DNA from: Methanobacteriota archaeon
GTDB taxonomy: Archaea; Thermoplasmatota; E2; DHVEG-1
DNA: 64,000 nucleotides
Direction: 5' to 3'
Assembly: GCA_026394495.1 (NCBI GenBank)
Contig: JAPKYE010000025.1
Coordinates: 1 to 64,000, forward strand
Numbering within the stretch: position 1 is the first letter of the stretch; every line of letters starts with the position of its first letter. Shown piece by piece: positions 1 through 64,000 of the stretch. The notes under the pieces are model-generated. The model was not told the origin of the DNA. It worked only from the letters and a program-made list of their open reading frames with translations, and did not search any database. A program made the position numbers and the translations under genes.

Positions 1-1
1 A

Positions 2-403
2 GCAACATTTGATACCCAGACTTCATCATATATCTGCAACCACTGTTCCATGGATTGTCAGGTTCATCAAGCAACACTGATCGCACAAAAACAACACTAC
101 GACGTCTACATCTTACCTGGTGCATCATGTGTCCGAAAAATATTCCAGAAACACCCGTACACCGGCATCATAGGAGTCGCATGCACAGAAGAACTCAAAC
201 TAGCGATGAACACTCTTGAACAATTCCGCATCCCCACACAAGGCATCCCGCTCATAAAAAACGGATGCTCAGAGACACAATTCAACGTTGAAACCCTACA
301 AAAAACAATGGAGCTTACAGAAAACAAACCCAAAGAAGACCACAAAACAACACAAACACCTCAAATTCTCCCAAAACCATCACCAGCACCTAACGTAGAA
401 TAA
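2..403 (+). CDS. DUF116 family protein, C-terminal part (5' truncated by window)
   Basis: The reading frame is open to the left edge, so only the last 133 codons are visible. The visible part has a cysteine cluster (CNHCSMDC, near residues 12-19) followed by QVHQAT, then LPGASCVRKIF and GIIGVACTEEL. This cysteine-rich pattern is typical of the C-terminal half of DUF116 proteins, which probably bind metal and have no established function. The last 35 residues are a low-complexity Lys/Thr/Pro tail, likely disordered. The first ATG at 50 lies inside the conserved region and is not the true start. An oligo-T run after the stop (409-418) fits an archaeal terminator. Family call fairly sure; function unknown. 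Confidence 0.7.
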   Translation, partial: ATFDTQTSSYICNHCSMDCQVHQATLIAQKQHYDVYILPGASCVRKIFQKHPYTGIIGVACTEELKLAMNTLEQFRIPTQGIPLIKNGCSETQFNVETLQKTMELTENKPKEDHKTTQTPQILPKPSPAPNVE

Positions 404-434
404 TCACACATTTTTTTTAAAATAAACAACAACC

Positions 435-463
435 ATAGAATAAATTCTATAAAGAATTTATAG
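435..463 (+). promoter_or_regulatory. two overlapping perfect inverted repeats upstream of the transporter gene
   Basis: ATAGAAT-AA-ATTCTAT (435-450) and CTATAAA-GAA-TTTATAG (447-463) are both perfect and share the four bases 447-450, so only one can form at a time. The element lies 22 bases before the ATG of the transporter and contains the TATA-like CTATAAA. It may be an operator over the promoter or, if transcribed, two alternative hairpins. Only the symmetry is seen directly. Confidence 0.45.
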
Positions 464-485
464 AGCATATTTGATACCTCAAACC

Positions 486-1865
486 ATGGATGGACGATTC
501 ATCGTTGAACTCATCTTTTTGTTCTCCTGCGCAGTCATGATTTACCTTATTCTCCGACGACCATACCTCTACATCCGCTTAGGTATACGAAGAATCAAAC
601 TCGACACATATTTTCTTGGGGCACTCATCGGACCAATACTCATCGCACTCTTCGGCATACTTAATTACACACAAATCCTGCGCGGACTCCAAGGAGAAGG
701 CGGACTCAACCCATTTGGCATCCTCATTTTATTCCTCTCCATGGTGTTCATGAGCATCTTTTTGGACATCACCGGTTTTTTTGAATACTGCGCCCGACTC
801 GCACTCAAATTCGCAGGAAACTCCGGCAGACGCTTGTATTTCTCCATCTACATCGTGGTTTCCATCCTCACTATTTTTACCTCAAACGATATCATCATCC
901 TCACCTTCACACCATTTATCTACTACTTTGCAAAAAACGCAGAAATAGACCCAATACCCTATCTCATCGCCGAGTTTTTCGCAGCAAACACCTGGAGCAT
1001 GATGCTTTACATAGGTAATCCAACAAACATCCTGCTCGCAGCCTCATTTGATATCCGTTTCTTTGAATATTTCAAATATATGTTTTTACCAGCACTTACC
1101 GCAGGATTCGTCAACATGATACTTCTGTACATAATCTTTCGGAAAAAAGTCAACAAACCAATAAAACATGAAAAAAGTATCAAACCTATTGAGGCGATCA
1201 CCGACCGGTCTGGCGCGTTTCTAGGTTTATGTATCCTTGCAGGATGCATCATCGCACTCGCCATCGCCCCCTATTTTCATATTGATATGTGGATGATATC
1301 GCTTGGATTCGCCATCGCCCTTCTTGTTATCCTACTCATCAGAGACTCCTATCATGCCTTGCTGCGCAAACACATACAAACAAAGCGTTTCGTAGTGAAA
1401 CCAACCCTGCGGAAAATGCCTCTCGCGATCATTCCCTTTGTTCTCGCATTGTTCATCACCGTAGAAGCACTCAGAATCTATGGAATCACGACAGACATCG
1501 GCGTATTCTTCCGAAACATCGTCCAAGGATCACAAACCATCGCAGTATTCCTCTATGGTTTTACATCTGCGTTTACTGCAAACATCCTTAACAACATCCC
1601 GATGACGGTTGCCTATGTCCCTATTGCAAACGCAGCAACCCAGACAACAATGCTTCCTGCGATACTAGCAACAACCATTGGATCAAACCTTGGAGCAAAC
1701 ATAACACCCATCGGAGCACTCGCAGGCATCATGTGGATGAGTATTCTCCGAGAGAAAGATGTGAAAATCACGTTTAAAGAATTTGTTAAATATGGTTTAC
1801 TCATCACACCGATCACGCTTGTCGCATGTTTGGCGGTGCTTGCCCTGGAGTTCATGATCTTCTAA
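486..1865 (+). CDS. ion transporter of the ArsB/NhaD (IT) superfamily
   Basis: A polytopic membrane protein of about 460 residues with some ten to twelve hydrophobic segments and the fold signature of the ArsB/NhaD/CitMHS group. Two pseudo-symmetric motifs are visible: TSNDIIILTFTPF near residue 135 and NNIPMTVAYVPI near residue 365. Each is followed by a Gly-rich stretch (YIGNPTNILLA and IGSNLGANITPIGAL), which are the substrate-binding hairpins of this superfamily. The substrate (sodium, arsenite, dicarboxylate or sulfate) cannot be read from sequence. ATG at 486 is chosen; a TTG at 471 is in frame five codons upstream. Its 3' end overlaps the convergent radical SAM gene by 69 bases. Confidence 0.75.
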   Translation: MDGRFIVELIFLFSCAVMIYLILRRPYLYIRLGIRRIKLDTYFLGALIGPILIALFGILNYTQILRGLQGEGGLNPFGILILFLSMVFMSIFLDITGFFEYCARLALKFAGNSGRRLYFSIYIVVSILTIFTSNDIIILTFTPFIYYFAKNAEIDPIPYLIAEFFAANTWSMMLYIGNPTNILLAASFDIRFFEYFKYMFLPALTAGFVNMILLYIIFRKKVNKPIKHEKSIKPIEAITDRSGAFLGLCILAGCIIALAIAPYFHIDMWMISLGFAIALLVILLIRDSYHALLRKHIQTKRFVVKPTLRKMPLAIIPFVLALFITVEALRIYGITTDIGVFFRNIVQGSQTIAVFLYGFTSAFTANILNNIPMTVAYVPIANAATQTTMLPAILATTIGSNLGANITPIGALAGIMWMSILREKDVKITFKEFVKYGLLITPITLVACLAVLALEFMIF

Positions 1866-3449
1866 CAAAATACGCTTCAACTTCTTCTTCGTATGATAAT
1901 CCCACACAACAGGTACTATTTCCATGGTAAATGGGTTCAATCCAGTCCAATACATACATGAGGAAACAGTCATGGGCGTTGGGGTAAACAACTGGAAATG
2001 CTCGATGTTGGTAAGACCATACTTACGAATTATTTGCTTTAACTGCAGGACCTCACTGAGGGTATCACCAGGGTGACCAATCATGAAATAATACCGTAAC
2101 GATTGTTTTTTCTTCACATTCAGTCTTGTGAAAAAATCAACAAACTCCTCAAATCGTTTGTTGTCTTTGTTCATAAGCATGAGCACTTTTTGTGAGAAAT
2201 GTTCTGGTGCGATTTTCAGACATCCTGAGAGATGATACTCCGATATTTCTCTGATGTATTCCGGACTTTGCAATGCAAGATCATAACGGATGCCGCTACG
2301 GATAAAAATTTTTTTTACGCCAGGTATTTTTCGCGCTTTTCTCAACAACATAAGAAGACGTCTGTGGCTTTTGTCTGCTGATTGACATACAAGACAATTC
2401 TTATAAACAGATTCTTTTTTCTTCGACGACTTAGCGCGAGATGCACAAGAAGTTGGCGCTATGCAATCCATCCCGTACATGTTTGCTGAGGGACCTCCAA
2501 GATCATCGATGTATCCTTTGAACCCAGGATGATGCGTAAGATTTTTTATTTCATCAAGAATGCTTTCTTCAGATCGAGAGATAATTCTTTCCCCTTGATG
2601 AAGTGACAATGAACAGAAATTACAATCACCAAGACATCCACGATGAGTAACCACAGAAAATTTTGCCATAAAAAGCAAAGAACGAGGATGAAGCTTACGC
2701 GAATATGGCAATGAATATATCCAATCAAGAAACTCTGGCGTATATGTTGGATATTTGTACTGCACAAGGTAGTTATTGTCGTATTCCTGCGCCAGGTTTT
2801 TATCATTAGAAAACATCTGCTGCATCACACAGAATTGTTTTGGATCTTTGCAGACTTCATGAAACGACGGCAACACATCAAACGAAGAATCAATATCACG
2901 TCTGATAACACAAGTCCCCTCAATGCCGTTAAGATCTTTTTTTTGCTGTAATCGCTCTGCGATCTCAATGATTTGTTTCTCCCCATTACCATACACAAGG
3001 ATTGAGGCACGAGAATCAAACAAAATACTTTTTCGTATTGCGTTATCCCAGTAATCATAATGCGCAAATCTCCTCAATGATGATTCGATGCCACCGATTA
3101 CGATAGGAACTGTTTTCCAGTACCGTTTCAACGCATTACAATACACAATCACTGCGCGATCCGGCATTTGTGAGACAGAACTATGCTGATCAGTGATCCG
3201 GCTGTGTTTCATCGGCGTATAATTATTAAGCATACTATCCAGAGAACCTGAAGTTACACCAAAACATAAATTCGGCTCACCTAACTGCGTAAAATCATCT
3301 TTTGCTATTGGTTTTTCTATTATTCCTACCGAAAATCCCTTTGCATCAAGGATGCGAGCGATCACACCCACCGGAGATAAAGGATGATCATCATAATACT
3401 CCCCTGTAACGAGGATGATGTCGAAATTGTTACCATTTTTTGCAATCAT
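1797..3449 (-). CDS. YgiQ-like radical SAM protein (UPF0313)
   Basis: A 550-residue radical SAM enzyme. The cluster-binding motif CLGDCNFC (CX3CX2C) sits near residue 290, preceded by VVTHRG as in YgiQ proteins. The N-terminal part (DIILVTGEYYDDHPLSPVG, then VTSGSLDSMLNNYTP and GGIESSLRRFAHYDYWD) is the B12-binding-like region conserved in UPF0313. A second cysteine group (CLVCQ, CASRA) follows. The reaction is unknown for the family. The start is placed at the ATG at 3449 because family members begin just before this conserved block; the open frame reaches 3503. A TATA-like TTTATATAT lies about 25 bases upstream. The last 23 codons overlap the opposing transporter gene. Confidence 0.85.
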   Translation of the reverse strand: MIAKNGNNFDIILVTGEYYDDHPLSPVGVIARILDAKGFSVGIIEKPIAKDDFTQLGEPNLCFGVTSGSLDSMLNNYTPMKHSRITDQHSSVSQMPDRAVIVYCNALKRYWKTVPIVIGGIESSLRRFAHYDYWDNAIRKSILFDSRASILVYGNGEKQIIEIAERLQQKKDLNGIEGTCVIRRDIDSSFDVLPSFHEVCKDPKQFCVMQQMFSNDKNLAQEYDNNYLVQYKYPTYTPEFLDWIYSLPYSRKLHPRSLLFMAKFSVVTHRGCLGDCNFCSLSLHQGERIISRSEESILDEIKNLTHHPGFKGYIDDLGGPSANMYGMDCIAPTSCASRAKSSKKKESVYKNCLVCQSADKSHRRLLMLLRKARKIPGVKKIFIRSGIRYDLALQSPEYIREISEYHLSGCLKIAPEHFSQKVLMLMNKDNKRFEEFVDFFTRLNVKKKQSLRYYFMIGHPGDTLSEVLQLKQIIRKYGLTNIEHFQLFTPTPMTVSSCMYWTGLNPFTMEIVPVVWDYHTKKKLKRILLEDHELQGKHRQTCDKRDRCDE

Positions 3450-3556
3450 AATTGTAGTCGTCTTATCACTTTTAGATATATAAACATTATAAACACAATA
3501 CAAAACAGTGTTTTTACAGGAAAGATTCTTTAACTTACGCAGTCTTTTCCTTGCGC

Positions 3557-4345
3557 ATGACTGATATTTTTCTTACAAACGACGACGGATATCGATCAGC
3601 AGGTTTTGTTCCAATGCTTTCTGAACTCTCAACACTTGGAACGGTCACTGCACTAGCACCAAATCGCGAGAGAAGCTGGATCGGAAAAGGAATCACCACA
3701 AAAAAAGAACTCAGAATACAACCGCGAAGAAGAAATGGTTTTGATCTGCTGACGCTGAATGGGACTCCTGCGGATTGCGTACAGATTGGGATTCATAACG
3801 TGCTTGCAAAAAAACCTGATCTTGTGATATCTGGGATTAATCTAGGGGAGAATGTTGGTCACGCAAGAATACTTAGCTCAGGGACCGTGGGAGCAGCAAT
3901 GGAAGCATCTTTTTACGGCATCCCTGCGATAGCCTCATCTCTTTCAATCCCCAGGGAACTAAAAAAAACAACGAATCTTTTCCATGTAAAAAACTATTGT
4001 TTGTTTCGAAACGCAGCGAAGATCACAAGCAAACTTGCAGGAATTTTGCTAAAGAATACGTTCGAATGTGTTGATCTGTTTTGTGTAAATATTCCTTTTG
4101 ATGCAACCGTCGATACAAAGATTTCTGTTACAAAACCGTTTCAAGACCCCTATGGTCCACTGTTCCACCAACACGGATCAGGGTTTATCCATCACGTACC
4201 ATCGTTCGAAGAAAAAAATCTACATGAAGGAACAGATTACAACGCGGTATGCGAAGGAAATATTTCTGTTACACCCATCAATCTAGCGTTAGTATCAGAT
4301 CATTCGCTTTCTTTTGCATCATGCATTCTTAAAAAAGAATGGTGA
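3557..4345 (+). CDS. surE: 5'/3'-nucleotidase SurE
   Basis: A 262-residue SurE phosphatase, which removes phosphate from nucleoside monophosphates using a divalent metal. The N-terminal LTNDDGY carries the paired aspartates of the metal site. ALAPNRERSWIGKGIT supplies the phosphate-binding serine, and LNGTPADCVQIG and ISGINLGENVG are the other signature blocks. The usual DDG-hydrophobic is DDGY here. Start ATG at 3557 gives the conserved N-terminus MTDIFLTND; an in-frame TTG two codons upstream is less likely. It is transcribed divergently from the radical SAM gene across a 107-base A/T-rich spacer. Confidence 0.9.
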   Translation: MTDIFLTNDDGYRSAGFVPMLSELSTLGTVTALAPNRERSWIGKGITTKKELRIQPRRRNGFDLLTLNGTPADCVQIGIHNVLAKKPDLVISGINLGENVGHARILSSGTVGAAMEASFYGIPAIASSLSIPRELKKTTNLFHVKNYCLFRNAAKITSKLAGILLKNTFECVDLFCVNIPFDATVDTKISVTKPFQDPYGPLFHQHGSGFIHHVPSFEEKNLHEGTDYNAVCEGNISVTPINLALVSDHSLSFASCILKKEW

Positions 4346-4362
4346 CAAAAAAAAATGATTTT

Positions 4363-5517
4363 TTATGGAACGAAGAAGAACGCTATTGCAATAATTGCAT
4401 AGACGCTGATGAGTTGTGCACCCTCAAGCCAGTTGCATCGTCCATCAGCAGAAAGATAATTGACGATAAGCACAGCGAGAATAAGAGCAAGAATCTCAAA
4501 AGGAGTAAAGACTAAAGAAAAATTAAACCCAAAGATTTGACTGATGAGTAGAAGGATCGGGATGACAAACAATGCTATCTGTATCGCACTGCTCAGACCA
4601 ATTTCGATGGAGATATCCAGTTTATTTTCTCGGGCAAAATGAACTGCAGTGGTTTTTTCCGCTATGTTAGTGATAATCGCAATGATCACGATTCCGATGA
4701 AGGTTTTTGTAATACCAATTGTTTCCGCTGCAGATTCAATTCCTGTGACAAGAAATTCAGATTCGATAGAAACAATAACGATCGATAACAAAAGGATAAA
4801 AGCCGCGAGTCTAACACTCATTGTTACTTTCTCATGTGTTGCTTTCATTTCATCGCTTGCATCAAAAAGATCTTTATGCGTTCGTAAGGAAAAAATCAAT
4901 CCTGCAATATAAATTCCAGCAAGAACAACAGCGACAGCAATACCCAACATCTGACCATGGTTTTCACCCTTCATGATGTTTACATCAAATAAGAAATTAT
5001 AGACACTAGGGATGGACAACCCTGCGATAACAATAATCAACATCGTAGAAGAAACCGCGATCGTCTCATTGTTGAACCGCTGATTTTTATACCGCAGACC
5101 TCCAAAAAAGATGCTTAATCCAACCAGAAGTAACATGTTTCCAATGATACTTCCAATAATTGATGCCTGTACGACCATTGCTAAACCCTTGCTCAATGCA
5201 ATAATCGCGATGATTAACTCTATAGCATTACCAAATGTTGCAGAGAAAAGACCACTGACGGTTGGATTTGTCTGAAGCGATATTTCTTTTGTCGCATATC
5301 CCATGAAACGCGCAAGTGGGATAATTGATAAAATCGATGTGATAAAGGTCATGGTTTTATTATCAGTGAATAACGCAAAGTAGATACTAATCGGGATAAA
5401 AATCAGCATCCCATAGAAGAATTTTCCAATTCGTATGGCACGGATAATCCGTTGAATAACCGTGAAAAAATGGACGTTGCTTTCCATTTTCTTTTTGGTG
5501 ACAATAAAAGGAATCAT
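4363..5517 (-). CDS. calcium/sodium-proton antiporter, CaCA (CAX) family
   Basis: A 384-residue membrane protein with about eleven hydrophobic segments and the two inverted alpha repeats of cation/Ca2+ exchangers. The first is FGNAIELIIAIIALSKG near residue 95. The second is TNIAEKTTAVHFARENKLD followed by GLSSAIQIALFVIPIL near residues 285-320. The acidic residues of GNAIEL and NIAEK are the expected cation ligands. It probably exports Ca2+ in exchange for protons across the cytoplasmic membrane. Two starts are possible (5517, or the Met at codon 11); the first is kept. It converges on surE with a 17-base gap. Confidence 0.85.
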   Translation of the reverse strand: MIPFIVTKKKMESNVHFFTVIQRIIRAIRIGKFFYGMLIFIPISIYFALFTDNKTMTFITSILSIIPLARFMGYATKEISLQTNPTVSGLFSATFGNAIELIIAIIALSKGLAMVVQASIIGSIIGNMLLLVGLSIFFGGLRYKNQRFNNETIAVSSTMLIIVIAGLSIPSVYNFLFDVNIMKGENHGQMLGIAVAVVLAGIYIAGLIFSLRTHKDLFDASDEMKATHEKVTMSVRLAAFILLLSIVIVSIESEFLVTGIESAAETIGITKTFIGIVIIAIITNIAEKTTAVHFARENKLDISIEIGLSSAIQIALFVIPILLLISQIFGFNFSLVFTPFEILALILAVLIVNYLSADGRCNWLEGAQLISVYAIIAIAFFFVP

Positions 5518-5654
5518 TCATAACGTAATGAGAAAATGGGTACTTTAATTATTCGAAAAATGATAACCCACCATTACAAAAAAACAAAAAATAAAAAAAA
5601 ACAGGTTGTTCTTTTCCTTTTTCCCTTACTTCACTATACTATATGTTGGCGAAA

Positions 5655-6242
5655 TTATTTTTTCTCCATATAATCCCAATGTTTATACATCTCGATTCTT
5701 TCATCTTTATGCGAAGATTTCTCAATGCTTTCTGATGAGAACATATCAAGCAGATTTCCTTCAATATCACGGACAAGAATACCAGATTCATCCTCATTAT
5801 AATCAGTGGTATACAACTTTCCCCCTTTGGAGATCACGCCGTCTTCTACATTATACACCGGTTTTTTCTCCATCATGATCTCAGAGTCATAATCCAAAAT
5901 ATCATCTAATTTTTTTAACTTATATGCATCCTCAGCCATCCCGATCATCGTTCGAAACATCTGGATTTTTTTCACATCAGATACCCCGGAGATCTGATCC
6001 TGCAGATTTGAAATCACCGCAGGGATCTCTTGTGGTTGAATTTCTAAAAGTATTTTTTTCCAGAACCAGTTATACAGTTTACTGCCTCTTGCGTTGACGT
6101 GCTCTGGAGGGTTATCAGGATAAAGTATTATACGACCGTTCAACGTCCGATGCTGTTTTCTCCACAAAGATCGTTTCCGATCCAGCTCCTTTTTACCATC
6201 GGTTTTCGTAGTATGTTTCTTGGAAGACATAGAACCCATCAT
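5655..6242 (-). CDS. hypothetical protein, charged and soluble
   Basis: A 195-residue protein without signal peptide or membrane segment. The N-terminus is very basic (KKHTTKTDGKKELDRKRSLWRKQHR) and the remainder is rich in Lys, Glu and Asp, with aromatic patches such as LYNWFWKKILLEI. No catalytic motif or known family is recognised. The start carries two adjacent ATGs after an AGAGG-like site. It stands alone between the antiporter and a divergently transcribed RNA methyltransferase. The basic head could bind nucleic acid, but that is only inference. Confidence 0.6.
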   Translation of the reverse strand: MMGSMSSKKHTTKTDGKKELDRKRSLWRKQHRTLNGRIILYPDNPPEHVNARGSKLYNWFWKKILLEIQPQEIPAVISNLQDQISGVSDVKKIQMFRTMIGMAEDAYKLKKLDDILDYDSEIMMEKKPVYNVEDGVISKGGKLYTTDYNEDESGILVRDIEGNLLDMFSSESIEKSSHKDERIEMYKHWDYMEKK

Positions 6243-6423
6243 CCTCTACTAATTATGTAAGGTAGTTACGCAGTTAAAAATGTTACTGAACATACGTGAT
6301 ACTGAGAACCACAACCTCATATAACAGACAGAATACGAAAACACACAAATACGTGGATACCGACTCTTTAAATACTCTCAATATATTAACAATTGATTGT
6401 TTTTTTCTTATGGGAGTGAGTAC

Positions 6424-7632
6424 ATGATCATTGAACCAGATTTCTCTAATGAACTCTTCTCCGTCATACAACTGGTTCTCAGAGAAAACAAACATGCGGC
6501 ACGGTTAATCAGTACAACACTGAAAAAAAACATTTTGTGGACAACAAGTCAAAAAGCATGTTTCTCCGATACCGTGTATGACATCATCCGATGGTGGCGG
6601 CTCCTCTGGTATGTTCTCGATCAAGAACCATCGTTTCAGAAACAAGATGTACACAAACTACTTTTAGTCTACCAAATATTGTTTGGAGATCAAAACTCTC
6701 AGACTAATTCATTTACAACTGAGGAACATGCTATTATTAAAAAACGGTTCAACGATGCAGAAAACAGTCGCGCTGTACGCGAATCCATCCCAGATTGGCT
6801 TGATGCGGTCTGCAATAAAGAACTGGGGGACCGATGGGAACAAGAGATTCATGCCTTAAACAAAAAACCAGTCGTTGCGATTCGTACAAATACCATTCAC
6901 ATCACAAAACCTGATCTCAAGGACATGCTAGCAAAAAAAGGAATAGAAACACAAAACGTTGAATTCGCACCCGAGGCACTAGTCCTAGACAAAAAACAAA
7001 ATGTGTTTACGCTCACCGAGTTTCAGGAAGGACTCTTCGAAGTCCAAGACCCTGCATCTCAAGCGGTTTGTCGTTTTCTTGACCCAAAACCCGGGATGAC
7101 CACAGTTGATGCCTGCGCAGGAGAAGGCGGTAAAACATTACATATAGCAAGTCTCATGAACAACAAAGGAGTAGTCATAGCTCTTGATACCGAACCATGG
7201 AAACTATCTGAACTGAAACGCAGGGCAAAACGCGCAGGACTCAACAACATTGAGACCAGACCAATAACTTCCTCCAAAGTATACAAACGACTCAACAATC
7301 GCTGCGACCGACTGCTCCTTGATGTCCCCTGCTCAGGCCTTGGAGTACTACGCAGAAAACCACAGATCCGCTGGAACCTTCAACCTGATTCATTGAAACG
7401 ATTGCATAGTTTACAAGCTACACTGCTGGAACGATATACACCCATCCTGAAACCAAAAGGACGCATGGTGTATGCCAGCTGCAGCATTCTTCCCTCAGAA
7501 GGAGAACAACAAATAAAGCAGTTTCTCACAAACCACATAGAACAATATCGACTCCTTGAAGAAAAACGATTTTCGCCGTCAACTGATGGATTTGACGGGT
7601 TTTATATGGCGTTACTAGAAAGAATATCATAA
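6424..7632 (+). CDS. RNA m5C methyltransferase, NOP2/Sun (RsmB-like)
   Basis: A 402-residue SAM-dependent cytosine-C5 methyltransferase. The first 130 residues are a helical NusB-like domain as in RsmB. The Rossmann part begins near residue 200 with FEVQDPASQAV and has DACAGEGGKTLHIA as SAM motif I. The two reactive cysteines of the family lie in DVPCSGLGVLRR (motif IV) and ASCSILPSEGE (motif VI; the usual YSTCS is ASCS here). The target is tRNA or 16S rRNA and cannot be chosen from sequence. Start ATG at 6424 follows GGAGTGAG; TTTAAATA at about 6368 is a likely TATA box. Confidence 0.88.
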   Translation: MIIEPDFSNELFSVIQLVLRENKHAARLISTTLKKNILWTTSQKACFSDTVYDIIRWWRLLWYVLDQEPSFQKQDVHKLLLVYQILFGDQNSQTNSFTTEEHAIIKKRFNDAENSRAVRESIPDWLDAVCNKELGDRWEQEIHALNKKPVVAIRTNTIHITKPDLKDMLAKKGIETQNVEFAPEALVLDKKQNVFTLTEFQEGLFEVQDPASQAVCRFLDPKPGMTTVDACAGEGGKTLHIASLMNNKGVVIALDTEPWKLSELKRRAKRAGLNNIETRPITSSKVYKRLNNRCDRLLLDVPCSGLGVLRRKPQIRWNLQPDSLKRLHSLQATLLERYTPILKPKGRMVYASCSILPSEGEQQIKQFLTNHIEQYRLLEEKRFSPSTDGFDGFYMALLERIS

Positions 7633-7774
7633 CACTGACCGATGAATGCAAACAGAAAAAAAACAAGATGTTTTATTGGGATTTTCATACCTATGCTTTA
7701 TAAACATCACCATCCGAATATTTTAAATCCTTTTCTTTGATACACAGCCCCAAAGAAATAAAGGTGAAAAAAAT

Positions 7775-8890
7775 ATGACGAAACGTGTATACAACTTTTA
7801 TGCAGGCCCCGCAACATTACCACTTCCGGTTTTACAGAAAGCACAAGAAGAACTCCTTGATTTCAAAGGAACAGGAATGTCTGTTCTTGAAATCTCCCAT
7901 CGATCAAAAGAATACGGTGAAACACACACGCAAGCATCACAACTATTACGAGAATTAATGGGGATTCCGTCCGACTACAAAATCCTCTGGTTGCAAGGCG
8001 GTGCATCCACCCAGTTTTTTATGGTCCCCTTAAACCTTCAGGTGAAAGGAAAACCGATGGAATACGTACAAACAGGAGCATGGTCAAACAAAGCAATCAA
8101 AGAAGCAAAACTCTACGGTGACGTAAAAATCGCTGCTACTTCAGAAGACAAAAAATATTCATACATCCCTAAAGGCGTAAAATTCAGCGAAAATGCTGCC
8201 TATGCCCACATCACAGGAAATGAAACAATAGGAGGAATCGAATGGCATGAAACACCAAAAACCCCAAATGGTGTTCCTCTTGTCTGCGACATGTCCTCCA
8301 ATTTCATGGATAAAGTCGTTGATGTAAAAAAATTTGGTGTGATCTATGCTGGAGCACAGAAAAACCTAGGGCCCGCTGGAGTCACTATTGCAATCATACG
8401 CGAAGATCTTTTAACAAGAGTGCCGGAGAACACACCAACGATGCTTAAATGGAAGATTCATGCTGATAAAGACTCATTGTATAACACCTGTCCGTCATTT
8501 GCGATCTACATCTGCAAACTCGTGCTTGACCATCTGAAAAGTCTAGGTGGGATTGCTGCAATCGAAAAAACCAACCATAAAAAAGCAAAAATCATCTATG
8601 ACATCATTGACAAATCAAGTGGGTTTTATCGCGGCGTCGCATCCCCTGAATCCCGATCACTCATGAACCTTACCTTTAACCTTTCAACACCAGAACTTGA
8701 AGAAAAATGTGTCGCAGAAGCAAAAAAACGCAGTCTAATCGGACTTAAAGGACACCGAGACGTTGGCGGCATGCGTGCATCGCTCTACAATGCGATGAGC
8801 CTAGAAGGAACACAAAAACTTGCCGAGTTTCTCACAGAGTTTCAGGAGCAAAACGAAAAAACATCGACGATCGTTTCAAAACAACTCTAA
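7775..8890 (+). CDS. serC: phosphoserine aminotransferase SerC
   Basis: A 371-residue class V aminotransferase that makes O-phosphoserine from 3-phosphohydroxypyruvate and glutamate, the second step of serine synthesis. Family marks are the N-terminal YNFYAGPATLP, SVLEISHRSKEY, WLQGGASTQFFMVP and the PLP-lysine context YAGAQKNLGPAG near residue 195. HRDVGGMRASLYNAMS closes the small domain. Length matches the family. The promoter is visible: CTTTATAAAC at 7696-7705, and AAGGTGA at 7761-7767 before the ATG. No serA or serB is adjacent. Confidence 0.93.
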   Translation: MTKRVYNFYAGPATLPLPVLQKAQEELLDFKGTGMSVLEISHRSKEYGETHTQASQLLRELMGIPSDYKILWLQGGASTQFFMVPLNLQVKGKPMEYVQTGAWSNKAIKEAKLYGDVKIAATSEDKKYSYIPKGVKFSENAAYAHITGNETIGGIEWHETPKTPNGVPLVCDMSSNFMDKVVDVKKFGVIYAGAQKNLGPAGVTIAIIREDLLTRVPENTPTMLKWKIHADKDSLYNTCPSFAIYICKLVLDHLKSLGGIAAIEKTNHKKAKIIYDIIDKSSGFYRGVASPESRSLMNLTFNLSTPELEEKCVAEAKKRSLIGLKGHRDVGGMRASLYNAMSLEGTQKLAEFLTEFQEQNEKTSTIVSKQL

Positions 8891-8931
8891 TATAGTTACA
8901 ATAGAAACATCGTTAGGAATACTTTCGGCGA

Positions 8932-9027
8932 CCCCCATCTTACATATATAAACAAACAACAACATACAATGAATTAATTTGACGTAAGATACTGGGGGAT
9001 AATGCCAGCCCCGTCATACGCTGGCAT
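8932..9027. other. structured intergenic segment between serC and rnhB
   Basis: A long-range inverted repeat pairs CCCCCATCTTAC (8932-8943) with GTAAGA-TAC-TGGGGG (8984-8998, three-base bulge). It is followed at once by a perfect 8-bp hairpin ATGCCAGC/GCTGGCAT (9002-9009 with 9020-9027). The genes on both sides converge here, so this could be a bidirectional terminator or a small RNA. A TATATAAA motif lies in the loop of the first stem. Confidence 0.4.
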
Positions 9028-9045
9028 TTCTGCCACATTTATTTT

Positions 9046-9702
9046 TTAAAATTCATCAAGTTTTTTGGTTTTTTGAATATTCATAAGATTTCGGGCGGTC
9101 TGCCAGGAACGTCTGACGTGTGGAGGGAGATCTCCATATGTTTCAACCCATTTTTTCAGGAATTTTTGTGTCATTGGATCTGATGGGTACCCGCTACCCA
9201 GAGGAATATCTAATTTTTTTTCCAGCTCAAGAGCAATTATTCGTACCTGCTCATCTCGTATTGTTTTTGCAAGAATTGATGCCGCACTTACCACAGGGTA
9301 GATTTCATCTGCTTTATGTTTTGAGATGATTGTTGGTTTGAACGAAAGTTTGGATAAAATATCTTTTCCAAAACGAGCCTCATTTACATCAGCAGCATCG
9401 ACATAACAGATATCTGGTTTGAGCTTCTCAATAATTTTACTGAAAATATGTACTTCAAGTTCGTTGAGCGTCATCACCTTTCGCAACTCATCGATATCCG
9501 CTGCAGGGATACTGATGAACTCGTATTTTTCTACGATTTTTTTGATGTATTTTGCATAAAGTTCGCGCCGTTTAGGCGTTAGTTTTTTAGAATCCCGAAC
9601 ACCTATTTTGATTAGTTCAGAATCGTCTATGATGTTCACGCCAGCAACAACAAGTGGACCAAAAATTGGACCACGTCCCGCTTCATCCGCGCCGCAGATC
9701 AT
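9046..9702 (-). CDS. rnhB: ribonuclease HII
   Basis: A 218-residue RNase H type 2 that cuts the RNA strand of RNA-DNA hybrids and removes misincorporated ribonucleotides. The N-terminal GADEAGRGPIFGPLVVAG holds the catalytic Asp-Glu pair; CYVDAAD near residue 100 and HKADEIYPVVSAASILAK near residue 130 supply the other acidic residues and the conserved Ser/Lys block. GSGYPSDP near residue 170 is the usual archaeal motif. Length is normal for archaeal RnhB. It converges with serC and is followed on the other side by the tRNA-Thr gene. Confidence 0.93.
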   Translation of the reverse strand: MICGADEAGRGPIFGPLVVAGVNIIDDSELIKIGVRDSKKLTPKRRELYAKYIKKIVEKYEFISIPAADIDELRKVMTLNELEVHIFSKIIEKLKPDICYVDAADVNEARFGKDILSKLSFKPTIISKHKADEIYPVVSAASILAKTIRDEQVRIIALELEKKLDIPLGSGYPSDPMTQKFLKKWVETYGDLPPHVRRSWQTARNLMNIQKTKKLDEF

Positions 9703-9799
9703 ACAAACTTGTGTAACAGTCTGGAGTAAAAAGAGATTACGTATATCAGGAACAGATAGTCAGGTTTTTATCAGAGAACTCTATTTCAGCCTTTCATAT

Positions 9800-9873
9800 G
9801 CCGCCGTAGCTTAGCCCGGTTGAGCGGCTGATTCGTAATCAGCAGGTCGAGGGTCCAAATCCCTTCGGCGGCT
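9800..9873 (+). tRNA. tRNA-Thr (CGT)
   Basis: The acceptor stem GCCGCCG (9800-9806) pairs perfectly with CGGCGGC (9866-9872), discriminator T73. The anticodon stem GCTGA/TCAGC encloses loop TTCGTAA, anticodon CGT, which reads ACG (Thr). The T-arm contains GGTCCAAAT. The gene is uninterrupted. Its 3' 15 bases are the left half of a 16-bp direct repeat whose other copy is at 18031, so it served as integration site for the adjoining element and stays intact. Confidence 0.95.
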
Positions 9874-9874
9874 T
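9859..9874. repeat. attL: 16-bp direct repeat inside the tRNA-Thr 3' end
   Basis: The sequence ATCCCTTCGGCGGCTT occurs here and again at 18031-18046. The left copy lies in the T-arm and acceptor of tRNA-Thr and is directly followed by a tyrosine integrase gene, the classical layout of a tRNA-integrated element. Confidence 0.85.
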
Positions 9875-9922
9875 CCGACATAAAGTATATATTACTATCA
9901 CAATATTCTACTTTTGATTAGT

Positions 9923-11128
9923 ATGGGCACCCATAATCCAAAAAGGAAACTAGAAACAGCCTTTAACAACATAATACACCTGAAAACAACACCGAACAAT
10001 AAGAACGAAATCAAAGAATTCATCGAGTTTCTAGCAGCACAAGGGGTAAAAGAACTACGACAAGTCAAATACATCTATGCACTTGGGAACATAGCACTCT
10101 GGTTGAAAAAAGATTTCTTGGTTGTTTCTAAGAAGGATATAGAGAAACTATGCAGCGACCTAGAAAAAGGAAAATACACAGCTTGGACGAAACACGATTA
10201 CCGTGTGGCCATCAAAAAATTCTACACCTGGTTACGAAATAAAAATAATGATGATATGGACGAATGGACGACACCAAAGGAAGTCAAATGGATTAAGGTA
10301 CGTTCACCATCAGGCAGCAAGAAACTTCCTTCTGATTTGTTAACACCGGAAGACATACAATTATTGGTAGAGTCCTGTAGAAATCTACGAGAAAAAAGTT
10401 TGATTTTGTCAGTATACGAAACAGGTGGAAGAATAGGAGAAATTTTAAATTTGAAAATAAGGGATTTTAATCCAGATGATTTTGGTGCAATGTTAAATCT
10501 GAATGGTAAAACAGGATATCGAAAAATCAGAATCGTTGGTTCTGCACCCGCCATAAGCCAATGGCTTGCACTTGAACACCCTAAACGCGACGATAAGGAA
10601 GCATTTTTATTTTGCAATATACAGAACACGGGGGAGGGGGAAGCACTCTCATACGACGCAGCTGATAAACTATTAAAAAAAATTGGTGCCAGAGCAGCTA
10701 AAAAAGGATTCAATAAAAAAGTACATTTTCATCTATTTAGACATAGCAGATTATCTGAACTCAGTGAATACATGAACGATGCGCCATTAAGGGCGTTTGC
10801 GGGGTGGCGTTCAGGGAGTAATATGTCAGCGGTTTATACGCATATTGCAGACACGAATAAAATAATATTGGAAATGAATGGGTTGTTGGAAAAAAAGAAA
10901 GGAGAGACGGGGGGATTTAGAGAAATAGTATGTCCTCGATGCAATACCAAGAATTCCCACGGTGATAAATATTGTTCTCAATGTAGTTTAGGATTAGACG
11001 CGAGAGATATTATGGAATACACAAATATCAAAAAAGAAGCGCTGAAACAACTCGACAACCAAATTAATGTCGAAGCAATCATTAAGATGGTGATGGAAAG
11101 ATTAGAAAACCCAGGAGAGAAAAAATAA
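9923..11128 (+). CDS. tyrosine recombinase/integrase with C-terminal zinc ribbon
   Basis: A 401-residue Xer/phage-type integrase that should catalyse insertion and excision at the tRNA-Thr att site. The N-terminal 110 residues form the SAM-like core-binding domain. The catalytic residues are visible: Arg in GGRIGEILNLK, Lys in NGKTGYRKIRI, HLFRHSRLSEL (HxxR), Trp in AGWRSGSNMSA and the nucleophile Tyr in VYTHIAD. After the catalytic domain a zinc ribbon (CPRCNTKNSHGDKYCSQC) is appended near residue 335, common in archaeal element integrases. Start ATG at 9923; a TTG three codons upstream is also in frame. It lies 50 bases from the tRNA end. Confidence 0.92.
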   Translation: MGTHNPKRKLETAFNNIIHLKTTPNNKNEIKEFIEFLAAQGVKELRQVKYIYALGNIALWLKKDFLVVSKKDIEKLCSDLEKGKYTAWTKHDYRVAIKKFYTWLRNKNNDDMDEWTTPKEVKWIKVRSPSGSKKLPSDLLTPEDIQLLVESCRNLREKSLILSVYETGGRIGEILNLKIRDFNPDDFGAMLNLNGKTGYRKIRIVGSAPAISQWLALEHPKRDDKEAFLFCNIQNTGEGEALSYDAADKLLKKIGARAAKKGFNKKVHFHLFRHSRLSELSEYMNDAPLRAFAGWRSGSNMSAVYTHIADTNKIILEMNGLLEKKKGETGGFREIVCPRCNTKNSHGDKYCSQCSLGLDARDIMEYTNIKKEALKQLDNQINVEAIIKMVMERLENPGEKK

Positions 11129-11130
11129 AT

Positions 11131-11769
11131 TTAATCAGCTTCAATAAAAAAAGCTATTCCTTCTTTATCTTTTGTTTTCTTGTATTTCAAAGCGGCAACG
11201 AGCCCTATTTTATCTTCGATATCGCATAACCATTGAGCCATCGCTGTTTTTTCTTTCATAGAACATTCATCTAAAAAATCTAGTCCAAACACTGAACCAG
11301 TGATGTTTATATCAGACAATATCGGAACATCTAAACCTTTTTTATCCGCAACATCATCAAGTAATTCAGATATATTTTCGATGGATGAAATAGACCATGC
11401 ATCTATCTTTTGTTTGATGATGTATTTCCAAATTTCTTCGTGAAATTTTTTTGAGAGAGTATATTTTGTTTTTTTTTCATCTATTGTTTTAGTCAAAAGT
11501 TTTGATTTCACCAGTTTAGATAAAAAATTTGTTAGATTATTTCTATCAGTAATACAATCCTTTACCAGGATATTATTTTTATAGAGAGCATCTAATTTTT
11601 TTCCAAAAAAAGTTTTCATTTTTTTTTCATTGATAATGTTATCGTGATTTGGAGCGAGCGCATACCTAAAATGATGTTGTTTCAGACCATTTTCCCGTCC
11701 CTGGAACTCATATGTCAGTGCAAGGATGCTGCGATACCAATCTTTTTTAAGATAGTCTTCAAAGTCCAT
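11131..11769 (-). CDS. hypothetical protein of the integrated element, possibly winged-helix
   Basis: A 212-residue charged, mostly helical protein with no membrane segment. Residues 60-120 (FFGKKLDALYKNNILVKD ... FLSKLVKSKLLTKTIDEKKTKYTLS) read like a helix-turn-helix followed by a beta wing, but no family is recognised. It is the main gene of the element on the minus strand and is divergent from the small genes starting at 11848. It shares with them a symmetrical TATA-like element (11815-11824), so it may be a regulator. Start ATG at 11769 is preferred over the longer frame to 11814, which would cross the shared promoter. Confidence 0.6.
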   Translation of the reverse strand: MDFEDYLKKDWYRSILALTYEFQGRENGLKQHHFRYALAPNHDNIINEKKMKTFFGKKLDALYKNNILVKDCITDRNNLTNFLSKLVKSKLLTKTIDEKKTKYTLSKKFHEEIWKYIIKQKIDAWSISSIENISELLDDVADKKGLDVPILSDINITGSVFGLDFLDECSMKEKTAMAQWLCDIEDKIGLVAALKYKKTKDKEGIAFFIEAD

Positions 11770-11814
11770 ATCTTGTCCGTCTCTGCAAACTAAAACACAT
11801 GAATGTATTGGCAA

Positions 11815-11824
11815 TATTTAAATA
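11815..11824. promoter_or_regulatory. symmetrical TATA element between divergent genes of the element
   Basis: TATTTAAATA is a perfect 10-bp palindrome located 24 bases before the ATG at 11848 and 46 bases before the minus-strand ATG at 11769. It can serve as a TATA box in both directions. The 24-base distance to 11848 would give a leaderless or nearly leaderless mRNA. Confidence 0.5.
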
Positions 11825-11847
11825 CTAGCTAGGAGATGCACATTAAC

Positions 11848-12006
11848 ATGGCTCGAAAAATTGGCGGAAAAAAAATGCATGGTCTATTCATCCGTCTAGA
11901 ACAAGAACAAATGGAACAGCTTAGAACTCTTAGTAGAGAAACCAGAACACCCTGTGCGTGTCATCTGCGAATTGCAGTAATCCGTTACCTCGGAGAGAAA
12001 AAATGA
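11848..12006 (+). CDS. small ribbon-helix-helix-like protein
   Basis: A 52-residue basic protein beginning MARKIGGKK. The pattern HGLFIRLEQEQMEQLRTLSRETRTP followed by HLRIAVIRYLGEKK fits a ribbon-helix-helix DNA-binding protein: one beta strand (LFIRL), helix A (QEQMEQLRTLS) and helix B (HLRIAVIRYL). Such proteins act as dimeric repressors or copy-number regulators in plasmids. It is the first gene of a rightward operon, with stop codon overlapping the next start (ATGA at 12003-12006). Confidence 0.65.
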   Translation: MARKIGGKKMHGLFIRLEQEQMEQLRTLSRETRTPCACHLRIAVIRYLGEKK

Positions 12007-12137
12007 CGGCAGTTGAAAAATATCAAGAGAAATTTTGTAAGAGGTGCAGCAAAAAAGCACATTGTTCATCGAATGGCATTGAAATTGTCTCGTGTGCTCT
12101 TACGAAGCTTGCTCAACTAGAGACGCAAAAAAGTTAA
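12003..12137 (+). CDS. small four-cysteine protein
   Basis: A 44-residue protein starting MTAVEKYQEKF, with four cysteines spaced FCKRC, AHC, VSC that could hold one zinc ion. No family is recognised. It overlaps the preceding small gene by the four bases ATGA, which argues for translational coupling and that both are real genes. Confidence 0.5.
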   Translation: MTAVEKYQEKFCKRCSKKAHCSSNGIEIVSCALTKLAQLETQKS

Positions 12138-12156
12138 ATTAAAAAGGTGAAGATAT

Positions 12157-12345
12157 ATGAGAAATGGAAATGAAACTTTTGGAACAACTTTTACTTTTGG
12201 GGTTGTTGTACGCGGTGAGCTCGCAGAGATAAACAAACTTATTGATTTTTTAAAACAAAACAATCTCGTTGTCGCATATCAAGAAATCGGTCAACATAAA
12301 ATGTGGATTAAAACTGGAGGCGACAGCGATGACCGGAAATACTGA
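12157..12345 (+). CDS. small hypothetical protein of the integrated element
   Basis: A 62-residue protein of alternating hydrophobic strands (FGTTFTFGVVVRGEL), one helix (EINKLIDFLKQ) and a final strand (NLVVAYQEIG), suggesting a compact alpha/beta fold. Function unknown. An AAGGTGA site lies nine bases before the ATG. The end overlaps the start of the following ATPase gene by 17 bases, so the two are probably translated together. Confidence 0.55.
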   Translation: MRNGNETFGTTFTFGVVVRGELAEINKLIDFLKQNNLVVAYQEIGQHKMWIKTGGDSDDRKY

Positions 12346-14344
12346 ACATACTAAAAAACTAAAACTAATAGAAGGACAGATAAAAAAAAGAGAAGATGAC
12401 GAAGCGGAACAACTCACCCAACAGGACATGCACGAAATTGACAAAAAAATTGACGAAAAGGAGCAATTCACCGAATATCTAGACAAAATCATGGACACAA
12501 ACGAAGACTGGCAGAAGTTTAAAATAATTCCAGCATTAAGCGGCATTATCAAAGTTGATGGCGAAGAGACCTTCTATCATACGGTGTTTGCTCAGAAACA
12601 AGGCCATTATACACCTATTGTCTTAACGAGCCAGGGGCGTCTATATTCCGTGTGTAACAATGCGTCCATCCTCGTTTCATCATCCCAGGACCCTAACGAC
12701 ACGAAATACAAAGACGAAGAAGGAAATCCTATTTATAACGAAGTTAAGGATGTACCTTTAGAAGAACGGTACCAATATTTTAAAATTGGCGCGGTCACCT
12801 ACAAATACATACAACCTATTTTTTGGAATGATGACCACAGCATACATATGGTTGATAATACAGCCATTCATGATGTCATCAACAAAAAAGAATACACAAA
12901 ACAAATATTTAATGACAACAAAAAAATCATACAGGATTATTTCTACCATCCAAACGAATACGAATATGATGTTCTCTGCACAGCGGATATAATATCATAC
13001 ATCAAAGATGTTCTTGGAAATGTCTTCTATCTATGCCTGTACGGTGGCCCGTCAACGGGAAAATCTGTGGTGATATGTCTTCTCTCATTTCTTCAATACC
13101 ATGGTTATTTTACTGGCAAGGGAACGATACCAAGCAGTTGTCGGCTTCTCCATTTCTATGGTATCAGTCTCAATCAAGATGAGTTCGAGAAGATGCGTCA
13201 AGATGAAAAAACCGTGTTGGTGAACATCTTCAATAATGGGTTCAATTCTTATGGCAGATATACGCTCTCAAATATGGGAGTTAAAGACATCACAAAGCAA
13301 GCCCTTGGTTTGAAGACGTTCGGGATGAAATCATTTACTTGCAATGACCTAGGAGGTTTTGATACATCATTCATAGATAGATTATACACAATTTTATCAG
13401 TAAAGACAAACAAGAAACTAAAAAACATCTATCGACTTTCATCAGATGAACTCAAACGATTTCAGGATATGCGAGACAAACTTTTTGTTTACTGTCTTTT
13501 TCATTGGAAACAAATACAAGATGATATAGAGACCACGCGGGACACTCTTGAAGCAAAAGATATCTTCGGAAGAGAGACCGATAAAAACAGCATAATCCTT
13601 GGAATAATAAAACATTTCATGGGTGAAGATTACGCCAAGAAAGTTCAAGCATACATTGCAGTAAAAGCGCCGGTGTCACAGCTTGAACATGTTAAAACCA
13701 TGGAATATGTTCTTCTGGATACCATCATTAAAAAATGCGATGCGAACAAACCAGCAGCGTTTATTGATGTCTCAAATGAAGAGCTTTATCAAAAACTTCT
13801 AAAGGAGCTTGATTGCCAGGAGGGAGACCAATATGCGCCAACGAATACCAAACCTCGTAAGATTCTTGATTCTCTTGGGTTGACAAGTAGAAAAGAAAAT
13901 TTAGGCATGGAGCACGGTGGAAAACGTACTTACCACATTAACACTCTTGAGCTCATCAACACATTGAAGAGCAATAATTATAAGGAATTATTACCGAGTA
14001 CGTCCTGGCAAGAAAGCCTCACCACGCTCACCCCCCTCACCACGCTCACCAAAACTGGTGAGGGCGGTGAGGGAAATGAGGGCGGTGAGGATACAAGACT
14101 AGAACAAGATAAAAATTCTCATCTTTCAAATAAAAATACTATCGACCAGGCCAACGACACACGAAAACTCCAGGAATTCATATCTGCCAGTAAAAACAAG
14201 GTTGTATCTAAAAAAGCTGTCATCTCTTTTATCAAATGTGTTTTGAAGAAATATAATCCAGATGATTATTACTCCCATCTTCTGCAATATGGTATCTTGA
14301 CTTTCTATTCTGGGAAAGGTGTAATGTTCACAGGAGGAACATGA
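12329..14344 (+). CDS. P-loop ATPase, putative replication helicase of the element
   Basis: A 671-residue protein and the largest gene of the element. After a charged coiled-coil-like N-terminus (KKREDDEAEQLTQQDMHEIDKK) and a region of unknown fold, a P-loop ATPase domain starts near residue 225 with Walker A GGPSTGKS. A probable Walker B, SLNQDE, lies about 45 residues later; FIDRLYTIL resembles a sensor or arginine-finger region. The spacing recalls superfamily 3 or DUF927-type plasmid helicases, so a role in replicating the element is inferred. A Thr/Leu then Gly/Glu repeat near residue 565 comes from a DNA hairpin. ATG at 12329 is chosen because GGAGG lies 8 bases upstream; the frame is open from 12269. 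Confidence 0.7.
   Translation: MTGNTEHTKKLKLIEGQIKKREDDEAEQLTQQDMHEIDKKIDEKEQFTEYLDKIMDTNEDWQKFKIIPALSGIIKVDGEETFYHTVFAQKQGHYTPIVLTSQGRLYSVCNNASILVSSSQDPNDTKYKDEEGNPIYNEVKDVPLEERYQYFKIGAVTYKYIQPIFWNDDHSIHMVDNTAIHDVINKKEYTKQIFNDNKKIIQDYFYHPNEYEYDVLCTADIISYIKDVLGNVFYLCLYGGPSTGKSVVICLLSFLQYHGYFTGKGTIPSSCRLLHFYGISLNQDEFEKMRQDEKTVLVNIFNNGFNSYGRYTLSNMGVKDITKQALGLKTFGMKSFTCNDLGGFDTSFIDRLYTILSVKTNKKLKNIYRLSSDELKRFQDMRDKLFVYCLFHWKQIQDDIETTRDTLEAKDIFGRETDKNSIILGIIKHFMGEDYAKKVQAYIAVKAPVSQLEHVKTMEYVLLDTIIKKCDANKPAAFIDVSNEELYQKLLKELDCQEGDQYAPTNTKPRKILDSLGLTSRKENLGMEHGGKRTYHINTLELINTLKSNNYKELLPSTSWQESLTTLTPLTTLTKTGEGGEGNEGGEDTRLEQDKNSHLSNKNTIDQANDTRKLQEFISASKNKVVSKKAVISFIKCVLKKYNPDDYYSHLLQYGILTFYSGKGVMFTGGT
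14017..14090 (+). repeat. long imperfect hairpin inside the ATPase gene
   Basis: The left arm 14017-14050 is made of two copies of a 16-base unit (CCTCACCACGCTCACC). The right arm 14057-14090 is made of GGTGAGGGC-type units. The arms pair over 27 of 34 positions around a 6-base loop. The encoded protein is a Thr/Leu repeat followed by a Gly/Glu repeat. Confidence 0.7.
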
Positions 14345-14571
14345 TTCGTTTTCCTCGGTGCGCGCCATCACGCATCCGATGTAAATATTGCGGTTATTCC
14401 CCATTGGAAATATGGGCTTTTCATTTCTATAAAACATGGGTGAACACAGGAAAACCAAAATCGTGTTACGAACCTGTTCTTGTATGTAGTGACAAATCAG
14501 GTCGCTCTGGTTGTGGTTGCATCTTTGATATTTCTGAATTTGATTTGAAAATAAAGGACTTGGTGAAATGA
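14341..14571 (+). CDS. small zinc-ribbon protein
   Basis: A 76-residue protein with CKYCG near residue 14 and a second set of cysteines (C in PKSCYEP, VCSDKSG, GCGC) near residues 42-60, which could form one or two zinc knuckles. No known family. Its ATG overlaps the stop of the ATPase gene and its stop overlaps the next start, so it sits inside a tightly packed operon. It may bind nucleic acid. Confidence 0.55.
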   Translation: MIRFPRCAPSRIRCKYCGYSPLEIWAFHFYKTWVNTGKPKSCYEPVLVCSDKSGRSGCGCIFDISEFDLKIKDLVK

Positions 14572-14807
14572 ACGAAAATAAATTGAAATTTGAATACAAT
14601 AAAAAATCGTATGGTTGGAAGCAAGAGAGAAAAAAATTTCTAGTAAATGATTTGTATCAGGCTGAGCTAGACCAACCAAAGATGTTTATGATGGGTACGA
14701 CAATAAAAGAAACAGATGAGGGAATACTGGTATCAACCTCCGATACTGAATTGAAATCGGTTTTAGACAAAGCATATTGTAAAAGGATGGGGATAAAAAA
14801 AATATGA
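14568..14807 (+). CDS. small hypothetical protein of the integrated element
   Basis: A 79-residue basic protein (NENKLKFEYNKKSYGWKQERKKF at its head, split here only for description) with no cysteine cluster, signal or membrane segment. It overlaps the preceding gene by ATGA. It reads like a short alpha/beta protein (GTTIKETDEGILVSTSDTELK). Function unknown. Confidence 0.5.
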   Translation: MNENKLKFEYNKKSYGWKQERKKFLVNDLYQAELDQPKMFMMGTTIKETDEGILVSTSDTELKSVLDKAYCKRMGIKKI

Positions 14808-14819
14808 TAGAGGTATATC

Positions 14820-14948
14820 ATGAGTAATAAGCGTCAACACCCATCAACGTACTTCAAGACAGCTCTAGAGATTTATAACGATGAACATAAGAACCAACCT
14901 ATAAAGACATCAAAGAAGAAAGGGGAAGATAAGTGTTGTATATGGTAA
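14820..14948 (+). CDS. very small hypothetical protein
   Basis: A 42-residue frame beginning MSNKRQHPSTYFKTALEIYND and ending KCCIW. It follows a GAGGTATATC stretch that could be a ribosome site. It is strongly basic and without known family. It is reported because it continues the gapless operon; it could also be noncoding spacer. Confidence 0.35.
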   Translation: MSNKRQHPSTYFKTALEIYNDEHKNQPIKTSKKKGEDKCCIW

Positions 14949-14955
14949 AAATCCC

Positions 14956-15071
14956 ATTGGAATTCCATTGGATTTCCAATAAAATACCCGTGATTTACCC
15001 CATGTTAGAGGCATCAAAATCCAAGAAATCCATAGAAATGGCGAGGTAATTCCATGATTTCCATAGAAATC
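14956..15071 (+). promoter_or_regulatory. cluster of short dyads upstream of the HTH/zinc-ribbon gene
   Basis: ATTGGAA (14956-14962) pairs with TTCCAAT (14974-14980), and GATTTC-CATA-GAAATC (15056-15071) is a perfect dyad over the start of the next gene. In between, words such as AAATCCA and CCATAGAAAT recur. The next gene encodes a helix-turn-helix protein, so these may be its own operator sites or a replication origin. Confidence 0.4.
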
Positions 15072-15620
15072 CAAGAAAAAATACGAGAGTTATTCAATAG
15101 CGGAAATAGTATCGCAGCTATTGCGCGGACGCTTACGATTGATTACAAGACAATTAAAAAATACCTGGACAAAACCAATGACCTACGTACCTCACCGCCA
15201 GTAACACAAACAACAATCAAAGAGAACAGTGTTTTTTGTCCTAAATGCACATCGATGTTGGAATTCAGAGAAAACGAGGATGTGGTCATCTGTCCTACTT
15301 GCAGTTTCCGGATTTTGACAGACCCTGAGATGGGCCATTTTGTTTGCAGTCATTGCAAAGAACCGGGTTGTTTGTTTTCTATTCGTTTCTCTTCAAAATG
15401 CGTTCCAGGTGTGTATGCTTGTGGTCCTGGTATGCACCGCGTAAAATATGTTCAATCCTGTTGTCCTGCTTGTAATAATCGTTTTTTTGTGCTGCATGAT
15501 GGTGTGCATGAGACAACAACAACGTGTTTTCGTTGTCTTGAGAAACTTGTTATCGACCCAGTTGGTAGAGCTGTCAGAGTAGGAAGGCTCTGTGGTGTTA
15601 CATCTTCTGATAACGATTAG
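15054..15620 (+). CDS. helix-turn-helix protein with multiple zinc ribbons
   Basis: A 188-residue protein. The N-terminal 40 residues form a resolvase-like helix-turn-helix (IREL FNSGNSIAAIARTL DYKTIKKYL). Then follow several cysteine pairs: CPKC and CPTC near residues 63-80, CSHC near 102, CPAC near 142 and CFRC near 165, enough for two to three zinc ribbons. The architecture suggests a DNA-binding regulator or recombination accessory factor of the element. No exact family is recognised. Dyads in front of and overlapping its start fit autoregulation. Confidence 0.65.
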   Translation: MISIEIQEKIRELFNSGNSIAAIARTLTIDYKTIKKYLDKTNDLRTSPPVTQTTIKENSVFCPKCTSMLEFRENEDVVICPTCSFRILTDPEMGHFVCSHCKEPGCLFSIRFSSKCVPGVYACGPGMHRVKYVQSCCPACNNRFFVLHDGVHETTTTCFRCLEKLVIDPVGRAVRVGRLCGVTSSDND

Positions 15621-15674
15621 CAAAACAATAGGTATCTTAAAGAACTTTGTCAGGAATAATGGGAAGGTGAAATA

Positions 15675-15998
15675 ATGAAAACGAAGAAAGGTTGTGAGAA
15701 AATAGAGGCAATTGAAACGGACATTTTAGCATCTGTGTTCACCCCTGAGTTTATGAACATTATTATAAATTGGTACGATGACCCTAGAACCGAACCAGGA
15801 TTAACAAAATTGGGTAAAGAAATTGATGATGTACTCAGTGGGAATAGCGCATCCATTGCAATAGGTTCTTGTGCGAAGGCTATCCTTATGGTTATTGAAA
15901 CGACTGGCCCAGAGGAATTTTTGAAAGCAATACAAGAAATTAAGAAAAATGATAAAGATTTCAAAGTAAATGAATTAATGTCGAACTATATAAGATAA
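15675..15998 (+). CDS. hypothetical protein of the integrated element
   Basis: A 107-residue acidic helical protein. AAGGTGA lies seven bases before the ATG, the same ribosome site seen before several element genes. Helices such as FMNIIINWYDD and ASIAIGSCAKAILMVIE can be seen; no motif is recognised. It is followed ten bases later by another small gene with the same GGTGAAATA-ATG leader, so the two form one unit. Confidence 0.55.
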   Translation: MKTKKGCEKIEAIETDILASVFTPEFMNIIINWYDDPRTEPGLTKLGKEIDDVLSGNSASIAIGSCAKAILMVIETTGPEEFLKAIQEIKKNDKDFKVNELMSNYIR

Positions 15999-16007
15999 GG
16001 TGAAATA

Positions 16008-16325
16008 ATGAGAATAGATATCAATAAAAAATTTTTAGATGATTGCAGAAAGAAAGCATTAAAAATATTTGATGAACGTTTGAAAAGTGTATGTAAAGAC
16101 CTAAATAGCGATGTAATCGAAGACATAGAAGAAAGTGGTTATGATGGTTTTGATGATATTGTAGAAAGCATTGACGAACATCATACTGAAGAATGGGTTG
16201 ATGAAAATATAGGAATTCTTGAAGGTTACAACGATATTTTAGATAAAGAATTTTGGCAACCAATACGAGAAAAAATATTGAAAATAGATTTTTATTCTTT
16301 GTTAAAAAATGATAAGGTGAAATAA
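16008..16325 (+). CDS. hypothetical acidic protein of the integrated element
   Basis: A 105-residue protein, unusually acidic (DVIEDIEESGYDGFDDIVESIDEHH within it), with no cysteines clustered and no membrane segment. A GGTGAAATA leader precedes the ATG. Strongly acidic small proteins in mobile elements can mimic DNA or inhibit host enzymes, but nothing here proves that. Its stop overlaps the next tiny frame. Confidence 0.55.
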   Translation: MRIDINKKFLDDCRKKALKIFDERLKSVCKDLNSDVIEDIEESGYDGFDDIVESIDEHHTEEWVDENIGILEGYNDILDKEFWQPIREKILKIDFYSLLKNDKVK

Positions 16326-16420
16326 TGAGCTATCGAAGAAGTGGACGATTGTTAATGACCGGAAAAAAAAGTTGTCCTGTTGTCTGTTCCGGTGGAACTT
16401 TGGTCGGATTCTGGCGCTAG
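16325..16420 (+). CDS. possible tiny protein, antisense to 16352-16546
   Basis: A 31-codon frame starting MSYRRSGRLLMTGKK, preceded by the GGTGAAATA-ATG leader typical of this element. It lies opposite a minus-strand frame of 64 codons, so at most one of the two is likely real. The good leader favours this one as translated; the length is at the lower limit. Confidence 0.3.
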   Translation: MSYRRSGRLLMTGKKSCPVVCSGGTLVGFWR

Positions 16421-16546
16421 TACCTCAGTTTTGATGTAGCTATTCACGACATCATGTGCCATTATCATCTCGTTTGGGTCTATCCAATAGGCGATATCAC
16501 CAGCAGTAGGAACATCTGTAAATTTTGGATTGTATTTTGATGACAC
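16352..16546 (-). CDS. possible small protein on the minus strand
   Basis: A 64-codon frame with a GTG start, balanced composition (DIAYWIDPNEMIMAHDVVNSYIK) and no recognisable family. No clear ribosome site lies before it. It overlaps the tiny plus-strand frame at 16325. The otherwise empty stretch 16421-16714 contains only this, a palindrome at 16557 and an A/T-rich promoter-like run near 16665-16680. Confidence 0.3.
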   Translation of the reverse strand: MSSKYNPKFTDVPTAGDIAYWIDPNEMIMAHDVVNSYIKTEVLAPESDQSSTGTDNRTTFFSGH

Positions 16547-16556
16547 GTCAGCGCTG

Positions 16557-16570
16557 CGTGAGTCACGTAG
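16557..16570. repeat. 14-bp palindromic motif, copy 1
   Basis: CGTGAGTCACGTAG: the first 11 bases (CGTGA-G-TCACG) are a perfect dyad. An identical 14-mer is found at 17860-17873. The two copies bracket the membrane-protein and structured-RNA module of the element. Confidence 0.6.
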
Positions 16571-16714
16571 CGTTTTTAATTCATCTTTGTGTGTGGTGAG
16601 GTAAATGAAATAACTGTTCGATGCATACGAATTTTCGGGTAAGACTTAATTATGTCACAATGACAATAAAAATTAATATAAATAAGCTACACGATAAAAT
16701 ATCTCATAGGTGAA

Positions 16715-17263
16715 GTGAGTTTGTCGAAAAAATCAAAACAGCGAAGTAAAACATTTTTAAAATCTAAAAATAAGAAACCGGTTTTTATGCCTATTGTGCG
16801 TGAACCAAAAAAAGATATGTTGGCCATCGCCGCTGGTGCTGGCCTCGGTGTAGTCCTACCAACTGTTCTGAAGAAATATTATGATGTACCAGTTCCGGTG
16901 ATTGGACAGTACATACCTGCGCCATGGAACAGAACCAGTGTGTTCATACCGGTTGTTGCAGGTGGTGGAAGTTTAGCCGCATCTTTTTTTGCGCCGAAAG
17001 GAACTGTTCAGAGTTTTCTGTTCGTGTTCGGAATAACATCGTTGATAGCTGGTGTCATCTCTGCGCTTCTGCCGTCGGCATCATCTGCGCCACGAGCTGC
17101 GATGCCTGTTCGCCGGTCTTTCGCACCTCCAACGGTGCTAAAAGCCGGTTGTGGCTGCAAACAGGGCGCTGTTAATTCGACTTTCCAAGGTTCACCAGTA
17201 AAAACATTTCTCAACGGTGTAGAAAGTGTGACTTTTCACTCTGACCAAGTAATTCTTGCATAA
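16715..17263 (+). CDS. hypothetical membrane protein of the integrated element
   Basis: A 182-residue protein with a very basic head (KKSKQRSKTFLKSKNKK) and three hydrophobic segments: near residues 35-52 (LAIAAGAGLGVVLPTVL), 75-93 (SVFIPVVAGGGSLAASFF) and 100-118 (FLFVFGITSLIAGVISALL). The C-terminal 60 residues are Ala/Pro/Ser-rich with a GCGC motif. No family is recognised. It is the only clear membrane protein of the element and is a candidate structural (virion) or host-surface protein. GTG at 16715 or TTG at 16721 may be the start; TTG has the better spacing (8 bases) from AGGTGA. Confidence 0.55.
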   Translation: MSLSKKSKQRSKTFLKSKNKKPVFMPIVREPKKDMLAIAAGAGLGVVLPTVLKKYYDVPVPVIGQYIPAPWNRTSVFIPVVAGGGSLAASFFAPKGTVQSFLFVFGITSLIAGVISALLPSASSAPRAAMPVRRSFAPPTVLKAGCGCKQGAVNSTFQGSPVKTFLNGVESVTFHSDQVILA

Positions 17264-17307
17264 TCAGTCACAAGTGCCGTAACAACAAAAACAACAACCA
17301 TCGCTAA

Positions 17308-17420
17308 GGGCGGTGCGATACTTCACCGTTTGCACCGCCCAAGCATTCCTATTCCAAGATTGAAAGGAAAGAAAGACCTTTTGGGAGAAGACCGTACTCC
17401 CTTCTCTCAAATTTTCTTTC
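17308..17420 (+). ncRNA. strongly structured noncoding segment, candidate small RNA or 5' leader
   Basis: Three perfect or near-perfect stems occur in 113 bases. GGGCGGTGC (17308-17316) pairs with GCACCGCCC (17332-17340). GAAAGAAA (17367-17374) pairs with TTTCTTTC (17413-17420). Nested inside, TTGGGAGAAG (17381-17390) pairs with CTTCTCTCAA (17401-17410) with one G-T. The segment lies between the membrane protein and a winged-helix gene and has no open frame. It may be an RNA, a leader that controls the downstream gene, or a terminator plus origin. Confidence 0.45.
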
Positions 17421-17434
17421 TCAGAGGTGTTTAA

Positions 17435-17632
17435 ATGGTCGACGACGAAATTAAAAAATCTGTTTGTGATTTTATATCCTCGAAGAAATTTTTTACTACA
17501 CGACGGATTTCGCGTGATTTAAATATCCCTGTTCACACCGTGAGTACAATTTTGCGTGTTCTTAATGCAGAGGGAAGAATTGAAGTCTACAATCGACGAA
17601 CCTGGAAGACCATCAAAGAGCCGCTGATATGA
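17435..17632 (+). CDS. small winged-helix DNA-binding protein
   Basis: A 65-residue protein that is essentially one winged helix: helix KKSVCDFISSK, turn, TTRRISRDLNIP, recognition helix VHTVSTILRVLNAEGR and a wing IEVYNRRTWK. It most resembles small plasmid or virus regulators of the MarR/GntR-like fold. AGAGGTG lies nine bases before the ATG, directly after the structured segment. Stop and next start overlap (ATGA). Confidence 0.7.
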   Translation: MVDDEIKKSVCDFISSKKFFTTRRISRDLNIPVHTVSTILRVLNAEGRIEVYNRRTWKTIKEPLI

Positions 17633-17853
17633 CGACGACCAGCCAGATGATGCAAATGTTCATTGACCTGCATTTTATCCACCAGGAAGCGAGAGATATT
17701 CTCACGAAACTATCTGAGACTGGCGATATTGTTCCGTTTCTAGCTAGCAAGTCCTATCTGTGGGAAGTTCTAGGCTTTTTGAGCAAGCATCGTCTCGCGC
17801 TCGATGACGGTGCGGCCCTCTACACGATGGTCAAAGAACATCTGACACCATAG
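17629..17853 (+). CDS. small hypothetical protein, last gene of the element
   Basis: A 74-residue helical protein (MQMFIDLHFIHQEARDILTKL, HRLALDDGAALYTMVKEHL within it) with no recognised family. It is coupled to the winged-helix gene by a four-base overlap. After it the element continues for 190 bases to attR without a gene, holding only the second palindromic 14-mer and A/T-rich DNA. Confidence 0.5.
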   Translation: MTTTSQMMQMFIDLHFIHQEARDILTKLSETGDIVPFLASKSYLWEVLGFLSKHRLALDDGAALYTMVKEHLTP

Positions 17854-17859
17854 AGATTA

Positions 17860-17873
17860 CGTGAGTCACGTAG
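17860..17873. repeat. 14-bp palindromic motif, copy 2
   Basis: Identical to the 14-mer at 16557-16570 (core CGTGA-G-TCACG). It stands seven bases after the stop of the last gene of the element. It could be a binding site for one of the element's regulators or for the integrase. Confidence 0.6.
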
Positions 17874-18030
17874 TCACTGATAGTTAACTCACATATATAA
17901 TTCTAATAAAGAAAACTGGATAAAACCGTGTTAATCGTTGTTCGCTAATAGTATATAAATGTATCATTTTCTGAGATTTCCACCTGATTTCAGCTGTTTT
18001 TTAGGTTAGTAAACTATAGTTTTTTACTAC

Positions 18031-18046
18031 ATCCCTTCGGCGGCTT
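18031..18046. repeat. attR: 16-bp direct repeat of the tRNA-Thr 3' end
   Basis: ATCCCTTCGGCGGCTT, identical to 9859-9874. The following TTTCTTTT is probably the original terminator of tRNA-Thr displaced by integration. No further tRNA sequence is present here. Confidence 0.85.
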
Positions 18047-18150
18047 TCTTTTATATGGTATAAAACAGGGTAAACAAGCCGCATATTCATTATTTTTATT
18101 AATAGAAAATATATTATAGTACAAATATATTTCAGTATTGGAGGTACAAA

Positions 18151-19182
18151 GTGGAGTTTGTACCAGTCCGTGGTGAACAACAGATGCAGATGCAGGTATC
18201 CTGTCCAACATGCACGGCAATAACCGTGATCAAAAAAGGAAAACAAACAACAAAAAACAATGTTATCCAACGGTACCAGTGCACCCTATGCAACACAACC
18301 TTTATCTCGAGAGGATTTCCTCATAAAACATACCGTGCACAAGTCATCATCGACGCACTCATTACATATAATCGTGGATACACCCTAAAAGAAACCCAAA
18401 CCATCATCAACAAAAAATACAAGACACATACGTCCACAAGCACGATACAACGATGGATCCACGAACAATCGGATACCTGCACCTACTCCCGTTTACGCCC
18501 CGTTCTTTCCAACACATATAGCCCGGAATCAATCATCGTCTCCAAACATTTCACCTACAACGGACTCGCCTACAATTTTAAATACCATCGCGGCAAAAAC
18601 GAAATTCTCGGCAGTCTTTTTCCCACTCTTGCCACCTACATACAACGATTTGAAAACGGCTGCCCCTCTTTTTTCTCTGAAATAGAACACCGATGCTCCA
18701 CCCAAAAACTCCCCATAACGATACAAAAAAAGGAGGATACAAACATTGTCAACAAACTCACAGCACTCGCACTCAGCAGCTCTCATACACCAGCGGCACG
18801 ACATGCCCACGTTGAAACATTTCTCCTCTTAAATGATCATGCCACCGTTGCCGTCGAAGTCCCAGTCTGGTTCTGGGAAAAACAGCCAGGATTTGGTATC
18901 GCAGGACACATCGACATCATCCAGATTCGAGATGGATGCGTATATATTCTCGACTACAAACCAGATGCAGCAAAACAAAATAACCAAACCGTTGCCTCAC
19001 AACTCTACCTCTATGCCCGAGGTCTTTCATTTCGCACAAACATTCCCCTTGAACAGATGCGATGTGCATATTTTGACGAAAAAACATACCTTGAATTTTC
19101 ACCAGAAGAAGCAATCGTTTCCTACCCACAAAAGACAACAGGATACAGCAACAAAAATAATGACACAACAGGTATGAAATAA
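18151..19182 (+). CDS. zinc-ribbon/HTH protein fused to PD-(D/E)XK nuclease
   Basis: A 343-residue chimera. Residues 18-55 form a transposase-like (InsA-type) zinc ribbon, CPTC near residue 18 and CTLC near residue 44. Residues 60-110 are a helix-turn-helix (YTLKETQTIINKKY, TSTSTIQRWIHEQ). The C-terminal half has a RecB/Cas4-like nuclease core, GHIDIIQ followed by YILDYKPDA near residues 255-275, where Asp and Asp-x-Lys are the metal and catalytic residues. Such proteins may bind and cut DNA in defence or element biology; the role is inferred. GTG start follows GGAGGTAC. It lies 105 bases outside attR. Confidence 0.7.
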   Translation: MEFVPVRGEQQMQMQVSCPTCTAITVIKKGKQTTKNNVIQRYQCTLCNTTFISRGFPHKTYRAQVIIDALITYNRGYTLKETQTIINKKYKTHTSTSTIQRWIHEQSDTCTYSRLRPVLSNTYSPESIIVSKHFTYNGLAYNFKYHRGKNEILGSLFPTLATYIQRFENGCPSFFSEIEHRCSTQKLPITIQKKEDTNIVNKLTALALSSSHTPAARHAHVETFLLLNDHATVAVEVPVWFWEKQPGFGIAGHIDIIQIRDGCVYILDYKPDAAKQNNQTVASQLYLYARGLSFRTNIPLEQMRCAYFDEKTYLEFSPEEAIVSYPQKTTGYSNKNNDTTGMK

Positions 19183-19239
19183 AAAAATATGACGATACAC
19201 CCCATCTGATGAACCCGAGATGACCGAAAGACTTATTAA

Positions 19240-19255
19240 GTTATAACGTTATAAC
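19240..19255 (+). promoter_or_regulatory. vapBC operator/promoter
   Basis: Two abutting copies of the self-complementary octamer GTTATAAC form a 16-bp block. The direct repeat ATTAAG flanks it on both sides. It ends 7 bases before the vapB ATG and probably overlaps the promoter, so binding of VapB would block initiation. Confidence 0.5.
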
Positions 19256-19262
19256 ATTAAGT

Positions 19263-19484
19263 ATGGTGGAAGTATTTGAAGCAAGACTACGAAAAATAGG
19301 AAACTCACTTGGCATTCTTGTTCCTTCTAACATCATCGAAGGACTCGGTTTTCACAAAGGAGATGTCATCCACGTCGCCATTCCGCCATCAGGAACCATA
19401 AAAAGAAACGAAATACTTCTAGAATTAACAGGTATTGACAAAAAGAAAACCTCTTTTAAAAGAGAAAAAGAGGATCGATACTGA
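19263..19484 (+). CDS. AbrB/SpoVT-type antitoxin (VapB)
   Basis: A 73-residue protein of the swapped-hairpin AbrB fold: EARLRKIGNSLGILVPSNIIEG followed by FHKGDVIHVAIPP (described in two parts). It should bind its own promoter and neutralise the PIN toxin through its charged C-terminus (KKKTSFKREKEDRY). The stop overlaps the toxin start (TGATG), which gives coupled translation. It is a complete and normal-length member of the family. Confidence 0.85.
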   Translation: MVEVFEARLRKIGNSLGILVPSNIIEGLGFHKGDVIHVAIPPSGTIKRNEILLELTGIDKKKTSFKREKEDRY

Positions 19485-19894
19485 TGTTTTTAGACACATC
19501 AATCATCATTGAAATCTTCCGCAACGAAAAACAAACGAAAACATTCCAGGATATTTATAAATATATCAAAGAAGAACCACTTTTTATATCACTTGTCCAG
19601 ATAGGAGAACTCTCAGATTGGTGCTTGAAAAATCAAATAGACCCAGAAAAACGCATCAACAAACTAAAACAGATTCTAAACGTGATACCACTGAATGAAA
19701 AAATATGCTATGATGCTGCTCAAATAAAATATACTATGCGTAAAAAAGGCGTAGAAAAATTTGGTCTTCTTGATGCAATTATCCTTGCAAGCGCACGATC
19801 AATCAATCAAAAATTATTAACTATGGACAATGATTTCAGAACACTCCACGATGCAATAGTTTTACGGTTAAGAAAAAAGAGGTTTACTTCGTAA
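19484..19894 (+). CDS. PIN-domain ribonuclease toxin (VapC)
   Basis: A 136-residue PIN domain that would cleave tRNA or other RNA when free of VapB. The four acidic metal ligands are visible: MFLDTSIIIE at the start, IGELSDW near residue 42, FGLLDAIILASA near residue 97 and TMDNDF near residue 118. Length is normal. It is the only one of the three toxins in 19.2-25.7 kb that is not obviously broken. Confidence 0.88.
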   Translation: MFLDTSIIIEIFRNEKQTKTFQDIYKYIKEEPLFISLVQIGELSDWCLKNQIDPEKRINKLKQILNVIPLNEKICYDAAQIKYTMRKKGVEKFGLLDAIILASARSINQKLLTMDNDFRTLHDAIVLRLRKKRFTS

Positions 19895-19913
19895 AAAATA
19901 ATAATTGTTTTTT

Positions 19914-20262
19914 TTAATAATGAAAACGCCGCTCGTATTTCTTATGAGGTAACCACTCAAGAATAATCGTGAGAATAACAACATCATCTGCTTTTACAGA
20001 ATATAACAATCTCCAACCTGATGGTAAATCATATTTCCACAAATTATCAATCCCATATTTTTTCACATATTCCACAGGAATGAGTCGTTTCGGGATGAAA
20101 ATACCACAGGTATATTTCTCTTTGATGTCATCAAAAAACCCGATTGAGCTAAATATAGAGCTGTTTGTCTTCAGTAGTTGTCGTCTTGAGTTTTTCATAC
20201 GCATTCTTAATATGTTTATCCGCAAAGACAACTTTTACCGTTCGACGATCAGCTGTATTCAT
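19914..20262 (-). pseudogene. RelE/ParE-type toxin gene broken by a frameshift
   Basis: The first part reads from ATG at 20262 (NTADRRTVKVVFADKHIK, then EDKQLYI) and runs into a stop at about 20157. The second part is in another frame (SIGFFDDIKEKYT, IPKRLIPVEYVKKYG, YDLPSGWRLLYSV, ILEWLPHKKYERRFHY) and runs to 19914. Removing one T from the ATTTAGC run joins the two into one continuous protein ending in the RelE-like KYERRF motif. So this is a one-base insertion in a toxin that is otherwise complete. The paired upstream gene is intact. A sequencing error in the T run is the alternative. Confidence 0.75.
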
Positions 20263-20531
20263 GACACCCACAGATCTTTTCGTTTCAGATATTTACGCAC
20301 ACCCGCTGGATCCCAAATCCAGCCAACCTTTCCTCCACCATCAACCGCGATTTTATTAGATTCAAGAAGATAATCAAAGACGACACAAAATGTCTGATAC
20401 ATCATCTTTCTAGGAAGATGCTCCCAGAGTTTACGTTTTTTATATTCCCCTGAATTTTTTTGAACGAATTCCTCAACCATCAAAACCGTATCCAGTTGGG
20501 GATAATGTAAAATATCAGTCCTCTGCCGCAT
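20259..20531 (-). CDS. antitoxin-like partner of the RelE-type toxin
   Basis: A 90-residue protein beginning MRQRTDILHYPQLDTVLMVEE, a small archaeal family found next to RelE-like toxins. It has a winged-helix-like layout: helix in WEHLPRKMMYQTFCVVFDYLLES, then a hairpin KIAVDGGGKVGWIWDP. Its stop overlaps the toxin start by four bases (ATGA at 20259-20262). The promoter carries a palindrome (20538-20551). The antitoxin assignment rests on neighbourhood and size, not on a proven function. Confidence 0.65.
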   Translation of the reverse strand: MRQRTDILHYPQLDTVLMVEEFVQKNSGEYKKRKLWEHLPRKMMYQTFCVVFDYLLESNKIAVDGGGKVGWIWDPAGVRKYLKRKDLWVS

Positions 20532-20537
20532 ACTTGT

Positions 20538-20551
20538 TATATAATTATATA
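20538..20551 (-). promoter_or_regulatory. palindrome at the antitoxin promoter
   Basis: TATATAATTATATA is a perfect 14-bp dyad 6 bases upstream of the antitoxin ATG at 20531. A separate TATA box (ACTATAAATA on the minus strand, near 20565) lies further upstream. This fits an operator for autorepression. Confidence 0.45.
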
Positions 20552-20659
20552 CAACACAGTATTTATAGTTTACGCATACCAGGAGTTAAACAACAGTGAA
20601 TCGATAAAATTCATCAGAAAGCAACATAGGCTGTAAAAAGTCACAAAAACTGGAAACAA

Positions 20660-21010
20660 AAAGCAAAACAGTTGGGAAACCAAAAGTGACACCGATGAGA
20701 AATGAAAAGCGACACAAACGGGAAATGCTAGGCGACACAGATGGGAAATCAAAAGTGATACAGATGGGAATTTCCCAGGTGACACAGATGGGAAATATCT
20801 CTCGGAGAACACAGATTCAACGAAGGCAATTTTAGGTGCTACAGTTGGGAAATGGAAAAGTGATATGGTTGGGAAATGATTTACTCCTGGGAAATACAGG
20901 TCAATGAACCCTGCTTTTTACGGGTCAACGAAGGACTTTTCAGGTGACAGAGATGGGAATTAGCGGGTTTTCGAGAGGGAAATGCGAGGTATCGACTTGG
21001 GAAATACCAG
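20660..21010. repeat. block of about ten degenerate 23-bp direct repeats
   Basis: The unit is close to AAAAGTGACACAGATGGGAAAT, repeated head to tail near 20680-20790 and then with insertions to 21010. The most constant part is GATGGGAAAT. Unit length is 22-24 bases, not a multiple of three, so the repeating peptide seen on the minus strand is a by-product. There are no unique spacers. It sits between the antitoxin promoter and the pilin leader. It may be an array of protein-binding sites (iterons or an upstream activating region). Confidence 0.7.
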
Positions 21011-21086
21011 ATTATTGCGGGTTTTCCCTCTGCTTTTGTTTGTTTTATTTGTGTTACTATGTCAAAATGATATTTCCCACGCACAC

Positions 21087-21400
21087 CTATAAATACAAAA
21101 ACAAACAAAACAAACCATAGAAAACAACTACCAACCAATTGCACTCAAACAAAAACAACTACCAACCCCCCCCTAAAACAAAACAACAAAACAACAAAAA
21201 AACAAACAAGAGGCAAGCCCAGAAAACACACCCAAACCTAAGGCTGCGATGGGAACAGCCAAAAGGGAAACGTATTGACATTGAAAAAACAAACCATTTA
21301 AAAGGGTAAAAAAACCTTTTAAAAAAAATAACAAAACAAAAAACATAAAAAAAATAGAATAAGATAAACAGCCTAAAAGGCTAGGAGAGAATGGGTAAAC
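21087..21400 (+). promoter_or_regulatory. pilin promoter with long A/C-rich leader
   Basis: CCTATAAATA near 21089 is a good TATA box. From about 21095 to 21370 the plus strand is almost free of T-rich runs and poor in G, made of AAACAAAC and AACTACCAACC words. It then forms TTTAAAAGG-(loop)-CCTTTTAAA (about 21296-21325) and AGCCTAAAAGGCT just before the ribosome site AGGAGAG (21382-21388). No open frame is supported in it. An ATG at 21391 opens a 14-codon frame that overlaps the pilin start. Confidence 0.5.
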
Positions 21401-21880
21401 ATGAAAGCAAACCAAAAAATTATAGAGGCAGATGACCACGCAGTATCAGCAGTCATAGGTGTAATCCTTATGGTTGCCATTACTGTAGCAATCGCAGCAA
21501 CCGTATATGTCTACGTCAGTGGAATGATCGGCGGAACAAAACAAACAACACCTAATGTAGCTTGCACAACAGATCCAACTGCAAATAAAATAACTGTTGC
21601 TACCGCAGATGCAGCTATAAAATGGAAGGATATAGTAATTACAACTGATAACGGGACTTTCGGTACTGGTGCTAGTGCCGCCTCTGTGAATTGGACAATT
21701 TATACTGGTGGTGGTATAAATGCTCAAACAAGTAACATAGCGATAACCGATGCTGCGATAGATGTTTCAGCAGGAGATTATATTTACCTCAACTGGGGAA
21801 CTCATACCGGTAATGTCAAAGTAACATTAGCATATACCCCTACAAACTCATTACTCGGTTCGTGGACAGTTAACGTCTAA
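21401..21880 (+). CDS. archaeal type IV pilin
   Basis: A 159-residue pilin. The N-terminus has the class III signal peptide (KANQKIIEADDHAVSAVIG) followed by the hydrophobic assembly helix (VILMVAITVAIAATVYVYVSGMI), as in the archaeal Pilin_N family. The rest is a Thr/Ala-rich beta-type head domain, likely exported and possibly glycosylated. It would be cleaved by the prepilin peptidase at 27375 and form adhesive pili. A second pilin follows 112 bases later. The ribosome site is nearer to an upstream overlapping ATG at 21391, so initiation may be coupled or regulated. Confidence 0.88.
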   Translation: MKANQKIIEADDHAVSAVIGVILMVAITVAIAATVYVYVSGMIGGTKQTTPNVACTTDPTANKITVATADAAIKWKDIVITTDNGTFGTGASAASVNWTIYTGGGINAQTSNIAITDAAIDVSAGDYIYLNWGTHTGNVKVTLAYTPTNSLLGSWTVNV

Positions 21881-21992
21881 GCACAATCTATCTTTTTTTT
21901 CTTTTATTTTTATATTTTTTTTCTCTTTCAAACAATACCCAGCAGATACACTTGCAACTTCATCGAAAATTAATGGAGGAGGTAAGATAAAT

Positions 21993-22406
21993 ATGAAAGT
22001 TGACAGAAATATAAAACAAAACGAACACGCTGTTTCAGCAGTCATCGGCGTCACACTCATGGTCGCAGTCACCATCGCAATGGGAGCTGTTGCCTATGCT
22101 TATTTTACAGGGATGATCGGTGGTAATCAAAAAGTAGCGACACCAGCTATTGCGTTTACAAAATCCGATTCAGAACATACAATCACCGTCTCAACAGCAG
22201 ACATAGGCGTTAATTGGGAAGATGTCAACATAACTTTTACCAACGGGATAAGCGCAGATTTTCTTGAGAAAACCGGTCCCCTTAGCGCAGGAAATACAAT
22301 AAATCTTGATACGGACCAATCTCTTACCGGAGAAGTAACTGTTGCATTTCGACATGTTCCTTCGAATTCACAGCTTGGAACGTACATATTCCAAAACGTC
22401 TCGTAA
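21993..22406 (+). CDS. archaeal type IV pilin, second gene
   Basis: A 137-residue paralogue of the preceding pilin with the same signal region (NIKQNEHAVSAVIGVTLM) and helix (VAVTIAMGAVAYAYFTGMIGG), then a different, shorter head domain ending in GTYIFQNVS. It has a strong ribosome site, GGAGGAGGT, 13 bases before the ATG. It may be a minor pilin or an alternative subunit. Downstream, 22407-23242 holds no convincing gene: it contains the intergenic repeat A, a patch of ATGTCC-type words near 22930-22995 and part repeat B. Confidence 0.87.
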   Translation: MKVDRNIKQNEHAVSAVIGVTLMVAVTIAMGAVAYAYFTGMIGGNQKVATPAIAFTKSDSEHTITVSTADIGVNWEDVNITFTNGISADFLEKTGPLSAGNTINLDTDQSLTGEVTVAFRHVPSNSQLGTYIFQNVS

Positions 22407-22505
22407 TAGCATAGTTATTAAATCATAAATTTTCTTACTATTTTTGGTTAGTTCACTGGGTACACGTTAAAAGACGTAACATAACCAGCTCTCTTTTCAT
22501 TTAAA

Positions 22506-22800
22506 CGTACCAGCGGTCTTGGCGATTCCTCGTTTACGGAAGCAACCAATATATTATATCATATTTGATATCATTCAAGATAGAAGCAGTACTATCTACT
22601 GGATAAATAAACCTGTTTTTTTTGGAACCACCGCCTCTAAGAACCTCTGATTTCAGCCCAGGATTCATACAAAAGAATCACCCCACCCTGAAATCACACC
22701 CTCAAGTTCATCCTGCTTTCCACCCCAGTGGGATAATCATCGAGGTTTTTGGATAAAGGAAGGATCCCTTTATACGAAGCGTGGCAGCGACCTGTGGTCA
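22506..22800 (+). repeat. intergenic repeat copy A
   Basis: Begins CGTACCAGCGGTCTTGG and runs through AGCAACC, hairpin ATTATATCA-TATT-TGATATCAT (22553-22574, one mismatch), hairpin AGATAG/CTATCT (22578-22597), oligo-T (22616-22623), and CCTCTGATTTCA to a second, degenerate core GCGTGGCAGCGACCTG near 22781. It matches copy D over most of its length. Confidence 0.75.
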
Positions 22801-22929
22801 GAACCATTTTTTCATCAGTTCTCCTGCTATTTGCTCACGGTATATAGGGAATCCTGAATCATTTTTGTTATTTTATCTCTTTGCGGCTTTACTGCGGCTT
22901 GTGCGCCTTTAATGCCCCTTTTGCCCCTT

Positions 22930-22995
22930 TGAATAGGTATGTCCAATACAAGTCCGAAATATGTCTGATATGTCCGATAAATGTCCGTTAAAATA
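22930..22995. repeat. short imperfect repeats of ATGTCCGATA type
   Basis: Five near-copies of an 9-11 base word (ATGTCCAAT, AAGTCCGAAAT, ATGTCTGAT, ATGTCCGATAA, ATGTCCGTTAA) lie in tandem, preceded by GCGGCTTTACTGCGGCTTG and CCCCTTTTGCCCCTTTG, which are also internally repetitive. No coding frame. Meaning unknown. Confidence 0.45.
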
Positions 22996-23010
22996 GTTCA
23001 TAAATCCGGC

Positions 23011-23140
23011 CTTTCATTCCTGTGGATAAACATCAAGGTTTTAGGATTAAAGGAAAGGATCCATTTCTGCGAAGCGCGGAAACGACCTGGAAAACAAATC
23101 ATTCACAGAAGAAACCAAGGATGATGCCGGTGGTTTCAGA
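23011..23140 (+). repeat. intergenic repeat copy B (right part only)
   Basis: Matches the right third of copy D: GGATAAACATCAAGGTTTT, AAAGGAAAGGATCC, core GCGAAGCGCGGAAACGACCTGG, then CATTCACAGAAGAAACCAAGGATGATG. The left part with the hairpins is absent. Confidence 0.7.
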
Positions 23141-23242
23141 GTAAAAAAAATAAAGAAATATGATTATCCTCGATAAGATCAACCACAACTTGCGAAAGCA
23201 AAAATATATAAGCTGTTATAGATATATTAAAATGTGGAAAAA

Positions 23243-23386
23243 ATGACAGATAAAAAACTTTTAACATTGATGGGCAAAAAATACGATTCAAAAACAGAAC
23301 CACTTCTAAGATACGGTGGAGAAATAAACAGCAAAGGAAGAATCGTCCGCGTAATAACAAAAAAAGAATATAACCAGTTAAAATAA
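23243..23386 (+). CDS. small hypothetical protein
   Basis: A 47-residue basic frame (TDKKLLTLMGKKYDSKTEPL, then GGEINSKGRIVRVITKKEY) following a TATA-like ATATATAAGC at about 23203. It is the first frame of a short operon with the DUF5678-like and aspartic-protease genes. No family recognised. The alternating strand pattern GRIVRVITKKEY looks genuine, but with this length the call is modest. Confidence 0.4.
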   Translation: MTDKKLLTLMGKKYDSKTEPLLRYGGEINSKGRIVRVITKKEYNQLK

Positions 23387-23413
23387 AAATGCAGAGCATA
23401 GAGGGTAAGAAAA

Positions 23414-23584
23414 ATGAAACAAGAAATACAACACATCGGAGAATGGTTCCTCTGCTCCAGCAAAGATCAAAAAATAATCGCTCATGACGTTGACTTTATG
23501 AAGATACACAAACAAAGCCAAAAATACCCAGTCGGCGACGTATTCATAAAACAACAACTACAACAAGGCACTTGTTTTTTCTGA
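23414..23584 (+). CDS. small DUF5678-like protein
   Basis: A 56-residue protein, GEWFLCSSKDQKIIAHD followed by YPVGDVFIKQQ and a C-terminal TCFF. The pattern Trp-hydrophobic, charged turn, IIAH, Gly-Asp-hydrophobic and a final aromatic strand is that of DUF5678, a small domain of unknown role. The same pattern recurs in the protein at 24290. In both cases a retropepsin-like gene follows directly (here after 7 bases), so the two products probably work together. Confidence 0.55.
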   Translation: MKQEIQHIGEWFLCSSKDQKIIAHDVDFMKIHKQSQKYPVGDVFIKQQLQQGTCFF

Positions 23585-23591
23585 GAAGATA

Positions 23592-24017
23592 ATGCCACGA
23601 ACAACCCCTCTCTTAAAATTCTCATTTAATTACAGTGATTTCGAATGCAAAATACCCGTGGTACCTGTCCGGTTCATCAGAGAAGATGGAACATCGTCAG
23701 CACTCATTTACGCAGTGCTTGATTCCGGTGCTGAAGGAATTGTACTCAGAGAAGACCTCGCGCAATGGCTAAAACTGAAACTTACGCCTAAACAAACACC
23801 GGCATTAACTGCAGGTGGACAGAAGCAATGTCTCACTGGAACTGTACCAGTATTTATTCTAGGAAGGGGCGGAAGAGAGATTCGATATGAAAATATCGAA
23901 GTAATTGTAATCGAGGGTAACCCTGCAATTCTAATCGGGATTAATCCCATATTTGAAGACTATATAGTTACTATTAATTCTCATGCAAAAAAATTTCTCC
24001 TCGATCCAAGAAAATAA
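23592..24017 (+). CDS. retropepsin-like (clan AA) aspartic protease
   Basis: A 141-residue single-domain aspartic protease. The catalytic motif is VLDSGAEGIVL near residue 42 (Asp-Ser-Gly instead of Asp-Thr-Gly, as in several clan AA groups). The matching hydrophobic-hydrophobic-Gly motif is AILIGINPIFEDY near residue 115. It would act as a homodimer. The first 30 residues give the usual strand KIPVVPVRFI. Substrate unknown; the adjacent DUF5678-like product is the obvious candidate partner. Repeat C starts 39 bases after its stop. Confidence 0.78.
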   Translation: MPRTTPLLKFSFNYSDFECKIPVVPVRFIREDGTSSALIYAVLDSGAEGIVLREDLAQWLKLKLTPKQTPALTAGGQKQCLTGTVPVFILGRGGREIRYENIEVIVIEGNPAILIGINPIFEDYIVTINSHAKKFLLDPRK

Positions 24018-24055
24018 AGTATCGCCTTTATCATGATGCCTATACCTTTACTGAA

Positions 24056-24202
24056 CCGTGTCAGCGGTCTGGGTGATTCCTCCGGTTCCGAAGCAACCGG
24101 CATATTATATCACAGTTGATATAATCTAAGAGAAAACCCTCATTATCTCTTAGATAAACGATTCCATTTTTTCTGTTGGAACCACTGCCCCTAAAAACCT
24201 CT
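24056..24202 (+). repeat. intergenic repeat copy C (left part)
   Basis: Starts CGTGTCAGCGGTCTGGG. Perfect hairpin ATTATATCA-CAGT-TGATATAAT (24104-24125), then perfect hairpin ATCTAAGAG/CTCTTAGAT (24124-24132 with 24147-24155), oligo-T at 24167-24172, then GGAACCACTGCCCCTAAAAACCTCT. The right part is missing. Confidence 0.8.
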
Positions 24203-24289
24203 ACTTTGCCCTACGATCTGGATTCTTTCCATCATGTCATTTTCTACCATCAAATTGTTTAAATAGATGTATCGTCTTTTAATATTTAT

Positions 24290-24520
24290 ATGAAGAACGG
24301 GGTAGAAAATATTGAGGCGTTAGAAAAACGATATCCTGAGGAGTGGCTACTAGTGGAAGTAACACATGCAGATACATTAGGGAATCCTAAAAAAGGAAGA
24401 ATCATCAACCATAGCAAATCTAAGGAAAAAATCATCGAAAAATCAAAAGGAAAAGCCGGTGATATCGCACTATTCTATTCAGGAAAAATTCCGAAGAAAG
24501 GCTATGCATTCTGTTTCTAA
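24290..24520 (+). CDS. DUF5678-like protein, second copy
   Basis: A 76-residue protein: ALEKRYPEEWLLVEVTHAD, then GRIINHSKSKEKIIEKSKGK, GDIALFYSGKIP and a terminal GYAFCF. It has the same order of Trp-strand, loop, I-I-x-H, Gly-Asp-hydrophobic and final aromatic strand as the product at 23414 but is longer, with the complete DUF5678 layout. A TATA-like GTTTAAATAG lies about 30 bases upstream, giving a nearly leaderless start. It precedes the second aspartic protease by 25 bases. Confidence 0.6.
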   Translation: MKNGVENIEALEKRYPEEWLLVEVTHADTLGNPKKGRIINHSKSKEKIIEKSKGKAGDIALFYSGKIPKKGYAFCF

Positions 24521-24545
24521 AAAATAATAGAAAATGTGAATTCAT

Positions 24546-24932
24546 ATGGGAAGAATAACTTTCAATCCAGATGACTTTGGAATCGTATTGTTTACAACCA
24601 TTAGCCATGGTACAGTGAAACGCCGATTGAAGATGGTGTTGGATACCGGTGTTACCTATTGTATGATACCGTGGTATGTTGCGGAAGAGCTTGGATACAA
24701 ACCTGCGCTCATAAAAGAATCGATTGCGGTACATACCGCGAATGGCCAGATCCATGTTCCGATTCTGTCGGTGGAGTCTATACTGATTCTTGGTAAACAC
24801 GTAAAAAACTGCGAGGTACTCATCCAGGATTTACCTGAAACCAGTCGGGTGGATGGACTTATTGGATTGAGTTTCTTGAAAGAGTGTAATGTCAAGATTG
24901 ATTTTCAAAAGGGTGTTCTCCAATTGGAATGA
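24546..24932 (+). CDS. retropepsin-like aspartic protease, second copy
   Basis: A 128-residue clan AA protease. Catalytic motif MVLDTGVTYCMIP near residue 31 has the canonical Asp-Thr-Gly, and DGLIGLSFLKECNVKID near residue 103 is the conserved hydrophobic-Gly motif. ELGY and the VHTANGQIHVPIL flap region are typical. It is clearly related in fold to the protease at 23592 but far diverged in sequence, so the two cassettes are not a recent duplication. Repeat D starts about 33 bases after its stop. Confidence 0.8.
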   Translation: MGRITFNPDDFGIVLFTTISHGTVKRRLKMVLDTGVTYCMIPWYVAEELGYKPALIKESIAVHTANGQIHVPILSVESILILGKHVKNCEVLIQDLPETSRVDGLIGLSFLKECNVKIDFQKGVLQLE

Positions 24933-24965
24933 AAGAGAACGATATTTGTTTGCATCTTTTTGCTG

Positions 24966-25330
24966 AGCGCGACAGCGGCCTGGGAAACGAATCATTTACA
25001 GAAGCAACCGGCATATTATATCACATTTGATATCATATAAGATAGAAGCAGTACTATCTACTGGATAAATAACTCTGTTTTTTCTTTCGTCACCCGCCGC
25101 ACCTCAAGAATCTCTGATTTCATCCCAAGATTCATACAAAAGAAGCACTTATTCTTGGATGACTCACACTTCAAGTTCATCCTGCTTTCCACCCCAGCAG
25201 GATAGTCATCTTATTAAGGATTTGAGGTAAAGGAAGAGAATCCCTTGGTGCGAAGCGTGTCAACGGTCCGGGGGGAAGAATCATTCACAGAAGAAACTAA
25301 GGATGATACCGGTAGCTTCAGAATAAAGAA
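24966..25330 (+). repeat. intergenic repeat copy D (fullest copy)
   Basis: Left core GCGCGACAGCGGCCTGGG, CATTTACAGAAGCAACC, hairpin ATTATATCA-CATT-TGATATCAT, hairpin AGATAG/CTATCT, oligo-T at 25078-25083, middle segment with GATTCATACAAAAGAAGCAC and TTCATCCTGCTTTCCACCCC. It ends in right core GCGTGTCAACGGTCCGGG followed by CATTCACAGAAGAAAC. Left and right cores resemble each other over about 42 bases, so the copy is flanked by degenerate direct repeats. Confidence 0.8.
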
Positions 25331-25342
25331 ACAAAGAATCAT

Positions 25343-25627
25343 TTATTTTTTTGATTCTCTCCATTTATACACAGTATCATGATGATCAAAATAGTAAATT
25401 TCAACGACTTTCTATGTATGATCTATCGTAAAAATGAGAACAAAATGCGTATTAATATGGGCTCCATAGAAATTTTGAAGAGGTTTATGTAAATGTTTAT
25501 AGGAATGTTCAGGATTGTTTCGAATTTCTTGAATCTTCTTGTGAATACTTTCTAATTGTTTCCTGTTCTTTTTTATCAATTTTTTAAAGATCTTATCAAC
25601 AGATGGCTTAATGTCAAGATCATACAT
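25343..25627 (-). pseudogene. RelE-type toxin truncated by an in-frame TAG
   Basis: From the ATG at 25627 the frame reads YDLDIKPSVDKIFKKLIKKN ... HLHKPLQNFYGAHINTHFVLIFTIDHT and stops at TAG (25412-25414). After the stop the same frame continues KVVEIYYFDHHDTVYKW and ends in TAA at 25343-25345. This tail is exactly the conserved end of RelE/YoeB-like toxins, with the DHHD-x-VY motif. So one codon has become amber and removes the last 22 residues. The antitoxin in front is intact. Other genes here use TAG as stop, so recoding is unlikely. Confidence 0.75.
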
Positions 25628-25856
25628 CCAACTTGTACCTCTTTGCAAAGTCATCCACTCGGATGCTTTTCTCTTTTTTTATCTTTTCTATCTTTTTAAT
25701 AAATTCAGGTTGAAGTTCAGGTTCTCCTTCAAACTCGATATATTTATTGATAATAAATTCAATGGCTTCACTTTTATCCTTTAAGTTATACTTTGCTTTC
25801 ACAATATTAAGAACTCTATTGATATTTCCGTTTAATTTTACTAATGCTTGAACCAT
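25620..25856 (-). CDS. ribbon-helix-helix antitoxin, DUF2683-like
   Basis: A 78-residue antitoxin. The N-terminal strand and helices (MVQALVKLNGNINRVLNIVK, then DKSEAIEFIINKYIEF) fit a ribbon-helix-helix DNA-binding domain. The C-terminal helix (PEFIKKIEKIKKEKSIRVDDFAKRY) would wrap the RelE partner. The stop overlaps the toxin ATG by eight bases. Its promoter carries an inverted repeat that also contains the ribosome site. It is complete although its toxin is truncated. Confidence 0.75.
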   Translation of the reverse strand: MVQALVKLNGNINRVLNIVKAKYNLKDKSEAIEFIINKYIEFEGEPELQPEFIKKIEKIKKEKSIRVDDFAKRYKLDV

Positions 25857-25881
25857 ATTAGTTCACCTAATATGATATTAG
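25854..25881 (-). promoter_or_regulatory. dyad enclosing the antitoxin ribosome site
   Basis: ATATTAG-TTCAC-CTAATAT (25855-25873) is a perfect 7-bp inverted repeat with a third ATATTAG at 25875-25881. On the mRNA, the 5-base loop and its edge hold GGTGA, the ribosome site of the antitoxin, and one arm covers the AUG. It could act as a DNA operator, as an RNA hairpin hiding the start, or both. Confidence 0.5.
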
Positions 25882-25906
25882 TTTAACTTATTTATATTCT
25901 TTTCTG

Positions 25907-26186
25907 AACGTGTCAGCGGCCTGGGCGATTCCTCATTTTCAGAAGCAACCAGCATATTATCTTACAGTTGATATAATCTAAGAGAGAAACTTCATTGTCG
26001 TCTGGATAAACGATCCTGTTTTTTCTTTTAGAATAACCGGCATCTAAAAACCTCTGTTCCATCCAAAGATTCATACAAAAGAAGCACTTTATTCTGGATG
26101 AATCACCCCGTGAAGTTCATCCTGCCTTTCGTCCCAGCGGATAATCATTAAGGTTTTGGGATAAAGAAAGAATCCTTTATGCGCTA
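25907..26186 (+). repeat. intergenic repeat copy E
   Basis: Starts CGTGTCAGCGGCCTGGGCG, AGAAGCAACC, degenerate first hairpin ATTATCTTA-CAGT-TGATATAAT, lost second hairpin, oligo-T at 26019-26024, then GATTCATACAAAAGAAGCAC, TTCATCCTGCCTTTCGTCCC and GGATAATCATTAAGGTTTTGGG. It ends near TATGCG without the right core. Confidence 0.75.
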
Positions 26187-26229
26187 AGAGATAAGAATAT
26201 AATTTTACCTTTTTCTATTTTTTATTTCA

Positions 26230-26266
26230 TGAACAATAAGTTCTTGAAACATGAACAAAAGGTTCA
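26230..26266 (+). promoter_or_regulatory. operator-like tandem dyads upstream of the MNT/HEPN pair
   Basis: TGAAC-AATAA-GTTCT (26230-26244) and TGAAC-AAAAG-GTTCA (26252-26266) have the same 5-base spacer and lie 22 bases apart centre to centre. A further half site CGAACTT is at about 26274. They end 28 bases before the ATG and so sit at the promoter. The gene behind them encodes a winged-helix domain that could bind here. Confidence 0.6.
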
Positions 26267-26293
26267 TATATTACGAACTTATATCTATTAATC

Positions 26294-26821
26294 ATGTTAT
26301 CAAAAATATTTTCTTCAAACAAAAGAATCCAAGTCCTTGAACACGTTCTCTATCAAGACACGGCCACCGTTTCCACTGTTGTAAAAGAACTATCTCTCAG
26401 TAAAGGATTCGTATCAGAATTCCTCCATCTTCTTTATCAAAACAATATTCTTGAAAAAAATAAAGGATACCACCTCACAAACACCCCTCTAACAAAAGCA
26501 ATCAAAATTCTTCTTAACGTCAATAAAATAAAGCTCTCTAAAATCAAAAAACCATATATGAAAGGAATTGGACTATATGGGAGCTGGGCTAATGGATCAA
26601 ATACAATGAAAAGCGATCTGGATCTCTGGATAAAAACAGAAAAATACCCTGACGAAAAAGAACTTGCTTACCTTTCAAAAAACCTACGAGAAATGACCCA
26701 TTCAGACATACAATTATTGGTTCTTACCCCTCAGAAACTAGAACAAATCAAAAAAGATACACCATTTTATATATCTCTCCGATACAACTCCCTCTTATTA
26801 TGGGGTGAACCAATTGAATAG
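26294..26821 (+). CDS. winged-helix plus minimal nucleotidyltransferase (MNT) antitoxin
   Basis: A 175-residue protein. Residues 10-70 are a winged helix (VSTVVKELSLSKGFVSEFLHLLYQN, then ILEKNKGYHLT). Residues 90-160 are a minimal nucleotidyltransferase with GLYGSWANGSNTMKSDLDLW, the Gly-Ser and Asp-x-Asp of the polymerase-beta fold, and SDIQLLV as the third strand. In HEPN/MNT systems this enzyme neutralises the HEPN toxin, in studied cases by AMP transfer. The extra DNA-binding head suggests it also represses its own operon through the tandem dyads upstream. It overlaps the HEPN gene by 17 bases. Confidence 0.82.
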   Translation: MLSKIFSSNKRIQVLEHVLYQDTATVSTVVKELSLSKGFVSEFLHLLYQNNILEKNKGYHLTNTPLTKAIKILLNVNKIKLSKIKKPYMKGIGLYGSWANGSNTMKSDLDLWIKTEKYPDEKELAYLSKNLREMTHSDIQLLVLTPQKLEQIKKDTPFYISLRYNSLLLWGEPIE

Positions 26822-27239
26822 CTACAAAGAATGTTTCAAAAGAGGACTCCTACAAAAGGTTCAACCATCAAAAGAAAAAGCAATAGACAGCATACAAAAA
26901 GCTGAACAATGGATCAAAGAATCACAAATGACACTGAACGCAGGAGCCTATGATTCATGCATAGCCTCCTCATATCTTGCAATATTTCATTCTGCTCGAG
27001 CAATACTATTCAGGGACGGCGTACGAGAAAAAAGCCATTACTGCATCGCACGATATTTAGAGAAATATGTTGAAGATGGTTCATTGGAAGAAGAATGGGT
27101 GACATTGCTGGACCGAATGAGAGAAATCCGTCATATGGATCAATACACATTACATTATCATGCAACAGAAGAAGAAGCATCATCGTTTCTAAAGTCCGCA
27201 ACAAATTTTGTTACTAGAATGACACAACTTCTTGGTTAA
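26805..27239 (+). CDS. HEPN-domain ribonuclease toxin
   Basis: A 144-residue helical HEPN protein with the catalytic R-x4-6-H motif RMREIRHMDQY near residue 105 and the conserved CIASSYLAIFHSARAILF helix near residues 55-72. HEPN toxins cut RNA as dimers. The tail YHATEEEASSFLKSATNFV is typical. GTG at 26805 is used as start, inside the end of the MNT gene; TTG at 26814 is an alternative. Repeat F begins about 50 bases after the stop. Confidence 0.82.
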   Translation: MNQLNSYKECFKRGLLQKVQPSKEKAIDSIQKAEQWIKESQMTLNAGAYDSCIASSYLAIFHSARAILFRDGVREKSHYCIARYLEKYVEDGSLEEEWVTLLDRMREIRHMDQYTLHYHATEEEASSFLKSATNFVTRMTQLLG

Positions 27240-27289
27240 ATCAGATATCAAAGATAAAATGATGTGACTAATTTGAATAATCTCTGCTG

Positions 27290-27310
27290 AACGTGGCAGC
27301 GGCCTGGCAA
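27290..27310 (+). repeat. intergenic repeat copy F (core only)
   Basis: GAACGTGGCAGCGGCCTGG, with CAAACAAAACGCATTGATTTCAT after it, keeps only the left core of the repeat. It lies between the HEPN toxin and the prepilin peptidase and is the last copy seen. Confidence 0.65.
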
Positions 27311-27374
27311 ACAAAACGCATTGATTTCATAGTAGACATTACCTTAATATTATCTTGTTCGATATCACATCTTC

Positions 27375-28109
27375 ATGATTGACGAAACAACTCTTAATAT
27401 CATACGACTTATCACTGGCGTAGTAATTCTATCATATGCAGCCTACACCGATATAAAAACCAGAAAAGCAGCAAACATCCTGTGGGTAATCATGGGCGGA
27501 ATTGGCGTAGGACTTCTTATCATACAAGCAATAACAATAGGATTCGAAAACCTGTATTATCTGCTTTTTATCCCGATAATGATCGGGCTCATCTACGGTT
27601 TTTATCAATTTAGACTTATCTTCGGCGGCGCAGACGCAAAAGCACTGATGGCCCTTTCCATCCTTGTCCCCATTTACCCGACAATCTCTCAATTCCCCGT
27701 CAGGATATCCGCAGTTCCATCAATTATGCCAGACCTGCCAGCCCCATGGATAATTTTTTCAAACTCAGTCATCATTTTCCTTATCATCCCACTCTCACTC
27801 CTACTCTACAACCTGATAAAACGTGACGTTGCCTTTCCCCATAGTTTCCTCGGATACACCATGAGTGTCGCAGACGCAAAACAAACCTTTGTCTGGCCCT
27901 TAGAAAAAATTGTTGACGGGAAACGAAAATTTGTGTACATGCCAAAGGATTTTGATACAGACAAAGAACTAGAAGAATTTGAAAAACTAAAAATAGAAAA
28001 AATATGGGTGACACCAAAAATACCGTTTATGATCCCACTCCTCCTAGGTTTCATTGAAACGTTTCTCATCGGAGATATACTCATCTCATTCATGAGATTA
28101 TTTATCTAA
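27375..28109 (+). CDS. prepilin peptidase, A24 family
   Basis: A 244-residue membrane aspartic protease that removes signal peptides of type IV pilins and archaellins. The two catalytic aspartates are in [13 protein letters not shown] near residue 25 and in [14 protein letters not shown] near residue 90 (GxGD-type motif, here GGAD). About six hydrophobic segments are visible. Between the fourth and fifth lies a cytoplasmic loop ([10 protein letters not shown] ... [22 protein letters not shown]), longer than in short members. It most likely processes the two pilins at 21.4-22.4 kb, although the repeat array and three cassettes separate them. Confidence 0.85.
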
Positions 28110-28167
28110 AAAGAACCAATCTTTGGTAAAACACATATATCTCTTCTTCTTTACCCCTGGTTTGCAC

Positions 28168-29286
28168 ATGACGAAACGAGACTATTACGACATCCTTGGT
28201 GTTACGAAAGATGCGAGTAAAGACGAAATCAAAAAAACATATAGAAAACTCGCATTAAAATACCATCCTGATAAAAACCCAGAAAAAGATGCAGCAGAAA
28301 AATTCAAAGAAATCTCAGAAGCCTACGCGGTACTAAACGATGATGAAAAACGAGCGATGTACGACCGACATGGACATGCTGGAATTGATCAACGATACAG
28401 CACAGAAGATATATTCCGAGGCGCTGATTTCAACGATATCTTCCGCAACATGGGATTTGATTTTGGAGGTGGAGTCGAAGACATATTTGATCAATTCTTC
28501 GGAAGACGAAGAAGCGGGTTTGAACAACGATCTCACAGAGCCCGCGGAGCAGATCTGCGCTACGACATAGAAATCAACCTGGAAGACGCATACCGCGGAG
28601 TAGAAACCGAAATCAATGTTCCCCGATCAGAAACCTGCGAAACATGCAAAGGAAATGGTGCGAAACCAGGCACAAAACCAAAAACCTGTTCTCATTGCGG
28701 CGGTACAGGCCAACAGCATACAACCCAACGCACCGCGTTTGGCATGGTCACCCAAGTATCCACCTGTCAGAAATGCAGAGGACAAGGAAAAACCATTGAA
28801 GCATATTGCCCTGATTGCAGAGGACGAGGGATCACCCAAAAAACACGACGCATCGAACTTAAAATACCAAAAGGAATAGATGACGAATCACAACTTCGAT
28901 TATCAGGGGAAGGAGAAGCAGGAGGAAACGGGGGACCAAATGGAGACCTGTATATCGTTGTTCACATAAGGCGTCACCCAAAATATCAGAGAAAAGGTGT
29001 TGATCTCTACACCCGAAAAGAAATCTCATTCCCCGACGCAATACTTGGCTCAAAAATCAACGTAGAAACCTTACAAGGAACCGAAAAACTCACCATCCCT
29101 CAGGGAACAGAAACCGGAAACATCATAAAACTCAATGGACAAGGTATGCCACATCTCCAGGGAAGAGGCTATGGAGATTTATATATAGAATTCTTTGTAA
29201 AAACACCTAAAAAACTGAGCAGAACCGCACGAATACTCGTTGAGGATCTTGCCAGAGAACTCGAAAAACAAGACGAAAAAGTTTAA
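28168..29286 (+). CDS. dnaJ: molecular chaperone DnaJ
   Basis: A 372-residue type I Hsp40 that delivers substrates to DnaK and stimulates its ATPase. The J domain begins [16 protein letters not shown] and contains HPD in [11 protein letters not shown]. It is followed by a Gly/Phe-rich segment (residues 75-115), four zinc-binding repeats ([32 protein letters not shown]) and the C-terminal substrate domains. The ATG at 28168 is chosen because the J domain begins there; the frame is open to 28123. dnaK and grpE are not in the window. The Hsp20 gene follows 51 bases later. Confidence 0.93.
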
Positions 29287-29337
29287 ATAGAAGTTCTGAT
29301 ACATAACTATACCGACAAAAAAGGGGAGTTAAATATT

Positions 29338-29931
29338 ATGGAACCATTTGACCGAGACGATCAAAACCGAAGAAAAAAAAAATCATCTGATGATTTCTCT
29401 GATGATGTTAACGATGGAGAAGATTTTGAAAAGATTTTTGAAAAAATAATTTCAGAAGAAATTAGAAGAGTAGAAGAGATGCTCCGCAGTGGTGGTATGA
29501 TTGGTATGCCCTTTAAATCCTTTGAACCAGGAAAACCCTTCATCCACGGGTTCAAAATAGATATCAAACAAGATGGAAAACCAGAGATCTCTGAGTTTGG
29601 TAATCGGACGGTGAAAAATCAGAATGGAGCACCTGCGATCTCTGAAGAACGAGAACCACTCACTGATATAATCGAAGGCGATAACGATGTTGCAATCACG
29701 GTAGAAATTCCTGGTGTCGATAAAGACGACATCGATCTCAACGTCACAGATAATGCTCTTGAAATCAAAGTGGATACACCACAGCGGAAATACCAAAAAA
29801 CATTGGATCTTCCCTGCGACGTAAAACCAAAAACAACAAAAGCAACCTACAAAAATGGGATCCTTGATGTTGTCATCAACAGAAAAGAAAAGAAAAAAGA
29901 TGGAACCGGCTACAAAATAAACATCGATTAA
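29338..29931 (+). CDS. small heat-shock protein, Hsp20 family
   Basis: A 197-residue protein with a long charged N-terminal arm (about 105 residues, rich in Asp and Lys) and an alpha-crystallin domain in the last 90 residues: DVAITVEIPGVDKDDIDLNV, KYQKTLDLPCDVKPKTTKA and YKNGILDVVINRKEKKK. It would hold unfolding proteins in oligomers. A GGGGAG ribosome site precedes the ATG. With DnaJ directly upstream it forms a heat-shock pair. Downstream (29941-30034) are two short hairpins, including TCAGCA/TGCTGA at 29981-30000, likely terminating the transcript. Confidence 0.85.
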   Translation: MEPFDRDDQNRRKKKSSDDFSDDVNDGEDFEKIFEKIISEEIRRVEEMLRSGGMIGMPFKSFEPGKPFIHGFKIDIKQDGKPEISEFGNRTVKNQNGAPAISEEREPLTDIIEGDNDVAITVEIPGVDKDDIDLNVTDNALEIKVDTPQRKYQKTLDLPCDVKPKTTKATYKNGILDVVINRKEKKKDGTGYKINID

Positions 29932-30034
29932 AAAACAAACATATACTCTCCTTTGTCTCGGAGATAAAAAAAAAAGACTATCAGCATAGGAGCTTGCTGA
30001 CCGTGGAATACACAACAACAGGAGAAAAACATTT

Positions 30035-31447
30035 GTGGTAACACTCACATGCTATGGGGGAGTCAATGAAATCGGTGGAAATAAACTCCTCCTTAATGAC
30101 AAAGGAACAAAAATCTTCTTAGATTTTGGCATGGGATTCCAACGACGAGGACAATACTTTGAAGAATTCCTGCTCCCCAGATCTGCAAACGGTATCGGTG
30201 ATTTTCTCGAAATGGGACTGCTTCCAGACATCACAGGAATCTACCGAGAAGACCTCCTAGAACACCTCGGAAGAAAACCTGAGAAACCTGACATTGCTGC
30301 AGTGATTCTTTCCCACGCCCATGCAGATCACGCAAACTACATCTCATTTCTTCACAAAGACATCCCGATTTACTGCGGTGAAACCTGCAAGTATATCCTT
30401 GATGCAGTCGAAGAACAAAGCCAGCGTGATATCGAAAACGAAGTCATTTCTTATAAAAAACGACCGGTGTACCGAGAAGACTACAAGACACCACCGATAA
30501 AACGACGATTTCATCTTTTCAGAACAGGCGATACATTCCACATTGACTCTCTAGAGATAGAACCAATCCACGTGGATCACAGTGTTCCCGGGGCTTACGG
30601 GTTTTTGATCCATACATCAGAAGGAACCGTCGTATACACCGGGGATCTTCGGATGCATGGGTTACGATCAGATATGACAACGGATTTTATCGCTGCTGCA
30701 AAGGAAACAAAACCCATTGCATTAATCACCGAAGGAACAAGGATAAATACTGAGAAAAAACAAGAATCAGAACAACAAGTGTATCAGCATTCAAAACAAG
30801 AAATCTCAACATGCAATGATCTGTCGATAGTTGATTTTAACTTTAAGGACGTTGATCGGTTTACGACATTTTATAAAATTGCACAAGACCTGGGAAAAAA
30901 ACTGGTAATAAGCTTCAAACATGCATGTTTTCTGGAACGCTACCACAAAGATCAAAAACTCAAGGTACCCAATAGCACCGATGAGCATATCCTGATTTTA
31001 AAACCAAAGCGACTTACTGGCACCTATATCGATGAGGATTACACCGAGAAATTCATGAGAGATCGACTCAATTACCCCAACATCATCCATCCAGAAAAAA
31101 TCAGAAAACATCCTACCGACTACATCATGGTTTTAAATTTTTGGTATTTGACTGCATTAGTCGATCTGAAACCAAAAAATGGGGTGTACATCCACTCATT
31201 ATCAGAGCCATTCAACGAAGAAATGGAGGTTTCCCATGAACGGATGATGAACTGGCTGAAGCATTTTGATCTGCGTTTTGTACAGTCGCATTGCTCAGGG
31301 CATATCTGTGGACCTGACCTCAGAGAACTCCTCTGTGCCATTAAATCAAAAAATGTGTACCCGGTTCATACCGAACACCCAGAATTATTCACTAAACTAC
31401 CGATACAGGTCACTCTTGTTCAAGAGGGAAAAACGTATATACTCTAA
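30035..31447 (+). CDS. RNase J-like metallo-beta-lactamase (beta-CASP) nuclease
   Basis: A 470-residue metallo-beta-lactamase protein. Metal motifs are SHAHADHANY near residue 92, HVDHSVPGAYG near residue 183 and TGDLRMHG near residue 205; the beta-CASP part ends with SHCSGHICGPDL and VYPVHTEHPE. This is the RNase J layout, an RNA 5'-3' exonuclease/endonuclease. GTG at 30035 follows AGGAG by 10 bases. It is followed after 43 bases by an OB-fold/HD protein of YhaM type, a 3'-5' exoribonuclease in bacteria, so the pair may act together in RNA turnover. Confidence 0.82.
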   Translation: MVTLTCYGGVNEIGGNKLLLNDKGTKIFLDFGMGFQRRGQYFEEFLLPRSANGIGDFLEMGLLPDITGIYREDLLEHLGRKPEKPDIAAVILSHAHADHANYISFLHKDIPIYCGETCKYILDAVEEQSQRDIENEVISYKKRPVYREDYKTPPIKRRFHLFRTGDTFHIDSLEIEPIHVDHSVPGAYGFLIHTSEGTVVYTGDLRMHGLRSDMTTDFIAAAKETKPIALITEGTRINTEKKQESEQQVYQHSKQEISTCNDLSIVDFNFKDVDRFTTFYKIAQDLGKKLVISFKHACFLERYHKDQKLKVPNSTDEHILILKPKRLTGTYIDEDYTEKFMRDRLNYPNIIHPEKIRKHPTDYIMVLNFWYLTALVDLKPKNGVYIHSLSEPFNEEMEVSHERMMNWLKHFDLRFVQSHCSGHICGPDLRELLCAIKSKNVYPVHTEHPELFTKLPIQVTLVQEGKTYIL

Positions 31448-31490
31448 ACACGATAAAAAACCAGAGAAAAAAAAATTGGAGGAACTGTTA

Positions 31491-32570
31491 ATGACAGACA
31501 TCTACGCCCATGAAAAAAAGAAAGAGGAACAAACCTTGATACAGACCGATACAGGGAAACGAAAAAAAGAACAATACATCGAAAACCTAAAAGAAGGAGA
31601 TGTTGTCAATGATTTGTTCGCAGTGAAAATAAAAAACCCTCCAAGAACCTATAAAAAAGGCACATGGTTTGGGTTTATCGCAAATGATAAAACCGGTGAG
31701 ATCGGAGTCAAATTCTGGGGTGGAGACAACAAAGATCGCGTGAAACGCCTCTTTGAAAGTTTTTCCGCAGGAGACGTTATTCAATTACGCACAGGGTATG
31801 TGGAGGTCTACGAAGATAAACCACAGATATCGATCAACGAAAACACTGGTGGGATCCGCCGCTGCAATCAAAATGAATACGATGTCAGTGATTTCCTCCC
31901 ATCACTTGAAGAATCCCAGATAAAAGAACTCTATGACTATCTGAGACACGAGATGAAAACGATCACAAATGAACATCTGAAAGAACTCCTTGCCGCATTT
32001 TTTGATGACAAACAATTCATCACTGATTTCACACACTCTCCGTCTGCAATGTCACATCATCATAACTACGTAGGAGGAAACCTACAGCATACCGTAGGCG
32101 TCATTCGACTCTGCCTAAACATCTGTGAGATGTACCCTGGAATCAACAAAGACCTTGTCGTCACCGGTGCAATACTCCATGATGTCGGCAAACTCAAAGA
32201 ATACATCTACGGTGCATCAATCGATAAATCCGAGGAGGGAAACTTCATCGGCCATATCGTGATAGGCGATCGAATGATACGGGAGAAAATAGAAGAACTG
32301 AAAACCAAAGGAAAACTTTTTCCAAAAGAACTTGAAAACCAACTCATTCATCTCATCCTCAGCCATCACGGAAAATACGAATGGGGGTCACCGAAAATGC
32401 CCAAAACCATCGAAGCATGTGTCCTTCATCAAGCAGACCTCATGGATTCCCAGGTGAAAAACTACATGCAACATGTTGAAGAAGGCAGAAAAACAACCGA
32501 CGAAGACTGGATGTTTATCTATGATTCGGATGTAGGAAAAAAACGATTGATGTACCTTGGAGACCAATAA
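31491..32570 (+). CDS. OB-fold plus HD-domain phosphohydrolase, YhaM-like
   Basis: A 359-residue protein. Residues 30-125 are an OB fold (GDVVNDLFAVKIKNPPR, GFIANDKTGEIGVKFWGG). Residues 180-320 are an HD domain with MSHHHNYVGGNLQHT and ILHDVGKLKEYIYG holding the metal-binding His and Asp residues. The order matches the 3'-5' exoribonuclease YhaM. A GGAGG ribosome site stands 8 bases before the ATG. The open frame upstream to 31266 overlaps the RNase J-like gene and is not coding for this protein. Confidence 0.83.
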   Translation: MTDIYAHEKKKEEQTLIQTDTGKRKKEQYIENLKEGDVVNDLFAVKIKNPPRTYKKGTWFGFIANDKTGEIGVKFWGGDNKDRVKRLFESFSAGDVIQLRTGYVEVYEDKPQISINENTGGIRRCNQNEYDVSDFLPSLEESQIKELYDYLRHEMKTITNEHLKELLAAFFDDKQFITDFTHSPSAMSHHHNYVGGNLQHTVGVIRLCLNICEMYPGINKDLVVTGAILHDVGKLKEYIYGASIDKSEEGNFIGHIVIGDRMIREKIEELKTKGKLFPKELENQLIHLILSHHGKYEWGSPKMPKTIEACVLHQADLMDSQVKNYMQHVEEGRKTTDEDWMFIYDSDVGKKRLMYLGDQ

Positions 32571-32587
32571 AATTTTCAAAAGGAAAT

Positions 32588-32770
32588 GTGTTGAATATGA
32601 AGAAAGAATTAATCGACATCCTGTGTTGTCCGACATGTAAAAATAATCTGACCTTACAAACAGAAAAAGAGGAAAACGGAGAGATCCTCACTGGAAAATT
32701 CACTTGCAAAAAATGTAAGGTGAGTTATCCTATAGAAGATGGAATACCCGATCTACTCCCCAGAACATAA
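32588..32770 (+). CDS. Trm112-family zinc-ribbon protein
   Basis: A 60-residue Trm112-like protein: KKELIDILCCPTCKNNLTLQ, then GKFTCKKCKVSYPIEDGIPDLLP. The two CxxC pairs (CPTC and CKKC) bind zinc, and PIEDGIPDLLP is the family signature. Trm112 proteins stabilise and activate several RNA and protein methyltransferases. Here GTG at 32588 or ATG at 32597 may be the start; AGGA lies 3 or 12 bases upstream respectively. It follows the YhaM-like gene and converges on the carB fragment. Confidence 0.85.
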   Translation: MLNMKKELIDILCCPTCKNNLTLQTEKEENGEILTGKFTCKKCKVSYPIEDGIPDLLPRT

Positions 32771-32771
32771 C

Positions 32772-34118
32772 CTACGTATATTCATCCCAGCTCTTCACTT
32801 TTAATTCCTCAGGCTTGGTTCGGTACAACGCCTCGACAAGCCGCTTCGCAAGCTGCAGATTCGTAATCAACGGAACGTTACAATCCACGGCTTTGCGCCG
32901 AATCAAATAATCATTATCAAGCTCTTCTCGCTCAATATTTTTTGGAATATTAATCACCAAATCAATTTTCCGGTCAGCAAGATAACTCAAGGTGTTTGGT
33001 TCTTTCTCATCCAACGGCCAATACAAAACCTCTGCTGACATCCCATGTGTTTTCAGAAAATCCGCAGTTCCTTTTGTTGCAAAAAAGGAAAATCCCATTG
33101 TTTCCAACATTTTCGTACTTTCGAGAAACTCCATCTTGCTTTCAAGAGGCCCTGTCGAAAGCAAAATATTTTTCTTCGGTAACACAAACCCGACAGACAG
33201 AAGACTTTTGAGAAACGCCTCATTGAAATCATCACCAAGACACGCAACCTCACCAGTCGACGTCATCTCCACACCAAGAATCGGATCTGAACCCTTCAAA
33301 CGCGTAAAAGAAAACTGCGATGCCTTCACCCCGACATAATCAAGATCAAACGAAGAACGATCAATAGGCGGGACTCTTTTATCCATCATAACCTTTGTTG
33401 CAGCATCCACAAAATTTATTTTATACACCTTAGAGACAAACGGAAAACTCCGCGATGCACGCAGATTACACTCAATCACCTTCACATCATTATCCTTTGC
33501 AATAAACTGAATGTTAAAGGGACCAGTAATTCTCAACGATTTAGCGATCTTCCGCGTGATATTCTTAATCCGGCGCATCGTCTCAAGATACGTACGCTGC
33601 GGTGGAAGGACAATCGTCGCATCACCAGAATGAACACCAGCATTTTCCACATGTTCAGAGATTGCATAACAATACAGATTTCCTTTCTGAGCAACCGCAT
33701 CAATCTCAATTTCTTTTGCATTCGTAATAAACTTGCTAATAACCACGGGGCGCTCCTTCCCAACATCTGATGCCTTTTTCAGATAGGTACGAAGCTCCTG
33801 TTTACTAAGCGCAATGCTCATCGCTGCACCAGAAAGCACATAACTCGGCCGGACAAGCACAGGATAACCGACTTTTTCCGCAAAAACCTCTGCTTCATCC
33901 ATGCTACGTAACTCGTTCCACAGCGGCTGATCAACATCAAGAGTATCTAGTAACTGGGAAAACTTATGACGATCCTCTGCACAATCAATATCCGCAGGAG
34001 AAGTCCCAAGAATCTTGATACCAGCCTCATGTAGCGGTATTGCTAGATTATTTGGGATCTGCCCACCCATCGATATGATAACCCCGAGAGGATGTTCCTT
34101 TTCATAAATATCACACAC
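32772..34118 (-). pseudogene. carB: carbamoyl-phosphate synthase large subunit, C-terminal fragment
   Basis: The 448-codon fragment corresponds to the carbamate-phosphorylating half of CarB: GVIISMGGQIPNNLAIPL, GTSPADIDCAEDRHKFS, the ATP-grasp blocks VRPSYVLSGAAM and VIECNLRASRSFPFVSK, and the allosteric MGS-like end. It begins abruptly at ERVCDIYEKEHP. The pre-ATP-grasp residues that should come before (about 40, including the usual NPETVSTDYD) are missing. It is in the same frame as the upstream fragment and separated only by a TGA. With the N-terminal strands gone, this half is unlikely to fold normally. It is the same operon as carA. Confidence 0.8.
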
Positions 34119-34127
34119 CCGCTCAAA

Positions 34128-35843
34128 TCAATCAAACTCTACAGAAGAACCGATGCGATAAGCGCCACCACCCAACACAACAACCTGATTTTTATCTTTA
34201 AACACAATATCATCATTACACGCATTATACGTAAGATACAGATAATTTGTTTTCGCAGGATATTCAGCTGCCAATGTATCAATCTGTTTCACAAACGGGA
34301 TGACACCAAGTTTTTTCCTCCGCACCCTCACATCTTTTGCAGTACTCTTAACAAGCAACGCAATCTGCTGATCAGAGAAACCTTTTTGCTTGACCTCTTT
34401 TAATACCGCAGCAGGGAGCGTACTCAGAGAATACCGTTGAAGAACTTTTTCAAGTGTTACGATATTTTGTATTTTTGCAATAAACCATGGATCAACCTTT
34501 GAAAGTTTCGTGATCGTCTCTATGGAATATCCTCGTCGCAGGGCTTCCATGATTGCAAACAGGCGTTTATCAGTTGGTTCTTTTAACTCCTTCTCCAAAT
34601 CAGAAAAAACACAATCAGAACATGCAAGACCCGGTAATCCTACATCAAGCATCCGCACTGCTTTTTGAAGCGCCTCCTCAAAACTTCGACCAATCGCCAT
34701 CACTTCCCCAACGGATTTCATCTCAGAACCAATCGTCTGACTAACCCGTCGGAATTTTTGCAGATCCCAGCGAGGATATTTTACCACAACATAATCCAAA
34801 GCCGGCTCAAAACACGCAGACGTCTCACCAGTAATCATATTTTGAATCTCAGTAAGACTGTATCCAAGGACAAGCTTCGCAGCAATAAACGCAAGCGGGT
34901 ACCCTGTCGCTTTGGATGCCAACGCGGAACTCCGACTCAACCGAGCATTCACCTCAATGATACGATAATCCTCAGATTTCGGATCCAAAGCAAACTGGAT
35001 ATTACACTCACCAATAATACCCAGATGACGAATCACTTTTATCGCAAGGGAACGAAGCATAAAATTCTCAGAAGACATCAGCGTCTGCACAGGAGCGGTT
35101 ACAATGCTTTCACCCGTGTGAATCCCCATCGGATCCACATTCTCCATAGAACAGACAACGATACAATTATCATAGCGATCCCGGACGACCTCATATTCCA
35201 GTTCTTTCCATCCTCCAAGATACTCCTCAATCAGTATCTGTTTGGTAAACGAAAACGCTTTTTTCGCAAGGTCCTGTAATTGCTTCTCAGTATAGGCCAC
35301 ACCAGATCCAAGTCCACCGAGCGCATATGCAATCCGACACATCACCGGATATCCAATTCGTTTTGCTACACATATTGCATCTTCAACAGTTGACACCGCT
35401 TTACTCGGAGGAACATTTAGATGAATCTCCTGTATTTTTTTCACAAAACGATCTCGGTCTTCTGTGTTTTTTATCACCTCAACCGAAGTCCCAAGCACCT
35501 TTACATGATACTTCTCAAACACACCACACTCAAACAACTCCACGCCGACATTCAATGCTGTCTGACCCCCGAATGAAAGAAGAACACCATCAGGTTTTTC
35601 TTTTTTGATTACCTTCTCAACAAACCCCGACTCAATAGGTAGAAAATACACCTTATCCGCAAGATAATCAGAGGTCTGAATCGTTGCGATATTAGGGTTG
35701 ATAAGAACTGTTTTTATTCCTTCTTCTTTTAACGCTTTAATCGCCTGACTCCCCGAATAATCAAACTCCCCTGCTTGTCCAATGCGGATCGCACCTGATC
35801 CTAAGATGAGGACTTTTTTTATTTTCATGTTCTGCATAGTCAT
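34128..35843 (-). pseudogene. carB: carbamoyl-phosphate synthase large subunit, N-terminal fragment
   Basis: The 571-codon fragment covers the carboxyphosphate half ([56 protein letters not shown]) and the oligomerisation domain. It enters the second half ([17 protein letters not shown]) and stops at TGA. In intact archaeal CarB, EFD is followed by Trp and some 40 residues before ERV-DIYEKE. Here TGA-TTT-GAG-CGG follows directly in frame. An in-frame deletion of about 125 bases, whose junction itself makes the stop, explains this. Start overlaps the carA stop by one base. Confidence 0.8.
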
Positions 35844-36916
35844 TATCTCATCGCCCGAATAAACAAATCAAACAAAAACTCAGTATCATCTGGCCCAGGG
35901 GATGCCTCGGGATGAAACTGCGTCCCAAAAAATGGTTTAGAGATATGAATAATCCCCTCATTGGTATCATCATTGTTGTTTACAAACCATTCCCGCCAAT
36001 CCTCAGGCAACGTCTCCTTATCCACCGCATATCCATGATTCTGTGAGGTGATATAACATCGTTTTGTGCCCACCTCCACACATGGCTGGTTATGGCTTCG
36101 ATGACCATATTTCAACTTATATGTCCGTGCGCCGGCAGCAAGTCCAAGAATCTGCGACCCAAGACAAATCCCAAGAATAGGAATATTTTTCGATAATGCA
36201 CGCTGAACAAACGTGATTGTATCCTTACATTTTTTAGGATCGCCAGGACCATTTGAAAGGACGATACCATCTGCGTTCTCGTTGAGAAAATTATAATTCC
36301 AGGGAACACGCAGAACCGTAAAATCACGATGAAGAAACGCACGGATAATATTATTTTTCGTCCCGCAATCAACAAGAACAACGCGTTTTTTTCCTCCCTC
36401 ATACAATATTGGTCTTTTGATACTGACCTCCGCAACCAAGTTTCGTTTATTGGGATCGTCAAAGGAAACATTGTCTTTCCCATAGACAATTTTTCCAAGC
36501 ATCGTCCCACTTTTTCGGAGTGTTTTTGTTAATTCTCTCGTATCAACACCACTGATCCCGGGGATCTTCTGTTCCTTAAGCCATGTAGACAACGATTTTT
36601 TCGCATTCCAATGAGAATACACCTCAGAATAATCAGCGACGACCAATCCTTGCACATGAATCTTTTCAGACTCAAAATATTTCAACAACCCATCAGAGCG
36701 TTCATCACCAGGGACACCGTAATTCCCAATCAACGGATAGGTCATCACCAGGATCTGACCCTGATATGAAGGATCAGTTAAGCTTTCAGGATATCCAATC
36801 ATACCGGTATTGAACACGACCTCACCAGCGACAGAAGTGTTAGCACCAAAAGAATATCCATCAAAAATAGAACCATCCTTAAGAACAAGTTTTGCGGGTT
36901 GCCTTTTCAACTCCAT
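35843..36916 (-). CDS. carA: carbamoyl-phosphate synthase small (glutaminase) subunit
   Basis: A 357-residue glutamine amidotransferase that feeds ammonia to CarB for arginine and pyrimidine synthesis. The N-terminal domain has [15 protein letters not shown] and the swivel motif [17 protein letters not shown]. The class I glutaminase has [14 protein letters not shown] (nucleophile Cys near residue 250) and FHPEASPGP (His and Glu). ATG at 36916 is chosen by the conserved start [14 protein letters not shown]; the frame is open to 36964. GGGAGGTC lies about 13 bases upstream. CarA looks intact although its partner gene is broken. Confidence 0.92.
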
Positions 36917-37003
36917 CGTGATATTTCGACCTCCCCGACGATGCAGGTTTTTTGTACGTATCACGTTGGGGGATATAATTCTTCATTTATATTTTGAATC
37001 GAA

Positions 37004-38977
37004 TCATCCTGAGGTTTTGAGAAACTGGCTAATATCTTGGACAAGATGATGAGACTCCTGCATATCATTCATATATTTATGGAACCGCGGCGCACGCTTA
37101 TCAAGAATAACTGCGACACCACGATCAGTCTCATCACGAATCAATCGCCCAATCGACTGTAACAATTTTCGTGCAGCAGGCGCCTCCATCGTATACTCCC
37201 AGCCTTTCCCAAACTTCAAATCATAATACCGCTGCAACCCACGCTGCCGGGCAGTCGGTTTCGGATACGGAATCCCCACAATCACCGCTATCTCAAGCTC
37301 CTCCGCTGGAAAATCAGTCCCTTCACTAATCCGTCCACCCATCACAGAAAACAACGCAGCACCATCCTCACTTCCGCAGGATTTAAAATCAGTGACTAAC
37401 CCCATCAACTCTGATTGCGACATCCCCTGCTCCTCAATATACAGACACCGTGTGATATCCGCAAAATATCCTTTATCCCTAAACAACGACAACGTGTTAT
37501 AACTAGGAAAAAACACCATCGTATTCCTTGGAAACGTATTACAAATATCAGAGATATGCTGCCACAACCGCGAAAAAATAGTTTTATCATTCGCGATATC
37601 CTCATACCGCGTTGTGACATCACGAAGGAAAAAAACCCTCCTGTTTTCCAACGAGAACGGAGAAGGATAACACACAAGAGACGTCTCTTTTGAAAGACCA
37701 AGAGAATCACGATATTCCTCCAAAGGCTTTAACGTCCCAGACATATGAATAGACGCATGAAACTCATTGATGATCGACGCACCAATCGACGGATCAACAC
37801 AATACCCTTCGATACGCGGGTTTTTCCCCTGAGATTCATCAACCACAAGTTTGATGTACTGATCCATCTCAACATTCATCCAAAACTCCAAAAAAATCCC
37901 TAGTTTATGAAGATAAGAACGAGGGAGTTTTCCATCTTTTTGTTTATACTCCTGAATTTTCTCACCATACGCAATAAGGTCACTGATGATATCGCGCAAC
38001 GTTTTACTTGTAATATGAAAACGAGAGAGAATCTCTGATTCAAATTCATGCGACGGAATAAACGCATCGTTATAATCCTGCGTGATTTTTTTCCGAAGAC
38101 CATTCTCAAGAATACCATAGACATACGTATCACGAAGGATATTTACTATCTCCGCGAGATGCTTACAAAACTCCGATATGATAACTCGACCGTCTGCAAG
38201 CGAAGGATCACCAAATTTCTCAGATTCAGACATACAACCAGTCAACATCCACGTACTTAATTCCGCAGAGAAAAGTTGCCTGAGATACTCAGGAAGATTA
38301 TGCGCCTCATCAACAATCAAAATTATCTCATCATCGGAGATCGCCAGCCAATCCAACAGTTTTATTCGAATGGATTTATCAAACACATACACATAAGGAA
38401 CAATAACAATCATTGCATCATGAACAAGAAGTTTATTCACCTCATACGGGCAGATTTCATTTTGATTGCAATGCTTAGCGAACTCCTCCGCAGTGGGAAG
38501 ATTATTTTTTGTCCATTCAACAATCGTTTCAACCTGTTCTTTCTTATTCACAAAATGCCTATAAAAGGGGCATCCTTTGTTTTTTGTGGACTGTGTCTGT
38601 TTCTTTTGATACGAACAAAACCTGGAGAGTTCTTCAGATGTTCCATTGATGATTTCAGAATCATGTTCTGCAAGCAGACACATATTTGCTCGGCCTTGCA
38701 TCCCTACCCCGAAGACTCGTTTATCATTGGTTTTCTTTCGGATCGCGCGTAACTCAAGGATAACCTGTTGCTGCTGAGCATTTGTTCGGGTGGTATACAC
38801 GATTCTTTTCTGATGCTCTAACGCATACTTGAGTGTTGACGAAAGAACACAGACTGTTTTACCAGAGCCTGTCCCGGATTCAAACACAAAATGTTTTTTC
38901 TCATAGAGTACAGCCGTGATATCCTGCATGATTTCTCGTTGACTTTTCCGAGGTGTGTACGGAAAAACCTCCACCAT
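37004..38977 (-). CDS. XPD/Rad3-type iron-sulfur DNA helicase
   Basis: A 657-residue superfamily 2 5'-3' helicase. Walker A is FESGTGSGKTV near residue 35 and Walker B is LIVDEAHNLPE near residue 225. Between them the four cysteines of the 4Fe-4S cluster are visible (NMCLL, RFCSYQ, KGCPFYRH, EICPYE). The C-terminal motifs are GTLKPLEEY, FFPSYNTL and QSIGRLIRDETDRG. It unwinds DNA in repair and replication-fork rescue. It is divergent from the Taw2 gene, with an 87-base spacer. Confidence 0.92.
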   Translation of the reverse strand: MVEVFPYTPRKSQREIMQDITAVLYEKKHFVFESGTGSGKTVCVLSSTLKYALEHQKRIVYTTRTNAQQQQVILELRAIRKKTNDKRVFGVGMQGRANMCLLAEHDSEIINGTSEELSRFCSYQKKQTQSTKNKGCPFYRHFVNKKEQVETIVEWTKNNLPTAEEFAKHCNQNEICPYEVNKLLVHDAMIVIVPYVYVFDKSIRIKLLDWLAISDDEIILIVDEAHNLPEYLRQLFSAELSTWMLTGCMSESEKFGDPSLADGRVIISEFCKHLAEIVNILRDTYVYGILENGLRKKITQDYNDAFIPSHEFESEILSRFHITSKTLRDIISDLIAYGEKIQEYKQKDGKLPRSYLHKLGIFLEFWMNVEMDQYIKLVVDESQGKNPRIEGYCVDPSIGASIINEFHASIHMSGTLKPLEEYRDSLGLSKETSLVCYPSPFSLENRRVFFLRDVTTRYEDIANDKTIFSRLWQHISDICNTFPRNTMVFFPSYNTLSLFRDKGYFADITRCLYIEEQGMSQSELMGLVTDFKSCGSEDGAALFSVMGGRISEGTDFPAEELEIAVIVGIPYPKPTARQRGLQRYYDLKFGKGWEYTMEAPAARKLLQSIGRLIRDETDRGVAVILDKRAPRFHKYMNDMQESHHLVQDISQFLKTSG

Positions 38978-39064
38978 AAAACAGCGAATACACCATTACA
39001 TACATAGAGTTGTTGATACCCAAAAGAGAGAAGGGATGAAATTTTATAGGATGAATTTGTTTCT

Positions 39065-39919
39065 ATGAAGAATATGCGAACGACACCATTTACGAGCATA
39101 CAAGAATTACTCGCAAACAAAATCCCTGCAGATCTCATAGAGTATCTTCCTTTGAGGTGGGAGAAAATCGGCGACGTCCTCCTCATCAAACTACCAAGTG
39201 ACCTTTTGAGATTCCGTGAGATCATCAGTGAAATCTATACGCAAGTTCTTCACTGCAAAACCGTGCTTCTTGACAAAGGAAATATCATGGGTGTATACCG
39301 TGAGCCCAATGTTGAATGGATCTACGGATCTAAAGAAATTGAGACGGTACATGTGGAAAATGGTATACGATATAAACTAGATCCACAAAAAATAATGTTT
39401 TCCTCAGGAAACATGGATGAACGAATAAGGATGGGACTGATTTCAAACAAAAAAGAAACAATCGTTGATCTGTTTGCAGGAATAGGATACTTTACCCTTC
39501 CTTTAGCAGTATACAGTAAACCAAAGAAGATCTACGCCTGCGAAATAAACAAAATAGCGTATGATTATCTTTGTCAAAACATCGTTCTCAATGATGTCAC
39601 TGAAAACGTAGAACCGTGTTTTGGAGATAATCGAGAGATTGCACCAGAGAATGTCGCAGATCGTGTTCTTTTGGGATATTTAAGAGGCACCTTTGAATTT
39701 CTCCCAACCGCATTGAACTGTTTAAAAAACAATATAGGCATGATTCATTACCATGAAGTCTGTCCTACTAAAGTACTCCCAGACCAACCATTGCAGAAAA
39801 TACGAGACGCTGCAAAAGAATATGACCGAACCATCAAATTATTGTCGTATCGACCTGTGAAATCGTATGCTCCCGGGATAACCCATGCGGTACTAGATGT
39901 GGAGATTATAAAACCATGA
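39065..39919 (+). CDS. taw2: tRNA wybutosine-synthesis aminocarboxypropyltransferase Taw2
   Basis: A 284-residue Trm5-like SAM enzyme. Motif I is VDLFAGIGYFTLPLA near residue 140, followed by YACEINKIAYDYL. Where Trm5 methyltransferases have NPPY, this protein has LGYLRGTFEFL, and MIHYHEVCP follows. This is the Taw2/TYW2 signature, so it should transfer the 3-amino-3-carboxypropyl group of SAM to 4-demethylwyosine at position 37 of tRNA-Phe. Its stop overlaps the next start by four bases (ATGA), and that neighbour (Tsr3) transfers the same group to rRNA. Start at 39065 or the Met three codons later. Confidence 0.82.
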   Translation: MKNMRTTPFTSIQELLANKIPADLIEYLPLRWEKIGDVLLIKLPSDLLRFREIISEIYTQVLHCKTVLLDKGNIMGVYREPNVEWIYGSKEIETVHVENGIRYKLDPQKIMFSSGNMDERIRMGLISNKKETIVDLFAGIGYFTLPLAVYSKPKKIYACEINKIAYDYLCQNIVLNDVTENVEPCFGDNREIAPENVADRVLLGYLRGTFEFLPTALNCLKNNIGMIHYHEVCPTKVLPDQPLQKIRDAAKEYDRTIKLLSYRPVKSYAPGITHAVLDVEIIKP

Positions 39920-40434
39920 AAAAAATGATTCCTTTGATTGTGTATCATGCAAATGAAGACGACCCGAAGAAATGCAGCGCAAAGAAATTAGAAAGATTCG
40001 GCTATGTGAAACTTGAGAGAAACTTACGTCGAATACCAAAGCAGTCGATTGTGTTAAACCCGTTTGCTGAACAGAGTCTTTCTCCAGAGGATACGCAGAT
40101 TGCAAAGACAAACGGGCTTGTCGCAGTTGATTGTTCATGGAAAACAGCAGAAATATGTTTTACAACATTGGAAACACATTGTGTCTCACGAGCGTTGCCG
40201 TTTGTTATTGCAGTAAACCCCGTGAATTATGGAAAACCGTTTCAGCTGTCGACGCTTGAAGCGTTTGCTGCGGCGCTCTACATTTTAGGAGAGGTGGATC
40301 ATGCAAAGAATATCCTTCAGATCTATAAATGGGGACCACATTTTCTTGAGTTGAATCGATTGCCTCTTGAGGATTATCGTAAAGCAAAGAATAGTACTGA
40401 AATCATTTCTATCATGAAAGAATATATACCTTGA
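39916..40434 (+). CDS. tsr3: 16S rRNA aminocarboxypropyltransferase Tsr3
   Basis: A 172-residue Tsr3 (DUF367) protein. Signatures: KKCSAKKLERFGYVKLE near residue 18, PKQSIVLNPFAEQSLSPED, VDCSWKTAE near residue 78, RALPFVIAVNPVNYGKP and LSTLEAFAAALYILGE. The enzyme transfers the acp group of SAM to a modified uridine in the small-subunit rRNA decoding region. It overlaps taw2 by ATGA, so two RNA acp-transferases are translated as a pair. Confidence 0.9.
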   Translation: MKKMIPLIVYHANEDDPKKCSAKKLERFGYVKLERNLRRIPKQSIVLNPFAEQSLSPEDTQIAKTNGLVAVDCSWKTAEICFTTLETHCVSRALPFVIAVNPVNYGKPFQLSTLEAFAAALYILGEVDHAKNILQIYKWGPHFLELNRLPLEDYRKAKNSTEIISIMKEYIP

Positions 40435-40547
40435 TATATCTAAAAGAATATATGATAACACCGAACAGATTTACAGTATCTTTAAGTAATGAAACACAAT
40501 GTCAGAATCCAACAAAATAAAACGAATTTACTAGGAGAGAAAAAACA

Positions 40548-41936
40548 ATGAAAACAGATCTTGAAACATTCTTCAAACCAAAAAGCGTCGCAGTCGTCGG
40601 AGCGTCAAAAAACCCGACAAAAATCGGACACGCTGCGCTAAAAAACATCCTCATCTCCGATTATGAGTGCAAACTCTACCCCGTCAATCCAAATGAAGAC
40701 GAAATCCTCGGACTGAAATGCTACAAAAAAATTACTGATATCCCAGGTTCCCTTGATCTAGTTTTGATTTCAATTCCGGCCCCACTCGTAAACCCAATCG
40801 TCGAAGACTGCGTCAAAAAAAATGTGAAATGGGCGATCATCATCTCCTCAGGATTCAGCGAAATCGGAAACCATGAACAAGAAGAACAAATCAAAAAAAT
40901 AATCGAAGGGACAAACCTACGAATCCTTGGACCCAACACCATGGGTTACAAAAACGCATCTGATAACCTTGATGTATCATTCGTATTCGGCATGCCACGA
41001 AAAGGAAACGTCGCTGTCGTCAGCCAAAGCGGTGCTCTTGGAATGGGTATGATTTATCTTGCTAACAACGAGTTTGTTGGACTCTCAAAAATCATTGGTG
41101 TCGGCAACAAAATGGACATTGATGACCATGACCTCATCAACTACTTTAGCACCGATCAAGACACCAAAGTCATCGGATTATATGTCGAAGGAATCCGCAA
41201 TGGACGCGCATTCATGGACAGCATAAAAAAATGTAAAAAACCAGTCCTCATCGTAAAATCTGGGCAAAGCGCAGCCGGGGCACGCGCAACCGCATCCCAT
41301 ACTGGATCAATGGCAGGAAGCGACCAAATCTACGGTGCCGCCATAAAACAGGCAGGAGGAATACGCTGCCGAGACATCGTCGAACTCTTCGATATGGCAC
41401 GAGCGCTCGCAGGCCAACCCGCAGCACAAGGCAACCGCATCGGGATCATCACCAATGGCGGAGGACTTGGAATCATGCTTACCGATGCCTGCGAAGCAAA
41501 CGGTCTCACTATCCCGAAACTATCACCAAATACGTATAAAAAAATGGAGAAAATACTCCCACCAGTCATAAAACCAAACAACCCAGTAGACCTTGTCGCA
41601 GACGCAGGATTCTTCCGATATTGGTCCGCTACCCGCATCCTGCTTGAAGATCCAAACATAGACGGAATCATTGTGGCATCAGTCCATGCAGGATACGCAC
41701 GACCACAAGAATACACAGGCGCTATCTTGAAAATGGTCCATCAACAAAAACTACATCACGAATACAAAAAACCAATCCTAGGCTGTTGGGTCGGCGGAAA
41801 AGAATTTGAAGACCTTGTCTTAGACCTCAAAGCTGTCGGTGTACCAATTTATCCCTCATCATGGAGATGCGCAAGAGCAATGTTTTCTCTTTATCAAGAT
41901 GGAGAACGACTAAAACACGAAAAACAACGATCTTAA
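40548..41936 (+). CDS. acetyl/acyl-CoA synthetase (ADP-forming), alpha subunit
   Basis: A 462-residue alpha subunit of the NDP-forming acyl-CoA synthetase, which converts acyl-CoA, ADP and phosphate to acid, CoA and ATP. The CoA-binding domain starts FKPKSVAVVGASKNPTKIG. It is followed by GPNTMGYKN, VVSQSGALGMGMI and the phosphohistidine loop TASHTGSMAGSDQIYGAA near residue 250. The beta subunit (ATP-grasp) is not adjacent, so it must be elsewhere. A TATA-like CTTTAAGTAA lies about 70 bases upstream, and AGGAGAG is 13 bases before the ATG. It overlaps the opposing zinc-finger gene by four bases at the stop. Confidence 0.88.
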   Translation: MKTDLETFFKPKSVAVVGASKNPTKIGHAALKNILISDYECKLYPVNPNEDEILGLKCYKKITDIPGSLDLVLISIPAPLVNPIVEDCVKKNVKWAIIISSGFSEIGNHEQEEQIKKIIEGTNLRILGPNTMGYKNASDNLDVSFVFGMPRKGNVAVVSQSGALGMGMIYLANNEFVGLSKIIGVGNKMDIDDHDLINYFSTDQDTKVIGLYVEGIRNGRAFMDSIKKCKKPVLIVKSGQSAAGARATASHTGSMAGSDQIYGAAIKQAGGIRCRDIVELFDMARALAGQPAAQGNRIGIITNGGGLGIMLTDACEANGLTIPKLSPNTYKKMEKILPPVIKPNNPVDLVADAGFFRYWSATRILLEDPNIDGIIVASVHAGYARPQEYTGAILKMVHQQKLHHEYKKPILGCWVGGKEFEDLVLDLKAVGVPIYPSSWRCARAMFSLYQDGERLKHEKQRS

Positions 41937-42259
41937 TCAATCCACTGCACACCAAGCGTTCTCTCCCAATTAGGAGTATGACCTTTCCATTTATCCGCTG
42001 TATATTTCGACAGACAGTTTTTACACAAACCAATCATCGTGAAATAACATGACGTACATGTTGGTGCTCCACAGCGAACACAAGTGAACTTCGCAAGGTT
42101 TTTTTCACACACATGACATTTCCCGGTTGGTTCGGTTTTCAGAGGTTCTACGGGCTTCTGCTCAGACTGAGGAAAAGGTGCTTCCAACTGTGTCTCATTT
42201 ATCCACTCTTTAAGCTCCTCATTCATCGCAGGAGCTTCAACAGTTGATTTCATTTGCAC
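41933..42259 (-). CDS. small zinc-finger protein (HIT/B-box-like)
   Basis: A 108-residue protein. The C-terminal half has CHVCEKNLAKFTCVRCGAP, TCTSCYFTMIGLCKNC, eight cysteines in four CxxC-type pairs spaced as in HIT or B-box zinc fingers (two zinc ions expected). The N-terminal half is Glu/Pro-rich (EAPFPQSEQKPVEPLKTEP) and probably disordered. Function unknown; small HIT-like proteins often take part in RNA-protein assembly. It converges with the acyl-CoA synthetase gene. Confidence 0.65.
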   Translation of the reverse strand: MQMKSTVEAPAMNEELKEWINETQLEAPFPQSEQKPVEPLKTEPTGKCHVCEKNLAKFTCVRCGAPTCTSCYFTMIGLCKNCLSKYTADKWKGHTPNWERTLGVQWID

Positions 42260-42349
42260 ATCATGAGTCTTTTTCTTTTTTCTTTTTACGATATCCCTTC
42301 ACCATTTATCCACAATAAGAAGTCATTAATCAGCTATAAAACTTTTCGC

Positions 42350-42937
42350 TCATGCACGATGACGAATTTTCCGATACATCCAATTTGCAGAAAAATGAAA
42401 AAAAGGGGTTACAACAACCAAAACAAGAATATGCCAAACTGATAAATTACCGAAGAACCAGTTACCCTCAGAAGGATTCAAAAGTTGTACAAGGACACTA
42501 CAAAAAAGACACAACAGAAGAGCGCCTACGATGAAATCAAGCTGATCAAACACAAACCAATCATCTCCTCGTTCTATACCGATCCTTCGTTTGAAAAAAC
42601 TCTCAATGATGTCGCCAAGCAGTGCACCAAAACACAGCGAAAAAATAAATACAAACATCAATGGGAACCCTTTGAAATCAGAAAGACCAAGGAACGCATA
42701 TTCACTAGCATTAATGTACTTGGCAGCGACCACCAAACCAAATCCTGATGTCATCCCCAGAAACGTACCCGCAAACAGACCACGCCAGGTTTTCCCATCA
42801 CCTAAAATTCTACGACCGTCCTTCCAGGTTTTCCCAAAATCAATAGGTTTTCCTCCACCAACAATCACCGCACTGGCATTTGCCACGTATGCTGGGATAA
42901 TGATCCACAATGCCTGAAGGATTATCTCATAACTCAT
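42350..42937 (-). CDS. carS: CDP-archaeol synthase
   Basis: A 195-residue CTP:2,3-di-O-geranylgeranyl-glycerol-1-phosphate cytidyltransferase, the enzyme that activates the archaeal lipid core. Five hydrophobic segments are visible. The cytoplasmic loops hold KPIDFGKTWKDGRRILGDGKTWRG near residue 30 and GDIIESFFKRRIGIERGDDW, FDQLDFI near residues 105-130, which are the nucleotide and metal-binding motifs of the DUF46/CarS family. Length is normal. It is a strong indicator of an archaeal genome. Confidence 0.93.
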   Translation of the reverse strand: MSYEIILQALWIIIPAYVANASAVIVGGGKPIDFGKTWKDGRRILGDGKTWRGLFAGTFLGMTSGFGLVVAAKYINASEYAFLGLSDFKGFPLMFVFIFSLCFGALLGDIIESFFKRRIGIERGDDWFVFDQLDFIVGALLLCLFCSVLVQLLNPSEGNWFFGNLSVWHILVLVVVTPFFHFSANWMYRKIRHRA

Positions 42938-42997
42938 TAACGAACAGAATACAACAGTACCTTAAAAGAATTGTTAAATAAATTGAGTGTTTTACTG

Positions 42998-43498
42998 TTA
43001 ACTTCGAGTGAGTTTCAGACCAGTGTACAAAAATTTGTTTGAGCGTTTCACCAACGCCTTTAACGCTGTGTTTGACAGCCCAAATTGCTCAGAAACCGAA
43101 TTTCCAAATTTCCCGTCATCTCCAACAAACTCATAGATTTTATCCTCTATTTTTTCAAACTCTGCAGTCTCAAGTGAAGAAACGCTGAAAATATCGCTGA
43201 TTTCGTTTACAGGACAAGAAATATTGATGTTGAACAATGAATAAAATGAACGGTACATTTTCTGTGGTTTCCCATCGATGCCTTCTTCAGGCGTCGTCCA
43301 TTTTGTTTCAGCTAGTTTCATCCGATCAAAAAGATCAAGTGCTTTCTCCCCTTTTTTCCCGTATTTTTTCATTATCGAACTTACGGGAGTCCATTCTTTT
43401 GAAATTTCTAAAAAGACATCCTTTTTTACACTATCATCAAACGCTCGAATGATTGTCACTAAATCTGTGGAATCATTAATTACCTTCGTTCTCATCAT
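42998..43498 (-). CDS. winged-helix transcription regulator
   Basis: A 166-residue protein with an ArsR-like N-terminal winged helix: SVKKDVFLEISKEWTPVSSIMKKYGKKGEKALDLFDRMK (read in two parts), then LAETKWTTPEEGIDGKPQKMYRSFYSLFNINI as the wing. The C-terminal part (ISDIFSVSSLETAEF ... ALKALVKRSNKFLYTGLKL) contains a second helical motif that looks like another helix-turn-helix. Targets unknown. It is transcribed as a single gene between CarS and tRNA-Ala. Confidence 0.65.
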   Translation of the reverse strand: MMRTKVINDSTDLVTIIRAFDDSVKKDVFLEISKEWTPVSSIMKKYGKKGEKALDLFDRMKLAETKWTTPEEGIDGKPQKMYRSFYSLFNINISCPVNEISDIFSVSSLETAEFEKIEDKIYEFVGDDGKFGNSVSEQFGLSNTALKALVKRSNKFLYTGLKLTRS

Positions 43499-43603
43499 AT
43501 ACCATCAACTTTTTATAGTAACAATAACACCAACGGCATCTCTCCTATATATACTTTTTGTATTTTAAATAAATTATAATAAAAATATCATAAAAAATTA
43601 AAA

Positions 43604-43675
43604 TGGACTCGTCGGGATTTGAACCCGAGGCCTCTCCCATGCCAAGGGAGCGATCTACCGCTGATCTACGAGCCC
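43604..43675 (-). tRNA. tRNA-Ala (GGC)
   Basis: On the minus strand the acceptor GGGCTCG pairs with CGAGTCC, which contains the G3-U70 wobble pair that is the alanine identity element; discriminator A. Anticodon loop CTTGGCATG carries GGC. D-arm ATCAGCGGTAGAT and T-arm GGTTCAAATCC are standard. No intron. Confidence 0.95.
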
Positions 43676-43774
43676 AATACTATCTAGTATAGAGCCACCG
43701 AAAACCAGTACCTGCAAATAAAACTTATGGACAAAAAACATTTTAAGAGAAGACAACGATGCAACCTTCCACGT

Positions 43775-44389
43775 ATGAAGAAAAAAGAACTCGAAATGCG
43801 CCTCCAACAAGTCCCCCGAATAGATCAACCCAATCCGCATCTCGAACAATATATGACACCAGCAACCATCGCATCAGACATTATTTATACTGCATATCAA
43901 CTCAACGACATAGAAAATAAAACAATACTAGACCTCGGCTGCGGCACAGGAATCTTTGCGATAGGGGCCTGTCTTGCTGGAGCAAAAAACGTGATTGGAA
44001 TTGATATCGACACCACAAGCATCCAAACAGCAAAAACATACGCACAACAACAAAACCTCGACATCGAATTTTTGGTTAAAGACATCAACGATGTCGACAC
44101 ATCCTGCGATACGGTCCTTATGAATCCTCCATTCGGCGCACAAAAAAGCAACCTACAAGCAGACAGAAAATTCCTGGAAAAAGCATTCCAAATCAGCCAA
44201 GTGATTTACTCAATTCACCTAAAAAAAACCATCCCATTCATCGAGAAACTTGTCACTGCACTACATGGGAATATCACCCATCAAAAAGATTATGATTTCC
44301 CGATAAAATGGATGTTTTCGTTTCATACCAAACAAACTGTATCATACGAAGTCACCCTCATACGAATAGCAACAAAACATCCACCATAA
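43775..44389 (+). CDS. METTL5-like RNA adenine methyltransferase
   Basis: A 204-residue SAM methyltransferase. Motif I is ILDLGCGTGIFAIGACLAG near residue 50, and motif IV is LMNPPFGAQKSN near residue 115, the NPPF of amino-methylating enzymes. The opening KKELEMRLQQVPRIDQP, LEQYMTPA and the late DFPIKWMFSFH match the archaeal METTL5/YhhF-like family that makes m6A in small-subunit rRNA. ATG at 43775 (conserved MKKKELE) is preferred; the frame is open to 43727. Confidence 0.82.
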   Translation: MKKKELEMRLQQVPRIDQPNPHLEQYMTPATIASDIIYTAYQLNDIENKTILDLGCGTGIFAIGACLAGAKNVIGIDIDTTSIQTAKTYAQQQNLDIEFLVKDINDVDTSCDTVLMNPPFGAQKSNLQADRKFLEKAFQISQVIYSIHLKKTIPFIEKLVTALHGNITHQKDYDFPIKWMFSFHTKQTVSYEVTLIRIATKHPP

Positions 44390-44475
44390 AATTTTGAACA
44401 ACAAAACAAAAATGACCAAAAGTATAAGAACATTCAAAAGGTATCTTCAGCCAAAAAATATAGAGTGTGATTTTT

Positions 44476-45039
44476 ATGGCACATGCACAACATCAACATC
44501 AACGAGTTGGCGTATTTGTTGACGTACAAAACATGTACTACTCTGCAAAAAACCTCTACAGCAGCAAAGTCAACTTCAAAATCATTTTAAAAGATGCAGT
44601 CGCAGGACGAAGACTCATCAGAGCGATTGCCTATGTCATCAAGGCAGATGTAAAAGATGAAAATATGTTCTACGATGCCCTTGAAGAAATCGGTTTCGAA
44701 GTACAAACAAAAGATCTGCAGATTTTCTATGGCGGTGCAAAGAAAGGAGACTGGGATGTCGGCATCGCTATGGATGTTATGAGACTCGCACCGAAACTTG
44801 ATACCGTGGTATTAGTCAGTGGCGACGGTGATTTCTCCGATCTTCTCGAACATGCGCAGAGTCTTGGATGTAGAACCGAGGTCATGGCGTTTGGGAAAAC
44901 AACATCTCACAAACTCCTCGAAGTCGCAGATTTTGTTACCGATCTTGATCAAAACAATAGAAAATATCTGCTTGAGAAAAAACAAAAAGAGAAAAAAGAG
45001 GACGGTTTTAAAAAACAACAGAACATTGTGCAAAGGTAA
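44476..45039 (+). CDS. NYN-domain (LabA/DUF88) protein
   Basis: A 187-residue NYN (PIN-like) domain protein. The acidic active-site residues appear in GVFVDVQNMYYSA near residue 12, GDWDVGIAMDVMRLA near residue 95 and VLVSGDGDFSDLLEHA near residue 115. These proteins are metal-dependent RNases or nucleotide-binding regulators. The last 35 residues are a Lys/Glu-rich tail. ATG at 44476 is preferred over the upstream GTG-like start at 44467. It is upstream of the L15/SecY operon. Confidence 0.82.
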   Translation: MAHAQHQHQRVGVFVDVQNMYYSAKNLYSSKVNFKIILKDAVAGRRLIRAIAYVIKADVKDENMFYDALEEIGFEVQTKDLQIFYGGAKKGDWDVGIAMDVMRLAPKLDTVVLVSGDGDFSDLLEHAQSLGCRTEVMAFGKTTSHKLLEVADFVTDLDQNNRKYLLEKKQKEKKEDGFKKQQNIVQR

Positions 45040-45135
45040 AAAACATAGCAACTATGGTATCTTGCAGTTATCCGAAAATATAATAACATGGTACTTTATC
45101 TGGCTTTCCTCAGAATAAAAAGAAAAAAGGGAAAC

Positions 45136-45573
45136 GTGATTAACGTGGCACGACAAAAAACAAAGAAATTCAGGGGATCTAGAACACACGGCAGAGGAAT
45201 AAAAGGTGGACGTGGCGCAGGGTTACGCGGTGGCAGAGGAAACGCTGGTCTTCATAAACACAAGTTCATGTATATGTTGAAATATATGCCTGATCACTTT
45301 GGGGTCCATGGGTTTAAACGACCGCAAGGTATGACTAAAGTAATAACCGCAATCAACGTAGGTCAACTCGAAGAGATATTCCCGGGGAAAAAAGATATTG
45401 ATCTTACTAAAGAAGGAATCGATAAACTCCTTGGTGGCGGTGCAATTCATCATCTGATTCATGTCAACGTGAAAACAGCGACGGAGAAAGCAATAGAGAA
45501 AGTCCAGGAAAAAGGCGGCAAAGTAAACGTTGAAGAACAAGAAAAAAAAGAAACTCCTAAAAAGAGTAAATAG
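45136..45573 (+). CDS. rpl15: ribosomal protein uL15
   Basis: A protein of about 145 residues: ARQKTKKFRGSRTHGRGIK, then the Gly/Arg-rich GGRGAGLRGGRGNAGLHKHK typical of archaeal L15, and LGGGAIHHLIHVNVKTATEKA in the folded domain. The acidic/basic tail of about 20 residues is longer than usual. Starts are GTG at 45136 (4 bases after GGG) or GTG at 45145, where the family start VARQKTKK lies. It directly precedes secY (13-base gap), the normal archaeal order, but L30 and S5, which usually come before it, are absent. Confidence 0.9.
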   Translation: MINVARQKTKKFRGSRTHGRGIKGGRGAGLRGGRGNAGLHKHKFMYMLKYMPDHFGVHGFKRPQGMTKVITAINVGQLEEIFPGKKDIDLTKEGIDKLLGGGAIHHLIHVNVKTATEKAIEKVQEKGGKVNVEEQEKKETPKKSK

Positions 45574-45586
45574 ATAGGTTTTACGT

Positions 45587-47125
45587 ATGGCTGATGAAAA
45601 GAAAAGTCGTCTTTATGTGTTAAATCCGCTCATTGAACGATGGCCAGCGGTCACCAAACCAGAAGGACATGTCAATTTTCGTAGTAAAATCTTGTGGACT
45701 GCAGTCTGTCTTATTTTGTATTTTATTCTCACGAACATCATGATCTACGGATTACAAAGTCAGATCGTTGATTTGTTTGCTGGGTATCGATTCATCATGG
45801 CTGGTGCCTCAGGATCCATTATGCACCTGGGTATTGGGCCTATTGTTACCGCATCGATTATTCTTCAGTTGTTCGTCGGAGCAAAAATCATAAAACTTGA
45901 TCTTAAGAAAAAAGAAGATAAAGCTATCTACCAGGGAACACAGAAGATTCTTGTCATCGTCATGATTCTTGTAGAAGCGATTCCTCAGATTTTTGGGTAT
46001 TTAGAACCAAACCCAGCGCTTATAAGTAATGTAGGATCGGGCATGGCGGATTTAATTATTATTGTACAATTGTTCATCGGCGCATTCCTTGTTTTCCTCA
46101 TGGATGAACTGATATCCAAATGGGGGATTGGCTCAGGGATTTCTCTGTTCATTGCAGCAGGGGTATCTGAAGCTATTTTCACAGGACTGTTCAACTGGCT
46201 TCCAACAAGTGGTAAAGAATATAGTCTCAGCACACCTCCGGCAGGGGTTGTCCCAGGAACGTACTATCTTGCATCGAATATGAGTCTTGGAGAAATCGTC
46301 GATGGCGGCTTTGAAGTCATGTTTGTCGGCCATGGCGGGTATCCTAATGCGATCCTGCCGCTCATTGGAACGATTCTGATATTCTTCATAGTCGTATATA
46401 CAGAGTCTGCACGTATTGAACTACCACTCACCCATAGTAACGTTCGAGGGGCTCGTGGCAGATATCCAATCAGGTTGATTTATTGTTCAAACATCCCGGT
46501 TATCCTTATGTCTGCGCTTCTCGCAAACATCAACATGTTTGCCATGTTGTTTTATACAAATCCTGCTCTCAATAAAATTCCTTTAATTGGTGGACAATGG
46601 TGGATTGGACATTATGATACGTCAATTAGTACGCAGCCGCTTGCTGGTGGTGCGTGGTATCTTCAAAGTCAAAACGGGGTGCAGACATGGCTGATGCCGA
46701 TCATCCAAGGAGGCAGCGGTGGCCATGAACCTTGGCAATTTGCGATTAAGATTATTTTGTATATCAGCATTATGATTATTGGATCGGTCCTGTTTGCAAA
46801 GTTCTGGATTGAGACCACTGATATGGGTGCTACAGCTGTTGCACGTCAGATTCAAAGCTCAGGTATGCAGATCCCTGGTTTCAGACGAGACCCCCGTGTT
46901 TTAGGTCTTGTTCTTGAACGATACATACCGGTTGTGACCGTGATTGGTGGTGCATCAGTAGGTGCTCTTGCATCTTTTGCTGATGCGATTGGTACCATCG
47001 GAAATGCAAGCGGTACTGGTGTTCTACTTACTGTCGGTATTATGATTCAACTGTATGAACAAATTGCTAAAGAGCAGGCGATGGAAATGCATCCAGTGCT
47101 CAGAGGATTCTTCGGTTCTGATTAG
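45587..47125 (+). CDS. secY: preprotein translocase SecY (Sec61 alpha)
   Basis: A 512-residue ten-helix translocation channel. The plug and first helices (MIYGLQSQIVDLFAGYRFIMAG), the signal-binding TM2 (SIMHLGIGPIVTASIILQL) and the ribosome-binding loop ARIELPLTHSNVRGARGRYPIRLIY are visible. The extracellular loop between TM7 and TM8 is long (residues 325-385), as in other euryarchaea. It ends with the basic GFRRDPRVL loop and two last helices. It is expressed from the L15 operon. Confidence 0.93.
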   Translation: MADEKKSRLYVLNPLIERWPAVTKPEGHVNFRSKILWTAVCLILYFILTNIMIYGLQSQIVDLFAGYRFIMAGASGSIMHLGIGPIVTASIILQLFVGAKIIKLDLKKKEDKAIYQGTQKILVIVMILVEAIPQIFGYLEPNPALISNVGSGMADLIIIVQLFIGAFLVFLMDELISKWGIGSGISLFIAAGVSEAIFTGLFNWLPTSGKEYSLSTPPAGVVPGTYYLASNMSLGEIVDGGFEVMFVGHGGYPNAILPLIGTILIFFIVVYTESARIELPLTHSNVRGARGRYPIRLIYCSNIPVILMSALLANINMFAMLFYTNPALNKIPLIGGQWWIGHYDTSISTQPLAGGAWYLQSQNGVQTWLMPIIQGGSGGHEPWQFAIKIILYISIMIIGSVLFAKFWIETTDMGATAVARQIQSSGMQIPGFRRDPRVLGLVLERYIPVVTVIGGASVGALASFADAIGTIGNASGTGVLLTVGIMIQLYEQIAKEQAMEMHPVLRGFFGSD

Positions 47126-47137
47126 AGGTGAAACATA

Positions 47138-47692
47138 ATGGGTGTAGGAGTGATTGTTGTTACCGGTATTCCAGGGGTTGGAAAAACTACCGTGATGAAA
47201 CGGGCTGCAGAAGGTATGGATATTGAATTTGTTACCTTCGGAACTGTAATGAGCGATATCGCGATTAAAACCAATCTTGTGAAAGACCGGGATGAGATGC
47301 GTAAACTATCCTTAGAACAACAAAGGACTCTGCAGATTAAGACCGCGGAAAAAGTCGGCAAAATGAAAAACGTCATCGTCGACACCCACTGCACTGTTAA
47401 GACACCAAAAGGATATATGCCTGGACTTCCCGAGTGGGTGCTAAAGAAACTGAATCCGACTGCGATCGTGATTGTAGAAGCTGACCCAAAAGAGATTTTC
47501 AACCGACGAGCAAAAGATGCTACACGAAATCGAGACCCCGACACCGTTGAGAAAATCGCAGAACACCAAATGATGAACCGCGCAGCAGCAATGGCATATG
47601 CGACACTCACAGGAGCAACCGTTAAAATCGTATTCAACCATGATAACGCACTTGACGAAGCAGTGAAAGAAGCATCACCGGTGTTGCAATGA
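47138..47692 (+). CDS. adkA: archaeal adenylate kinase
   Basis: A 184-residue AdkA-type enzyme that interconverts ATP, AMP and ADP. The P-loop is VTGIPGVGKTTVMKR near residue 10. It has THCTVKTPKGYMPGLP near residue 88 and RRAKDATRNRDPDT, the archaeal LID-like region. It is the short trimeric archaeal type, different from bacterial Adk. It follows secY with a 12-base gap containing GAGGTGA. Its stop overlaps the next start by four bases. Confidence 0.92.
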   Translation: MGVGVIVVTGIPGVGKTTVMKRAAEGMDIEFVTFGTVMSDIAIKTNLVKDRDEMRKLSLEQQRTLQIKTAEKVGKMKNVIVDTHCTVKTPKGYMPGLPEWVLKKLNPTAIVIVEADPKEIFNRRAKDATRNRDPDTVEKIAEHQMMNRAAAMAYATLTGATVKIVFNHDNALDEAVKEASPVLQ

Positions 47693-48354
47693 AAAAAACG
47701 ATGGACAATAACGCAGCACAAGGCAGCTCCATGTTTCTTTTCCTTATGCTGTTCATGGTTCTGATATTATTTGTAATGCCCACACTTGGACCAATTCTAG
47801 GCGTCTATTTTGGGTATGCCTTCGAACCACTCATCGGATTTAACGGACAATACCCCATCCTTACGCTGCTTCTCGCAGGATTCATCGTCGTCTTATTTTC
47901 CTCACTACTCACAAACTTTTTCACCAAATGGAAAAAAATGGGTGAAACACAAGAAATGGCAAAAGCATTTCAGAAGGAACTAGCAGAGGCACGAAAAAGT
48001 GGGAATACAAATCGGATAAGTAAACTAATGAAGATGCAACCGGAAATCATGCAAAGACAGATGGAAGGATCAGGTGGCATGATGAAACCCATGCTTTTTC
48101 TCGTCGTCTTCATCTTCCCAATCTTCATGTGGCTACGATTATTCCTCGGCAGTCTTCCACACTATTATTTTACTGTTCCCTGGGCATCAAATGTATCCTT
48201 GTTCAACAGTCAAATCCTTTTCCAAACATGGCTATGGCTCTACCTTGTTTTCACCTTTGTTTTAGGACAGATCATCAGACAAGCACTGAAATGGGTCAGC
48301 TGGTCTGACTGGTGGATCAACACAAAAAAGAGATTGATACCATCGCGCTCGTAG
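47689..48354 (+). CDS. DUF106/EMC3-like membrane insertase
   Basis: A 221-residue membrane protein of the archaeal Oxa1/YidC/EMC3 superfamily. It has about four hydrophobic segments: residues 15-40, 60-80, 140-165 and 180-205. Between the second and third lies a charged cytoplasmic coiled coil (KWKKMGETQEMAKAFQKELAEARKSGN). MMKPMLFLVVFIFPIFMWL is the core segment of the family. It probably helps insert membrane proteins with SecY, encoded two genes upstream. Confidence 0.88.
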   Translation: MKKTMDNNAAQGSSMFLFLMLFMVLILFVMPTLGPILGVYFGYAFEPLIGFNGQYPILTLLLAGFIVVLFSSLLTNFFTKWKKMGETQEMAKAFQKELAEARKSGNTNRISKLMKMQPEIMQRQMEGSGGMMKPMLFLVVFIFPIFMWLRLFLGSLPHYYFTVPWASNVSLFNSQILFQTWLWLYLVFTFVLGQIIRQALKWVSWSDWWINTKKRLIPSRS

Positions 48355-48361
48355 GAAAAAT

Positions 48362-48889
48362 ATGGTAACAATTACGATCAGTGGGTTACCCGGCAGTGGA
48401 AAAACAACGGTCGCAAAACTTTTGGAAGAGAAACTAAAAATAAAATACGTGTACTCCGGGGATTTGTTTCGAACTATGGCAAAGCAACACCATATGTCCC
48501 TTGAGGAGTTCGGGAAGTTCTGTGAAAACAATCAAGAAATCGACAAGGAACTTGACACCAATCAACTAAAAATCATTCGCAAAGGAAATGTGATCGTTGA
48601 AGGAAGACTCGCAGGATGGCTCGCATATCAAAACAAGGTCCCTGCGTTAAAGATTCTTATCGCTGCAGATCAAGATACACGGGTAAGACGAATCATGAAA
48701 CGCGAAGAAGGCAATATTGCACAAAGAAAACAGGAGATGCTCACCCGGGAGAAAAGCGAAGCAAAACGATATAAAACCTATTATAAGATCGATATAACCG
48801 ATACCTCGATTTATGATCTTGTGATTGACTCAGCACAGAAGACTCCTGCGGAAATCGTAGATATTATCATTGAAAAACTTAGGAAGTAA
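48362..48889 (+). CDS. cmk: archaeal cytidylate kinase
   Basis: A 175-residue kinase that phosphorylates CMP and dCMP. P-loop ISGLPGSGKTTVAKLL at residues 5-20; YVYSGDLFRTMA near residue 30, VIVEGRLAGWLAYQ near residue 80 and RRIMKREEGN near residue 118 follow the archaeal Cmk pattern. In many euryarchaea L34e and L14e flank this gene; neither is present here. The gap to the next gene (Cbf5) is 39 bases and holds a TTTTTATAGG promoter-like stretch. Confidence 0.9.
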   Translation: MVTITISGLPGSGKTTVAKLLEEKLKIKYVYSGDLFRTMAKQHHMSLEEFGKFCENNQEIDKELDTNQLKIIRKGNVIVEGRLAGWLAYQNKVPALKILIAADQDTRVRRIMKREEGNIAQRKQEMLTREKSEAKRYKTYYKIDITDTSIYDLVIDSAQKTPAEIVDIIIEKLRK

Positions 48890-48928
48890 ACACTTTTTAT
48901 AGGACATGCCTTATTCTGAGAAGACTCT

Positions 48929-49930
48929 ATGACAGAAAGAACCCATCGTTTACCATCTGATAAAGAACGGAAACGACTCATCAAAGTACATGTTGCAACC
49001 AATCCGCATTACGGGAAAAAACCAGAGGAACGCACTATTCCAGAATTGCTTTCCAATGGGATGATCAACCTAGATAAACCATCTGGACCGACGTCCCATC
49101 AGGTTGTCGCCTGGGTAAGAGACGCCCTAGAAATAGAGAAAACAGGACACGGAGGGACTCTAGATCCTCATGTTACCGGTATTCTTCCAGTTGCACTCGG
49201 AAATGCATCCCGGGCGTTACAAGTACTATTGACTGCTGGAAAAGAGTATGTCGGAGTCATGCATCTTCACAAACCAGTAGAAAAAGAAAGAATCCATGAG
49301 GCTTGTCTGCGTTTCGTCGGTGATGTATATCAGGTTCCACCCTTACGCTCTGCAGTGAAACGCGTCAGGCGAAAACGACAGATATATTATTTAGACATCA
49401 TAGAAATCAAGGATCGAGATGTACTCTTTCGTGTGGGCTGCGAAGCAGGAACCTACATCCGGACACTGTGTGTAGATATCGGCAGAACACTGAAAACCGG
49501 TGCGCATATGGCTGATCTTCGACGAACAAGAATCGGAAGATTAAACGAAAAAGACTCAATGACACTTCAAGATGTACGAGATGCATATATTTTCTGGAAA
49601 GAAGACAAGGATGAATCAGAAATTCGCACAACGATTTTTCCAATGGAGAATCTGCTAACACACATCCCAAAGATCGTGATTCGTGATTCCGCGGTCGATG
49701 CACTTTGCCATGGAGCAAGTCTAGCGCTCCCCGGAGTCGTTGAGGCAGATACCGACATAAAAAAAGATGATATGGTTGCTGTCCTTACGTTAAAAGGAGA
49801 AGGTGTTGTGTTAGCGCGGGCAACAATGCCCACAGAACATATCCTAGAAAAAGATACAGGGATCTGTGCGACTCTTGAACGGGTATTGATGAATAAAGGC
49901 ACCTATCCATCCATCTGGAAAAAATCTTAA
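48929..49930 (+). CDS. cbf5: tRNA/rRNA pseudouridine synthase Cbf5
   Basis: A 333-residue TruB/Cbf5 enzyme, the catalytic subunit of H/ACA guide-RNA pseudouridine synthase. The catalytic Asp is in GHGGTLDPHVTGILPVALG near residue 83. MINLDKPSGPTSHQV, PPLRSAVKRVRRKR and CEAGTYIRTLCVDIG are the other family motifs. A PUA domain occupies the last 80 residues (VVEADTDIKKDDMVAVLTLKGEGVVLA, read in parts). Nop10 and Gar1 are not adjacent. tRNA-Ser follows. Confidence 0.93.
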   Translation: MTERTHRLPSDKERKRLIKVHVATNPHYGKKPEERTIPELLSNGMINLDKPSGPTSHQVVAWVRDALEIEKTGHGGTLDPHVTGILPVALGNASRALQVLLTAGKEYVGVMHLHKPVEKERIHEACLRFVGDVYQVPPLRSAVKRVRRKRQIYYLDIIEIKDRDVLFRVGCEAGTYIRTLCVDIGRTLKTGAHMADLRRTRIGRLNEKDSMTLQDVRDAYIFWKEDKDESEIRTTIFPMENLLTHIPKIVIRDSAVDALCHGASLALPGVVEADTDIKKDDMVAVLTLKGEGVVLARATMPTEHILEKDTGICATLERVLMNKGTYPSIWKKS

Positions 49931-49961
49931 TAGGGAATACTGTTTTCTGATTGTATTTTTT

Positions 49962-50046
49962 GCCGAGGTGGCTCAGTCCGGCTACGGCGCGAGTCTGGAA
50001 AGCTCGTGGGGACCTCTCCGCGGGAGTTCAAATCTCCCCCTCGGCG
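49962..50046 (+). tRNA. tRNA-Ser (GGA)
   Basis: Acceptor GCCGAGG pairs with CCTCGGC (50039-50045), discriminator G as expected for serine. Anticodon loop GTCTGGAAAGC carries GGA. A long variable arm (GTGGGGACCTCTCCGC) is present, so this is a class II tRNA. No intron. Confidence 0.94.
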
Positions 50047-50114
50047 TAAATTATTCTTTGAAAAAAAATATCGTATGATTTCGCATAAAAAAAATCGCAA
50101 TTCTTATCTATAAA

Positions 50115-50330
50115 TTACGAAGAAGTAGAGTTTCTTTTCACCTGAATGAACTCAATGTTATCTGTTGCTTTCACAATCTCGGTGTTCATTAGCTCATTGA
50201 GCACATGTTCTACGTATTTTATTCTCAGGAGTAACTTTTGTTTCTCTTCATCAGTCATCCTTGCTTTTATGTCAAATTTCCATTTACCATCAGATAGATC
50301 AATGATCCTTAGAGCGATTTCCGACGTCAT
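50115..50330 (-). CDS. small hypothetical protein
   Basis: A 71-residue protein, TSEIALRIIDLSDGKWKFDIK then TDEEKQKLLLRIKYVEHVLNEL, with a beta strand followed by a long helix and a final strand EFIQVKR. No family recognised. ATG at 50330 is preferred, with GGGAGTAT 7 bases upstream; the open frame reaches 50402 but that part crosses the promoter (ATATATTTTTATATTAAT). Confidence 0.5.
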   Translation of the reverse strand: MTSEIALRIIDLSDGKWKFDIKARMTDEEKQKLLLRIKYVEHVLNELMNTEIVKATDNIEFIQVKRNSTSS

Positions 50331-50411
50331 ATGATATACTCCCTCATTATTAATATAAAAATATATCGTGTCAAAATGACAAAATGAACAACGACCAACC
50401 AAAAACGTTAC

Positions 50412-50798
50412 CTAACTTATTTTCCAGGTGAACAAAAGAAGACCTAAAACCATTAACAGAAAACCAACACCATAAATTAGCAAGGTCTTGGGTGTCGTAT
50501 GCCTCCACATAGGCACACTCTGATTAATAATAAAATTCGCACTCACCACAAAAACACCAACAATCGATACAATCGGCACATATGCAATAACAAGTTTCGA
50601 CAATTCATAGATAAGAGGAGTAAAAAGACCTAAGATCACCGCGGCAGCAAGATAAATAACCACAGCCTGCTCCTTCGATCGATATTTACCAGCACTTTTA
50701 AACCCAGTCGGGGTAACCTTATATATCAACGTAGAAACAAACGTAATAATAATCCCGGTTAACATCAATCGACTTTGCTCAACGAAGACATCAAACAT
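50412..50798 (-). CDS. small membrane protein with four helices
   Basis: A 128-residue protein with four hydrophobic segments (about residues 10-30, 45-65, 72-92 and 105-124), including LMLTGIIITFVSTLIYKV and FLLMVLGLLLFTWKI. Short loops, no catalytic motif. Function unknown. It belongs to a group of small uncharacterised genes on the minus strand (50.1-52.5 kb). Confidence 0.6.
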   Translation of the reverse strand: MFDVFVEQSRLMLTGIIITFVSTLIYKVTPTGFKSAGKYRSKEQAVVIYLAAAVILGLFTPLIYELSKLVIAYVPIVSIVGVFVVSANFIINQSVPMWRHTTPKTLLIYGVGFLLMVLGLLLFTWKIS

Positions 50799-50863
50799 AG
50801 TATGAGTTCTCTTTATTGAATAATATCATATACAATGAAAAAGAATAATACATCAATAACATT

Positions 50864-51415
50864 TCATTCATTTAGCCTTCGTTCCATCAGATCCGCTAAC
50901 AATTTCTTTGTCCCATATGTCAGAGGCTTATTTCCAACAAATCTTTTAAACTGGTCAACCCGATTCATCGATTGATAAAAACGAAGGATATCATCTAACG
51001 TCCCTTGCAAATCCGTTAAATAAGCACCAAGATCAAATAATTTATCATCATCCATATCAATCGCTTCATCAGAATAATATGATATTATCAACGTACAAAG
51101 ACGTTTACATTCTGTAAGCCAATCCATCAAATTATTTTCTAATTTTATATAATATTCTGCGTCACCAACCAACCATTTTTCTATCATTTGCATTTCAAGA
51201 GGGGACATATCCTCGTTTTTTCTCAACTTGTTTATACACCGTTCAACAGGTTCTTTAAAATTCTCATGAATAGTCTTCTGTAGATCGTTACGAAGGACCG
51301 TTAAAGGCTTCATTGAGCTTTCAATTGCACTTTTATCAAAACCAGTCAAACTATCATCAATTTTCGTTATCAGCACCAATATTTTATCAGAAAGATTTTC
51401 ACCCATATAATTCAC
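50864..51415 (-). CDS. hypothetical soluble helical protein
   Basis: A 183-residue almost all-helical acidic protein (KILVLITKIDDSLTGFDKSA, LEMQMIEKWLVGDAEYYIKLE, DILRFYQSMNRVDQFKRF). No cysteine clusters, signals or known motif. The heptad-like pattern suggests a helical bundle or coiled coil. The start may be at 51415 or at the Met at codon 4. Confidence 0.55.
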   Translation of the reverse strand: MNYMGENLSDKILVLITKIDDSLTGFDKSAIESSMKPLTVLRNDLQKTIHENFKEPVERCINKLRKNEDMSPLEMQMIEKWLVGDAEYYIKLENNLMDWLTECKRLCTLIISYYSDEAIDMDDDKLFDLGAYLTDLQGTLDDILRFYQSMNRVDQFKRFVGNKPLTYGTKKLLADLMERRLNE

Positions 51416-51509
51416 AATCCACTCCTAATCCATCAATATCTTAATAAATATAACGCGCAAAAAAAGAAGAAGCCCGCGAAAACCAAACAAGTGTTTTCAG
51501 CGGATACCA

Positions 51510-52457
51510 CTACATTTTCTCGTCAGTCATCTCATGAGAAACATGTTTCTTATCAACTGGAATCGGGGTAATACCTGCCATTTTCTCAGTTAACACATTC
51601 ACAATCGAAGAATTCGGATCAATCACGAATTTCGTATTATTCTCAAGAGAAAATTGTATAGTTTCAAGTTTTTTATAAAGCTGTGCCTCATTTCTGAAAA
51701 ACTTCTGGATTGCTGTATTAATCTTCTCTATTTTTGCTGCATCTGCGTCCGCAACCTTAATAATCGCTTGCGCATGCCCCTCAGCCTCTAAAATTGCCGC
51801 TTGTTTCATCCCCTCAGCTTTTTTAATTTCTGATCTACGCATCCCATCGGCCTGTGTCTCAGCTGCTGTCGCAAAATCTATCGCGGCCTGTTTCTCATTT
51901 TCTGCTTTAACAACCTTGTTCATAGTCTCTTGAACATCTTTTGGCGGATCAATCTCTTTTAGCTCAGTACGAACAACATCGATACCCCATGTTTTTGTCT
52001 CCTGACTTAAGGTCTGCATGAGTTCCTGATTAATCCGATCTCGTTCACTATTCGCCTCATTCAACGAAAGCGTACCAATAATGTTTCTTAAAGTAGTTCT
52101 GGCAAGATTCACAATCTGATATTCATAGTTAAACACATTATACTGCGATGATTTAACAGATTCTTCATCTATTTTTACCTTGAAATACACCTGCGCATCA
52201 ACCCGCGCATTTAACTTATCTTTTGTGATGATTTCCTGAGGTTCAGCATTGATCATTTTTTCGGTAATATTGACTTTAACGATTCGGTCCACGATCGGGA
52301 TGACCCAACAAAACCCAGGCCCCGAAAAACGACGATATTTTCCGAGTCGCTCAACTAATGCACGCTGCGTAGGACGAACTATCCGTATACCTATCAAGAA
52401 ATACCAGACGACGACAACGATTAAAAATACTATGACTGCCATCCAAAATAGATCCAT
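51510..52457 (-). CDS. SPFH-domain (stomatin/HflC-like) membrane protein
   Basis: A 315-residue protein with one N-terminal membrane helix (MAVIVFLIVVVVWYFLIGI) and the SPFH/band 7 domain: QRALVERLGKYRRFSGPGF, INAEPQEIITKDKLNARVD, TLRNIIGTLSLNEANSERD. The C-terminal part is an Ala/Glu-rich coiled coil (ATAAETQADGMRRSEIKKAEG). It would form membrane-anchored oligomers that scaffold proteases. The usual NfeD partner is not adjacent. Stomatin-like proteins fit best. A GAGGTGA ribosome site precedes the ATG. Confidence 0.88.
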   Translation of the reverse strand: MDLFWMAVIVFLIVVVVWYFLIGIRIVRPTQRALVERLGKYRRFSGPGFCWVIPIVDRIVKVNITEKMINAEPQEIITKDKLNARVDAQVYFKVKIDEESVKSSQYNVFNYEYQIVNLARTTLRNIIGTLSLNEANSERDRINQELMQTLSQETKTWGIDVVRTELKEIDPPKDVQETMNKVVKAENEKQAAIDFATAAETQADGMRRSEIKKAEGMKQAAILEAEGHAQAIIKVADADAAKIEKINTAIQKFFRNEAQLYKKLETIQFSLENNTKFVIDPNSSIVNVLTEKMAGITPIPVDKKHVSHEMTDEKM

Positions 52458-52572
52458 TTTTTTTCACCTCTCCATCGTTGGCAACTAAGTTGCAAACACA
52501 ACAGATAATACGCTCTTCTTTATAAAACTATATCCTCAAGGAGAAAAACAAGAGACAATATCCTGAAAAAAA

Positions 52573-52625
52573 GGATAGTACTGTGCATATGCATATTGCT
52601 ATCCACCAGGATGTGCAGATGCATA
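52573..52625. promoter_or_regulatory. 32-bp nested dyad plus a direct repeat, between divergent genes
   Basis: GGATAG (52573-52578), a 5-base spacer, the palindrome TGCATATGCA (52584-52593), a 5-base spacer and CTATCC (52599-52604) share one centre of symmetry. The 14-mer TGTGCATATGCATA (52582-52595) recurs with one change at 52612-52625, exactly 30 bases further. It lies in the spacer between the SPFH gene and the gene at 52683. This looks like a cooperative operator. Confidence 0.55.
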
Positions 52626-52682
52626 CTGAAAAACAACAAAAGCAATATTTAATACACACTTACTTATGTACGCGATTGTACT

Positions 52683-53354
52683 ATGAATCCGATAGTCATC
52701 CAGTCAAGCCTTTTCCTAGGCATCATTCCTGCGCTTCTTCTTCTTTATCTTAGTATTAAAGGCTACGAAGGACTCTACAAAGAAAAAAATATTTTTCTCT
52801 CATTTATTGGAGGGATTATAGCAGGAGTAATCGCAATTTTGATAGAATGGATAACAGTATCGGTTGGAGTACTATTCATCATATTATTTCCCATCTTAGA
52901 ACAACTATTAAAAACTATGATCCTAAACATCGGCAGATTACAAAACAAAAAAGAAACCGTCATTTATGGACTTTGCCTAGGTTTAGGATTTGGATCAATC
53001 TTCACCCCGTTTTCTTTAATTACATCTAATATCATTATATTAGATATCTTCGGAATTTCTCTCATTGTAATCGGATCAATAGGAACCATTCTTTTACAAG
53101 CATCAACAGGAATCATTATTGGGTATGGTGTCTATACTCGGAAACTCCGTAAATACATCCCCATTGCAATTCTTATTTACATACCTGTGACTGCGATAAC
53201 ATGGATAACAATCCTTTATCGTATTGATTATCTCTACCTTTCATTAGTCTTTTATGGGTTTGTTATCTACGGGTACCTTCTGAAAAATTTACTCCCACGT
53301 ATTCTACCTCAACAACAGAGACGAAAAAGACTTCGATTACTCCAACAAAAATAA
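52683..53354 (+). CDS. polytopic membrane protein, PrsW-like
   Basis: A 223-residue protein with about seven hydrophobic segments. The segment ILFPILEQLLKTMIL near residue 70, with Glu and Lys in one helix, resembles the E-x-x-K motif of PrsW-type intramembrane proteases; further support (conserved His residues) is not obvious. The tail is very basic (PQQQRRKRLRLLQQK). The assignment to PrsW is tentative; unclassified membrane protein is the safe reading. TATTTAATAC 30 bases upstream is a likely TATA box. Confidence 0.5.
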   Translation: MNPIVIQSSLFLGIIPALLLLYLSIKGYEGLYKEKNIFLSFIGGIIAGVIAILIEWITVSVGVLFIILFPILEQLLKTMILNIGRLQNKKETVIYGLCLGLGFGSIFTPFSLITSNIIILDIFGISLIVIGSIGTILLQASTGIIIGYGVYTRKLRKYIPIAILIYIPVTAITWITILYRIDYLYLSLVFYGFVIYGYLLKNLLPRILPQQQRRKRLRLLQQK

Positions 53355-53393
53355 AAAATAATTACGACTTAAAACCAAAGAGTGTGAAAAACA

Positions 53394-53894
53394 ATGGATA
53401 CAACAAATAATCTATCTGAAAATCAATCTATGCAACCCAAGCAATCTACAGATGTAGATCCCTATGTACCATTAGTGCAAAAAACATCCAGGCCATTGAT
53501 TGCTGGTGTTCTTTTACTTCTCTCAGGTTTACTTGGTATATTAAACGGAATTAACTATCTTACATTAGATCAATCAACAATAGATTCAATTATGATATAT
53601 ATGCAATCAATGAATTTACCAATGACAATCACTGAAGAAACCCTGCGACAAATTTATACACTGTGCGGAACAACATTTATAATTTTATCAATATTCACAA
53701 TACTCGGCGGTGTTGTATCAATAAAACGAAAACTCTGGGGTCTTGCTCTTACAGGAAGCATCCTAGGATTATTCACCATTGGTTATCCTCCATTCAGCTC
53801 TACTATTCTTGCATTTATCGCACTCATCATCTTGATACTCGCAAGAAAAGAATTTCAATCCGCAAATTCAGACACGGGTAGAATCAATACTTAA
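53394..53894 (+). CDS. membrane protein with N-terminal cytoplasmic arm, DUF4064-like
   Basis: A 166-residue protein. A polar arm of 35 residues (TTNNLSENQSMQPKQSTD) precedes four hydrophobic segments: residues 38-58, 92-112, 118-133 and 135-152. Between the first two lies an outer loop of about 30 residues. The arrangement (GVLLLLSGLLGILNGINYL, FIILSIFTILGGVVSIKRK) is like DUF4064 proteins, whose role is unknown. It follows the PrsW-like gene after 40 bases and may share its transcript. Confidence 0.55.
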   Translation: MDTTNNLSENQSMQPKQSTDVDPYVPLVQKTSRPLIAGVLLLLSGLLGILNGINYLTLDQSTIDSIMIYMQSMNLPMTITEETLRQIYTLCGTTFIILSIFTILGGVVSIKRKLWGLALTGSILGLFTIGYPPFSSTILAFIALIILILARKEFQSANSDTGRINT

Positions 53895-54132
53895 AAACCC
53901 ATAGCAACAAACCAATCGCAACAGAACAAACAAAAAGAGCAACAAGAAGAACATCACGATTTTTTATAAGAAACTGCTCTGCCGGTGGATGACCATTATA
54001 ATAGCTCCAGGCATCCGTTGGAACGTTATCAGGTTCCCGGGGCACAGGATTTGACAGCGCATACGATGCGATAACACCCCAAACCATAAGAGGAAAAATC
54101 AAGTTCCAAATGAGTTTTTTCTTTTCACACAT
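53884..54132 (-). CDS. small membrane protein with two helices
   Basis: An 82-residue protein with two hydrophobic segments (LIFPLMVWGVIASYAL and VLLVALFVCSVAIGLLLWVF) and a Pro/Asp-rich external loop (NPVPREPDNVPTDAWSYYNG). No family recognised. Its 3' end overlaps the convergent gene by 11 bases. Together with the gene at 54192 it may form one unit, as both are small two- to three-helix proteins on the same strand. Confidence 0.5.
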   Translation of the reverse strand: MCEKKKLIWNLIFPLMVWGVIASYALSNPVPREPDNVPTDAWSYYNGHPPAEQFLIKNRDVLLVALFVCSVAIGLLLWVFKY

Positions 54133-54191
54133 ACATTCAACCTACCACCAGAGTTGAGAACGAAGAAACATAGATCGCCATAGGAAATTGA

Positions 54192-54440
54192 TCATAATTC
54201 AAGATACTGCTCTTTTGGTTCGCCCCCAAACATCGGGGATGTGATCGCCCAGGAAGTACGAATAAACAAATGAGCAAAAAGAGCAATTAAAATTATCGCA
54301 CGTAACCATGTAGGGAACACGTTTTCAGGTAACGGCCAGAAAAAAAGTATTACGCCAAGTACTCCAATGACCGTAGCAGAAATAACGGAACTAAATAAAA
54401 TTTTGTTCTGAGACGCATCCATCCACTTTTTGGAATGCAT
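54192..54440 (-). CDS. small membrane protein with two helices
   Basis: An 82-residue protein with hydrophobic segments ILFSSVISATVIGVLGVILFF and AIILIALFAHLFI, basic N-terminus (HSKKWMDASQNK) and polar C-terminus. No known motif. It is located 59 bases upstream of the similar small gene at 53884. Function unknown. Confidence 0.5.
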   Translation of the reverse strand: MHSKKWMDASQNKILFSSVISATVIGVLGVILFFWPLPENVFPTWLRAIILIALFAHLFIRTSWAITSPMFGGEPKEQYLEL

Positions 54441-54583
54441 TTACGGTTTTTAATCTTTGCGGACAATGTGACTCCCACACATAAACGTGAAAAATATCAC
54501 TGCCAATTCAACGAAAACAGATGACAATATGGGAAAAATTTAACCCATGACAACATATAAAGATTCATTACGGAGAAATCACC

Positions 54584-54973
54584 ATGAACATGGAAATTCG
54601 TTTTCCAGGCGGAAAAAAAGTAGAAGCAACCTACAAGGGATATACAACCCTCACTGACCAACCAACTCATGCAGGAGGCAACGGATCTGCCCTTGAGCCA
54701 TTCTCCTTGTTTCTTGTCTCCATTGGCACCTGCACCGGGTTTTATGTGTTAAGCTTCTGTCAAAAACACGACATCCCCACAAAAGACATCAGTCTTGTGT
54801 TAACAACAGAACAAAACGATGAAACCCATCTTATCACAAACATAACCATTGATATCAAGGTACCAAAAGAATTCCCAGAACAATACAAAAATGCGGTAAT
54901 CAAAGCAGCAGAATCCTGCGCAGTAAAAAAACAACTGGATCATCCGCCGCAGTTCACAATACATGTTATATAG
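54584..54973 (+). CDS. OsmC-family protein
   Basis: A 129-residue OsmC/Ohr-like protein. The two cysteines expected for peroxide reduction are seen in SIGTCTGFYVLSFCQKHDI (first Cys near residue 47) and in AAESCAVKKQLDHPP (second near residue 111). NGSALEPFSLFLVSIG is the conserved dimer region. It probably detoxifies organic hydroperoxides or carries a thiol-linked role. A TATA-like CATATAAAG lies 30 bases upstream. Confidence 0.85.
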   Translation: MNMEIRFPGGKKVEATYKGYTTLTDQPTHAGGNGSALEPFSLFLVSIGTCTGFYVLSFCQKHDIPTKDISLVLTTEQNDETHLITNITIDIKVPKEFPEQYKNAVIKAAESCAVKKQLDHPPQFTIHVI

Positions 54974-55036
54974 AAATAGAAAAACAACACAGGGTTTATG
55001 TACGTCGTTTCTATTTGCCAACTCAGGGAGAAACAT

Positions 55037-56302
55037 ATGACGGTTACACTCGTTATCGGCACCCAATGGGGAGATGAAGGCAAAGGAAAGGTTGTCGACT
55101 ACTTTTCAAAACATGCAGACTACGTAGTACGTTTTCAAGGCGGCAACAATGCGGGTCATACAATAAAAGTCGGTGAAGAAATCTACAAACTCCATGTGAC
55201 CCCCTCAGGCGTTATTCAAGGAAAAATAGGTGTAATCGGAAACGGCGTCGTCATCGACCCAGAAAGCCTTCTCAAAGAAATAGAGGACCTTACAAAACGG
55301 GGAATCAAACCCAAACTTTTGATTAGCGACCGCGCCCATATCATCATGCCCTATCATAAAATCCTTGACGGCGCAGAGGAACAGTATCTTGGCGATAAAA
55401 AAATCGGGACAACAAAACGCGGGATTGGACCATGCTACAGCGACAAAGTCGCACGAAACGGCATACGTACCAATGACCTCCTTGACAAAAACACACTTGA
55501 TGTTCTCCTTGACAGAATCCTACCCATCAAACAAAAAATCATCGATGCATACGGCATAGATATTCACCTTAACAAAAAAGAAATCCTCGAAACCTTTGCT
55601 AACTATGGAAACCGACTGAGACAATACATAACAACAACCCATATCGAACTTAATACAGCAATACAAAAAGAAAAAAACATTCTTCTTGAAGGTGCCCAAG
55701 GAACCATGCTTGATGTTGATTTTGGAACATATCCTTTTACGACATCATCACATACGATCGCAGGAGGCTCAACAATAGGTATTGGTATCGGACCTAAACA
55801 CATCAATGAGATTATCGGCATCGTCAAAGCATATACAACACGAGTCGGACAAGGACCGCTCCCAACCGAGCTTCTTGACAAAACAGGAACATACCTCCAA
55901 CAGAAAGGCCATGAGTTCGGGACAACAACCAACAGACCGCGACGATGCGGCTGGCTAGATCTTATCGTCGTCAATCATTCTTGCATGATCTCAGGGATAA
56001 CCAAACTAGCGATCACCAAACTTGATGTCCTAAGTGGCCTCTCAAAAATAAAAATCTGCACACACTATCAATTGGATAAAAAAACAATCGATTATTTCCC
56101 CGCAAACATCGATGATGTAGCCAAAATAATTCCCGTTTACAAAGAATTCAAAGGATGGAAAGAGTTTCAATCAGATACAAAACAATTAACCGATCTGCCC
56201 AAAGAAGCACAAATCTATCTTTCGTTCATCGAAAAAGAAACAAAGGTCCCCATAGCACTCATCTCCACAGGACCAGGACGCACAGAAACCATCGAAGTCT
56301 AA
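55037..56302 (+). CDS. purA: adenylosuccinate synthetase
   Basis: A 421-residue enzyme that joins IMP and aspartate with GTP hydrolysis, first step from IMP to AMP. The N-terminal GTQWGDEGKGKVVDYF holds the phosphate loop. FQGGNNAGHTI, TTKRGIGPCYSDKVAR, LLEGAQGTMLDVDFGTYPF and TTTNRPRRCGWLDL are the other signatures. ATG at 55037 is chosen because GGGAGA lies 8 bases upstream and the family starts there; the frame is open from 54998. Its end overlaps the convergent Pcc1 gene by four bases. Confidence 0.94.
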   Translation: MTVTLVIGTQWGDEGKGKVVDYFSKHADYVVRFQGGNNAGHTIKVGEEIYKLHVTPSGVIQGKIGVIGNGVVIDPESLLKEIEDLTKRGIKPKLLISDRAHIIMPYHKILDGAEEQYLGDKKIGTTKRGIGPCYSDKVARNGIRTNDLLDKNTLDVLLDRILPIKQKIIDAYGIDIHLNKKEILETFANYGNRLRQYITTTHIELNTAIQKEKNILLEGAQGTMLDVDFGTYPFTTSSHTIAGGSTIGIGIGPKHINEIIGIVKAYTTRVGQGPLPTELLDKTGTYLQQKGHEFGTTTNRPRRCGWLDLIVVNHSCMISGITKLAITKLDVLSGLSKIKICTHYQLDKKTIDYFPANIDDVAKIIPVYKEFKGWKEFQSDTKQLTDLPKEAQIYLSFIEKETKVPIALISTGPGRTETIEV

Positions 56303-56538
56303 ACACGATGAACAACATCTATTGCAGTATGAATCCACCGCAGATACGAGTTACACGCAGCACGAAGCGAACACACATCAGTTGATCCCACCGTAAGCGT
56401 AAGTTTTGCACCAGAATATAAAAGATCAACGCTTGTTTTCGCAAGTGTATTATTCACCTCTGGAAAAAGAGAACGGGCGACAAGATCTGCATCATCTGCA
56501 GAATCAAACAAAAAAACAAACGTCGCCTGCTTTTTCAT
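56299..56538 (-). CDS. pcc1: KEOPS complex subunit Pcc1
   Basis: A 79-residue Pcc1-like protein: TFVFLFDSADDADLVARSLFPEV, then SVDLLYSGAKLTLTVGSTDV and SLRAACNSYLRWIHTAIDVV. It is the dimerising subunit of KEOPS, which makes the t6A37 modification of ANN-decoding tRNAs. It is the last gene of the proteasome-exosome cluster, in its usual place after L37Ae and RpoP. Confidence 0.82.
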   Translation of the reverse strand: MKKQATFVFLFDSADDADLVARSLFPEVNNTLAKTSVDLLYSGAKLTLTVGSTDVCSLRAACNSYLRWIHTAIDVVHRV

Positions 56539-56554
56539 ACCAACAATGTATGTA

Positions 56555-56695
56555 TCAATGTGTTTTCATTCGTTTCGCAACAGTTGGACGTTCCTTGTAA
56601 AATACCTTACTGCCGCAGTATGGACATTGCATCCCGATGTTTTTCACATCGAACTGAACCGCTTTCTTACACAACCCACATTTATACCGCGTCAT
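56555..56695 (-). CDS. rpoP: DNA-directed RNA polymerase subunit P (Rpb12-like)
   Basis: A 46-residue zinc-ribbon subunit of archaeal RNA polymerase. The protein reads TRYKCGLCKKAVQFDVKN, then MQCPYCGSKVFYKERPTVAK, with the two CxxC pairs binding zinc. The Arg-Thr-Val tail (KERPTVAKRMKTH) is the conserved RpoP end. It lies between L37Ae (5-base gap) and Pcc1, the standard archaeal order. It is short and easily missed. Confidence 0.93.
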   Translation of the reverse strand: MTRYKCGLCKKAVQFDVKNIGMQCPYCGSKVFYKERPTVAKRMKTH

Positions 56696-56700
56696 ACCAA

Positions 56701-56994
56701 TCACTTCGTCTCAACAGTCAACGATGGAGCCACAGCTTCACCTTTCAATATTTTATCGATACTCGTTCCTGCCTCAGTCTGAGGAAAATAAGCTCCACCA
56801 GCAAACGTAGTCCCACATTTCCTGCATGCCCAGATACTCGTACTAGTCCGTTTCACCGCATGTTGACCACATCGTGGACAGACATGTTTCTGTTTCTGCA
56901 CACTCTCAATTTCTCGAATACGTGTCCGTGATCGAACACCATATCTGGATTGGAATCGCCCCGCTGTACCAACTTTTTTTGTTCGTTTCGTCAT
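56701..56994 (-). CDS. rpl37ae: ribosomal protein eL43 (L37Ae)
   Basis: A 97-residue ribosomal zinc protein: [44 protein letters not shown] (described as one zinc-ribbon block with two CxxC pairs), and [12 protein letters not shown]. It binds the E-site region of the large subunit. The C-terminal tail ([14 protein letters not shown]) is slightly longer than usual. It is next to RpoP and Rrp42, the normal arrangement. Confidence 0.93.
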
Positions 56995-57010
56995 GATACG
57001 CCTCTGAATG

Positions 57011-57880
57011 TTATTTTTTACCTACACTTTTATATAATATTTGTCGAATTTCATTGCCATTATCAATCGATGCTTTTATAGCTTTTTGTATCTCCTCTTT
57101 AGTGAAACTGCCGTTTAACCCTTTCTGCATCGCTCTAATATGCCCTTTCTCATCTGTTGCAACGGTAAGTCTGGCACCATGAGACCGGACATCCCCTATA
57201 CCTTCTGCGATTTCCTCCTCATCAAGAGACGGATCAAAAACAACAACGTTATTAAATTTTACAGATGTACAAGAAATAGGCGGCTCTCTAAGCGGCAGCG
57301 GATAATCCGTCGGATGCTGCTGTAAGTAATCATTGATAGATGGACAGGTGTCCTTTAATTTCTCAAACAAAGGTTTAAAACGATCCATAGGGACTTTTGT
57401 GCTAAACAATGCTGCCAACGCCGCAAGACTCGCGGTATCAAACAAATTACCATCATAGTCAAGAATATGAATATCGATGAAAACCATCCATACTTTCTCA
57501 TCAGGAACAACACAGAGTTTATCAACATCGATGATTTGAGATTCGCGGATACCACGATCAACAACTCGTGCAAGCTCAATCGCTCTACCCCCAGGTGGAC
57601 CAGCCTCAAAATCAGGGGAAGCAAGCGGCACAAGCTCCGCACTAGTCGTCATCACACCAGAATTTGGCGAATCAGAATACGGCTCACCAATATCCATCTT
57701 GATACCTGCGAGCACCTGAGTGTTACCTATGCGCACCCGAGCAGATCCTTCAGCTTTGGAGACCACATGGGTTTCAATTTCAATCTTCCGATATTCATCA
57801 AACCGCCGACCATCAATGCGTTTTCCTTGCTCAGCAAGCTTACCCAGATAATCACTTTTAATAGAAGGAATTACGGTCAT
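57011..57880 (-). CDS. rrp42: exosome subunit Rrp42
   Basis: A 289-residue RNase PH-like subunit, the inactive partner of Rrp41 in the hexameric ring. Signatures are [18 protein letters not shown] near residue 18, [42 protein letters not shown] and [28 protein letters not shown] (read in parts). It contributes RNA binding. Its start overlaps the rrp41 stop by four bases (ATGA), as usual for this cluster. Confidence 0.93.
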
Positions 57881-58641
57881 TCTGACTCCTCCGGCTGTAC
57901 ATCTTGTACAACTTCTTCTGGTTGTACAACCGATTCATATTTCTCAAGTAACGCTTTCTTCTGCATCTCTGAAACAACAAGACATCCATGATGCGCAAGC
58001 TCAAACGCCTTGTTGAACTCATCCATCGTCAAATGCCCATCCATCTGAAGAAGTATCACTTCGTTAATTCGCGGTGCAAGACCAAGAGGCAGATCCGCAT
58101 CACCAAAGTTATCCTCTTTTTGACCCAGATCAAGAACAACATGCCCATCTATTTTACCCGCGGCACACGCAACAGGGATATCAATCATAGGGATCCCAGC
58201 ATCTGCAAGCGCAACACCAGCAGCAGTAAGACCAGCACACCTGGTCCCTGCCTCAGCATCAAGGACTTCGATGTTCACATTGATCATCGTCCGTGGAAAC
58301 TGTTCAATAAGAATAACACGCTCCAAAGCCTCAGAGATCACCTTTGATATCTCAACACTACGCCGATCCGGACCAGGTCGTTTCCGATCCTCAACACTGA
58401 ACGACGCCATGTTATACCGAGCATTCACAATCGCTTTCAGCGGATTCTGGGTGTGTTTCGGGATAGCTTCCCGGGGACCATACACCGCAGCAAGAACCTT
58501 ATTGCCACCCCATTCAAGATAACAAGAACCATCAGCACGATGCAGCACACCTGCCTCTATCTTGATCTTACGCAATTCATCAGCTTTTCGCCCATCTAGG
58601 CGTTTTCCATGACCATCAATCAATTTAATATCTGATTTCAT
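57877..58641 (-). CDS. rrp41: exosome subunit Rrp41 (catalytic)
   Basis: A 254-residue RNase PH fold enzyme that degrades RNA 3'-5' with phosphate. It has [61 protein letters not shown] (the active-site Arg and phosphate loop), and [23 protein letters not shown] with the catalytic Asp in the later [21 protein letters not shown]-terminal Gln/Glu/Val-rich repeat tail ([15 protein letters not shown]) is a small peculiarity. It abuts rrp4 with no gap. Confidence 0.93.
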
Positions 58642-59322
58642 TTATTGCACATCCATTGCATCTTTTTTCAAATATTCTTCTATCCTTTTTGTTAACCCAA
58701 AGCTTAAGGCTTCATCTTCGATGATACGAAGAACCTCAAGGACTTTTTCAATGCCTTCAGTGGGTCCATCGATCCAAATCCGCCCATTTTGACCAACGAA
58801 AATACGACAACGCGTATACGTCTTCAAGAGAGCAATCATGGACCCTTTCTTCCCGATAATACGGGGGACTTTCGAAGGCTCAACGTCGATGAGGTGACCG
58901 CCTTTGATTTTATATAAGTTACGGTCATTGAGCGTCACCTGTAATTTTCTGGTCTCATCAATCGGAAGAACCTTAGCCATAATCGCGTCACCACGATTCA
59001 AATACCGATCAGTTTCCCCGAACTCAACCTTCCATGGGGCCTCATTCACATGCAAAAGCGCAGGATACGGTGCGTTGATATCAACAAGCCAACTCGATGA
59101 CATCGCCTCAATGACAAAACCGATAACAAAATCACCCTCAATCGCACTATATTTACCTTTCAGCGGAACCACATCAAGGTACTCCCCGTGATCATTCAAA
59201 ACCCCGAAACGCTGTGAAAAAATCTTGCCATCCTCGATAAAGGTCCCATGCCCTGCCTTCTGACGAGAAACCTCACCTAACAACTGTCCCGGGAGAACTA
59301 CTTTACGTTTATCTTCTGTCAT
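58642..59322 (-). CDS. rrp4: exosome cap subunit Rrp4
   Basis: A 226-residue RNA-binding cap. The N-terminal domain has VVLPGQLLGEVSRQKAGHGTF, the S1 domain GDFVIGFVIEAMSSSWLVDI and the KH domain KVPRIIGKKGSMIALLKTYTRC and GRIWIDGPTEGIEKVLEVL. It sits over the ring pore and recruits substrates. It is followed directly by rrp41, and SBDS lies 42 bases upstream. Confidence 0.93.
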   Translation of the reverse strand: MTEDKRKVVLPGQLLGEVSRQKAGHGTFIEDGKIFSQRFGVLNDHGEYLDVVPLKGKYSAIEGDFVIGFVIEAMSSSWLVDINAPYPALLHVNEAPWKVEFGETDRYLNRGDAIMAKVLPIDETRKLQVTLNDRNLYKIKGGHLIDVEPSKVPRIIGKKGSMIALLKTYTRCRIFVGQNGRIWIDGPTEGIEKVLEVLRIIEDEALSFGLTKRIEEYLKKDAMDVQ

Positions 59323-59364
59323 AAAATCATGTATCCTCTTAATAATAAAACAAATAATATTAGA

Positions 59365-60060
59365 TTATTTTAACAAACGGGCTTCAATATTGCCTTTCGT
59401 CACCTCATTAAGCTTATCATAGAAATCAGTCTGCATCCCAGCGGGGATACGAACAATACCAATCCATGAACCATCAGACTGCCAATCCTCACGCTCCAAT
59501 ACACCAAAGTTACGCGCCACACCATAGGCCTTTCCAATATACAGCGCAGGAATCTTTACAGATATCTTCACCTGCTCAATGGAAATCGGCAGAATCGGCC
59601 GAAGCGCATCCACAACAAGTTTCACCTGTGCATCCACTGATTTAAATGGATCAATATGAAGCCTTGCTTCTTCCATCGCCCGCTCTATTCGTTGCCTTGG
59701 ATGCGGGGCTTTTGTCTGTGGATCCATAGCATTTCGCATAATAATATCGACAATCCTTTTACGTTTCTTCTCCTGAAGTTCTCGTCGTTGATCAGTGGTA
59801 AGATGAATCTCTCCTTTTAAAATGATCTCTTTTGCAATCGCCACTGCATCAGTCGTGTTAAACACCCGCTGCAACGATTCTGTCGGCGCATGGGTCCCTT
59901 TCTTCGCATCCTTAAAAATCGTATCAATCGCAAGATTCTTGAGGAGATCAATTTCTTTTCCATCTAACAAATCTGATGCTGCATGCGGATCAACAAGGAT
60001 CTCAAAATGCTCCTCGCCTTTTTTCAATCGTGCAATGACAGCATCATCAAGACTAACCAC
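59365..60060 (-). CDS. sdo1: ribosome maturation protein SBDS (Sdo1)
   Basis: A 231-residue SBDS ortholog that helps release the anti-association factor aIF6 from the large subunit. The three domains are visible: FYSH-type ([40 protein letters not shown]), the helical middle ([20 protein letters not shown] followed by [10 protein letters not shown]) and the ferredoxin-like end ([25 protein letters not shown]). Its gene starts 3 bases after psmA ends. Confidence 0.93.
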
Positions 60061-60062
60061 AA

Positions 60063-60794
60063 TTATTTGCCCCCGACCGCTTTATTCACATGATTCACGG
60101 TTTCTTCAGGCGAAAGGATCGTGAACTTCTTACCTTTGACCATAATACCGATCTCAACCGCATCTGCATTCACTTTTCCTTCATTACCCTTATTCAGCGC
60201 TTTAATACCCATTTGAACTGCTTCATCAGCAGACAGATTTTCTTCATAATGAGCTTCGAAAAACGCCATCGCACCAGTACGACCCGCACCCTCGCTGCTT
60301 GCTTTATATTCCATAAGTGCACCAGATGGATCTGTTGCAAAGAGTCTCGCACCGGTTTCATCAACACCAGCAATAAGTAGCGCAGTACCAAAAGGACGCA
60401 CTCCACCATATTGCGTATAGGTTTGTTTGAAATCACAGATACGCTTCACTAATGTTTTCACTTGTATTTTCTCATTATATGTGATCTCGTTGATCTGTGC
60501 ATCCAGTCGAGCGCGATCAATTAAAACACGTGCATCTGCAACAAGACCAGATGTTGCACAACCGATATGATCATCAATTTGAAAGATTTTCTCAATAGAC
60601 TCAGGTTCGATTAACCGAGATGTCACGCGTTTATCAACAATAAGTACGACGCCGTCTTTGAACTTTAATCCAACGGTTGTTGTTCCTCTTTTTACTGCTT
60701 CCCGTGCATATTCCACTTGAAAGAGTCTTCCATCAGGGGAAAACACGGTAATTGCTCGGTCATACGCCATATTTGATGGTTGCATAGTTCTCAT
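60063..60794 (-). CDS. psmA: proteasome alpha subunit
   Basis: A 243-residue structural subunit of the 20S proteasome. N-terminal signature [27 protein letters not shown] gives the gate region. Further marks are [30 protein letters not shown] and [20 protein letters not shown]. It forms the outer rings and docks the PAN or Cdc48 ATPase. It is the first gene of the cluster to Pcc1. Its upstream spacer (60795-60919) is A/T-rich with GTATAATATAAAAA as probable promoter on the minus strand. Confidence 0.94.
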
Positions 60795-60919
60795 TCACCT
60801 TTTTTTTATATTATACATCTCAAAATTTTTCTCATGAAATGAAAGGTAATTTTCAACCAAGAATGTACTTTTACTGTATATAGTTTGTGTTAGTGATTTG
60901 CCGTTACTCTATTATGTTT

Positions 60920-61549
60920 TTAGATACCACGAGCATTACCAAAAACAATCTTATGCAGTTGAACCCCTAAACGAACAGACAATCCATCATGAAGAATCCA
61001 ATTTGCTAATTTTCTGGGATCCGTACCCCATATGGGCTGAAAAAAAATTGCACCCAAAGGTTTGTATGTCAAAAGAATAGTTTTTGCATACTCATAATCG
61101 TCTTTTGTATTTATGATGAATTTTACTTGATCATTTTTAGAAAGCAAAGACAGGTTTTCAAAACACATATTCATATGCATCTCAGAAGAAGGACACTTGA
61201 TATCGAGTGAAATCATCACATGTTTTTTTCCTGCGATGGATTTGATAGGAATACTCCCATTTGATTCAATACTTATATCATACTTTTTTTTAAGAAGATC
61301 AGTAATGAGATCAACAATATCCTTTTGCAGCAGTGGTTCCCCACCAGTGATACACACAGAAGAACATGGATATGCTCCTATTTTTTGAAGAATCACATCG
61401 TTCGTCATTTCTGTCCCTTCATCATATGCATATACCGTATCACAGAAGGAGCACCGAAGATTACATCCCGTAGTCCGGATGAAAATATTCGGCTGACCCG
61501 CACGTGATCCTTCACCCTGTATGGAATAGAATATCTCATTTATCTTCAT
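60920..61549 (-). CDS. queE: 7-carboxy-7-deazaguanine synthase QueE
   Basis: A 209-residue radical SAM enzyme. N-terminal KINEIFYSIQGEGSRAGQP and the cluster motif CNLRCSFCDTVYAYDEG (CX3CX2C) are the QueE signature. CITGGEPLLQKD and SIESNGSIPI follow. It converts carboxytetrahydropterin to CDG for preQ0 and archaeosine in tRNA. ATG at 61549 is preferred over the longer frame to 61573. No other queuosine or archaeosine gene lies nearby. Confidence 0.88.
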   Translation of the reverse strand: MKINEIFYSIQGEGSRAGQPNIFIRTTGCNLRCSFCDTVYAYDEGTEMTNDVILQKIGAYPCSSVCITGGEPLLQKDIVDLITDLLKKKYDISIESNGSIPIKSIAGKKHVMISLDIKCPSSEMHMNMCFENLSLLSKNDQVKFIINTKDDYEYAKTILLTYKPLGAIFFQPIWGTDPRKLANWILHDGLSVRLGVQLHKIVFGNARGI

Positions 61550-61757
61550 AATAGAAGATATATAACAAACCAATTAAAATAATTGCTGAAACAAAAAAAA
61601 ACAGAAATTCTTCCTATGACTGACCAAGTCTGGCATGTAAAATTATTTATATAAGAAGCAGTATTAGGGGTAAGCCGTTTCAATATACTACCAGATAGAG
61701 TGTGGTATAAAAAGACGTTAAAAAATAGGAATGAGAAGCCCCGGCCCCCTTTATAGT

Positions 61758-61831
61758 GGGCCTGTAGCTCAGCTAGGTAGAGCATCTGGCTTTTAACCAG
61801 TTGGCCAAGGGTTCGAATCCCTTCAGGCCCG
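61758..61831 (+). tRNA. tRNA-Lys (TTT)
   Basis: Acceptor GGGCCTG pairs with CAGGCCC (61824-61830), discriminator G. Anticodon loop CTTTTAACC carries TTT. D-arm GCTCAGCTAGGTAGAGC and T-arm GGGTTCGAATCCC are canonical. No intron and no encoded CCA. Confidence 0.95.
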
Positions 61832-61901
61832 CCTAATTCACCAAAAGAACCTAGGAGGAAGGATTCCAATCACGGTCACCGAAAGAAAACATTATGAAAT
61901 C

Positions 61902-62192
61902 ATGGGCCATGTGTTAGTTCCAGAACACACTGTTTTGACTGAGAAAGAATGTAAGGACCTCCTAGAAAAATATAATATAAAACCCGATCAACTACCAAAG
62001 ATTTTGAACACCGATTCTGCTGTTATGTCTATCGGGGCGAAACCGGGGCAAATCGTAAAAATCCTAAGAAAAAGTCAAACAGCAAAACAAGCGATTGCGT
62101 ATCGACTTGTTGTAGAAGGCGAAAGCATAGTCGGATCAGAAGTCATCCCTGATATCAGCATGGATGTCGTATCAGAATCAAGTGAAATGTAG
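61902..62192 (+). CDS. rpoH: RNA polymerase subunit H (Rpb5-like)
   Basis: An RNA polymerase subunit of at least 96 residues: HVLVPEHTVLTEKECKDLL, QLPKILNTDSAVMSIGAKPG, GQIVKILRKSQTAKQAIAYRLVVE. The family normally has about five more conserved residues (F-x-V-x-x-H) before this, and in-frame codons upstream do read KHYEIMGH. A ribosome site AGGAGG at 61853-61858 is too far from the ATG at 61902 but four bases from an in-frame ATT at 61863. The annotated ATG is thus the safe minimum and the true start may be a rare ATT. The tail adds 22 residues beyond the usual end. Confidence 0.85.
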   Translation: MGHVLVPEHTVLTEKECKDLLEKYNIKPDQLPKILNTDSAVMSIGAKPGQIVKILRKSQTAKQAIAYRLVVEGESIVGSEVIPDISMDVVSESSEM

Positions 62193-62224
62193 GATAACTA
62201 TTAGTTTATGGATGTGTAATAAGT

Positions 62225-64000
62225 ATGAGAGAACTTGTGGATGCTTTTTATAGAGACCGGAGTATTGTCAACCACCAAATCGCGTCGTATAATGATTTCT
62301 TAGAACGACGACTGCAAACCATCGTAGACAGTACCATTATCGGCCAAGAAGAACAAATTGAAAAAGGGTTCATCTACCCCGAGATTGAAGGATATAAAAT
62401 AAAATTCGGTAAAATCACTGTAGGATATCCCGAAGTCAAAGAAGCAGATGGAACCGTCCGACCACTCACCCCAATGGAGGCACGACTGCGAGATCTCACC
62501 TACGAAGCACCTATCGAACTTGAATTCATCCCCGTTATTGACGATGTGGAATACGAACCTGAGACGGTGCGTATCGGCGAACTACCCGTCATGAGCAAAT
62601 CAAAAAAATGTTCTCTCTGTCGGAAAGCAATTGAAGAAAAGAAAGGACATGGACTATCTGAAGAAGAGTACAAAGACGAACTCCAAAAAATGCAGGAGGA
62701 TCATCTTGATCCCGGCGGCTACTTCATCAGCAACGGAACAGAACGAGTGCTCATCACCGTCGAAGACCTTGCACCAAACCGAGTACTTGTTGAAAAAAGC
62801 AGCAGATACGGTGTTGACGTTGAAGTTGCTAAAGTATTCTCCCAGCGAGAAGGATACCGAGCACTTACTGTCGTCGAAAAACGAAAAGACGGCATGCTCA
62901 TGGTTTCTCTACCAACAACATATGGTCAGATTCCCTTAATGGTCCTTCTCAGATCACTGGGGATGGAAAACGACGAAGAAATCATGGATGTCATCTGCGT
63001 CGACCCAAGGATGGAGCCTTTTATTTTAGCAAATATCGAAGAATGCGCAAAAGAATACGGCATCACCACAAAAGAAGAAGCAGTTGCGTATCTTGGTAAA
63101 AAATTCGCTGGCGGCCAAGCAAAAGAATACCGTGTGAAACGCGTTGAAACCATCATGGACCGACACCTTCTTGCACACCTAGGGAACTCACCAGATGACC
63201 GACTCACAAAAGCTATTTTCATGGCACGCATGGGACTATCGGTTTTGGAACTAGCTCTAGGGAAACGAGAACAAGACGACAAAGACCATTATGCAAACAA
63301 ACGACTTAAACTCGCAGGAGACCTCATGGAAGATTTATTCCGTGTTGCTTTCACCGCACTTTGTAAAGATTTAAAATATCAGATTGAACGTGTACATGCA
63401 AAAGGAAAAGAGATCAAAATCAGCTCATCTATCCGCTCCGATGTACTCAACCAGCGGATTCACCATGCGCTCGCAACCGGAAACTGGGTTGGAGGCCGTG
63501 CTGGTGTATCACAACTTCTTGACCGAACAAGTAATCTAGCAGTACTCAGTCACCTTCGACGTGTCACCTCGCCACTTACACGATCTCAACCACATTTCGA
63601 AGCACGAGATTTACATTCCACACAATGGGGACGACTCTGCCCAAACGAAACACCAGAAGGACCAAATTGTGGTCTTGTTAAAAACCTTTCATTAATCGTT
63701 GAAATCTCTGAAGGGTTCCCCGAAAAAGAAGTAGAAAAAGTCCTCAAAGACCTCGGGATAAAAGAAATCACCAAGAAAATGACGGGTTCTCGCGTTTATC
63801 TGAACGGTGATCTGATCGGGATGCATCCAGATGGTGAGAAACTCATCCAGAAACTACGGGAGCGACGACGAAAAGGACTTCTGCATAATGAAATCAACGT
63901 CTGTTTCAACAAAGAGGCGAACGATGTAATCGTGAACTGCGACTGCGGAAGACTAAGACGACCGCTTGTAGTCATTGAAAACGGTAAACTCCTCTTTGAC
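62225..64000 (+). CDS. rpoB: RNA polymerase subunit B (or B''), 5' part, cut by window end
   Basis: The frame is open for 592 codons from ATG at 62225 to the last base. It reads RELVDAFYRDRSIVNHQIASYN, DPGGYFISNGTERVLITVEDLAPNR, GNWVGGRAGVSQLLDRTSNLAVLSHLRRVTSPLT (in parts) and GRLCPNETPEGPNCGLVKNLSL. These are the lobe, protrusion and fork regions of the large subunit. Whether the gene continues as one B or ends as a separate B'' cannot be told here. It follows rpoH after 32 bases. This gene has no competing frame. Confidence 0.92.
   Translation, partial: MRELVDAFYRDRSIVNHQIASYNDFLERRLQTIVDSTIIGQEEQIEKGFIYPEIEGYKIKFGKITVGYPEVKEADGTVRPLTPMEARLRDLTYEAPIELEFIPVIDDVEYEPETVRIGELPVMSKSKKCSLCRKAIEEKKGHGLSEEEYKDELQKMQEDHLDPGGYFISNGTERVLITVEDLAPNRVLVEKSSRYGVDVEVAKVFSQREGYRALTVVEKRKDGMLMVSLPTTYGQIPLMVLLRSLGMENDEEIMDVICVDPRMEPFILANIEECAKEYGITTKEEAVAYLGKKFAGGQAKEYRVKRVETIMDRHLLAHLGNSPDDRLTKAIFMARMGLSVLELALGKREQDDKDHYANKRLKLAGDLMEDLFRVAFTALCKDLKYQIERVHAKGKEIKISSSIRSDVLNQRIHHALATGNWVGGRAGVSQLLDRTSNLAVLSHLRRVTSPLTRSQPHFEARDLHSTQWGRLCPNETPEGPNCGLVKNLSLIVEISEGFPEKEVEKVLKDLGIKEITKKMTGSRVYLNGDLIGMHPDGEKLIQKLRERRRKGLLHNEINVCFNKEANDVIVNCDCGRLRRPLVVIENGKLLFD

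Follow-up and report, generated by a model that had tools for sequence, protein, structure and literature searches.

A Repeat Family at an Archaeal Hot Spot: Probable Recombination Junctions of an Integron-Like Cassette Array

The repeats described here are probably recombination junctions, at which small cassettes with toxin-antitoxin and defence-like genes are joined into an integron-like array. The hot spot occupied by this array has pilin genes on one side and the genes of a prepilin peptidase and DnaJ on the other. The window, that is, the whole stretch of 64,000 nucleotides analysed, corresponds to contig C116 of a 2.2-Mb archaeal metagenome-assembled genome (MAG; G000), the host being a lake-sediment archaeon. 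That the cassettes are shuffled and transferred, and that the right half of the long junctions originates from a DHH-family gene, are the strongest claims of this work.

Site Family and Layout of the Hot Spot

The hot spot is bordered on the left by two type IV pilin genes (21401-22406, + strand; Pilin_N and synteny), and on the right by the genes of an archaeal prepilin peptidase and DnaJ (27375-29286, + strand). The repeat family spans 22.4-27.3 kb, and its long, short, and stub copies all lie on the + strand. Copies A, C, D, and E, which form a 125-nt family, are present where the preliminary description placed them, at 22506, 24057, 24968, and 25909. The long junction is composed of three modules: a left module of about 45 nt (S5), a dyad (dyad 1), and, in antisense, the final ~20 codons of a DHH-family gene.

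At site A, S5, which ends in CAACC, covers 22503-22547 (+ strand), dyad 1 covers 22553-22574, and the DHH 3'-end fragment, recognized by alignment, covers 22575-22660 (- strand) and holds a second stem (stem 2) and a T-tract at 22616-22623. Site C is built in the same way, with S5 at 24054-24098 (+ strand), dyad 1, the first hairpin of the preliminary description, at 24104-24125, and the DHH fragment at 24129-24194 (- strand; tblastn), in which the second 'hairpin' and the T-tract 24167-24172 are found. The corresponding modules lie at 24965-25009 (+ strand), 25015-25036, and 25040-25126 (- strand; tblastn) in site D, and at 25906-25950 (+ strand), 25956-25977 (dyad 1 with one mismatch), and 25981-26037 (- strand; tblastn) in site E. 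Site F is a 5' stub, with only the first bases of S5 (27289-27307, + strand).

S5 is common to long and short sites. In the short type, it is followed by ..AGGATGATACCGGTGGTTTGAG, in place of the dyad and the DHH fragment. Two such sites are detected on the + strand with the R2 model: site B (23064-23145, 65.9 bits), and another right after site D, consisting of S5 and a GATACCGGT.. right half (25245-25327, 66.6 bits). The stretch leading from the DHH fragment of site D to this short site (25127-25240, CATCCCAAGATTCATACAAAAG to AAGTTCATCCTGCTTTCCACCCCAGCAGGAT) is itself repeated: corresponding segments follow sites A and E. Outside the array, many imperfect GTGACACAGATGGGAAAT-like units are present at 20640-21010, in the interval that separates the first pilin gene from a small gene on the - strand.

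The cassettes between these sites comprise a retropepsin-like aspartyl protease gene (23592-24017, + strand; Pfam PF13650), a gene encoding a 76-aa protein (24290-24520, + strand) and its partner, a second aspartyl protease gene (24546-24932, + strand), a YafQ/RelE-like toxin with a DUF2683 protein (25412-25856, - strand), and a toxin-antitoxin pair formed by an MNT nucleotidyltransferase and a HEPN protein (26294-27239, + strand). The RelE/DUF2683 module runs counter to the sites, and this inversion is found in both the window genome and the related genome G035, in which the 76-aa protein and the second protease are each 89% identical to those of the window.

Two of these modules (23234-24017 and 24290-24932) combine small protein(s) with a retropepsin-like aspartyl protease. 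The second pair moves as one cassette, with 89% identity between genera, and its protease matches the PADLOC candidate family PDC-M08B. Such modules are possibly an undescribed toxin-antitoxin or defence pair.

Cassette Shuffling and Transfer between Genomes

Similar arrays are found elsewhere, and the sites are co-oriented within every one of them. In the window genome itself, contig C20 carries seven co-oriented sites over 10 kb, separated by MNT/HEPN, HEPN/MNT, PIN, DUF433/DUF5615, AAA-DUF4143, and DUF2683/RelE modules, while contig C91 carries a single PIN module between two sites. At the hot spot of the window, G035 and G042 have overlapping module sets in other orders: aspartyl protease, toxin-antitoxin, MNT/HEPN in the window; ATPase, toxin-antitoxin, aspartyl protease, PIN in G035; and ATPase, PIN, HEPN/MNT in G042.

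The conservation of these modules exceeds that of their surroundings. Between genera g1 and g13, amino acid identity reaches 89% for the aspartyl protease and for the 76-aa protein, 90% for DUF2683, 84% for the RelE-like protein, 92% for AAA-DUF4143, and 90% for DUF433, versus about 63-73% for the flanking pilins, prepilin peptidase, and DnaJ. At the DNA level, the cassettes are 79-91% identical and the flanks 66-73%. As the shared modules are mostly 84-92% identical at the protein level, against about 63-73% for the flanks, they have moved horizontally.

Pilin gene fragments (3' ends and one 5' end) also occur within the arrays, beside S5 (L032, 10576-10647 and 8265-8393; L034, 7747-7872; L066, 11178-11240), which indicates that pilin sequence, too, is involved in the rearrangements.

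Proposed Recombination at the Junctions

A trace of recombination between sites is seen in a comparison of two species. In contig C7 of G035, a DUF433/DUF5615 module is enclosed by two sites (site 1 and site 2), while the orthologous place in contig C179 of G042 holds one site. The right half of this solo site is 98% identical to G035 site 2 and 76% to site 1, and its left half is 82% identical to site 1 and 76% to site 2. The diagnostic bases are distributed 6 L:3 R to the left of CAACC and 0 L:13 R to its right (Fisher p = 0.001, for what is a single event in a comparison of two species), so that the switch falls at CAACC, between S5 and the dyad/right half. The solo site thus has the composition expected for the product of an exchange between site 1 and site 2, by excision or the reverse. 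Halves are reassorted among the window sites as well, the left halves grouping A, C, and E against D, and the right halves A and D against C and E. In two transferred cassettes, homology stops at or next to CAACC, a point that is also where the site type changes.

From these comparisons, we infer that the exchange is site-specific. Cassettes would be gained and lost through recombination between junctions, with an exchange point at or near CAACC and a putative recombinase acting in trans. A more explicit version would make the array an integron-like platform of Thermoplasmata-type archaea, non-homologous to integrons, in which the putative recombinase swaps cassettes at a double-stranded core near CAACC; this core would lie between the codon-like 45-nt module and the dyad with the host gene 3'-end copy. 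This version is a tentative one, and rather unlikely to hold in full.

Not all edges fall at CAACC. The left edges of homologous cassettes are located at their own promoters, 20-80 nt past the upstream site, and some right edges either coincide with the end of the gene or lie within the DHH fragment, at GGAACCACCGC; one crossover point, therefore, cannot explain all junctions. Ragged edges of several kinds are what would be left by ordinary homologous or illegitimate recombination between resident fragments (S5, pilin 3' end, DHH 3' end), operating with neither a dedicated recombinase nor a core, and the presence of fragments of both border genes within the arrays also speaks for such passive repeats. 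Nevertheless, S5 is only 58-82% identical between sites, and the longest identical run, which is that of G035 sites 1 and 2, is 17 nt, offering little to homologous recombination. The switch at CAACC in the solo site, and near CAACC in the two cassette comparisons and the reassorted halves, is likewise poorly accounted for by this explanation, which we regard as the less likely of the two.

Search for a Recombinase

The lack of any detected recombinase is a further point in favour of passive repeats. All arrays lack an integrase, both inside and in their immediate vicinity. Among the tyrosine recombinases of eight genomes and the serine recombinases of the four carriers (the latter only listed), none was identified that all carriers share. 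IntI was not found in the window genome (93% complete), the best TIGR02249 match reaching 98 bits against a cut-off of 265, with the middle of the model missing. Since the MAGs are 87-97% complete, the absence of a recombinase does not constitute proof.

Among the candidates, two tyrosine integrases that are 91% identical between two genera, from contig C109 of G000 (L022, 1042-2124) and contig C44 of G022 (L107), were rejected, as neither is near a site. The former adjoins a tRNA-like stretch, and the two probably belong to a recently transferred element. The nearest integrase gene of the window itself (9914-11128) lies beside a tRNA-Thr gene. The tyrosine integrase gene follows the tRNA gene directly (9800-11128), an arrangement resembling one end of an integrated element and showing no link to the array.

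The Right Half as an Antisense DHH Gene End

The part of the site in which stem 2 and the T-tract lie proves, by tblastn, to be the final ~20 codons of a DHH-family gene (AVVPKEKTESFIQEI.RFLS*) in antisense. In copy C, this antisense reads LGAVVPTEKMESFI*EIMRVFS, and its G035 counterpart is LGAVVPKERTESFIQEIVRFLS. The T-tract corresponds, in the alignment, to the antisense of the Lys codons in VPKEKT. In the arrays of three genomes, tblastn and alignment reveal about a dozen places where a DHH 3'-end fragment comes after a cassette.

The genomic context of the intact gene relates it to the hot spot. In genus g13, the DHH gene is convergent to the pilin gene, beside the prepilin peptidase and DnaJ genes, and three array-less relatives have the pilin and DHH genes directly adjacent and convergent, next to those of the prepilin peptidase and DnaJ. 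These relatives contain neither S5 nor the dyad at this place, which led us to reject the idea that S5, dyad, and DHH fragment are simply an ordinary pilin/DHH intergenic region. In the window genome, the DHH gene is located elsewhere, between cysN and cysC (L068). The fragments of the window are closer to the g13 genes than to the genome's own gene (for instance, 73% against 63% in A, and 65% against 54% in E), which points to import.

In G042, a displaced DHH fragment matches G035 at 55/59 positions, versus 49/59 for the current G042 DHH end (p = 0.15). Replacement of this 3' end by an imported copy (p = 0.15 and 0.07) is thus possible but only suggestive, as p = 0.15 is not significant.

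Hairpins, T-Tracts, and Structure Tests

The preliminary description recognized two hairpins per repeat, followed by an oligo-T tract, and took the second one, said to keep its pairing with different sequence, as a sign of selection on structure. The first hairpin holds. In copy C, it is formed by ATTATATCA (24104-24112), CAGT, and TGATATAAT (24117-24125), and the dyad is conserved. Dyad 1 is real and exceeds chance: over 9 copies, 88.9% of pair cells are paired, versus 21-51% when the partners are slid by 1-3 columns. Because it is nearly invariant, it gives no covariation signal.

The second hairpin behaves differently. Its sequences are as first described, ATCTAAGAG/CTCTTAGAT in C (24124-24132/24147-24155) and AGATAG/CTATCT in A and D, but the conservation of its pairing does not hold up. 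Across 19 aligned sequences, stem 2 pairs form in 56.5% of cells under the copy C register and in 66.7% under the A/D register, the two registers being two columns apart; in copy C, it also overlaps dyad 1 by two bases (24124-24125). The pairing is absent in E, in most other copies, and in the intact homologous genes. As A and D are one sequence in the stem 2 region (93% identical), the impression of different sequences with the same pairing rests on two sequence types. A covariation check on the 19 sequences found none above shuffles: the observed number of two-sided changes is reached by 221/500 and 353/500 shuffles. Since stem 2 and the T-tract derive from DHH codons, they need no structural function. 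Selection on structure is left without support.

Archaeal transcription can end at oligo-T, and the T-tracts at 22616, 24167, 25078, and 26019 do lie at a constant distance in A, C, D, and E, which, together with the conserved dyad 1, would suit a structured RNA or an intrinsic terminator behind each gene, with two hairpins and a T-tract under selection. This explanation is, however, very improbable. In addition to the missing covariation of stem 2, and to the DHH codons that account for both stem 2 and the T-tract, none of the four T-tracts is a terminator-like site, and such sites are not in excess in the region (4 vs 3.9 by chance). Fold z-scores are mostly near zero, the only clear gain over the shuffles being that of copy C (z -3.1 on one strand and -3.7 on the other), and the short-type sites have no dyad, stem 2, or T-tract. 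An Rfam search of the window returned four tRNAs only, and no RNA family at the repeat. These results constitute a warning: 'compensatory' stems in repeats can be the codons of a duplicated gene end.

The repeat had also been proposed to be a folded single-strand recombination site. The recombination part agrees with the cassette shuffling and the recombinant solo site; the fold does not, as no consistent one emerges in the short sites and attC boxes are lacking.

Comparison with Known Systems

Small cassettes that follow one another in the same orientation and are rich in toxin-antitoxin genes have been reported for bacterial and archaeal integrons (Ghaly et al. 2022, PMC9668308). This likeness to archaeal integrons (PMC9668308) is what recommends a canonical CALIN, an integrase-less cassette array with attC sites, which can nonetheless hardly be the explanation, given that RYYYAAC/GTTRRRY box pairs occur in 0/24 sites (shuffled expectation 0.4), that the short sites have no conserved imperfect hairpin (z about -2.8 to +1.4, no common fold), and that the genome has no detected IntI.

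As in integrons and CALINs, short related sites separate small, co-oriented, toxin-antitoxin-rich cassettes, which are reordered and transferred between species, and site halves are reassorted. The present array differs by the absence of attC boxes, of an attC-like fold, and of IntI, by sites containing gene-derived 3' ends, by several cassettes that appear to carry their own archaeal promoter, and by the presence of three separate array loci within a single genome. Another parallel is offered by tyrosine-recombinase elements that insert themselves into gene 3' ends and restore the gene with their own copy, given the duplicated DHH 3'-end fragments at cassette ends and the displaced G042 fragment resembling a relative's DHH end. 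Nevertheless, the target here is a protein gene, the cassettes measure 0.5-1.5 kb and have no integrase, and the unrelated S5 forms the left part of the long sites. The content (MNT/HEPN, PIN, RelE-like, DUF433/DUF5615, and AAA-DUF4143) is also that of defence or toxin-antitoxin islands, although here each module lies between copies of a short recurrent junction and is shuffled as a unit.

If the exchange is site-specific, archaea would have a second, IntI/attC-independent route for exchanging cassettes of small defence and toxin-antitoxin genes. Because the sites have neither attC boxes nor folds, standard integron searches would miss such arrays.

The Left Module and Its Distribution

S5 has a fixed left edge and ends in CAACC (e.g., GAGCGCGACAGCGGCCTGGGAAACGAATCATTTACAGAAGCAACC in D). 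It varies like the codons of a peptide, ERGSGLGNESFTEAT, with an excess of third-position changes (p = 0.003), and this codon-like variation makes an origin from a gene probable for S5 as well. A tblastn search of 80 class-level genomes, phages, and plasmids revealed no parent gene, and neither did Pfam or PDB. In G022 (L069, 6642-6776), S5 lies within a 44-aa open frame, MQHTERGSGLGEQSFSETTDILYRLYDDQIRSLMGDSSTFQTVI, that is preceded by a TATA-like box and has an AAA-DUF4143 gene on either side; the frame has no relative in Pfam, PDB, phages, or plasmids.

The family has a narrow distribution. Repeat copies are absent from the phages and viral contigs searched, and a sequence model of the short site matches in only 4/390 genomes of the phylum, all from one family: G000 (three loci), G035, G042, and G022. 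With a strict repeat pattern, the named genome collection yielded only two already-seen relatives, labelled 'Thermoplasmata archaeon' and 'Euryarchaeota archaeon', the latter apparently from Lake Pavin, judging by its name.
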